Origin: Candidatus Omnitrophota bacterium
GTDB taxonomy: Bacteria; Omnitrophota; Gorgyraeia; Zapsychrales; Zapsychraceae
Assembly: GCA_023247445.1 (NCBI GenBank)
Contig: JAHFGL010000006.1
Span: 58,618 to 93,506 of the forward strand
Length of the DNA stretch: 34,889 nt
Direction of reading: 5' to 3'
Shown here in pieces: positions 1 to 34,889 of this stretch. Made by a program: the position numbers and the translations under genes. A model generated the notes under the pieces. The model ran no database searches. It saw only the letters and a program-made list of their open reading frames with translations, and had not been told where the DNA came from. Every line of letters begins with the position of its first letter. Position 1 is the first letter of the stretch.

Positions 1-216
1 AATCATGGATTTTGCGTCGACATTAAAAGTTTATCGAAGAATGATGTGGAGATGATTGATTTTAACTTAAATGACCAAACGCTCGAAGGCCTGCGTCATA
101 AGAAATTTCCGATTTTATCGTTTCAACATCATCCAGAAGCAGCCCCGGGCCCGCATGATGCACAGTATCTTTTTAATTATTTTTTAGACATGATGGATAA
201 GGGCAAGAAAAAATAA
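1..216 (+). CDS. carA: carbamoyl-phosphate synthase small (glutaminase) subunit, C-terminal end
   Basis: This is the 3' end of carA, cut by the window start and read in frame 1 to a TAA at 214-216. The class I glutamine amidotransferase tail is recognisable as '[13 protein letters not shown]', which carries the His and Glu of the Cys-His-Glu triad (E. coli CarA His353 and Glu355). The nucleophile Cys lies upstream of the window. CarA releases ammonia from glutamine and passes it to CarB, the first step shared by pyrimidine and arginine synthesis. The stop overlaps the carB start by one base (TAATG), so the two subunits are translationally coupled. The identification rests on the motif and on carB following directly. 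Confidence 0.93.
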
Positions 217-3200
217 TGCCAAAGCGAACAGACATAAAAAAGATTCTTCTCTTAGGGAGCGGCCCGATTGTAATCGGGCAGGCATGTGAGTTTGACTATT
301 CCGGAACGCAGGCCTGCAAGGCGCTTCGTGAAGAGGGATATGAAATTGTTCTCGTTAATTCCAATCCGGCAACGATCATGACTGATCCTGAGTTTGCCGA
401 TCATACGTACATTGAACCGCTGACGCCTGAATATGTGGAAGCGATTATTAAGAAAGAGCGACCCGACGCTATTTTGCCAACGCTTGGTGGACAAACCGCG
501 CTTAATTTGGCGATGAAACTTTATGAAAATAAAGTTTTACAAAAATATAATGTCAAAATGTTGGGCGCCAATTATGAGGTCATCAAGAAAGCAGAAGATC
601 GAGAATGTTTTAAAAAGATTGTTTTAAAAATTGGTCTCGATGTTCCTATTAGCGCGTTTGCTAATAATTTGGATGACGCCAAGAAAGCGGCGAAGAAAAT
701 TGGATTCCCTGTTATTATTCGACCGAGTTTTACGCTTGGCGGAACTGGCGGCGGGATTGCCAAAGATATGGCTGAGCTTGAGCGCATTGCGTCTTTGGGG
801 ATTGAAAGCAGTTTGATTAATGAGGTTATCATTGAAGAATCGATCGTCGGGTGGAAAGAATATGAACTTGAGGTGATGCGTGATAATAAAGATAATGTGG
901 TGATTGTGTGTTCGATTGAAAATTTTGATCCGATGGGGGTTCACACGGGTGACAGCATTACGGTTGCGCCTGCCCAAACATTGACGGACCGTGAATATCA
1001 AGACATGCGCGATGCGGCGCTAAAACTTATTCGTGAGATCGGCGTCGAGACGGGTGGATCCAATATTCAATTTGCCATTGATCCCAAAACTGGGCGCATG
1101 ATTGTCATCGAGATGAATCCACGTGTTTCGCGTAGTTCGGCGCTCGCGAGCAAAGCCACCGGATTTCCAATTGCCAAGTTTGCGGCAAAGCTTGCGGTTG
1201 GATACTCACTTGATGAGATTCAAAATGATATTACCAAAGTTACCCCCGCTTCGTTTGAACCTACAATTGATTATTGTGTGGTTAAGCTTCCGCGATTTAC
1301 GTTTGAAAAATTTCCAGAGGCTAAAGATATTTTAGGCATTCAAATGAAGTCCGTTGGAGAAACGATGGCGATCGGCCGCACTTTCAAAGAGGCGATGCAA
1401 AAGGGCTTGCGCGGACTTGAGATTGGTCACATTGGTTTTGATAATAAACAAGATTATAAACAGATCCCGGATGAAAAGGTTAAAACAAGGTTGGAAGAGC
1501 CCAACGCCTCACGCATTTTTTATATTAAGTATGCGCTGCAAAAGGGATGGAGCGTTGAAAAGATTGTCGAGCTGACTAAAATTGATATTTGGTTTATTGC
1601 GCAGCTAAAACAAATTCTTGATGTGGAAAAAGAATTGGTTAAAGCGATTCAGAAAACGAAAACATTGTCGGATGAGCTTTTACGTAAAGCCAAGGAATAT
1701 GGATTCAGCGACGCGCAATTGGCGCAACTGATGAAGATCAAAGAAACGGAAGTTAGGGCGCTTCGTAAGCAAAAAGGAATCGTGGCGACGTTTAAGTTGG
1801 TTGACACCTGCGCTGCTGAGTTTGAGGCGTACACACCGTATTTTTACTCGACGTATGAGAGTGAAGACGAAGCTTTGATTCAGATTGAGAAGTTTGTTAA
1901 GCGCGCCGGTACAAAAAAGAAGCGCATCATGATTTTAGGTGGCGGGCCGAATCGTATCGGTCAGGGCATTGAGTTTGATTATTGCTGCTGTCATGCGTCG
2001 TTTGCTTTAAAAGAAATGGGTTATGAGACGATCATGGTTAATTCAAATCCAGAGACGGTGTCGACGGATTATGATATCTCTGATCGATTGTATTTTGAGC
2101 CGCTTACCTTTGAAGATGTTATGAATGTCATTGATATAGAAAAGCCTGACGGAGTAATTGTTCAGTTTGGCGGACAGACGCCACTTAATTTAGCCGAGCG
2201 TTTGCATCGGGCCGGCGTGCCAATTATTGGAACGAGTGTTGAGTCGATTGATTTAGCCGAAGATCGTCAGAAATTTGCGCAGTTAATTCAGAAGCTTGAG
2301 CTTAATCAGCCGGCGAATGGTTCTGCGCGATCAGTTAAAGAAGCGGTTGATATTGCCGAGCGCATTGGTTATCCAGTTCTGGCTCGACCTTCATTTGTTC
2401 TCGGCGGACGCGCGATGAAAATTGTTTATGATCAAAAAGCTCTCTTATCATTTATCGATGAAGCAAAAGAGGTTTCACAAGGCCATCCAATTTTGATCGA
2501 TAAATTTATTGATGATGCGATGGAGGTTGATGTAGATGCAATTTCTGACGGCGACAATGCGTTTGTTGCTGGGATTATGGAACACATTGAAAACGCAGGA
2601 ATCCATTCGGGTGATTCCGCGTGTGTGTTGCCGCCACCAACAATGAGCCAATCGCTTATCGATCAGATCAAAAAACAAACATGTCAGATTGCCAAGGCGC
2701 TTAAGGTTGTCGGACTTCTTAATATTCAGTTTGCTATTAAGGGAAGTAAGATTTTTGTTTTGGAAGTTAATCCTCGTGCGTCACGCACCTCGCCATTTGT
2801 GAGCAAAGCCACAGGACTTCCTTTGGCCAAAATTGGTGCGCAGATTATGGCGGGAAAAAAGTTAAGTGATTTTAAGCTTTCGTATGATTATCTGGATCAA
2901 TTACAACATATCTCCGTCAAGGAATCAGTGTTGCCATTTTCAAAGTTCTCGGGAGTGGATATTGTCTTAGGTCCAGAGATGAAATCAACCGGCGAGGTCA
3001 TGGGCATCGGATCAACATTTGGCGAGGCCTTTGCCAAATCACAGTCGGCCGCATATCAGAATCTGCCCAAAAAAGGAAAAATATTTTTAAGCGTTAAAGA
3101 TCAAGACAAACGGGCGATTGTGTTTATTGCTAAGAAACTCGCAGATCTAAAGTTTTCAATTGTCTCAACGCCGGGCACGGCAAAAGTTTTGCGTGCCAAT

Positions 3201-3533
3201 GGTGTTCATGTCGAAGAAGTGCATCATTATGATCAAGGTAAACACAACATGGTAACGCTTATGACCTTGATTAAACGTAATGAAATTAAATTGATTGTTA
3301 ATACGCCTTCCGGTGAGGGAAGTCAATATGACATGCGCTCTATTCGAGCGGCAGCGATCTTGCACAATGTTCCGTGTATTACAACGCTACAAGGGGCATG
3401 GGCCGCGGTTAATGGGATCGAGTTTGTTAAGGGTAGTAAGGAAATTGTTGTAAAATCATTACAGGAATACTATAGTGAAATTCAACGGACAGATAGTAAA
3501 GGACAGAGTAATCCTTTGACCTTGGCTGTTTGA
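216..3533 (+). CDS. carB: carbamoyl-phosphate synthase large subunit
   Basis: A 1105-residue protein, slightly longer than E. coli CarB (1073). It has the typical duplicated layout: N-terminal half with the ATP-grasp domain that makes carboxyphosphate ('[17 protein letters not shown]'), an oligomerisation region around 400-550, a second ATP-grasp half ('[17 protein letters not shown]') that phosphorylates carbamate, and a C-terminal MGS-like allosteric domain from about 960. Repeated motifs such as '[12 protein letters not shown]' and '[11 protein letters not shown]' show both halves are intact. In well-studied enzymes the C-terminal domain binds UMP/IMP and ornithine, so pyrimidine feedback is expected. 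It is coupled to carA by a one-base overlap and followed 28 bases later by purF, probably in one operon. Confidence 0.98.
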
Positions 3534-3561
3534 TCTTTGTCCATTTTACGAGAGGGATAAC

Positions 3562-4941
3562 ATGTGCGGCATCATTGGAGTTTCAAGTCATAAGGACGCA
3601 GCAAAGCTCGTCTATTTAGCTCTCTACGCCCTTCAGCATCGTGGAGAGGAAGCTGTTGGGATCACTTCCTACGATGGTAAAGATATTCACATCAAAAAAG
3701 AAACTGGTCTTATTGCGGATGCGTTTGATGAGCGTTCGATTGCGGAATTAAAAGGCAAAACTGCGATCGGTCATTGCCGTTATTCAACCACTGGCTCAAG
3801 CAATTTTCGCAATATTCAACCCTTTTTAGTTCGACATAAAAATCGTCCTATTGCCGTTGCGCATAATGGAAATTTGACTAACACCGAGGAGCTTTATCGA
3901 CGGCTGGAAGAAGAAGGCGCAATTTTTCAAACCACGATGGACACAGAGTTAATTGTTCATCTTTTGGCGCGATCTAAAAAGACCGATTTAAAAGAATGGT
4001 TTGTTGAGGTTTTAACACAACTTAAAGGTGCGTACTCATTAATTTTCTTAGTTGAAGATACGCTCGTTGGCGCTCGCGATCCTCAAGGGTTTCGACCGTT
4101 ATGCTTGGGAAAGATCGACGGTAATTATGTTCTGGCGAGCGAAAGCTGCGCGCTGGATTTGCTCCACGCAGAGTATGTTCGAGAGATTCAAGCTGGCGAG
4201 ATGGTTATTATTAATGGCGACAAAATTGAGTCAATCTTTTTGCCAGGGGCTAAGAAAGAAAAGAAAGCGTATTGTGTTTTTGAAAATATTTATTTTGCCC
4301 GTCCAGACAGCCATATCTTCGACGACAATGTTTATCAAGTAAGAAAACGGCTAGGCGCGCAGCTGGCGAAAGAACATCCCGCTAAGGCTGATTTTGTCAT
4401 GTCGATTCCGGATTCTGGAAATTATGCCGCGCTTGGTTTCTCACAAGAGCTTGGGCTTCCGCTGGAAGTCGGCATCATTCGTAATCATTACATTGGTCGA
4501 ACCTTTATTCAGCCCACACAGTTATTGCGTGACCTTCGCGTGAAAATTAAATTAAATCCTATTCGCGATGTATTAAAAGGGAAGAAGATTATTGTCGTCG
4601 AAGATTCTATTGTGCGTGGAACAACATCCCGCAGCCGTGTTCAAGAACTGCGCAATGCCGGCGCTAAAGAAATTCATATGCGTATCAGTTGTCCGCCGCT
4701 GAAATCACCATGTTTTTATGGGATTGATTTTCCAAGTAAGGGCGAGCTGATTGGATCAAATAAAACGATTAAAGAAATAAAGGATTTCATCGAGGTGGAT
4801 TCGCTTGGGTATTTGAGTTTAGAGGGGATGCTTTCCGTCATGAAACAGTCCGGTGATTTTTGTCACGCATGTTTCTCGGGGGAATATCCAGTTGAAATTC
4901 CAAAGACACAGAGCAAGTATCTTTTAGAAGGGGCTTGTTAA
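3562..4941 (+). CDS. purF: amidophosphoribosyltransferase, Fe-S type
   Basis: A 459-residue enzyme of the first committed purine step: PRPP + glutamine to 5-phosphoribosylamine. The Ntn-hydrolase glutaminase begins directly with Met-Cys ('MCGIIGV'), so only Met removal is needed to expose the nucleophile; there is no propeptide of the Bacillus kind. The PRPP loop is 'VVEDSIVRGTT' at 345-355. Four Cys fit the [4Fe-4S] ligands of Bacillus PurF by context and spacing: C238 ('AYCVFENIYFARPDS'), C384 ('SPCFYGIDFP'), and C434/C437 ('FCHACFSGEYP'). That makes it the oxygen-sensitive cluster form, not the E. coli type. The start has a good ribosome site (GAGAGGG, 5 bases upstream). It sits between carB and pyrG, away from other purine genes. 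Confidence 0.97.
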   Translation: MCGIIGVSSHKDAAKLVYLALYALQHRGEEAVGITSYDGKDIHIKKETGLIADAFDERSIAELKGKTAIGHCRYSTTGSSNFRNIQPFLVRHKNRPIAVAHNGNLTNTEELYRRLEEEGAIFQTTMDTELIVHLLARSKKTDLKEWFVEVLTQLKGAYSLIFLVEDTLVGARDPQGFRPLCLGKIDGNYVLASESCALDLLHAEYVREIQAGEMVIINGDKIESIFLPGAKKEKKAYCVFENIYFARPDSHIFDDNVYQVRKRLGAQLAKEHPAKADFVMSIPDSGNYAALGFSQELGLPLEVGIIRNHYIGRTFIQPTQLLRDLRVKIKLNPIRDVLKGKKIIVVEDSIVRGTTSRSRVQELRNAGAKEIHMRISCPPLKSPCFYGIDFPSKGELIGSNKTIKEIKDFIEVDSLGYLSLEGMLSVMKQSGDFCHACFSGEYPVEIPKTQSKYLLEGAC

Positions 4942-6552
<1,611 letters not shown>

Positions 6553-6558
6553 TATGTG

Positions 6559-6615
6559 CGCGGGCCCTGTCTTCTCTAAATATTTTATGGAAGACAGGAC
6601 TCGCGTAAATTTTTC
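6559..6615 (+). terminator. probable rho-independent terminator after pyrG
   Basis: Arms CCTGTCTTC (6566-6574) and GAAGACAGG (6590-6598) pair perfectly. The stem extends outward to 6559/6605 with one mismatch and one G-T pair. The loop is 15 bases and a short T run (ATTTTTC) follows. It starts 6 bases after the pyrG stop, so it most likely ends the car-purF-pyrG transcript. The long loop makes it somewhat atypical. Confidence 0.65.
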
Positions 6616-6648
6616 TGGAATATTAATTTTGTTTATTTTTTGAAATTT

Positions 6649-6729
6649 GCGCGGGTGGCGGAATGGTAGACGCGCACGTTTGAGGGGCGTGTGCCGCAAG
6701 GCATGAGGGTTCGAGTCCCTCCCCGCGCA
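6649..6729 (+). tRNA. tRNA-Leu(GAG)
   Basis: Class II cloverleaf read by eye. Acceptor arms GCGCGGG (6649-6655) and CCCGCGC (6722-6728) pair fully, with discriminator A at 6729. The anticodon stem CACGT/GCGTG encloses loop TTGAGGG, giving anticodon GAG. There is a long variable arm (TGCCGCAAGGCAT) as expected for Leu. The T arm is GAGGG-TTCGAGT-CCCTC. The 3' CCA is not encoded. It reads codons CUC and CUU. Confidence 0.93.
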
Positions 6730-6741
6730 TTAAAATTAATT

Positions 6742-7452
6742 ATGAAAAATCCAATCAAAGTCAGCGCCAGCATTCTTTGTGCTGATTTCAAAAATCTAGC
6801 TGACGAAATAAAAAAAGCTGAAGATGCCGGAGCCGATATGCTCCACGTTGATGTCATGGATGGACATTTTGTGCCGAACATCAGTATCGGACAAATTATT
6901 GTCGAAACCATTCGTCCTATCACTAAACTTCCCATCGAAGCTCATTTAATGATCGAACATCCAGGAATGTACATTGATAGTTTCATTGAGGCGGGAACGG
7001 ATATTGTTTCCATCCAGGCGGAATGTTATGGAAAGCGAAGAGAACATTGCCGGGGCGTTGGCCAATTTCCTAAAGAGGTTGATTTCATTGACGTTGATTT
7101 AGCCAAAAAAGATATTTTAAAGATTCAGAACAAAGGAAAGAAGGCGTTTATGGTGATCAATCCAGGAACGCCATTATGTTTTAGCCCATTGTTTAATATT
7201 CTTGATGGGGTTTTGATTATGTCGGTAAACCCTGGGTTTGCTAAACAAAAATTTATCAGTAGCGTTCTTTCAAAGGTTGAAGAGTTAAAGAAAGTATTTA
7301 AAGGGGATATTTCTATTGATGGTGGGGTTAATGCCGAAACCGCTCCACTCGCTGTTAAGGCGGGTGTTGATATTTTAGTGACCGCCAGCTATTTCTTTGG
7401 TTCGAACAACCCTAAAGAAACAGTTAAATACCTTAAAGGGTTAAATTCGTAA
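6742..7452 (+). CDS. rpe: ribulose-phosphate 3-epimerase (atypical, with insertion)
   Basis: A 236-residue TIM-barrel protein interconverting ribulose-5-phosphate and xylulose-5-phosphate (pentose phosphate pathway). The metal/catalytic motifs are present: 'LHVDVMDGHFVPN', 'AHLMIEHP', 'MSVNPGF' and 'SIDGGVN'. I chose the ATG at 6742 because a longer frame would start inside tRNA-Leu and adds no conserved residues. Two oddities: the segment after 'VSIQAE' carries roughly 20 extra residues (about 93-120, rich in Lys/Asp) compared with usual Rpe, and the usual phosphate-binding 'GSAIF' is 'TASYFF'. The usual 'VHAE' is 'IQAE'. It may be a true Rpe or a relative with a different sugar phosphate. 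The gene starts 12 bases after the tRNA. Confidence 0.83.
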   Translation: MKNPIKVSASILCADFKNLADEIKKAEDAGADMLHVDVMDGHFVPNISIGQIIVETIRPITKLPIEAHLMIEHPGMYIDSFIEAGTDIVSIQAECYGKRREHCRGVGQFPKEVDFIDVDLAKKDILKIQNKGKKAFMVINPGTPLCFSPLFNILDGVLIMSVNPGFAKQKFISSVLSKVEELKKVFKGDISIDGGVNAETAPLAVKAGVDILVTASYFFGSNNPKETVKYLKGLNS

Positions 7453-7493
7453 ATCTCGACAAAGAATGGTATATTTATCTTAAGGTAATCCAT

Positions 7494-7775
7494 ATGAAAC
7501 GAATTGCTTTATTTAGAAATAACGCCCAAACAGCCCTTGAGTATATGCTGCTTCTTATGACTGTCGTTGTTATTGTTATGGTTGGGTTTAAGGTGTTTCT
7601 TCCTCGGGTAACAGGGGCTTCAGGTGTTTATTTGAATAGGACTGCGTATGGTATTCAAGGAAAGCCCCCGCATTGTGGAGATCATACATGTAATGCGGCC
7701 ATTATGGAAAATCAAGAAACGTGTTGTGTTGATTGTCCTACACCGGGTTTAGCCGATATTCAATGTGCCCATTAA
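7494..7775 (+). CDS. small pilin-like (class III leader) Cys-rich protein
   Basis: A 93-residue protein. Residues 1-9 are basic (MKRIALFRN), then 'AQTALEY' at 11-17 precedes a long hydrophobic helix (18-36). This is the layout of class III / type IV-pilin-like leaders, where a peptidase cuts ahead of the Q/A segment and the Glu near +5 is conserved. The remainder is short and has six Cys at 61, 66, 77, 78, 81 and 91, in a pattern like the 'CGDxxCN..E.C..CPxDC' motif seen in exported proteins of archaea and some candidate phyla. It is probably an envelope or pseudopilus-like subunit; no assembly genes lie nearby. Its TAA overlaps the stop of the convergent response regulator gene in a shared TTAA. 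Confidence 0.72.
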   Translation: MKRIALFRNNAQTALEYMLLLMTVVVIVMVGFKVFLPRVTGASGVYLNRTAYGIQGKPPHCGDHTCNAAIMENQETCCVDCPTPGLADIQCAH

Positions 7776-8701
7776 CATTTTCTTTTATCTCGAACAAAGT
7801 TACTCTTCTCAAAACTCTTTGCATATTTCTTTAGTTCGGCCCCAATCTCCCCAATTTGCGCCACATGTGTAATGGGGTGATTGACGGTGCTAACGATACC
7901 AATTGAAATCGACAATAACCCAAATCTTTGTTCTTTGCCTTGACGATCTTGGCTTAGAATAAATCCAGCCTTGCGATCTTCTTCGTTATAAAAGTCGAGC
8001 ACCCTTTGATTGAAATCATCAATAATCTTTTGACAGATTTCATCAACATCTTTGTCTTCAGCAACAAAAACAAAATCGTCTCCACCAATATGTCCAACGA
8101 AGGACTCAGATCCAGATTTATCGCGGACATCTTTAATAAGAATTCTCGCGGTTTCTCGAATCACTTGATCGCCGTGTTCAAACCCATACTTATCATTATA
8201 GGCTTTAAATTTATCAAGATCAGCGTATCCAACGGCGAAAGACTTTTTTGTATCAATGCATCTTTGTAATTCTTCCATGATGGATGTGTTGCCGGGAAGA
8301 TGAGTAAGGGGATTAGCATCAAGACTTCGGGTTGTTCGTCGTAAAATCATTTTGATACGGGCCAAAAGTTCATCCGGGGCAAACGGCTTAACAATGTAAT
8401 CATCAACACCCGCTTCAATTCCACCGATTTTATCTTGAACTTCTCCTTTACCAGTGAGCATAATAATTGGAATGTGTCGTAAGAGAATATCTTTCTTAAG
8501 GGTTTTGCAAAATTCTCGTCCATTCATGACAGGCATCATATAGTCGCAGACAATAAGATCTGGTAGTTTTTGTTGCACCATTTGTACGCCTTCCGCGCCA
8601 TTATTGGCTTGAATGACTTCATAAAACTCGGACAGGGTTAATTTTAAAACATCCAAAATATCTGGATCATCATCAACGGTAAGAATCTTTTCTTTTCTCA
8701 T
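7772..8701 (-). CDS. response regulator with GGDEF (diguanylate cyclase-like) domain
   Basis: 309 residues. A receiver domain (1-120) has the acidic pocket 'DDD' at 10-12, phosphoacceptor D53 ('VCDYMMP') and K105 ('IVKPF'). A GGDEF-family domain (about 128-300) starts with 'LTHLPGN', contains 'DLDKFKAYNDKYG' (161-173) for metal and guanine binding, and has the signature 'GGDDF' at 206-210 in place of GG[D/E]EF. No RxxD inhibitory site lies five residues before the signature. GGDDF variants with an LPGN start occur in many bacterial regulators, and activity cannot be decided from sequence. It is a PleD-like output for the kinase immediately upstream (9-base gap), likely making cyclic di-GMP when phosphorylated. 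Third gene of the FIST-kinase-regulator operon. Confidence 0.9.
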   Translation of the reverse strand: MRKEKILTVDDDPDILDVLKLTLSEFYEVIQANNGAEGVQMVQQKLPDLIVCDYMMPVMNGREFCKTLKKDILLRHIPIIMLTGKGEVQDKIGGIEAGVDDYIVKPFAPDELLARIKMILRRTTRSLDANPLTHLPGNTSIMEELQRCIDTKKSFAVGYADLDKFKAYNDKYGFEHGDQVIRETARILIKDVRDKSGSESFVGHIGGDDFVFVAEDKDVDEICQKIIDDFNQRVLDFYNEEDRKAGFILSQDRQGKEQRFGLLSISIGIVSTVNHPITHVAQIGEIGAELKKYAKSFEKSNFVRDKRKC

Positions 8702-8710
8702 AACAAACCT

Positions 8711-10210
8711 TTACGATTTTTTTACTGCTTCTGTTGGCAAAGTGAAGTGAAAGGTGGTTCCTGTTCCCAGTTTACTGGTCACCCAAATCTTTCCTTTATG
8801 AGCCTCAACGATTTTCTTTGCCAAGGATAGTCCAAGCCCCGTGCCCTTAACATTTTGATTAATCTCGTTGTCGACACGATAAAATTCATCAAACAATCTT
8901 TGTAAATCTTTTTCGTTGATACCAATACCTGTGTCGGAGACGGCAACATCGATCATCCCATCATTTTGCTTGGCGGCAACACTGATAGTTCCATTAATGG
9001 GGGTAAATTTAATGGCATTACTAACAAGATTGATAAAAACTCGTTCAACTTGGCTGCTATCAACAAAAGCAGGCGCAATATTTGAATCAATTTTTGCGGC
9101 CCATTGTATATTTTTATCACGCATCTGCGGTGTTAAAAGGTCATGAACATTTTCAACCATGTTTGCGACATTATGAGCGCTCATCTGCATTTCAGCCTTG
9201 CCTGACTCTATCCTGGCGATATCTAAAAGATCATTGATGAGCTTGACCAAGTTGTCCGAATGATGATTGATTTTTTCAAGACGCTTTTTTACTTCCTCTG
9301 GCACCGCGCCTAGCTTGTCTGTCATAAGAATGGAAGCATATCCTTTAATCGATGTTAGTGGTGTACGAAGTTCGTGTGAGACGGCTGAGATAAATTCTGA
9401 TTTCATTTTGCTAATATTTTGAACGTCCTCTAGAGCGTTCGCCAATTCTCTGGTTCGATCTTGAACTTTTAACTCCAAGGCTTGGCTGGAACGAAAAACT
9501 TGTTCGAAAAGTCGCGCATTTTCCAGAGATTGACCAATTTGATTAGCCAAGATAGAAATGACTTCTTCATCACCAACAGTGACGGTTAACGTATCTGATT
9601 GATTGCCGACGAAGAAAATGCCAATAGTTCCATTTTGCGTTAGAATCGGAGAGATAACAAAATGATCAACGTTGAAAAGATCAATAATCGTTTCTTTTTT
9701 TTGTTTGGCGATTTGAGCAGAAGAAAGGGTTTGGCCTTCCTTGAGATCTTTGACAATCGCATTGTTTGTCTCCAGCTGAGCCATAATGGCTGATACTTCT
9801 TTAGGGGTAAAGCCAACGACAACTTTTTCATTGAGAGTTTTCTTGTCATCGTAAACAAGAACCAGATTCTTCTCAAAATTTAAATCAACGATTAAGGATT
9901 GTTGCAGGCGCTCAAAGATTTCATTTTCATCAAGAGTTGTGCTAATTAAACGCGAGGCTTTTTGAAGCGCATCTAATCCAGCCAAACGTTTATCCAATTC
10001 TTCTTGGGCCTTGTTGAGTTCAAGATCTGTTTTAACGATCAGCTTCGCTTGTTGATCGAGTTCGTTAAATGAGCCTTTCATTTTGTTTAAGGCGGCCTGT
10101 AATTCTTTGATCTTATCGGTTTTTGTAATTAACCAAAATATAACAATGGCGATGATTGTTAAAAAGAACAATCCAAAAACTAGAATAAATTGAGGAAGGG
10201 ATGTTTCCAT
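8711..10210 (-). CDS. membrane sensor histidine kinase with GAF domain
   Basis: 499 residues. One N-terminal membrane helix (about 8-29) with almost no periplasmic part is followed by a coiled coil (33-80), a GAF-like sensor domain (about 80-235), a second coiled coil (240-268), HisKA with the phosphorylated H279 in 'SAVSHELRTPLTSIKG', and HATPase_c with N box 'NLVSNAIKFTP', G1 'DTGIGI' and G2 'GTGLGLSLAKKI'. All catalytic boxes are intact. Sensing is probably cytoplasmic, through the GAF domain or the FIST protein encoded one base upstream. The cognate partner is almost certainly the REC-GGDEF protein downstream. PhoR/KinB-like in its kinase core. Confidence 0.95.
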   Translation of the reverse strand: METSLPQFILVFGLFFLTIIAIVIFWLITKTDKIKELQAALNKMKGSFNELDQQAKLIVKTDLELNKAQEELDKRLAGLDALQKASRLISTTLDENEIFERLQQSLIVDLNFEKNLVLVYDDKKTLNEKVVVGFTPKEVSAIMAQLETNNAIVKDLKEGQTLSSAQIAKQKKETIIDLFNVDHFVISPILTQNGTIGIFFVGNQSDTLTVTVGDEEVISILANQIGQSLENARLFEQVFRSSQALELKVQDRTRELANALEDVQNISKMKSEFISAVSHELRTPLTSIKGYASILMTDKLGAVPEEVKKRLEKINHHSDNLVKLINDLLDIARIESGKAEMQMSAHNVANMVENVHDLLTPQMRDKNIQWAAKIDSNIAPAFVDSSQVERVFINLVSNAIKFTPINGTISVAAKQNDGMIDVAVSDTGIGINEKDLQRLFDEFYRVDNEINQNVKGTGLGLSLAKKIVEAHKGKIWVTSKLGTGTTFHFTLPTEAVKKS

Positions 10211-10211
10211 A

Positions 10212-11402
10212 TTAACTTAGAGCTAGGACCACAATGCTTTGGTTTTGAAAAAATGGTTTTTTAATTCTCTCAACAGCTTGAAAAGGAAAAACTTGGCCGT
10301 TGGAATACATTCCTATAATAGGGATTTTTGGTCCAAAAACTTCTCTGATCTTTTGGATTTCTGAGGAAGCCATGCGCCCCAACAATTTTAAACGCGCCAT
10401 ACCTTCTAAAACAATAATTAATTTGGCTTCTTTTCCAGATAAGTTTTGATGCGCTTCTTCTGCAGCTTCAGTGGCAGCTTGTTTACAGGCGTCTTTATTA
10501 CCGATCATAATGTGAACCTCGGCCTCCTCGGGGACGTCTCCTTGACATACGATACTCCCGTCAGGACGAATGTCAATAGCATTTCTTAACAAATACTCTT
10601 GGCTGCGCTCGATATAAATGCCAAGCGGATAAAGAATTGACATTCGGCCTAAATGGTGGGCGCGCAATTCTTCGACTTCTTGACCAAAATACTCTTCATA
10701 AATGCTAGAGGCTTTTTTGCCATCGATTGTTCGTATAATATTACCTTCCACCTTGTTAATGATGCGAGGTTTTCCCAGCGGCCGCCATCCATGGCGACCC
10801 CCAATGCCAACGCCAGTATGTCCACCGAGGACAACGCCAACAGCGGAACGTTTTAATATTTGATCTTGGAAAATTTGAAATGAATTTCGATAATGAAAAT
10901 CATCTGAGCTGCCGGCACTGACAATGGGGAAGAGGCTTCCAAGAACTTCTTGAAGACCACGTAAGAACAAAGAGTTATTAGCTGTATGACTATCAATAAA
11001 ATAGAGAAATACTTGGCGGGCCATTTTTCCAAAATCAGCAATTGAGTTGCCGCCCAAAAGCATTCCTTCTTCACGAATGGTAATGTCTTCGATATTTTGG
11101 ATAGAGCCAATGCCAAACTTGATGGTATCTGAGGTTATGGTCAAAATGGCAATGCCCCGCGTTTCTATCGAATCAGCTAAAATGATTCCAGCCGTCGATG
11201 TCCCAATGACTTTTGATTTACTTAAAATACGATTGATGATAGGAAGCGTGATTTTGGGGTCATAGTGGATGGTGCTTAAGACAAGAACAAAGTCAATCCG
11301 ATCTTGATTTAGTTGGGTTTTTGCTGCAAAGGCAGCATTGCGGGCGGCTATTTCGTTATCTATTTCTTGGCTAAAGCCGATGCCAATGTGGGTTGTGGCC
11401 AT
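10212..11402 (-). CDS. FIST domain sensory protein
   Basis: 396 residues resembling FIST_N (about 30-210) plus FIST_C (about 230-390). FIST_C is suggested by the ending 'IPIIGMYSNGQVFPF...NQSIVVLALS'. FIST proteins are predicted cytoplasmic small-ligand sensors, often encoded with histidine kinases or GGDEF proteins, which fits this operon. A longer frame to 11552 exists, but its extra 50 residues come from an imperfect palindrome. I chose the ATG at 11402 because it has AAGGA about 6 bases upstream and the family similarity begins there. Only one base separates its stop from the kinase start, so the two are co-translated. The ligand is unknown; amino-acid-like ligands were proposed for the family. 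Confidence 0.85.
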   Translation of the reverse strand: MATTHIGIGFSQEIDNEIAARNAAFAAKTQLNQDRIDFVLVLSTIHYDPKITLPIINRILSKSKVIGTSTAGIILADSIETRGIAILTITSDTIKFGIGSIQNIEDITIREEGMLLGGNSIADFGKMARQVFLYFIDSHTANNSLFLRGLQEVLGSLFPIVSAGSSDDFHYRNSFQIFQDQILKRSAVGVVLGGHTGVGIGGRHGWRPLGKPRIINKVEGNIIRTIDGKKASSIYEEYFGQEVEELRAHHLGRMSILYPLGIYIERSQEYLLRNAIDIRPDGSIVCQGDVPEEAEVHIMIGNKDACKQAATEAAEEAHQNLSGKEAKLIIVLEGMARLKLLGRMASSEIQKIREVFGPKIPIIGMYSNGQVFPFQAVERIKKPFFQNQSIVVLALS

Positions 11403-11417
11403 CAATTTCCTTACGTT

Positions 11418-11481
11418 TATCCCTCGTTTCATTAATCTTGTAATATTAGAAATATTTTTGATCTTAGAAAGACGAGGGATA
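11418..11481. repeat. imperfect palindrome in the leader of the FIST operon
   Basis: TATCCCTCGT (11418-11427) and ACGAGGGATA (11472-11481) are exact inverted repeats. The sequence between also pairs imperfectly, giving arms of about 30 bases around a central AGA. It lies just upstream of the FIST start and would form a long hairpin in the mRNA leader. There is no T tract, so it is not an obvious terminator. Confidence 0.6.
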
Positions 11482-11531
11482 ATACCGCGCTTTTCCATAA
11501 TAAAATATTGTAAATTTTTGAAACGCGGTAT
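11482..11531. repeat. second inverted repeat in the FIST leader
   Basis: ATACCGCG (11482-11489) and CGCGGTAT (11524-11531) are exact inverted repeats with a 34-base AT-rich spacer. It directly abuts the first palindrome at 11418-11481. A third small palindrome, ACTTT-tct-AAAGT, follows at 11533-11545. Together they make the region readable as similar peptides on both strands, which explains a spurious N-terminal extension of the FIST frame. Confidence 0.5.
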
Positions 11532-11625
11532 AACTTTTCTAAAGTATAACATTTTATGACTTAATCTAAAGTGTTTATCCCAAAATTTGTGGTCAAATTC
11601 TTGGGGAGGAGCAAAGTTTTTGTTA

Positions 11626-11654
11626 TTGACCGGTTTTGGAAATGTGTTAATATT
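11626..11654 (+). promoter_or_regulatory. putative sigma70-type promoter for tRNA-Glu
   Basis: TTGACC (11626-11631) is followed after 16 bases by TAATAT (11648-11653), or after 17 by AATATT. It is on the tRNA-Glu strand and about 80 bases upstream of the tRNA, leaving room for the hairpin repeat in between. Assigned by pattern only. Confidence 0.45.
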
Positions 11655-11663
11655 TTTCAGTCG

Positions 11664-11730
11664 TCAGTTATCAGTTCTAAGCTATCAGCAGCAGCCAGCT
11701 GAAAACTGGGAGCTGATAACTGGTAACTGA
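11664..11730. repeat. intergenic palindromic repeat, TCAGTTA/TAACTGA type (copy 1)
   Basis: TCAGTTATCAG (11664-11674) and a mirrored CTGATAACTGGTAACTGA ending at 11730 form a long imperfect hairpin. Inside it are repeats of AGCT, TATCAG and CAGC. A related element lies at 22184-22247 before rsmI. Such GCTGATAGCTGAAAG-type elements look like a dispersed, non-coding repeat family of this genome. It sits in the leader of tRNA-Glu. Confidence 0.6.
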
Positions 11731-11733
11731 AAA

Positions 11734-11811
11734 GGCCCTATCGTCTAGCCTGGTCTAGGACGTCTGCTTCTCAGGCAGAAAACACCGGTTCAAATCCGGT
11801 TAGGGCTACCA
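11734..11811 (+). tRNA. tRNA-Glu(CTC)
   Basis: Acceptor GGCCCTA (11734-11740) pairs with TAGGGCT (11801-11807), the first pair being G-T. Discriminator A and an encoded CCA follow (to 11811). The D region 'TCGTCTAG...TAGGAC' is typical of bacterial tRNA-Glu. Anticodon stem TCTGC/GCAGA encloses loop TTCTCAG, giving anticodon CTC, which reads GAG. T arm is CCGGT-TCAAATC-CGG-like. The encoded CCA contrasts with tRNA-Leu in this window. Confidence 0.93.
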
Positions 11812-11913
11812 GTCTTCGCTCAAATGCTTTTGCGTTGAGCTACGCCTGGTTTTTAAAATCCGGCGAAGCCAAACACGTTAAGTATTTGGCGAAGACGGAT
11901 CCGGTTAGGGCTA
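11794..11913. repeat. 15-bp direct repeat of the tRNA-Glu 3' end flanking a short structured segment
   Basis: ATCCGGTTAGGGCTA occurs at 11794-11808 inside tRNA-Glu and again, identical, at 11899-11913. Between them lie an inverted pair GTCTTCGC (11812-11819) / GCGAAGAC (11889-11896) and a small hairpin GCTCAA...TTGAGC at about 11818-11840. The arrangement resembles tRNA-end attachment-site duplications or a small tRNA-linked repeat, but no integrase is present. Confidence 0.7.
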
Positions 11914-11930
11914 TTTTTATTAGAATTATC

Positions 11931-13307
11931 ATGCGAAAGATAGTTAAGAAATTCTTGGGGATTTTTGTTTTTATTCTATCTTTTGGAATAATGATTCCTC
12001 TCGGGCATAGTACAGGGAACCTCGCCCAGCCCCTTCCAGTCAAAAATAATACAATCCAGTTGTTGCCTTCAGATAGAATTCTTGTTCTTGCTCCGCATCC
12101 TGATGATGAAGTATTAGGTGCTGGAGGTATTATTGCGCGCGCTAAGAAAATGAACCTCCCCATTAAAGTTGTGTTTCTAACTTATGGGGATAATAATGAA
12201 TGGTCATTTTTGCTTTACCGCAAACATCCTGTCGTCTTGCCAAAAGCGGTGCAAAACATGGGATTGATTAGGCATGCTGAGGCGCTAGCGGCAACGAAAA
12301 TATTGGGTCTTTCACCGGAACAATTAACCTTCTTGGGCTATCCTGATTCGCGCACGTTAAACATATGGAATAATCACTGGGGGGTTAGTCGAGCTGTTAA
12401 AAGTATGCTTACAGAAGTTAGGGCCGTTCCCTATGAAAATGCGTTTAGGCCTAGAGCGCCGTACAAAGGAGAGGAAGTTCTAAAAGATTTAAAAGCGATC
12501 ATCCATGAATTTAAGCCTACAAAAATATTTGTATCCCATCCAGCGGATCGTAATCCCGATCATCGAGCCTTGTATCTTTTTGCGCGCATTGCTTTGTGGG
12601 ATTTGGAAGATGAAATAAAACCAACAGTTTATCCCTATTTGATACATTATAGGAGATGGCCGTTGCCAAGGGGATATCATCCAGAGCAGCTAATTCTTTC
12701 TCCCGATATTTTTAAACAGGAAATTAATTGGCAGACGGTTCATTTAAGTGTAGAGGAAGTTGATCAAAAGTATACAGCGATCAAAAAGCATCGTTCACAA
12801 TATATTTCCAGCGCCAAATATCTTCTTACTTTTATTCGTTCAAATGAATTATTTGGTAATTTCCCCGTCATAAGATTAAATCAAAATGGATCAACACATG
12901 TGGTAGCGTCGCCAATGGGACAGGAGCACGCATCTTTTGTTGGATTAGAAGAAAGATCTGTAAGCATAGAAGATAATAATTTAGTTATTACAATTAATTT
13001 ATCCCGACGCGTTGGAAAAACGGTGGGGGTTTCTTTATATGTTTTTGGATATAGAAAGGACAGAGATTTTGCCCAAATGCCGAAGGTGCATATCAGACTC
13101 GGTGCTTTGGGATATAAAGTTTTTGATCAGAATAAAAAACTTCCGCTCGAGTCAGTTAAGGTAAAGCGTGATCCAAAAGAAATAACAATTAAAATTCCTC
13201 TTCGTTTGATTGGAAATCCTCAAAGAATTTTAACTAATGCACAGACTTATTTGGGCAAGGTTCCGCTTGATTGGGTTTCATGGCGGGAGCTAGAACTTAG
13301 TTTTTAG
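11931..13307 (+). CDS. exported PIG-L/LmbE family deacetylase
   Basis: 458 residues with a signal peptide or N-terminal anchor (about 1-28, 'FLGIFVFILSFGIMIPLG'). The PIG-L domain (about 48-300) has the zinc/catalytic motif 'APHPDDEVLGAGG' (H56, D58, D59, E60) and a later His motif 'SHPADRNPDHRAL'. The family removes N-acetyl groups from sugars such as GlcNAc derivatives. The C-terminal 150 or so residues look beta-rich and I do not recognise them. The ATG at 11931 gives a clean signal peptide; the upstream in-frame extension would be translated from the tRNA repeat segment and is rejected. Being exported, it probably acts on an envelope or extracellular glycan. The next gene, 20 bases on, is also an exported hydrolase. 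Confidence 0.85.
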   Translation: MRKIVKKFLGIFVFILSFGIMIPLGHSTGNLAQPLPVKNNTIQLLPSDRILVLAPHPDDEVLGAGGIIARAKKMNLPIKVVFLTYGDNNEWSFLLYRKHPVVLPKAVQNMGLIRHAEALAATKILGLSPEQLTFLGYPDSRTLNIWNNHWGVSRAVKSMLTEVRAVPYENAFRPRAPYKGEEVLKDLKAIIHEFKPTKIFVSHPADRNPDHRALYLFARIALWDLEDEIKPTVYPYLIHYRRWPLPRGYHPEQLILSPDIFKQEINWQTVHLSVEEVDQKYTAIKKHRSQYISSAKYLLTFIRSNELFGNFPVIRLNQNGSTHVVASPMGQEHASFVGLEERSVSIEDNNLVITINLSRRVGKTVGVSLYVFGYRKDRDFAQMPKVHIRLGALGYKVFDQNKKLPLESVKVKRDPKEITIKIPLRLIGNPQRILTNAQTYLGKVPLDWVSWRELELSF

Positions 13308-13326
13308 TTCTCGAAAAGTTAACTTA

Positions 13327-14865
13327 ATGAAAATATCTTTCCCTCAAAAATTTTTTCTTGTCTTTTTTGGAACCCTTATAACGTTATTTATCCTTGAAGG
13401 TGGATTACGTTTGGGAGGTTTTTTATTTTCTTTGAATCAGCAACGCGGCAACAAGACAGATTTTAGTTCATCAACCGACCAATATCGTATTTTATGTATT
13501 GGCGAGTCGACAACGGCGTTAGGCGATAGCGATTCTTACCCTTCACAGTTAGAAGTTTTTTTAAATAGCCAAGGATTAAAGCAAAAAGTTAAAATTATCA
13601 ATCGAGGGCTTGTGGCTAAGACATCGAATGATATTTTGGCTAGTCTGCCGGTCGATTTAAAAACGTATCAACCACACTTAGTGATTGCTATGATTGGAGC
13701 CAATGATCGTGATAACACGATGCAAGATTCTTTGTGGATTCGGTGGAATGTTTTTTGGGAGCATTTTCGATCGTATAAATTATTTAAATTAGCGTGGCAA
13801 CATTTTAATCACAAAATAAATGATCATAAAGAAGAGCCGTTGATAGAGATCTCAGATCCTTTAATTGATGGATTGGATATAAATCAAGATAGTGAAGAAG
13901 CTTATCGAACGGTTAAAAAAGCATGGCTGTCGACGCAAGTTTTGTCAGCTAAACTACAGAACACAATAAACACCCTTGTTGATCCTGCGCAAAAGAAACA
14001 GAGAATATTAGAATTAATTGAGCTCAGGAGAAGAAATATAATGATGACGGTGTTTTTAGCTGAATATTGTCGCCTTCGTGAACGTTATAAAGAAGCAGAG
14101 GAATATCTTAAAATAGCGATTGGGCAAAATCCTGACAACGCAGCTTTATATCTGGCCTTGGGCCGTTGTTATAGAGAAGATGGAAATTTTAAAGGGGCCA
14201 TTGTGCTGCTTAGAAAATCATTAGAATTAAGTCCAGATTCAGATTTGACCATTATGGAGTTGGGTCGTAGTTATGATGCCGTCGGGGCTGATGAAGAAGT
14301 GTTCAAGGTTTATCAATTGATGATTAATAAAAATGTTAATAATGTGTATTGGTATTATCCAGAAATTGGAACTTGGTTTAAACAACATCAGCATTTCCCG
14401 CAAGCTGAGAAGGCTTTTAAAATGGTTATTCAAAAGAATCCAGAAAGTTATTTCCTTCATAGCCAGTTAGAAGAGGTTCTTTTGGCACAAGGAAAAAATG
14501 AAGAAGCTAAAACTTTTCAAGAAAAAGCAGATTTGTTTAAATATAAGGAAGAATACTATTTCCCACAAACTATAGTAAATTATAATAAAATCGCCGATAA
14601 GGTTTTGACGAGCGGGGCTAGATTAATTTGTATGCAATATCCAATGCGAAACATTGAGCCGCTTAAAAAGATTTTGAATTATCGTAAGGATGTTATTTTT
14701 GTCGCAAATCATGATAATTTTTCACAAGCGGTTAAAAGTCACAGCTATTCTGATTTTTTCACCGATAATTTTGCAAAAGATTTTGGTCACTGTACACGAA
14801 AGGGAAATCAATTGATTGTTGATAACGTTGCACGTGCCATTATGAAGGAAATCTTTTTACAATAG
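13327..14865 (+). CDS. membrane-anchored SGNH hydrolase with inserted TPR repeats
   Basis: 512 residues. An N-terminal membrane helix (about 8-30) is followed by an SGNH/GDSL fold: block I 'CIGESTTALGDS' (nucleophile S61), block II Gly in 'INRG', block III 'IGANDRD' (N126), then residues of about 130-400 dominated by helices with TPR spacing ('NPDNAALYLALGRCYREDGNFKGAI', split here as NPDNAALYLALG and CYREDGNFKGAI), and finally block V 'KDFGHCTRKG' with D485 and H488. The catalytic set is complete, so the TPR array is an insertion between block III and block V. SGNH proteins of this anchored type often remove or transfer O-acetyl groups on surface polymers, and TPRs would bind a partner. Substrate unknown. 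Follows the PIG-L gene closely. Confidence 0.8.
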   Translation: MKISFPQKFFLVFFGTLITLFILEGGLRLGGFLFSLNQQRGNKTDFSSSTDQYRILCIGESTTALGDSDSYPSQLEVFLNSQGLKQKVKIINRGLVAKTSNDILASLPVDLKTYQPHLVIAMIGANDRDNTMQDSLWIRWNVFWEHFRSYKLFKLAWQHFNHKINDHKEEPLIEISDPLIDGLDINQDSEEAYRTVKKAWLSTQVLSAKLQNTINTLVDPAQKKQRILELIELRRRNIMMTVFLAEYCRLRERYKEAEEYLKIAIGQNPDNAALYLALGRCYREDGNFKGAIVLLRKSLELSPDSDLTIMELGRSYDAVGADEEVFKVYQLMINKNVNNVYWYYPEIGTWFKQHQHFPQAEKAFKMVIQKNPESYFLHSQLEEVLLAQGKNEEAKTFQEKADLFKYKEEYYFPQTIVNYNKIADKVLTSGARLICMQYPMRNIEPLKKILNYRKDVIFVANHDNFSQAVKSHSYSDFFTDNFAKDFGHCTRKGNQLIVDNVARAIMKEIFLQ

Positions 14866-14884
14866 AATTCTAAGGAGGAATCTG

Positions 14885-15658
14885 ATGAACAAATTATTCT
14901 TAATTGCGTTGTTGGTTTTAATTCCGCTGCCAGCGCAGGCGAAAGTCATTGGACAAACCATTGAGTATAAACAAGCGGATACTGCGCTCGAGGGATATTT
15001 GGCCTACGATGATGCTATTGATGGCAAACGTCCTGGAATTATTGTCGTGCATGATTGGATGGGCATCAGCGATAATGTCAAAGCGCGCGTGGATATGCTT
15101 GCTCAGTTGGGGTATGTCGCTTTTGCAGTTGATATTTACGGGAAAGATGTTCGGCCCAAGAACACCGATGAGGCGATGGCTCAGGTGAAGCTTTACAAAA
15201 GTGATGTCACTTTGATGCGAGCGAGGGCTTTGGCGGGATTGGATGTTCTTAAGCAAAATTCTTTGGTGGATTCTGCTCGTTTGGCGGCGATGGGATATTG
15301 TTTTGGAGGAACTGTTTCTTTGGAAATGGCTCGAGCTGGTGCCAATTTGCTTGGGGTGATTAGTTTTCACGGTGGGCTTTCTACACCTTATCCCGAAGAT
15401 GCTAAAAATATTAAAGCAAAGGTTCTTGTCTTACACGGAGCGGATGACCCACATGTTTCTTCTAGTGAAATTACGGCTTTTCAAAAAGAAATGAATGATG
15501 CCGGCGTTGATTGGCAGATGGTTTATTATAGTGGTGCTGTTCATGCTTTTACCAGTAAGGCGGCGGGAGATGATAATTCCAAAGGCGCGGCTTATAACGC
15601 TAATGCAGATCGACGGTCATGGGAAGCAATGAAACAATTCTTTGCGGAAATATTTTAA
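14885..15658 (+). CDS. exported dienelactone hydrolase family protein
   Basis: 257 residues with a cleavable signal peptide (1-19, ending 'LPAQA'). The alpha/beta hydrolase core has the Cys nucleophile elbow 'MGYCFGG' (C139), Asp in 'HGADDPH' (187/188) and His in 'GAVHAF' (H220), which is the Cys-Asp-His triad of dienelactone hydrolases. Other DLH marks are 'VVHDWMG' and 'DIYGKDVRP'. Preceded by a strong ribosome site (AAGGAGGAA). The true substrate in such exported relatives is usually unknown; hydrolysis of an ester or lactone is the safe inference. Its stop overlaps the next start (TAATG), so the deaminase is translationally coupled. Confidence 0.9.
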   Translation: MNKLFLIALLVLIPLPAQAKVIGQTIEYKQADTALEGYLAYDDAIDGKRPGIIVVHDWMGISDNVKARVDMLAQLGYVAFAVDIYGKDVRPKNTDEAMAQVKLYKSDVTLMRARALAGLDVLKQNSLVDSARLAAMGYCFGGTVSLEMARAGANLLGVISFHGGLSTPYPEDAKNIKAKVLVLHGADDPHVSSSEITAFQKEMNDAGVDWQMVYYSGAVHAFTSKAAGDDNSKGAAYNANADRRSWEAMKQFFAEIF

Positions 15659-16137
15659 TGAAAACAGATCTTCATAAGAAATATATGCTTATGGCCATTG
15701 CCATGGCCAAGAAAGGAATTCAAAAAGGCCAGACTCCTTTTGGTGCGTGTATCGTCAAGGATGGAAAAGTGTTAAGTTGTGTGCACAATGTTGTTTGGAA
15801 GACAACGGATATTACAGCTCATGCCGAGATCCATGCGATTCGTAAGGCCTGCAGCAAGGCAAAATCTATTGATCTTTCCGGCGCTGTTATTTATTCTACC
15901 TGTGAACCGTGTCCGATGTGTTTTAGTGCTTGCCATTGGGCGAGAATATCAAAAGTTATTTATGGCGCCAACATTTTGGATGCCCAGCGGGTTGGCTTTA
16001 ATGAGTTAACGGTTTCTAATCATAAACTTAAGAAAATTGGGCAAAGCCCAATAGAAATTATTGATGGTTTTTTGAAAGAAGAAAACATAAAGTTGTTTCA
16101 ATTTTGGTCGAATAGAAAAGATAAAAGGGTTTATTAA
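15658..16137 (+). CDS. zinc-dependent nucleoside/guanine deaminase-like protein
   Basis: 159 residues of the CDA/TadA fold. Zinc and catalysis motifs are 'HAEIHAI' (His ligand and proton-shuttle Glu) and 'PCPMCFSAC' (two Cys ligands). The C-terminal 'FQFWSNRKDKRVY' resembles the swapped tail of guanine deaminases (GuaD type) more than the TadA tail, so a free base or nucleoside is the likely substrate and not tRNA. The ATG at 15658 overlaps the DLH stop; a longer in-frame start at 15619 would lie inside the DLH gene and lacks family similarity. No signal peptide, so cytoplasmic. Could be wrongly guessed as TadA by simple domain search. Confidence 0.82.
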   Translation: MKTDLHKKYMLMAIAMAKKGIQKGQTPFGACIVKDGKVLSCVHNVVWKTTDITAHAEIHAIRKACSKAKSIDLSGAVIYSTCEPCPMCFSACHWARISKVIYGANILDAQRVGFNELTVSNHKLKKIGQSPIEIIDGFLKEENIKLFQFWSNRKDKRVY

Positions 16138-16140
16138 CAA

Positions 16141-16785
16141 ATGAAATTAAAATCAAATGGCCTTGTGATTTTTGGTGTTTTCTTTCTTTGTTTAGGATTA
16201 GTGTGGCTTTTTGTCATTTATAAGCGGGGAAGACATTTTTTGGCGGTGGAAGCTCAAACGTATTCACAAAAATATGGAACCCCAACGCTTAGTAACAATC
16301 AAAGGCAAGAAGAAAAACAGGATAGATTAAAGAAAAGATTGTTACTTGAGCAACATATGCCAGAGAATATTCGAAAGACTTATATTCCTTATTTTGGGGC
16401 TATTATTGTTGTCGAGTTGGTGTGTGGTCTTCTTTATGTTCTTTGCGGCCTTTCTCTTTTAAGAGGCTATCCGTTGGGTCGTTGGTTGGTTATCTTGACT
16501 TTATTTGTCGACATGATTCTTAAGAGTTCGGTCGTTATTTATGAAAATTTTATATCCATTCCTTTACAACATATATTTCATCACTATAGTTTAATTTCAA
16601 CTTATTTTTTCCCTGCGGATGATTGGGGTTCACGGTTATCCCTTTATTTGTCGGGCCTGAAGCTAATAGACCATTGTTGTTTTGGTTTTTCTTTTGTTTA
16701 CGTGTCGTATCTACTTGTCACGTTTTTCTTTTTTACTCGACCAAAAATAATCGCTTATTTTCAAACTAAAGGAAAAGAATTATGA
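16141..16785 (+). CDS. hypothetical integral membrane protein
   Basis: 214 residues, family not recognised. Hydrophobic segments at about 7-27, 80-103, 110-132 and 180-202 suggest four membrane helices. A charged, Gln/Lys/Arg-rich linker (about 50-75) lies between the first and second, and a loop with aromatic residues lies between the third and fourth. Aromatic residues are frequent. It starts 3 bases after the deaminase gene and its stop overlaps the lipoprotein start (ATGA), so it is likely made together with the lipoprotein. Confidence 0.7.
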   Translation: MKLKSNGLVIFGVFFLCLGLVWLFVIYKRGRHFLAVEAQTYSQKYGTPTLSNNQRQEEKQDRLKKRLLLEQHMPENIRKTYIPYFGAIIVVELVCGLLYVLCGLSLLRGYPLGRWLVILTLFVDMILKSSVVIYENFISIPLQHIFHHYSLISTYFFPADDWGSRLSLYLSGLKLIDHCCFGFSFVYVSYLLVTFFFFTRPKIIAYFQTKGKEL

Positions 16786-17210
16786 AAAAATATTTTTTGT
16801 TCTTATTGATGTTCGTTATTTCTGGTTGTGTGGCGGTGCGGTTTGAAACAACGCCACCTCAAGAGATATCGAATCAAAAGAAAAACTTAACGAAGATAAA
16901 TACAATTAGAACAGGAACCCAATTGGTTGATGTGATCAGTATTCTTGGGGAAGAAACTCCCATCGGTTATAAGCAAGAAAAATATCCAGGAGGGGCTTTC
17001 TCGCCGATAACGGTTAAGAATCCTTATCGATCAGAAGTTATTAAAGGGAAAACCAAAGAATATTATGTGGCCTATTATTTTGTCGAAATAAAGAAATCAG
17101 ATGATCTTATTGGCGATGATGAGTTGTTACCCCTTGTTTTTGAGGAGGGGAAGTTGATCGGCAAGGGTTGGGATTATTTATTTAAATTAAAGAACCAGAT
17201 TAACTTATAA
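16782..17210 (+). CDS. hypothetical lipoprotein
   Basis: 142 residues. Signal peptide ends in a lipobox, 'VISGC', with Cys17 as the expected lipidated residue. The mature part contains 'NTIRTGTQLVDVISILGEET', which resembles the start of SmpA/BamE-like small lipoproteins (helix followed by 'G.....V...LG.P'), but the match is weak and I do not assign a name. Good ribosome site (AAAGGA). Overlaps the preceding membrane-protein gene by 4 bases. Confidence 0.72.
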   Translation: MKKYFLFLLMFVISGCVAVRFETTPPQEISNQKKNLTKINTIRTGTQLVDVISILGEETPIGYKQEKYPGGAFSPITVKNPYRSEVIKGKTKEYYVAYYFVEIKKSDDLIGDDELLPLVFEEGKLIGKGWDYLFKLKNQINL

Positions 17211-17221
17211 CGACAATTATT

Positions 17222-18148
17222 GTGAATTTTAAATCGTTAATTGCCCACCATCAGTTTCAATATCCTATCAATTGGAGAGAACAATTCGGTCGCTCTGCGC
17301 CTCTGGAGGTGGAGATTGGATTTGGATTAGGGGAAGTGCTTTTTAAAAAAGCGCAGGAATTTCCAAAACGAAACTTTATTGGTTTCGAACAAAATTGGGA
17401 GCGCATCTGTAGGACGCTGCAGCAGATCGATACGGTTCCCTCAATTCAAAATGTTCGTTTACTCAAGGTTGATGCGCGGATTGCCTTCGAGAGGTTTTTT
17501 AAAGAGAAGAGTATTGATACGATTTACTCTTTGTTTCCTTGCCCGTGGCCGAAGAAGGCCCATATCAAACACCGTTTATTTTCTTGTGATTTTCTTAAGC
17601 TGCTTAATAGTCGTTTAAAAAATAGTGGTGCGCTAAAAATTGTTACGGATCATGAGGATTATTTTCATTGGATTTTAGATCAGGCGGATGATACCGGATT
17701 TGCTATCCAAAAAAATAAGATCAGTCCTCGCTATAACACAAAGTTTGAACGTAAATGGTTACTCAAAGGACAAGAAAAGTTTTTTGAGATTAATTTTAGT
17801 AAAAAGCGACATGTGTCGATATCGATAAAAAAGGAGCTTAAATTGAAGTCTTATAGTTTGAAGAATTTTCATTTTGATCGATTTCGAATGGAAAAAGAAA
17901 CCGGAGAAATTTCTGTTATTTTAAAAGATTTTCTTTATGATCCTAAGAAATATAAGGGAATGGCCCATGTGGTTGTGGTTGAGGATTATATGATACAGCA
18001 TTTTTGGATCGCTATTGTTAAGAAGGGAAAAGCGTGGCATGTCGGTCGTGCAGATGGCCAAAGTTTTTTCCAAACACCTGGAATTAACCGGTCGATAGAG
18101 TTGGTTTATCAAGCGGCCCTTAAAACAATAGAGAGTCCGACACCGTGA
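17222..18148 (+). CDS. trmB: tRNA (guanine-N7-)-methyltransferase with extra C-terminal domain
   Basis: 308 residues with a GTG start (17222). The SAM motif 'VEIGFGLGEVL' and 'FIGFEQNWERI' are typical of TrmB, which makes m7G46 in the tRNA variable loop. The signature usually written FPDPWPKKRH is here 'FPCPWPKKAH', so the conserved Asp that contacts the target guanine is Cys107. Residues from about 205 onward form an additional C-terminal domain not found in short TrmB (about 210-240 residues); Aquifex-type TrmB has a comparable long tail. The stop overlaps the next start (GTGA). The identification is firm, but whether methylation activity is retained with Cys107 is uncertain. Confidence 0.85.
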   Translation: MNFKSLIAHHQFQYPINWREQFGRSAPLEVEIGFGLGEVLFKKAQEFPKRNFIGFEQNWERICRTLQQIDTVPSIQNVRLLKVDARIAFERFFKEKSIDTIYSLFPCPWPKKAHIKHRLFSCDFLKLLNSRLKNSGALKIVTDHEDYFHWILDQADDTGFAIQKNKISPRYNTKFERKWLLKGQEKFFEINFSKKRHVSISIKKELKLKSYSLKNFHFDRFRMEKETGEISVILKDFLYDPKKYKGMAHVVVVEDYMIQHFWIAIVKKGKAWHVGRADGQSFFQTPGINRSIELVYQAALKTIESPTP

Positions 18149-18978
18149 AACTTGCGTTGGTTAAACGATTGTTTGTTTTTGTTTCGATTTTCATTCTTCT
18201 TTTTACGTCAACCTCTTTCGCTGCACGGAAAAAAAGAAAAAGTAAACGCGTTTCTTGTCAGGCTGCAATTCTTATGGATAGTTCGAGTGGCCGCAGACTT
18301 TTTGCGAAGAATGCAGACGGTCGAGTTCTTCCCGCCAGCACAACCAAGGTAATGACAGCGATTCTTGTTTTAGAAAAACTTTCTTTGGATGATTATGTTG
18401 TTGTTAAAGAGCGAGCGACCTATGTTCAACCTTCCAAAATTGATATTCGTGCCGGCGAACAATATAAAGTTAGAGATTTGCTGTATGCTCTTTTATTGGG
18501 CTCCGCTAATGATGCAAGCGTTGCTTTAGCCGAAGCTGTGGCTGGTTCAGAGTATAATTTTGTCCAGATGATGAATAAAAGAGCCAAACAATTAGGCGCC
18601 TATCATACAAAATTTGCTAATTCTAATGGGCTTCCAACGCCACGGGTAAGCCAATATACAAGCGCTTACGATATGTATCTTATTTTTCGTAAGGCCATGC
18701 AGTATGCATTTTTTAAAGAAGCCATTAAGTATCGCTATCGAATCATTCACAGCAAGGCTGGACGTAGAATTGTGCTTAAAAGCCATAATCGTCTTTTGTT
18801 TAATGATTGGAAGAGAATGGTTTATGGTAAAACGGGGTATACAAGAACCGCCGGCGCCTGTTTTGTCGGGACGATTCAAAAAGGAAATAACACACTGATT
18901 GTTGGTGTTTTTAATTGTACGAATCGATGGGATTATATTAAATATATTGTGACAAAGTTTGGTGGAGTTGCTCTTTAA
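18145..18978 (+). CDS. D-alanyl-D-alanine carboxypeptidase (S11 family)
   Basis: 277 residues with a GTG start overlapping the trmB stop. Signal peptide about 1-26 ('...LFTSTSFA'). The penicilloyl-serine motifs are complete: S65-x-x-K68 in 'PASTTKVMTAI', S120-x-N122 in 'LGSANDAS' and K229-T-G in 'YGKTGYTRTAG'. It trims the terminal D-Ala from peptidoglycan pentapeptides in the periplasm. It lacks the C-terminal beta domain and amphipathic anchor of PBP5/DacA, so it is likely soluble and DacF-like. A very basic stretch (RKKRKSKR) follows the signal peptide. Confidence 0.93.
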   Translation: MKLALVKRLFVFVSIFILLFTSTSFAARKKRKSKRVSCQAAILMDSSSGRRLFAKNADGRVLPASTTKVMTAILVLEKLSLDDYVVVKERATYVQPSKIDIRAGEQYKVRDLLYALLLGSANDASVALAEAVAGSEYNFVQMMNKRAKQLGAYHTKFANSNGLPTPRVSQYTSAYDMYLIFRKAMQYAFFKEAIKYRYRIIHSKAGRRIVLKSHNRLLFNDWKRMVYGKTGYTRTAGACFVGTIQKGNNTLIVGVFNCTNRWDYIKYIVTKFGGVAL

Positions 18979-19049
18979 CAAATTAAATATTAATGGAATA
19001 ATAAATTCAGTTATGATATTCTTGGTTTCATAAAACGAAAGGATAACTT

Positions 19050-19886
19050 ATGGAAAACAGATTTTTTACCTTAGTTCTAGTTGTAGCCCTAGGTGTTCTC
19101 ATCGGTGTTGGTGTTGTCATGAAACAAACCAGAGATCCTGTCTTTAAAACTCTTGTCGAACAGCAAGCAAGAATTCTTAAAAGTCAAAATGTTATTGAGA
19201 ATAGATTATCTTCCACATCTCCAACAATGGATGGAGGCAATAAGCAAGCCTTAGAGCAACGAGTTGCTGCCTTAGAATCTCAGGTCAAAGCACTTCAAGG
19301 TTTTTTGCAAGGGCAAAAACCCCAAGTTCAAGCGGCTCCGGCAGACGATAATACGAAAGTTTATGATATTGAAGTTGGTAGTACCCCAATTTTTGGAAAG
19401 AAGGATGCCCCTGTTACGATTGTCGAATTTGTTGATTTTCAATGTCCGTTTTGTACCCGTTTCCACGGACCGATGACTGAAGCGGTGAAGGCTTATCCCG
19501 ATAAAGTAAATTATATGTTGAAGAATTTTCCATTATCATTTCATCCTATGGCTAAGCCAGCAGCGAAAGCTGCTTTTGCCGCCGGAGAACAGGGTAAATA
19601 TTATGAAATGGTTGATGCCATATTAAGTGATAACCATGATTTAAGTGAAGATAAGTTTCAACAATTAGCCAAAAAGTTAGGTCTTAATGTTGATAAGTTC
19701 ATGAAGGATCTTAAAGGAAAAGATGCAGAGTGGGAAGCACGGATTAAGGCCGACATGGATTTAGGTAGCCGCGTTGATGTTGGCGGGACTCCGACATTCT
19801 TTATTAATGGGCGCAAGACAAATGCCCGTAATGTTGAAACTTATAAAAGAGAAATTGACGAGATTTTAAAAAGCAAAGGTCAATAA
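19050..19886 (+). CDS. DsbA-like thiol-disulfide oxidoreductase
   Basis: 278 residues. N-terminal membrane anchor (about 6-24), a coiled coil (35-85), then a thioredoxin-fold DSBA domain with active site C132-P-F-C135 in 'FVDFQCPFCTRFH' and a cis-Pro loop 'VGGTPTFFING'. It resembles the BdbD/ScoA-like or 'DsbA family' periplasmic proteins that oxidise or isomerise disulfides in exported proteins. The ribosome site (AAAGGA) is good. It is followed by a perfect 13-bp terminator stem and so forms the end of its unit. Cys-rich secreted proteins such as the pilin-like product at 7494 are possible clients. Confidence 0.92.
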   Translation: MENRFFTLVLVVALGVLIGVGVVMKQTRDPVFKTLVEQQARILKSQNVIENRLSSTSPTMDGGNKQALEQRVAALESQVKALQGFLQGQKPQVQAAPADDNTKVYDIEVGSTPIFGKKDAPVTIVEFVDFQCPFCTRFHGPMTEAVKAYPDKVNYMLKNFPLSFHPMAKPAAKAAFAAGEQGKYYEMVDAILSDNHDLSEDKFQQLAKKLGLNVDKFMKDLKGKDAEWEARIKADMDLGSRVDVGGTPTFFINGRKTNARNVETYKREIDEILKSKGQ

Positions 19887-19907
19887 TTATAAAAATTGGT
19901 TTTGAAC

Positions 19908-19945
19908 TTAAGGGGTCGAAGATAATTCGACCCCTTAAATTTTTG
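19908..19945 (+). terminator. rho-independent terminator after the DsbA-like gene
   Basis: TTAAGGGGTCGAA (19908-19920) and TTCGACCCCTTAA (19926-19938) are perfect 13-bp arms around loop GATAA, followed by ATTTTTG. This is the clearest intrinsic terminator of the window. Confidence 0.92.
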
Positions 19946-19946
19946 T

Positions 19947-19975
19947 TTGATTATTTAAACGAAACATTATATACT
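19947..19975 (+). promoter_or_regulatory. sigma70-type promoter for the L27 gene
   Basis: TTGATT (19947-19952) and TATACT (19970-19975) are spaced by 17 bases. It sits right after the terminator and about 45 bases before the L27 start, so rpmA appears to have its own promoter. Confidence 0.65.
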
Positions 19976-20020
19976 CTCAACGTTTATTATTGATCAAAAG
20001 GACTAGTTTAGGAGGCAAAA

Positions 20021-20281
20021 ATGGGTGGACGTGTAGGTGGAATAACAAGTAAATATTATAAAGAAACTCGCGGCATGAAGGTCAGCGGTGGTCAAGAAGT
20101 TAAGTCAGGGACAGTTTTAACCCGCCAAGGTCATAAGTGGCAGCCAGGCATCAATATCATTGGCCGTACACATTTAACGGCTGCTTGTGATGGGGAAGTT
20201 TATTTTACAAAGAAAAAGAGCGGTTATAATCGACTTATTACGCTTATTAATATCCGACCAGTTCCTTCAAAAAAATCTTAA
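20021..20281 (+). CDS. rpmA: ribosomal protein L27 (divergent)
   Basis: 86 residues, similar in order to bacterial L27: 'GG...SKYYKETRGMKVSGGQEVKSG', 'TVLTRQGHKWQPGINIIGRTH' (written here as two parts: TVLTRQGHKW and QPGINIIGRTH) and 'DGEVYF'. L27 sits at the peptidyl-transferase centre with its N-terminal tail. The usual tail AHKKAGGSS is replaced by 'GGRVGGITS', with only one basic residue, and 'RQ.GTKFHPG' is 'RQGHKWQPG'. It has a strong AGGAGG ribosome site and its own promoter. It is separate from rplU and obg, its usual partners. It may be the only L27 of the organism or a diverged second copy. Confidence 0.78.
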   Translation: MGGRVGGITSKYYKETRGMKVSGGQEVKSGTVLTRQGHKWQPGINIIGRTHLTAACDGEVYFTKKKSGYNRLITLINIRPVPSKKS

Positions 20282-20289
20282 CAACGTAC

Positions 20290-20334
20290 TTCGTACATCG
20301 CATTTCGTGCTTCGGACGAGGTGCGAGGTACGAA
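20290..20334. repeat. stable hairpin in the rpmA-glmS gap
   Basis: CGTACATCGCATTTCGT (20292-20308) pairs with ACGAGGTGCGAGGTACG (20316-20332), with one mismatch and two G-T pairs, around a 7-base loop GCTTCGG. It extends by two A-T pairs. It lies in the leader of glmS. There is no T tract. Sequence is more GC-rich than its surroundings and looks like a dispersed palindromic repeat. Confidence 0.65.
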
Positions 20335-20350
20335 CGGCGATATACTAGAT

Positions 20351-22183
20351 ATGTGTGGAATCATAGGCTATGTTGGTCAAAAACAAGCAGCACCGATTCT
20401 AATTGATGGCCTAAAAAAGTTAGAATATCGCGGTTATGATTCCAGCGGCATTGGCATTATTACTCTCTCCGATCATAAGGTTGTTCTACGCAAAACAAAC
20501 GGTAAAATCCAAAACTTAGAAGATCTTCTTAAATCTCATCCTGTTCCAGAAAGTTCTCTGGGCATCTCACATACCCGTTGGGCCACTCATGGTGTTCCCA
20601 ATCGTATCAATGCCCATCCTCATGCTGACTGTACTGGCAAAATTTTAATTGTTCATAATGGTATTATTGAGAATTATGAAGAATTGAAAGTGATGCTCAT
20701 TAAAAAGGGACATAAATTTGTTTCAGAAACAGACACTGAAATTGTTGCTCACCTTATTGAGGAATATTATAAAGATGATTTACTTAAAGCCACCCGCCAA
20801 GCAATTAAACATCTAAAAGGGGCGTTTGCGCTGGGAGTCATCTCGTCTGATTATCCGGATTTACTTATTGCTGCTCGTATTGGCTCACCACTTATTATTG
20901 GTCTTGGCAAGAATGAAAACTTTATCGCCTCCGATGTTCCCGCGATTTTAGAATACACCCGAAAAATTATTTATCTTAAAGATGGGCAATTAGCGTCGAT
21001 TACCAAAGATAAAGTACAGGTGTTTAACTTTGATGGGAAATTGGTTGTGCCGAAAGTTGATCAAGTTACGCTAAAGATAGATGCGGTTAAGAAACAAGGG
21101 TTTGCGCATTTTATGCTCAAAGAGATTCATGAGCAGCCAGATGTTTTAAGACAAATGTTTCATAGTCGTTTAAAGGGAAACCATGTTCATTTAGAAGACC
21201 TTAAACTAGCGGATAAAGAATTAAAGAATATTAGTCGAATTACCATCGTTGCCTGCGGAACGGCGTATCACGCCGGAATGGTGGGGAAATATTTAATTGA
21301 AGCTTTATCTGGGGTGCCGGTTACGGTTGATGTCTCCAGCGAATTTCGTTATCGTAATCCAATTGTCGACAGAAAAACTTTAGTGATTGCGGTTAGTCAA
21401 TCGGGGGAAACGGCGGATACACTAGCGGCGGTTCGAGAAGCTAAGCGTAAGGGCGCTAAAATTGTTTGCGTTTGTAATGTGATTGGATCATCGCTCGCGC
21501 GAGAATCCGACGGAATTTTATATACGCACGCTGGACCAGAGATTGGTGTGGCCTCGACCAAAGCTTATACTGCGCAGCTTGGAATGCTTTATTTGTTGGC
21601 GATTAAATTGGGAACGATTCACAAATTTATTGCACGAAAAGAAATCTTGAAATTGGTAAAAGGATTAAAACATGTTCCAATGTTATTTACTGAAATATTA
21701 AAATCTAAGGAAAACATTGCCCAGATTGCCCGAGATAATTCTCATATGGGTTGTTTTCTTTTTCTGGGACGAAATATTAATTATCCATCAGCGCTTGAAG
21801 GAGCCCTTAAGTTAAAAGAAATTTCTTATATCCCGGCAGAAGGTTATGCCGCCGGAGAAATGAAACACGGGCCCATTGCCTTGATTGATGAATATCGCGC
21901 GGTTGTTTGCATTGCTCCTGAATCTGACACGTACGATAAAATGATTTCAAACATGCAGGAGATTCGCGCCCGTAAGGGAAAAGTTATCGCGATTGCCACC
22001 GCCGGTGACAAAACAATTTCGCATCACGCCCCACACGTTATTTATGTGCCCAAGACAGATAAATTATTAACACCTCTTTTGGTTGTCCTGCCTTTACAAT
22101 TAATTGCTTATTATATTGCGGTCGCCCGTGGCTGCGATGTGGATCAGCCGCGTAATTTAGCAAAGTCGGTAACTGTTGAATAA
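20351..22183 (+). CDS. glmS: glutamine-fructose-6-phosphate aminotransferase (isomerizing)
   Basis: 610 residues when started at 20351, so that the Ntn nucleophile is Cys2 ('MCGIIGYVG'). The glutaminase domain has 'SHTRWATHG' and 'NGIIENY'; two SIS sugar-isomerase domains follow ('CGTAYHAGM', 'SQSGETADT', 'AEGYAAGEMKHGPIALI') and the conserved C-terminus 'DQPRNLAKSVTVE'. It makes glucosamine-6-phosphate for peptidoglycan and LPS. A frame starting 10 codons earlier exists but would block the catalytic Cys and runs into the palindromic hairpin. No glmS ribozyme is visible. Confidence 0.97.
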   Translation: MCGIIGYVGQKQAAPILIDGLKKLEYRGYDSSGIGIITLSDHKVVLRKTNGKIQNLEDLLKSHPVPESSLGISHTRWATHGVPNRINAHPHADCTGKILIVHNGIIENYEELKVMLIKKGHKFVSETDTEIVAHLIEEYYKDDLLKATRQAIKHLKGAFALGVISSDYPDLLIAARIGSPLIIGLGKNENFIASDVPAILEYTRKIIYLKDGQLASITKDKVQVFNFDGKLVVPKVDQVTLKIDAVKKQGFAHFMLKEIHEQPDVLRQMFHSRLKGNHVHLEDLKLADKELKNISRITIVACGTAYHAGMVGKYLIEALSGVPVTVDVSSEFRYRNPIVDRKTLVIAVSQSGETADTLAAVREAKRKGAKIVCVCNVIGSSLARESDGILYTHAGPEIGVASTKAYTAQLGMLYLLAIKLGTIHKFIARKEILKLVKGLKHVPMLFTEILKSKENIAQIARDNSHMGCFLFLGRNINYPSALEGALKLKEISYIPAEGYAAGEMKHGPIALIDEYRAVVCIAPESDTYDKMISNMQEIRARKGKVIAIATAGDKTISHHAPHVIYVPKTDKLLTPLLVVLPLQLIAYYIAVARGCDVDQPRNLAKSVTVE

Positions 22184-22247
22184 AGAGCTGTCAGCTCTCA
22201 GTAGCTGTCAGCTGCTGGAAACTGAAAGCTGATAGCTGAAAGCTTTT
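22184..22247. repeat. intergenic palindromic repeat, AGCTGTCAGCT type (copy 2)
   Basis: Starts right after the glmS stop with a perfect AGAGCTG-T-CAGCTCT (22184-22198), then repeated AGCTGTCAGCT, GAAACTGAAAGCTGATAGCTGAAAGCT units. It resembles the element at 11664-11730 in unit content (CTGAAA, GCTGATA, CAGCTG). Together they suggest a dispersed non-coding repeat family. Confidence 0.6.
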
Positions 22248-22254
22248 AAGAAAT

Positions 22255-22917
22255 ATGCTCTATATTGTTTCCACACCCATTGGAAATTTAAAAGATATTA
22301 CCTTACGCGCATTGGAAACACTAAAGAGTGTTGATTTAATCGCCGCCGAAGACACCCGTCACACCAGGATTTTATGTCAGCATTATGATATTCAAACCCC
22401 GCTGACGAGTTATTTTGAACACAATGAGGTTCAAAAGGCCGATTATCTTCTGAAGCTTTTAAAAGAAGGGAAGCACATCGCGCTGGTGACAGATGCTGGA
22501 ACGCCAGGCATTAGCGATCCGGGTTATCCCTTAATTAAATTAGCGAAAGAAAATAATATTCCTTTAACCGTTATCCCCGGCCCAACGGCACTGGTGGCGG
22601 CCCTTAATCTTTCTGGATTACCCGCGCACAATTTTGTTTTTGAAGGTTTTTTGCCGGTCAAATCTGGCGCCCGACGTAATAAATTAGAATCATTGAAAGA
22701 AGAGACGCGAACAATTATCTTTTATGAATCACCACACCGCATCTTAAAAACCTTAAAAGATATTCAAGAAGTTTTGAATGATCCTGAAGTTGTTTGTGTT
22801 CGTGAGATAACGAAGAAGTTTGAAGAAGTGAAGAAAGAAAAAGCCTCGCAGCTTATTTTGAATTTTACGAAAAATAATCCGCGAGGCGAATTTGTTTTGT
22901 TATTAAAGATTGTTTAA
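22255..22917 (+). CDS. rsmI: 16S rRNA (cytidine1402-2'-O)-methyltransferase
   Basis: 220 residues of the tetrapyrrole-methylase fold. Diagnostic motifs are 'STPIGNLKDITLRALE' at the start, 'AEDTRHTRILC', 'VTDAGTPGISDPG' for SAM binding and 'FYESPHRI'. RsmI methylates C1402 in the ribosomal P site. The protein is shorter than the usual 270-290 residues because the small C-terminal helical domain is missing; the catalytic core ends in a normal way ('GEFVLLLKI'), so it looks like a natural short form. The last 15 bases overlap the convergent S74 gene. Confidence 0.94.
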   Translation: MLYIVSTPIGNLKDITLRALETLKSVDLIAAEDTRHTRILCQHYDIQTPLTSYFEHNEVQKADYLLKLLKEGKHIALVTDAGTPGISDPGYPLIKLAKENNIPLTVIPGPTALVAALNLSGLPAHNFVFEGFLPVKSGARRNKLESLKEETRTIIFYESPHRILKTLKDIQEVLNDPEVVCVREITKKFEEVKKEKASQLILNFTKNNPRGEFVLLLKIV

Positions 22918-24753
22918 TTTAAGTTTTAAACTTTCCAATTCTTTTTGTTGTTCTTCAATAAGTTTTTGTTGCTCTTGCACCACTTTTGTTAAAACCCCCA
23001 AAACATCCATAGGATCAACCCCTTTACGATCAGTGGTGGCGAGAAGATCAGGAACATCTTCCGCAATAAATCCAACATGAAGATCATCCTTTTGATCTGC
23101 TTTGTATCGGAATTTTATTGGGTTAAGATTGTCGAGGGCTCCTTGTGCTTCTTCTAGCGACAACTCATTAATATCTTTTTTAAATTCACGAGAAGATCCG
23201 GGGGTAATGCTTCCTGTAGCTAAAATATTTCCGACGACATGTAACGTTTCTGTTGGCGCAACGGTGCCGATTCCTACTCGACCTCCCATGATAACGAAAA
23301 CATTTCGTTCAGTTACTTCTTGAGCTTCGGGTTCTAATGCAATCCCTAAAGAACGCGTTCCTCTTACAGTGATTGGCTGAGGACTGACACACATTGCATT
23401 ATCACCAATTGCTTTACATCCACCGCCTAAAGCGATTTGTCCGGCACCACCGCCACCACCAGCTTCGGTTAGAATTCCTGCGGCAAAAGTTCCACTCCCG
23501 ACAGCTTTGGTCACTCGTCCAACTGACATGCAGTATTCACAGTTTGCTACAGCTCCTCCTCCCATAGCAATAGCACCGGTTCCTGATGCTTGAGCTCCGA
23601 CGCCAATAGCTACAGCATATCCAGGTCCGGCGAGAGCTCCAGATCCAATCGCAACAGATCGTTCACCGCTAGCTATAGAGCCAAATCCTGCGGCGAAAGC
23701 AGCATAATTCGTGGCTTGAGAAGATTGTCCAAAAGCAGCAGAACCGTCACCACTTGCTAAATTTCCTATGCCAAAGGCAAATGATGATGGTCCGCTGGCA
23801 ATGTTCTGAACGCCATTTCCATCAGGAGCACCACCAGCAAAGGATTGATGGCCGAGGGATTGAGATTTCCATCCGATAGCAGTTGAACGCGCACCGGTTG
23901 CTATTGTTTCTTCTCCCATAGCAACGGCTCCTAAGCCGTTGGTTATAGTCTTATATCCCATCGCAGTACTATAGTCTCCATTGGTTGTAGTTTCTTTTCC
24001 CATCGCAATTGAATAAGCTGCATTGGAAATATTTTGTTGTCCTAAGGCAATAGAAGCTTGCCTATTAGCCTGATTAGTCAATCCTAATGCGATGGCCGAA
24101 GAACCATTCCCTTGATTATCTTGTCCTAGAGTTACAGAGGCTTGTTGTCCAGAGATGTTATTTATTCCTAGAGCAATAGAACCTCCAAAATTACTATTAA
24201 AACTGGCAATATTGTTATACCCCATGGCCACAGAATATTTTCCAATGTTACTGTCATCCCATTGATTCCCGTCAACATAGCCAGCTCTAAAGGCAGATTT
24301 TCTGGGATACCAAATCAGCTTTGTTCCTGCACCAGCTGTCGTTAAAACAGTACCCGCTCCTTGAGTACCTTTGGCGAGAATTCCACCGTCTCCATTAATG
24401 GATAATTTAAATTCTGGGGTTGAGGTCCCAACTCCAACAAAAATATTGGGATTGCTTTGCGTGTCTGTTGGATAAATGTTATTACCGTTTTGAGACCACG
24501 CCCCAGCCAAAGCTCCCCAAACACCAGTACCACTTCCATTATTATTACAGACTTTGATACTGTTGGTTGTTGAGTCAAAATAAAAAGTTCCTATGTCACA
24601 TGGGTTCGCTAATGTTGCTCGTGGCATAACGCGTAAGCGGTCATAAACACCAAATGGGGAGGGGTAGTAAGTACTAAGGGTAATTTGGTTTTTTTGTGCA
24701 TAGGCTGAGGTGGCCAAAAGAATAATTAGATTGGCTAAAATAAGTTTTTTCAA
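22903..24753 (-). CDS. secreted YadA-head/S74 chaperone protein, paralogue 4 (no dockerin)
   Basis: 616 residues, last gene of the four-gene operon. Signal peptide 1-19 ('...LLATSAYA'), then the shared N-terminal module with 'STYYPSPFGVYDRLRVMP', 'NPCDIGTFYF' and 'KVCNNNGSG'. A conserved 'FRAGYVDGNQWDDSNIGKYS' leads into about 14-residue YadA-like head repeats ('SxAxGxxxxAxG', about 165-460), a left-handed beta roll. Then 'MGGRVGIGT' and an S74 intramolecular chaperone from about 521 with 'GFIAEDVPD', and a coiled coil to the end. No dockerin repeats. The S74 start is 'SSREFKKDI', where paralogues have S-D. Good AGGAG site. No outer-membrane anchor. Confidence 0.85.
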   Translation of the reverse strand: MKKLILANLIILLATSAYAQKNQITLSTYYPSPFGVYDRLRVMPRATLANPCDIGTFYFDSTTNSIKVCNNNGSGTGVWGALAGAWSQNGNNIYPTDTQSNPNIFVGVGTSTPEFKLSINGDGGILAKGTQGAGTVLTTAGAGTKLIWYPRKSAFRAGYVDGNQWDDSNIGKYSVAMGYNNIASFNSNFGGSIALGINNISGQQASVTLGQDNQGNGSSAIALGLTNQANRQASIALGQQNISNAAYSIAMGKETTTNGDYSTAMGYKTITNGLGAVAMGEETIATGARSTAIGWKSQSLGHQSFAGGAPDGNGVQNIASGPSSFAFGIGNLASGDGSAAFGQSSQATNYAAFAAGFGSIASGERSVAIGSGALAGPGYAVAIGVGAQASGTGAIAMGGGAVANCEYCMSVGRVTKAVGSGTFAAGILTEAGGGGGAGQIALGGGCKAIGDNAMCVSPQPITVRGTRSLGIALEPEAQEVTERNVFVIMGGRVGIGTVAPTETLHVVGNILATGSITPGSSREFKKDINELSLEEAQGALDNLNPIKFRYKADQKDDLHVGFIAEDVPDLLATTDRKGVDPMDVLGVLTKVVQEQQKLIEEQQKELESLKLKLNNL

Positions 24754-24769
24754 AGTAATCCTCCCTTAT

Positions 24770-26854
24770 TTACAGTGATAATTTATTTATTTTTGTTTTT
24801 AAATCATCCAGCTCTTTGGTTTGCATTTCGATTTGAGCATTTTGTTGTTGGTAAGTTTTGTCTAGCAGATCTTTTTCGGTTTTTAAAGAGTCGACCTTAT
24901 TTTTTAATTCACGCATCGTTTCAACCATAAATCCTTCAAAACCTCGAGGGTTAAAATATTTTGTATCGTTTATGGTATCAACCCATTCGGGCATAACTTT
25001 TTCAACTTCTTGAGCAATAACGCCGATTTGAGTTCCCGTTAAATTTTCGTGGTTTTTAGGATCTTTCCACTCATATGTTACTCCGCGAAGGTTTAAAATT
25101 TTTTCTAACGATCCACTAATTGTTTTTACATTTTTCTTAAAACGAATATCTGAAGGATTTGTCCAAGTTCCTCCACCTGGTTTAGCGGCGGTACCAACGA
25201 CTTCTAACGGGGCGTTTGGTGCAAGCGTTCCAATGCCGACGTTTCCACCCATAATAACCATTGCGTTAGCTTGAGTGATTGTTCTGGCGGTTGCATCCAA
25301 GTTGATTCCGACAGAATAGGTTCCCGTTGCCGAGACCGTCATATTCTGACCAAAGGTTGTTGAATAATTTCCAGCTGCGACACTGCTACGTCCAAAAGAG
25401 GTTGCATATTGACCTGACGCAGTTGAAAAGGCTCCAATGGCTGTAGAATAAAGACCGCTGGCTAAAGAGTCTGCTCCAATACAAGATGAATAATTAGCTG
25501 TTGCGCTACAATTATCACCAAGGGCTGTAGAATAATCACCTTGAGCTAAAAGTGCTGGACCAATCAGAGTCGAGGCAATGCCACTTGCAGTTCCGTTTTT
25601 TGTACTAATGGCGGTTGAATAATTTCCTGTAGCTTTGGCTTGATAATTTAGGGCTGTTGATGCAATGCCACTGGCGGTATTCTGATCTCCAATAGCGGTT
25701 GAATATATCCCGCTTACTTGATTAAATGTTCCGATACCAACTGAATAATCTGAGCTGATAATATTATTGTCTATTCTAGGTTTAGTGATGTCGGGATCTA
25801 CAAAAACAAAATATCCTATAGCCACAGATGCTTTTCCCGTAACCTGGTTTGAGGCGCCTATAGCAATAGATTCAACACCCTTAGTTGTGTCATATACAAT
25901 TTTAGGATTGTTTTCATAGTTGGAGAAACCCGACCTTCCAGCGGATACGGGATAGTTATTAAGCATTCCTATGGCGACAGAGTTATCTCCTGTAGCAAAG
26001 GATCGAGTTCCTATAGCCACGCCATTTAATTCAGCAAGGCAAGAGTTTGATGAAATAAAGGAAGCCTCTCCATTAGCTAAGCCATTCATGCCTGCAGCAA
26101 AAGAATATTTACCTTTGGCCATGGTAGCATCTCCAAAACCTGCAGAATATTCACCATGATGACTATCTTGGAATTCTCCATTTCCTGCGAAACCTGCTCG
26201 AAAAGAAGATTTTTTGGGATACCACATAAAACGTGCATTTGCATTAGTATTAGATTCTAATGAGACTCCTGAACCATGCGTTCCGGTGGCGATAATAAGC
26301 GTATCAATAAATCTTATTGAACTTCTCTTCACGGTCAACGCAGTGCTAGGGACAGCTGTTCTTGGATCAAAGGGAAGTTGAGTGGCATTATCATAGAGGA
26401 TCATGGAAGCAGAGCTTTGCATGAGATCGGCATCAGCCAGAGTCACAAGACCATCCCCATTAATATCGGCGCGTGGAGATGTTTTTGGAATGATTTTTCC
26501 TTCGAAATCTCGAACCGTTTCATTGTTCAATAATTGTTTTACAATATGAGCATCTGTATAATCGATAGCACCATCTAAGTCAACGTCGCCGGGTGAACCA
26601 ATATTAGAGAAATTCCATGTTCCTCTATTGTGACCGGTTCCATCATCATAACAAATTCCTAACATGTTATTTGCTTTGTCCATGTACATCGTTCCTACTT
26701 CACAGGGATTCGTCATGGCTGGAGCTTTTGGGACAAGTTGGATACGATCATAAAGCCCCATTGGCGTAGGATAAGATGTATTGATGAGCATGTTGTCCGC
26801 CCAGAGGGGAGTAGTTATTCCTAAAATTAATAATAGTAAAATTATTCTTTTCAT
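24770..26854 (-). CDS. secreted dockerin-like/YadA-head/S74 protein, paralogue 3
   Basis: 694 residues. Signal peptide 1-19 ('GITTPLWA'), N-terminal module with 'TSYPTPMGLYDRIQLVP' and 'NPCEVGTMYMD'. Two Ca-binding dockerin-like loops at about 89-150: 'GDVDLDGAIDYTDAH' and 'ADINGDGLVTLADAD', with canonical D-x-D/N-x-D-G spacing. 'KSSFRAGF' leads to YadA-type head repeats (about 240-530), then 'MGGNVGIGT', S74 chaperone from S568 ('SDIRFKKNV', 'GVIAQEVEKVMPEW') and a coiled coil. The S74 domain drives trimer folding and may cleave itself off at the S-D. Overlaps the upstream gene by 4 bases and ends 16 bases before the next. Confidence 0.87.
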   Translation of the reverse strand: MKRIILLLLILGITTPLWADNMLINTSYPTPMGLYDRIQLVPKAPAMTNPCEVGTMYMDKANNMLGICYDDGTGHNRGTWNFSNIGSPGDVDLDGAIDYTDAHIVKQLLNNETVRDFEGKIIPKTSPRADINGDGLVTLADADLMQSSASMILYDNATQLPFDPRTAVPSTALTVKRSSIRFIDTLIIATGTHGSGVSLESNTNANARFMWYPKKSSFRAGFAGNGEFQDSHHGEYSAGFGDATMAKGKYSFAAGMNGLANGEASFISSNSCLAELNGVAIGTRSFATGDNSVAIGMLNNYPVSAGRSGFSNYENNPKIVYDTTKGVESIAIGASNQVTGKASVAIGYFVFVDPDITKPRIDNNIISSDYSVGIGTFNQVSGIYSTAIGDQNTASGIASTALNYQAKATGNYSTAISTKNGTASGIASTLIGPALLAQGDYSTALGDNCSATANYSSCIGADSLASGLYSTAIGAFSTASGQYATSFGRSSVAAGNYSTTFGQNMTVSATGTYSVGINLDATARTITQANAMVIMGGNVGIGTLAPNAPLEVVGTAAKPGGGTWTNPSDIRFKKNVKTISGSLEKILNLRGVTYEWKDPKNHENLTGTQIGVIAQEVEKVMPEWVDTINDTKYFNPRGFEGFMVETMRELKNKVDSLKTEKDLLDKTYQQQNAQIEMQTKELDDLKTKINKLSL

Positions 26855-28905
26855 TTGTTTCTCTTTAGTGACACTTTATTATAATGAGATTTCAACATTT
26901 CGATCTCTTTTTGTTGTTCGTTAATTCTTTGTTGTCTTTGCTCAACAATTTTTCTTGATTCTTGATTAGTTTTTTCTAAAGCTTCAATTTCTTGGTTTAA
27001 CTCCTTAACGGTTTCTATCATTAATCCTTCAAGCCCTCGGATGCTTAAATATTTATAGCCAGTATTCTTAGTTCCAACCCATTCAGGAAAAATTTGTTCG
27101 ACATCTTGGGCGATGAAACCCATTTGTTCTCCCATTAAGTTTCCTTCATCTTCAGGATGAATCCATTCGAATGTTACACCTTGAAGTTTGATGATTTTTT
27201 CTAAAGCCCCATGGAGAGGTTTAATATTCTTCTTTAGTTTTTTATCTGAAGGAGCTGCCCAGTTTCCACCCAGCGAACTAAAAACAGCGGCATTAGCCGC
27301 AACACCACTAACTTCAAGTGTAAATTGAGGGTTGGTTGTTCCGATACCAACATTGCCTCCCATAATAGCCATCGTATTATTTGCGGCTAGAATTATATTA
27401 GGAGATGGGGTGGATATTGAAATACCAAAACTATTATTTCCTTGAACAGTTATATATCGGCCAATGGCCGTTTGATTACTACCAGTCGTTGAAAATAAAT
27501 GCCCAAGACAAATATTCGAAGAACCAGAGCATCCACCGCTTCCTGTAGAGAAAGATTCATCGCCTGCACCAACGTTACTTCCGGATGCAAAGGCCCTATT
27601 ACCTGATGGGCCGCCAATAAGCCCAATACCAACAGAAGAATTACCTGTAAGAGAGCCATTGCCTTCACCAAGCCCAACGGAATAATCACCATTAGTATTT
27701 GTCGTCCACCCCAGTGCAATGGAATATGGTTTCCAGGCTCTAGATTGATAACCGGAGGATAATGAATAAATGCCATCGGATTGTGTACGATAACCGAAGG
27801 TTATAGCATGATTAGCTAAAGGCTTTGTTTCCCAACCAATAGCAATTGAGTCATTTCCACTCGGTTGATTGAAAGAACCTATGGCTATACTTGCAGAGCC
27901 GGTAGTTATATTTTGAGATCCTATGACCATGGAAGAGGTTCCTGCATTATTATCTGACCCCAAAACCACTGCATTATTTCCAACCGTGTTATTTTTTCCA
28001 ATCGCGATACCTCCTCCAGAAGTGATATTATTGCTATCTCCAATGCTGGTCGAGAAGCTACTAGCTACAGATTTGTAACCTAATGCTAGAGAATAATCAC
28101 CAGCTTTTGTTGAATATCCCATGGCAACTGAACGATCTCCTATATTTACATCATCCCACTGATCTCCATCGACATATCCGGCGCGAAAGGCAGATTTCTT
28201 AGGATACCAAATTAATCTTGTGCCAGCCCCAGCAGTTGTCAGAACAGTATCAGAAAGATGTGTGGTAAAGGGAGGACCAGAGCTGAATGTATATGGCGCA
28301 ATAGACATAATAAATCCTGTGAATTTGGCGAAGGAGCCAGTGATTGTTAACGCAGGGTTGTCAACATCTGTTGTTGCATTTGAATAATAGTATTCCATTC
28401 GTGATGAGGGGGGTGTCGGCCAGGCAGCAGCTCCAGACATAAATTGTGAGATTCTGGAAGAATCTAAAGAGCTAATTGTTCCATTTTGTGTAACATCACC
28501 ACGCCACATTTGTTGATTGTTAAATGTTCTTTTTCCGACTATATATTGTAAAATATAGTGTGCATCTTTTACATCTACACGTCCATCTAGGCTAACATCT
28601 CCAAGATCAGTTAGGTTGGTGGCAGAGTCCCAGGAGCCATTGCCAGCACCATCGTCATAACAAAGTTTCAAAAGACTAGTTGTTTTATCGAGGTAAAGAG
28701 TTCCAGGTTCACAGGCGCCCGTTAGAGATGCTCTTGCCGCAAGACGAATGCGATCATAAGCGCCAAAAGGAGAAGGGTAATAAGTGTTTAAGGTTATTGT
28801 ATCTGTTGAATAAGAGAGAGAGGTGGATAGCAAAATAATCCCCGTTATTATCATCGAGATGATTTTTATTTGCCAAGGCCCATTTTTTATTGCACGATGT
28901 ATCAT
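26851..28905 (-). CDS. secreted dockerin-like/YadA-head/S74 protein, paralogue 2
   Basis: 684 residues. A longer signal peptide (about 1-33, after a basic start) precedes 'NTYYPSPFGAYDRIRLAAR' and 'CEPGTLYLDKTTSLLKLC'. Dockerin-like repeats at about 102-158: 'GDVSLDGRVDVKDAH' is canonical, while 'GDVTQNGTISSLDSS' has Asn in place of the key Asp. Then 'AFRAGYVDGDQWDDVNIG', many YadA head repeats ('SIAIGSFNQPSGNDS'), 'MGGNVGIGTTNP', S74 from S553 ('SDKKLKKNI', 'GFIAQDVEQIFPEW') and a long Gln-rich coiled coil. Overlaps both neighbours by ATGA, so translation is coupled. Confidence 0.87.
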   Translation of the reverse strand: MIHRAIKNGPWQIKIISMIITGIILLSTSLSYSTDTITLNTYYPSPFGAYDRIRLAARASLTGACEPGTLYLDKTTSLLKLCYDDGAGNGSWDSATNLTDLGDVSLDGRVDVKDAHYILQYIVGKRTFNNQQMWRGDVTQNGTISSLDSSRISQFMSGAAAWPTPPSSRMEYYYSNATTDVDNPALTITGSFAKFTGFIMSIAPYTFSSGPPFTTHLSDTVLTTAGAGTRLIWYPKKSAFRAGYVDGDQWDDVNIGDRSVAMGYSTKAGDYSLALGYKSVASSFSTSIGDSNNITSGGGIAIGKNNTVGNNAVVLGSDNNAGTSSMVIGSQNITTGSASIAIGSFNQPSGNDSIAIGWETKPLANHAITFGYRTQSDGIYSLSSGYQSRAWKPYSIALGWTTNTNGDYSVGLGEGNGSLTGNSSVGIGLIGGPSGNRAFASGSNVGAGDESFSTGSGGCSGSSNICLGHLFSTTGSNQTAIGRYITVQGNNSFGISISTPSPNIILAANNTMAIMGGNVGIGTTNPQFTLEVSGVAANAAVFSSLGGNWAAPSDKKLKKNIKPLHGALEKIIKLQGVTFEWIHPEDEGNLMGEQMGFIAQDVEQIFPEWVGTKNTGYKYLSIRGLEGLMIETVKELNQEIEALEKTNQESRKIVEQRQQRINEQQKEIEMLKSHYNKVSLKRNK

Positions 28906-31055
28906 TTTTTTGATAGCTGATCTAATTTTGTTTTTAAATCGTTAATTGTTTCAGCATTGTTATTTAATTGGTTGTTAAATTCTTCAAAATTTTCTTTTTC
29001 CCTCAATGAGTCTACGTGATGTTTTAAATCTTTAATTGATTCAACTAATAAAGCTTCAAATCCACGAATAGTTAAACTTTTGTAACCATTGCTATCAGTG
29101 CTAACCCATTCGGGAAAAATTTCTTCAACTTCTTGAGCAATGAAACCCAGTTGAGGATTAGTTAAATTTCCATGTTCCTCTGGTTTAATCCATTCAAAAG
29201 TAACGCCACGTAAACGAAGTAATTTATCTAAAGCCCCATGAAGAGGTTGAATATTCTTTTTCAATCGAATATCTGAAGTAGCTGACCAGCCACCCCCACC
29301 GGTTTTTATCGGTGAGACCGCCCCAGTTACTTCAAGAAGGAAAGCTGGATTGGTTTTTCCTATACCAACATTGCCTCCCATGACAACTAATATATCTGAC
29401 TGAATAACAGTTGAAGCACTTTGATCATTTAAAGCAAACGCAATAGAGCGATCACCATTGACGGTAATTCCTCTTCCAAAAGCCTTAGAACCAAATCCAA
29501 TGGCTTTGGTTGCATAGCCAAAGGCTTGAGAAACAGGTCCTTCGGCACGAGTTCCATAACCACTAGCAAAAGTATTGTCATTAAGAGCTACAGTATTTGA
29601 TCCGATAGCCACGGCACCTTGACCAGAATTACCAACAACTCCTGTGCTTCCAGCTGTGGTTTGATATCCTGAGGCAAAAGAACCTTTTCCTTTAGAAGTT
29701 GTTTCATATCCAAAGGCAAAAGCTGCATAACAAGTAAATCGGCTACAGCCTGTGGCTAAGGTTTTGTATCCTGAGGCAATACCGGCATCTATTTCTGATC
29801 TTGTTTGATATCCAAAGGCCATTGAATAATTTGACGTAGAGTGTGTTTGATATCCTGAAGATAATGATGTTGGATATGATGTGCCAGACCATCTATTAAC
29901 ACCATCATAAGGTCCTGAGGAAGGATAGGGTGTGGCAAAAACGGTTTGTGAACTTACGTTGCTTGCTTCTGTTTCAAAGCCAAGAGCGAGGGTAAAGCTT
30001 CCTCCAGTGGACGCATTAGAATCGCCCATAGCAATGGAGTTTTGTGTAGAGGCGATGTTTCCATGTCCCATGGCAATAGAGTAAGCTCCGCTTGCTGTAT
30101 TTGTTTGACCAATTGCAATGGCAGAATATCCGCTGGCAACACTTGAAAGCCCACCGGAAAACGAGCTGGTACCGCTCGCCGTTGTGCTGTTTCCTGTCGC
30201 TGTTGCATAATCTCCGGAGGCTAGGTTATTTTTTCCAAAAGCTGTTGAGGCAATTCCTGTTGCTTTGTTGCCATATCCAAAGGCAACAGAATAATCCCCG
30301 ATGTTTGCGTCATCCCATTGATCAGCATCAACATAACCAGCGCGAAAAGCAGCTTTTGCAGGTTCCCATATAAATCGTGTGCCAGCACCTGTTGGTATTC
30401 TTACATCAGTGGCTCTTACATCAGGCAGCGCAGGCGGAGGGACATAAGTGCCTGTGGCTAATATTAAACCGTCGTTAAAATAAGTTGTACCATTAACAGT
30501 AAGTGGATTATACTCAATCATGGTTGGCTGAACAGAAGCAAAATATCCTATTCTAGCTGTTGGAGCATCAGTTGTCGCTCCAGTAATATAATTGGTAATT
30601 TTATTAGCATCAGCTAATGTCAAAATTCCATCTTGGTCCACATCGGCCCGCCAAGTAGTCTTAGGAATAGTTTTTTTCCTAAAATCGACGACTGTTTCAT
30701 TATTAATCAACTGCTTAATGACATTTGCATCGGTAAGATCGCGTACCCCATCTAAATCAATATCTCCAATAATGTTATCGTAAAAATAATTCCACTGACC
30801 TATGTTTTGACCAGAGTTGTCATCGCCACAAATTTTTAAAAAGTTGGAGGTTTTATCAAAATAAATGGACCCGATATCACAGGGATTGGTAAAGGCCGTG
30901 GTTTTAGGTACTAAGCGAATACGGTCATAAGATATGTAGGGAGTGGGATAATAGGTGACAAATATCACTTTTCCTGCGTGAGCAGCCGATGAAAAAAGAA
31001 GTAAAAAGAGGCATGTTGTATAGAGAGTTTTTTTCATTATATTTTTCTGTGCCAT
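28902..31055 (-). CDS. secreted dockerin-like/YadA-head/S74 protein, paralogue 1 (first in riboswitch operon)
   Basis: 717 residues from 31055. Signal peptide ends about 27 ('LLFSSAAHA'). A start at 31037 (MKKTLY) gives a more normal signal peptide and avoids using an ATG that abuts the T tract of the terminator; both are possible. N-terminal module 'VTYYPTPYISYDRIRLVP', dockerin-like loops at about 97-160 ('GDIDLDGVRDLTDAN', 'ADVDQDGILTLADAN'), 'AFRAGYVDADQWDDANIG', YadA head repeats (about 250-570) with a non-repeat insert near 360-400, 'MGGNVGIGKTNP', S74 from S594 ('SDIRLKKNI', 'GFIAQEVEEIFPEW') and a coiled coil. Predicted exported trimeric fibre. Its leader carries a GEMM-I riboswitch. 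Confidence 0.87.
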   Translation of the reverse strand: MAQKNIMKKTLYTTCLFLLLFSSAAHAGKVIFVTYYPTPYISYDRIRLVPKTTAFTNPCDIGSIYFDKTSNFLKICGDDNSGQNIGQWNYFYDNIIGDIDLDGVRDLTDANVIKQLINNETVVDFRKKTIPKTTWRADVDQDGILTLADANKITNYITGATTDAPTARIGYFASVQPTMIEYNPLTVNGTTYFNDGLILATGTYVPPPALPDVRATDVRIPTGAGTRFIWEPAKAAFRAGYVDADQWDDANIGDYSVAFGYGNKATGIASTAFGKNNLASGDYATATGNSTTASGTSSFSGGLSSVASGYSAIAIGQTNTASGAYSIAMGHGNIASTQNSIAMGDSNASTGGSFTLALGFETEASNVSSQTVFATPYPSSGPYDGVNRWSGTSYPTSLSSGYQTHSTSNYSMAFGYQTRSEIDAGIASGYKTLATGCSRFTCYAAFAFGYETTSKGKGSFASGYQTTAGSTGVVGNSGQGAVAIGSNTVALNDNTFASGYGTRAEGPVSQAFGYATKAIGFGSKAFGRGITVNGDRSIAFALNDQSASTVIQSDILVVMGGNVGIGKTNPAFLLEVTGAVSPIKTGGGGWSATSDIRLKKNIQPLHGALDKLLRLRGVTFEWIKPEEHGNLTNPQLGFIAQEVEEIFPEWVSTDSNGYKSLTIRGFEALLVESIKDLKHHVDSLREKENFEEFNNQLNNNAETINDLKTKLDQLSKK

Positions 31056-31088
31056 AAAAAAACCTATTTCCCATCGTAGGAAATAGGT
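31056..31088 (-). terminator. riboswitch expression platform: intrinsic terminator ahead of the S74 operon
   Basis: On the minus strand ACCTATTTCC pairs perfectly with GGAAATAGGT (plus 62-71 and 79-88 of the 31000s), loop of 7 bases, followed by seven T immediately before the ATG at 31055. It lies about 15 bases after the aptamer and would stop transcription before the first gene. The same hairpin also holds the only AGG near the ATG, so it could block translation as well. Confidence 0.85.
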
Positions 31089-31097
31089 CGCAAAACT

Positions 31098-31200
31098 ATT
31101 TTGTTGGAGTAGCTGGCTACCCTAGATATATCTTTATGTGTCCAGGGCCCTGTAGCTTTGCGTCCCATCCTTACGAATGGTTTACCTTTGTTCACAACTT
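31098..31200 (-). ncRNA. GEMM-I (cyclic di-GMP-I) riboswitch aptamer
   Basis: Read on the minus strand. The conserved core 'AAACC' + stem-loop CCATTC-GTAA-GGATGG (31180-31165, GNRA tetraloop) + 'GGGACGCAAAGC' is the hallmark of GEMM-I. A second helix CCCTGGA (31147-31141) / TCTAGGG (31126-31120) has one G-U pair. Then 'GGTAGCCAGCTAC' follows, as in GEMM RNAs, and GTTG/CAAC can close P1. Aligned from memory to Vibrio Vc2, the base at the position of G20 is G ('AAAGGTAAACC'), which favours c-di-GMP over cGAMP. The terminator downstream gives an expression platform. It controls the four-gene S74 operon. Confidence 0.88.
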
Positions 31201-31204
31201 TCGT

Positions 31205-31212
31205 CCCCCCCC
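31205..31212 (-). repeat. G8 homopolymer between promoter and riboswitch
   Basis: Eight C on the plus strand (eight G in the transcript), the longest G/C run noticed here. It lies between the promoter at 31230-31258 and the aptamer, in the transcribed leader. Such runs slip during replication. Confidence 0.7.
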
Positions 31213-31229
31213 ATCTGTCTTACAGTAAA

Positions 31230-31258
31230 AGTATATTATATATATATTGAATCATCAA
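31230..31258 (-). promoter_or_regulatory. sigma70-type promoter of the riboswitch/S74 operon
   Basis: On the minus strand TTGATG (plus 31253-31258) and TATACT (plus 31230-31235) are separated by exactly 17 AT-rich bases. Transcription would begin near 31223, upstream of the G8 tract and aptamer. It diverges from the pyrR promoter. Confidence 0.75.
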
Positions 31259-31312
31259 TGATTAAACCTGTTTTTATGAAAGCGATTTCTTTAGACGGAC
31301 AGAAATTTGCAA

Positions 31313-31341
31313 TTGACAACAAAGAAAATGAATGTTATATT
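31313..31341 (+). promoter_or_regulatory. strong sigma70-type promoter of pyrR-pyrB-pyrC
   Basis: TTGACA (31313-31318), 17-base spacer, TATATT (31336-31341). Nearly consensus. The start would be near 31348, a few bases ahead of the PyrR-binding hairpin. Confidence 0.85.
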
Positions 31342-31356
31342 TTGAACAAATCTTAA

Positions 31357-31387
31357 CCTTTAATCCGATCCTGTGAGATTGGGAAGG
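31357..31387 (+). promoter_or_regulatory. PyrR-binding anti-antiterminator hairpin
   Basis: Upper stem CCGATC (31365-31370) pairs with GATTGG (31377-31382), one G-U, closing the hexaloop CTGTGA (31371-31376). This fits the CNGNGA hexaloop known for Bacillus-type PyrR sites. A 5' internal bulge (TAAT) and lower stem CCTT (31357-31360) / AAGG (31384-31387) follow, as in that family. PyrR with UMP would stabilise it. GTGAG (31373-31377) in and next to the loop is complementary to CTCAC (31426-31430) in the terminator, so the antiterminator and this hairpin exclude each other. Confidence 0.85.
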
Positions 31388-31424
31388 CCTTATGAAAAGT
31401 TTTAAAATAGTGGTAAACAAAAAA

Positions 31425-31460
31425 GCTCACCTTCGAACCGAAGCGTGGGCATTTTTTTTA
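31425..31460 (+). terminator. pyr attenuator terminator
   Basis: GCTCAC+CTTCG (31425-31435) pairs with CGAAG, one bulged C, and GTGGGC (31439-31450); loop AAC; eight T follow (31452-31459). It ends transcription ahead of pyrR when PyrR-UMP is bound upstream. Confidence 0.9.
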
Positions 31461-31464
31461 ATGA

Positions 31465-31504
31465 GCGCATGATTTATGGAGCAAGCGACATAAATCATAA
31501 GCGC
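31465..31504. repeat. inverted repeat between attenuator and pyrR
   Basis: GCGC-ATGATTTATG (31465-31478) and CATAAATCAT-AA-GCGC (31489-31504) form a long hairpin with a 10-base loop. No T tract. Lies in the pyrR leader after the terminator. Role unknown; it could simply be a dispersed palindrome. Confidence 0.55.
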
Positions 31505-31509
31505 GAATT

Positions 31510-31533
31510 AATCCCGAGCGAAGTCGAGGGATT
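31510..31533. repeat. short CCCGAGCGAAGTCGAGGG palindrome
   Basis: AATCCC (31510-31515) and GGGATT (31528-31533) flank GAGCGAAGTCGA. It resembles the 'CCTGAGCGAAGTCGAAGG' intergenic repeat common in several bacterial groups. It lies 11 bases ahead of the pyrR start. Confidence 0.5.
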
Positions 31534-31544
31534 GTCAGGGAAAT

Positions 31545-32090
31545 ATGACTAACAATTCTAAAATAATGGATAAAGAAAACGTTGGACGGGCGTTAATGCG
31601 GATAGCCCACGAGATTTTAGAGAAAAATAGAGGAACGGAAAATCTTTGTTTGGTTGGAATTCGTACGCGCGGTGCTGTTTTGGCGGAGCGGATTAATGAA
31701 TGTATTCGGCAGATTGAAGGAAGTCCGCTTGCGATCGGTATTTTAGATATTACGCTCTATCGAGACGATCTTACATTGGTTTCGACGCAACCTGTTATCC
31801 ATGAGACAAGCATTTCATTTGATATTACAGGGAAGAAAATTGTTTTAGTCGATGATGTTCTTTTTACGGGGCGAACGATACGCGCTGCGCTAGATGCTTT
31901 AATTGATTTTGGCCGGCCGGCGAGTATTCAACTGGCTGTCTTAATTGACCGCGGTCATCGGGAGCTACCTATTCGCGCAGATTATGTGGGAAAGAATATC
32001 CCGACGGCATTAGATCAAAATGTAAAAGTTATTTTAAAAGAAACGGATAGCGAAGAAGATCAAGTCATTATTAAAAGTCGAGCGCTATGA
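31545..32090 (+). CDS. pyrR: PyrR: pyrimidine operon attenuation protein / uracil phosphoribosyltransferase
   Basis: 181 residues. PRPP-binding loop '[20 protein letters not shown]' (about 104-123) is typical. Other PyrR marks are '[14 protein letters not shown]', 'DITLYRDDL' and the late '[24 protein letters not shown]' (shown in pieces: [22 protein letters not shown]). PyrR binds the leader RNA when UMP is high and causes termination; many also convert uracil + PRPP to UMP. It is the first gene after the attenuator described at 31357-31460. A ribosome site (CAGGGA) is present. Overlaps pyrB by 4 bases. Confidence 0.96.
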
Positions 32091-33019
32091 GCCAATGGAC
32101 CAAACATGATCTTTTAGGGCTGGATGATTTAACGAAAGAAGAAATTGAGCTTGTTTTAGAAACGGCCAAATCTTTTAAAGAAGTTTCAACACGTGATGTA
32201 AAGAAAGTTCCAGCTCTGCGAGGAAAAACAATTGTTCTTCTTTTCTTCGAAGCCTCAACCCGCACCCGCACCTCATTTGAACTTGCCGCTAAACGATTAT
32301 CGGCCGACACAATTAATATATCTCCGAGCACAAGTGCAATTTCTAAAGGCGAATCAATTTTAGATACAGGGAAGAATCTAGAAGCGATGAATGTCGATGC
32401 GATTATTGTTCGTCATTCGAGTTCGGGCGTTCCGAAAATTTTGTCAGACAATTTGAAAGCCTCAATTATTAATGCAGGAGATGGTTGTCGAGAACATCCA
32501 ACTCAGGCGCTTTTGGATTTATTTACGATTAAAGAAAAGTTGGGACGAATTGAGGGGTTAAATGTTGGCATCGTCGGTGACATCTTACATTCAAGGGTGG
32601 CGCGATCAAATATTTGGGGATTAAAAAAGATGGGGGCAAACGTGACGGTTTGCGGGCCATCGACACTAATGCCGCGAGGAATTGAAGAATGCGGCGTTAA
32701 GGTTTCTCATAATCTTTCCGAAGTCATAAAAACAAGTGATGTCCTTATGGTTCTTCGATTACAGCTTGAGCGTATGCAAGATAAATTTCTTCCATCGGTT
32801 CGGGAGTATGCCAAGATTTTTGGAGTCAACAAAGAAAAGTTAAAACACGCGAAAAAAGATATTGTCATTATGCACCCCGGACCAACTAATCGTGGGGTTG
32901 AGCTTTCGGCCGAGGTTGCCGACGGAGAATATTCAGTTATTTTGGATCAGGTAACGAATGGAATTGCGGTACGAATGGCAACGTTATATCTATTGTTGGG
33001 AACGAAGGAAGGGAACTAA
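32087..33019 (+). CDS. pyrB: aspartate carbamoyltransferase catalytic subunit
   Basis: 310 residues. Carbamoyl-phosphate loop '[11 protein letters not shown]' and '[12 protein letters not shown]' are diagnostic, with '[11 protein letters not shown]' for aspartate. It joins carbamoyl phosphate (from CarAB at the other end of the window) with aspartate. No pyrI regulatory subunit is seen, so feedback probably acts through PyrR attenuation and CarB. It overlaps pyrR (ATGA) and pyrC (TAATG), so the three are translated together. Confidence 0.97.
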
Positions 33020-34296
33020 TGTCTCTTTTAATTAAAAATGCGATGATCGTTAATCCGGATAAGGCCGGCAAGAATTCTCAAGACATCTTGATTGAAAAGG
33101 GGTTGATTAAAAAGATAGAGAGTTCGATTAAGGATTCTGCGGCTCAAACAATTGATGCTAAGGGATTCTTGGTTATGCCGGGCTTAATTGACATGCATGT
33201 CCATTTTCGTGAGCCGGGACAGGAGCATAAAGAGACAATTGAAAGCGGATCAAAGGCGGCGGCTAAGGGCGGTTTCACGACGGTCATGTGTATGCCCAAC
33301 ACCTCGCCGGTCATTGATAATAAATCCATTGTTGAATCGATTATTAAAGAAGCCAAGCGAGTTGGGCTGGTTAATGTTATTCCCGTCGGTGCGATTACAA
33401 AAGGATTAAAAGGCGAAGAGTTGACTGAAATGTTTGAGTTAAAGGCCAGTGGTTGTTTGGCGCTTTCCGATGACGGACGATGTGTCACAAACAGTCGTTT
33501 GATGCGATTGGCTTTTGAGTATGCAAAGATGGTGGATATTCTATTGATTCAGCACTGCGAAGATCATTGCATGACACATCAAGCCGTGATGAACGAAGGA
33601 TTAAATTCGACGATTTTAGGACTGCGAGGTTGGCCAGCGGCAGCGGAATCAATCATTGTGGGACGCGATATTGAGTTGGCGCAATATCTCGGCGGACGAA
33701 TTCATTTTGCACACATAAGTTCTGCGCGAAGTGTTGAGTTAATTCGTCAGGCGAAGGCGCAGGGACTTTTGGTCACGGCCGAGGCTTGCCCACATCACTT
33801 TAGTTTAACCGACGACGAATTAAAATCATTTAATAGTAACGCCAAAGTTAATCCACCTTTACGAGCCAAGGAAGATGTGAAAGCTATCAAAGAGGCAATT
33901 AAGGAGGGCATTATTGATTGTATCGCCACAGACCATGCGCCACATACCAGAGAAGATAAAGAGCTTGGATTGGATCACGCGCCATGCGGGATGATTGGGC
34001 TTGAAACAGCGGTGGGCCTCACAATTTCAGAATTAGCGAAATCTAAAATGCTTAGTTGGTCACAGATGGTGGAGAGAATGTCTTCTGCCCCGGCAAAAAT
34101 ATTGGGATTAAAATTAAAGGGCGAAATTAAAGAAGGGTTTGATGCGGACATCGTGATTATTGATCCAAATAAAGAATGGATTGTAAGTGAAAATGATTTT
34201 GTCTCGAAGTCTATCAACTCTCCGTTTGTTGGTCGAAGATTAAATGGAAAAGTTGAAACAACGATTTGTAACGGCAAGGTGGTTTATCAAGCTTAA
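33019..34296 (+). CDS. pyrC: dihydroorotase
   Basis: 425 residues, class I dihydroorotase of the amidohydrolase superfamily. Zinc motif 'DMHVHFREPGQEHKETI' with H-x-H, 'MPNTSPVID', substrate motif 'HIS' in 'HFAHISSARSVELI', and the catalytic Asp in 'ATDHAPHTREDKE'. Cyclises carbamoyl-aspartate to dihydroorotate. Starts on the A of the pyrB stop. The frame stops 11 bases before an intergenic palindromic repeat. Confidence 0.97.
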   Translation: MSLLIKNAMIVNPDKAGKNSQDILIEKGLIKKIESSIKDSAAQTIDAKGFLVMPGLIDMHVHFREPGQEHKETIESGSKAAAKGGFTTVMCMPNTSPVIDNKSIVESIIKEAKRVGLVNVIPVGAITKGLKGEELTEMFELKASGCLALSDDGRCVTNSRLMRLAFEYAKMVDILLIQHCEDHCMTHQAVMNEGLNSTILGLRGWPAAAESIIVGRDIELAQYLGGRIHFAHISSARSVELIRQAKAQGLLVTAEACPHHFSLTDDELKSFNSNAKVNPPLRAKEDVKAIKEAIKEGIIDCIATDHAPHTREDKELGLDHAPCGMIGLETAVGLTISELAKSKMLSWSQMVERMSSAPAKILGLKLKGEIKEGFDADIVIIDPNKEWIVSENDFVSKSINSPFVGRRLNGKVETTICNGKVVYQA

Positions 34297-34306
34297 TGGA
34301 TGGAAT

Positions 34307-34363
34307 GTCATGCCCGTGAAAACGGGCATCTAAAGCTTGGATACCCGCTTTCGCGGGTATGAC
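34307..34363. repeat. 'VIPAKAGIQ'-type intergenic double-hairpin repeat
   Basis: ATGCCCGT-GAAA-ACGGGCAT (34310-34329) and ATACCCGC-TTTC-GCGGGTAT (34341-34360) are two perfect hairpins inside an outer pair GTCAT (34307-34311)/ATGAC (34359-34363). On the minus strand the sequence reads as 'VIPAKAGIQ', the tell-tale peptide of a widespread intergenic repeat family (similar in outline to dRS3-like elements with GTCAT/ATGAC ends). It is not a gene. Confidence 0.85.
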
Positions 34364-34386
34364 AATAATGAATCTATATGTAGTAG

Positions 34387-34418
34387 TTATCCACAGACTG
34401 TACACAATATGTGGAAAA
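34387..34418. promoter_or_regulatory. pair of inverted DnaA-box-like sequences
   Basis: TTATCCACA (34387-34395, plus strand) matches the DnaA box consensus exactly; TGTGGAAAA (34410-34418) is the variant TTTTCCACA on the minus strand. They are 14 bases apart, immediately before the start codon of the TIGR00725-like gene. Could be a DnaA-controlled promoter or a chance pair. Confidence 0.4.
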
Positions 34419-34424
34419 GGTTAA

Positions 34425-34889
34425 ATGAGAACTCAGAAAATAACAATTTCGGTTATTGGTGGACATGAAATAAATACTAAGGTGGAACAATTAGCCCATA
34501 ATGTTGGCAATATTGTGGCTAATGTGGGTGCTGTGTTGGTTTGTGGCGGATTAGATGGAGCAATGAAGGCGGCTTCCAAGGGGGCCAAAGAGGCTGGAGG
34601 GCTAACTATTGGGCTTATTCCAGGGAAAGAGAAATCTGAAGCTAACTCCTACATTGATATAGCTTTACCAACAACTATTGGTTATGCCCGCAATGCGATG
34701 GTCGCTTGTTCAGCGGATATTATTATTGCCCTTCCTGGAAGTCACGGGACGCTCTCTGAAATTTGTTATGGTCTTGTTTATAAGCGCCCGGTCATTGATT
34801 TAGGGGGATGGAATTATAAAGGAATGATTAAGGTAAAGAATTTGAAGGATGCGGAAAAGAAGATTAGGCAATTGATAAAAAAAATAAAA
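34425..34889 (+). CDS. SLOG / TIGR00725 family protein (LOG- or MoCo-carrier-like), 3' end cut
   Basis: 155 codons to the window edge with no stop seen, so the end lies just outside. Nucleotide-binding SLOG motifs: 'GGLDGAMKAASKGAKEAGG' (about 41-59) and 'ALPGSHGTLSEICYG' (about 101-115). Family members include lysine decarboxylase-like LOG phosphoribohydrolases and molybdenum-cofactor carrier proteins. The LOG motif is PGGxGTxxE; here it is PGSHGTLSE, which fits the TIGR00725 branch better. Start chosen at 34425 with AAAGG 5 bases upstream. Function unknown beyond nucleotide or ligand binding. Confidence 0.78.
   Translation, partial: MRTQKITISVIGGHEINTKVEQLAHNVGNIVANVGAVLVCGGLDGAMKAASKGAKEAGGLTIGLIPGKEKSEANSYIDIALPTTIGYARNAMVACSADIIIALPGSHGTLSEICYGLVYKRPVIDLGGWNYKGMIKVKNLKDAEKKIRQLIKKIK

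Follow-up and report, generated by a model that had tools for sequence, protein, structure and literature searches.

Riboswitches of the c-di-GMP-I class (GEMM-I, Rfam RF01051) are already known to act through transcription terminators and to have adhesin genes among their targets, including an adhesin under an ON switch (PMC4933901). This ON switch, Bc2, acts by transcription termination upstream of cap in Bacillus thuringiensis, a gene for a collagen adhesion protein that is anchored in the Gram-positive cell wall (PMC4933901). The pilM riboswitch of Geobacter metallireducens, which has a closely related aptamer with A20 and specificity for cGAMP, precedes a pilus-related target and works as an ON switch through a terminator made from aptamer sequence (PMC9262584). 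The OFF switch Cd1 of Clostridioides difficile has a separate terminator that can form beside the folded aptamer, an antiterminator that takes up the aptamer 3' strand and thereby disrupts the binding pocket, and a transient ON fold (PMC9262584).

The locus described here comes from the Omnitrophota, an almost wholly uncultured phylum in which an epibiotic or predatory life is presumed for many members (PMC10066038). The window, which is the whole stretch of 34,889 nucleotides analysed from contig JAHFGL010000006.1, contains a minus-strand leader that we consider, with a probability of about three in four, to be a c-di-GMP-I riboswitch controlling a four-gene operon by transcription termination as an OFF switch, its ligand and direction of control both being predicted. 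The leader agrees with RF01051 in its full-length match above the cut-off, GNRA-type P1b loop, G20/A47/C92 bases, position in a 5' leader and terminator platform, and differs from the known members in its uncultured host phylum and in its target, an operon encoding dockerin, YadA-head and S74 domains. Like Bc2, it is a termination switch placed before a putative surface adhesin. It shares the terminator platform with pilM, and many Omnitrophota switches precede pilin genes too. The three features of Cd1 are all predicted for the window RNA, but its antiterminator is built from the P1b 3' strand and the core, which belong to the aptamer's 5' half. Judging by the open-access literature, what is new here is the phylum, the target of S74/dockerin proteins and the antiterminator in its details. 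No papers joining Omnitrophota and c-di-GMP were found in the open-access literature, which is weak evidence because most subscription papers lie outside it, and the word riboswitch is absent from the main Omnitrophota survey. The earlier note on this DNA had called the target class one not usually linked to such control; this appears correct for S74/dockerin proteins, but adhesin and pilus targets were known before (cap, PMC4933901).

The leader contains the following elements:

31230..31258, minus strand: promoter-like pair TTGATG-17-TATACT
31105..31196, minus strand: c-di-GMP-I aptamer, from the RF01051 alignment and the family scan, with contact bases G20 at 31186, A47 at 31159 and C92 at 31109
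31165..31180, minus strand: P1b hairpin of the aptamer, CCAUUC-GUAA-GGAUGG, from the Rfam alignment and the minimum-energy fold
31056..31089, minus strand: intrinsic terminator, with a 13-bp stem (31089-31061) and seven T (31062-31056), from sequence and folding

The Infernal comparison with RF01051 that the earlier note had proposed returned a match to the full model (1-87) on the minus strand at 31196-31105, with 54.7 bits against a gathering score of 35. The core that it had described is in place in all its elements, namely the GUAA tetraloop of P1b (31174-31171), GGGACGCAAAGC (31166-31155) and GGTAGCCAGC (31121-31112). The contact triad G20, A47, C92 is canonical, in the numbering of the Vc2 structure. 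The covariance model of the c-di-GMP-I-GGC variant (RF03167) scored 58.8 bits in a restricted search, which is higher than the RF01051 score, though slightly below its own cut-off of 59, and four family members have an A at position 20, so it was considered whether the leader senses 3',3'-cGAMP or the ligand of the c-di-GMP-I-GGC variant by an unchanged mechanism. We hold this to be quite improbable. The GGC variant has G at position 47 (consensus GACGCGAA), whereas the leader reads GACGCAAA with A at 47, and aptamers of the cGAMP type (GEMM-Ib) have A at position 20, where the leader has G (31186). The GGC variant was rejected on base 47 and the cGAMP class on base 20. Judged by these two positions, the leader RNA therefore belongs with the canonical c-di-GMP aptamers, c-di-GMP being its predicted ligand, and the same G-A-C triad (20/47/92) is common to 69 candidates of the family scan. 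Position 20 was also described as guiding selectivity between cyclic dinucleotides (PMC9262584).

Three other riboswitches in the window's own genome have A, A and C at position 20 (G000:C23:140795-140881, G000:C10:5639-5713 and G000:C70:26852-26957, respectively), which suggests altered specificity, A being the cGAMP type; the C23 riboswitch has no clear terminator, and its position 20 was read by eye. Three family candidates (L163, L249, L259) have T for C at the presumed position C92.

The terminator lies 19 nucleotides downstream of the aptamer, and its stem of 13 pairs has a folding energy of -15.5 kcal/mol. Its T tract directly abuts the first ATG at 31055, as had been claimed. The second ATG at 31037 (MKKTLYTTCLFLLLFSSAAHA), which opens a typical signal peptide, is the likelier start of gene 1. 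The 17-bp-spaced promoter, also claimed before, is present as a pair with 9/12 consensus matches; chance alone would yield roughly two pairs of this quality in the 700 bases scanned, so that by consensus alone it is a weak candidate. A TATACT-like box, however, occurs upstream of 62/73 riboswitches of the family, against 36.5 +/- 4.3 in shuffles. The transcription start site presumably lies near 31224. The terminator-based platform of the earlier note finds support when the leader is set beside 73 further riboswitch candidates from the lineage. The note was silent on the direction of control, and here the evidence points to an OFF switch, in which a third structure is predicted to compete with the aptamer:

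31153..31176, minus strand: antiterminator 5' strand, consisting of the end of the P1b 5' strand, the P1b loop, the P1b 3' strand and the ligand-binding core, from the duplex computation
31074..31098, minus strand: antiterminator 3' strand, consisting of the linker and the terminator 5' arm, from the duplex computation and the minimum-energy fold of transcripts of 151-155 nt

The antiterminator duplex has 22 bp, includes the ligand-contact base A47, and reaches -26.4 kcal/mol, compared with -9.7 +/- 2.6 kcal/mol for shuffled sequences, none of which was as good (0/1000). Since its 5' strand is the aptamer's own P1b and core, bound c-di-GMP should favour termination. In the folding and duplex computations, the antiterminator is incompatible with the aptamer, while the terminator is compatible with it, which is the arrangement of Cd1-type switches: the aptamer and terminator occupy separate sequence and appear together in the best fold. 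Folds of the growing transcript pass from the aptamer alone (to about 150 nt) through the antiterminator (151-158 nt) to the aptamer plus terminator (from about 160 nt), and this order is unchanged for assumed starts from 31226 to 31205. For the assumed start, the antiterminator has a small computed advantage of 0.2-3 kcal/mol, which lasts for only about ten nucleotides. At full length, the RNA without ligand favours the aptamer-plus-terminator fold by 11 kcal/mol. Therefore, the ON state must be kinetic, as was likewise described for Cd1 (PMC9262584).

The reverse direction, in which c-di-GMP would block the terminator and induce the fibres in the manner of Bc2/cap or pilM, has precedents in an adhesin target (PMC4933901) and a pilus target (PMC9262584), and it would agree with the rule that attachment is usually favoured by high c-di-GMP. 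The stability of the terminator fold in the full-length RNA without ligand also fits an ON switch. Nevertheless, terminators of the pilM kind use aptamer sequence and are mutually exclusive with the aptamer, whereas the two structures are separate in the window RNA, and the sequence that excludes the terminator here excludes the aptamer as well. Control in the ON direction is thus unlikely, and it was rejected as the main reading because the terminator and aptamer do not overlap.

The pairing that underlies the OFF switch was compared across the family, where a terminator-like hairpin follows the aptamer in 68/74 candidate riboswitches. Pairing of the terminator 5' arm with the P1b loop and 3' strand is stronger inside one RNA than when the partners come from different RNAs (z -4.8, 0/5000 permutations; n=68). 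The preference holds with the linker and core included, in a non-redundant set collapsed to 45 (z -4.4), and separately for pilin loci (z -2.8) and non-pilin loci (z -3.4). Common descent is not entirely eliminated by the permutations, although the result survived both the collapsing and the splitting of the set. For all five riboswitches ahead of the S74 fibre family, the pairing ranks in the best 9%. An alternative pairing with the P3 3' strand is weaker (z -3.0, and z -1.5 after collapsing) and is seen in some relatives. Across the family, pairing between linker and core barely exceeds that of shuffles (-0.72 +/- 0.25 kcal/mol), yet it is very strong in the window RNA, and clear cases of covariation between the third base of the core and the linker base were too few.

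The following course of events can be proposed for the OFF switch. The polymerase would start near 31224 and produce the aptamer. If c-di-GMP binds, it would lock the P1b hairpin and the core, leaving the terminator 5' arm free to pair with its own 3' arm, and transcription would halt ahead of gene 1. If c-di-GMP is lacking, the linker and the 5' arm of the terminator, being transcribed earlier than the 3' arm, may invade the P1b 3' strand and core; the resulting 22-bp antiterminator would destroy the binding pocket, and the polymerase would continue into the operon. At low c-di-GMP, exported trimeric β-structured fibres would probably be made, and their C-terminal S74 chaperone would cleave itself off after folding.

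The four genes, the co-transcription of which is presumed, are:

28902..31055, minus strand: gene 1, secreted dockerin/YadA-head/S74 protein of 717 aa (711 aa from 31037), with the dockerin slightly below the Pfam cut-off
26851..28905, minus strand: gene 2, dockerin/YadA-head/S74 paralogue of 684 aa, overlapping gene 1
24770..26854, minus strand: gene 3, dockerin/YadA-head/S74 paralogue of 694 aa, overlapping gene 2
22903..24753, minus strand: gene 4, YadA-head/S74 paralogue without dockerin, 616 aa, with a TTG start and a 16-base gap to gene 3

The products of genes 2-4 are 36-39% identical to that of gene 1. Each of the four proteins consists of an export signal, a common N-terminal region, a dockerin in three of them, YadA-head repeats (PF05658, above the cut-off in all four) and an S74 chaperone (PF13884, also above the cut-off in all four), in which Ser588, Lys593 and Lys594 are invariant. 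The C-terminus is formed by S74 and a probable coiled coil. Solved structures show YadA heads as trimers, and the S74 domains of phage fibres trimerise and self-cleave; therefore, secreted trimeric fibres are our best guess for the operon products, by analogy, and a role in adhesion would be a further step. Against known structures in the PDB, a single chain of these proteins matches both the YadA head of BpaC (7o23, 1.9e-13) and the S74 domain of a tail fibre (6f45, 6e-4). The proteins thus resemble trimeric autotransporter adhesins and S74 phage tail fibres at once, with YadA-head repeats and an S74 chaperone in one chain, and differ from both in the TYYPTP/Cys N-terminal region, in dockerins without a genomic cohesin, and in the YadA membrane anchor, of which none was found among Pfam matches up to E 0.1. 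As no cohesin was found in the genome despite the dockerins, cellulosomal docking was rejected.

The common N-terminal region contains TYYPTPxxxYDRIRLVP and two cysteines, has no Pfam match, and was predicted poorly as a structure (mean pLDDT 55). The named records that match this part are from Omnitrophota. In a more general form (TYYPxPxGxYxxLRLxP, then C..GTxYxD...L..C...W), likewise without a Pfam match, the region heads many different secreted proteins across the phylum (window 22903-31055; L142-L159). Relatives outside Omnitrophota, mostly from Bacteroidetes, match chiefly the YadA-head and S74 parts and were left out of the regulation argument.

The S74 domains give strong PHROG tail-fibre matches, as would be expected if the four genes were a phage tail-fibre remnant and the riboswitch an accidental neighbour. 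However, the surrounding genes are the housekeeping genes pyrR, pyrB, pyrC and rsmI, in other Omnitrophota (L068, L153) the interval from pyrR to rsmI likewise holds related proteins, and both signal peptides and YadA heads are present in the four products. Furthermore, the order of riboswitch, terminator and related gene recurs in L068, L140, L141 and L147, which makes five loci with the window, and the L068 cluster has the identical chromosomal place, from pyrR to rsmI. The phage origin was rejected on synteny and signal peptides, and we consider it highly improbable. Clusters adjoining pyr genes in L145, L151 and L153 have no riboswitch above the cut-off; thus, predicted riboswitch control of S74 fibre loci is recurrent, not universal.

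The window's genome contains ten c-di-GMP-I riboswitches. Matches to this class were found in all 32 genomes of the family and in 70 of the 97 sampled across the phylum, and in none of 14 control genomes. Pilin-like genes lie downstream of 29/68 terminator-bearing riboswitches of the family (about 40%), and by this count surface structures are an ordinary target class. We put it at somewhat below even odds that Omnitrophota have a phylum-wide c-di-GMP-I regulon of surface structures (type IV pilins, S74 fibres and other secreted proteins), which is largely switched OFF by terminator 5' arms attacking the P1b strand and core. If this is true, surface appendages would be shut down by high c-di-GMP, contrary to the rule that it usually promotes attachment, and this opposite direction would bear on the timing of pilus and fibre production. 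Riboswitches offer a regulatory connection open to study outside the organism, with the leader transcribed in vitro, and the ten switches of this one genome, together with their occurrence in most sampled Omnitrophota, would provide an initial chart of the genes that answer to a known signal in the phylum.

The genome encodes nine complete GGDEF domains, the motif being GGDEF, GGEEF or AGDEF, which suggests that the host can make c-di-GMP; a tenth, more divergent one (GGDDF) is encoded inside the window by the gene at 7772-8701. The single EAL match, against ten GGDEF matches, scores slightly under the cut-off and sits at the edge of a contig (G000:C41:18-305); c-di-GMP may be broken down by other enzymes such as HD-GYP. 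Closely spaced pairs of c-di-GMP-I aptamers, with both members on one strand, occur in three genomes of the set (G001:C119, G020:C224, G025:C86) and are possible tandem riboswitches.

On the plus strand of the window, 31353-31459, ahead of the divergent genes pyrR-pyrB-pyrC, matches RF00515 with 38.5 bits, below the cut-off of 54, and its relatives in L068 and L153 score above the cut-off. The segment is probably a PyrR-binding attenuator leader. With a PyrR-type leader on one side and the c-di-GMP-I leader on the other, the intergenic region would hold two opposite RNA-based attenuators.
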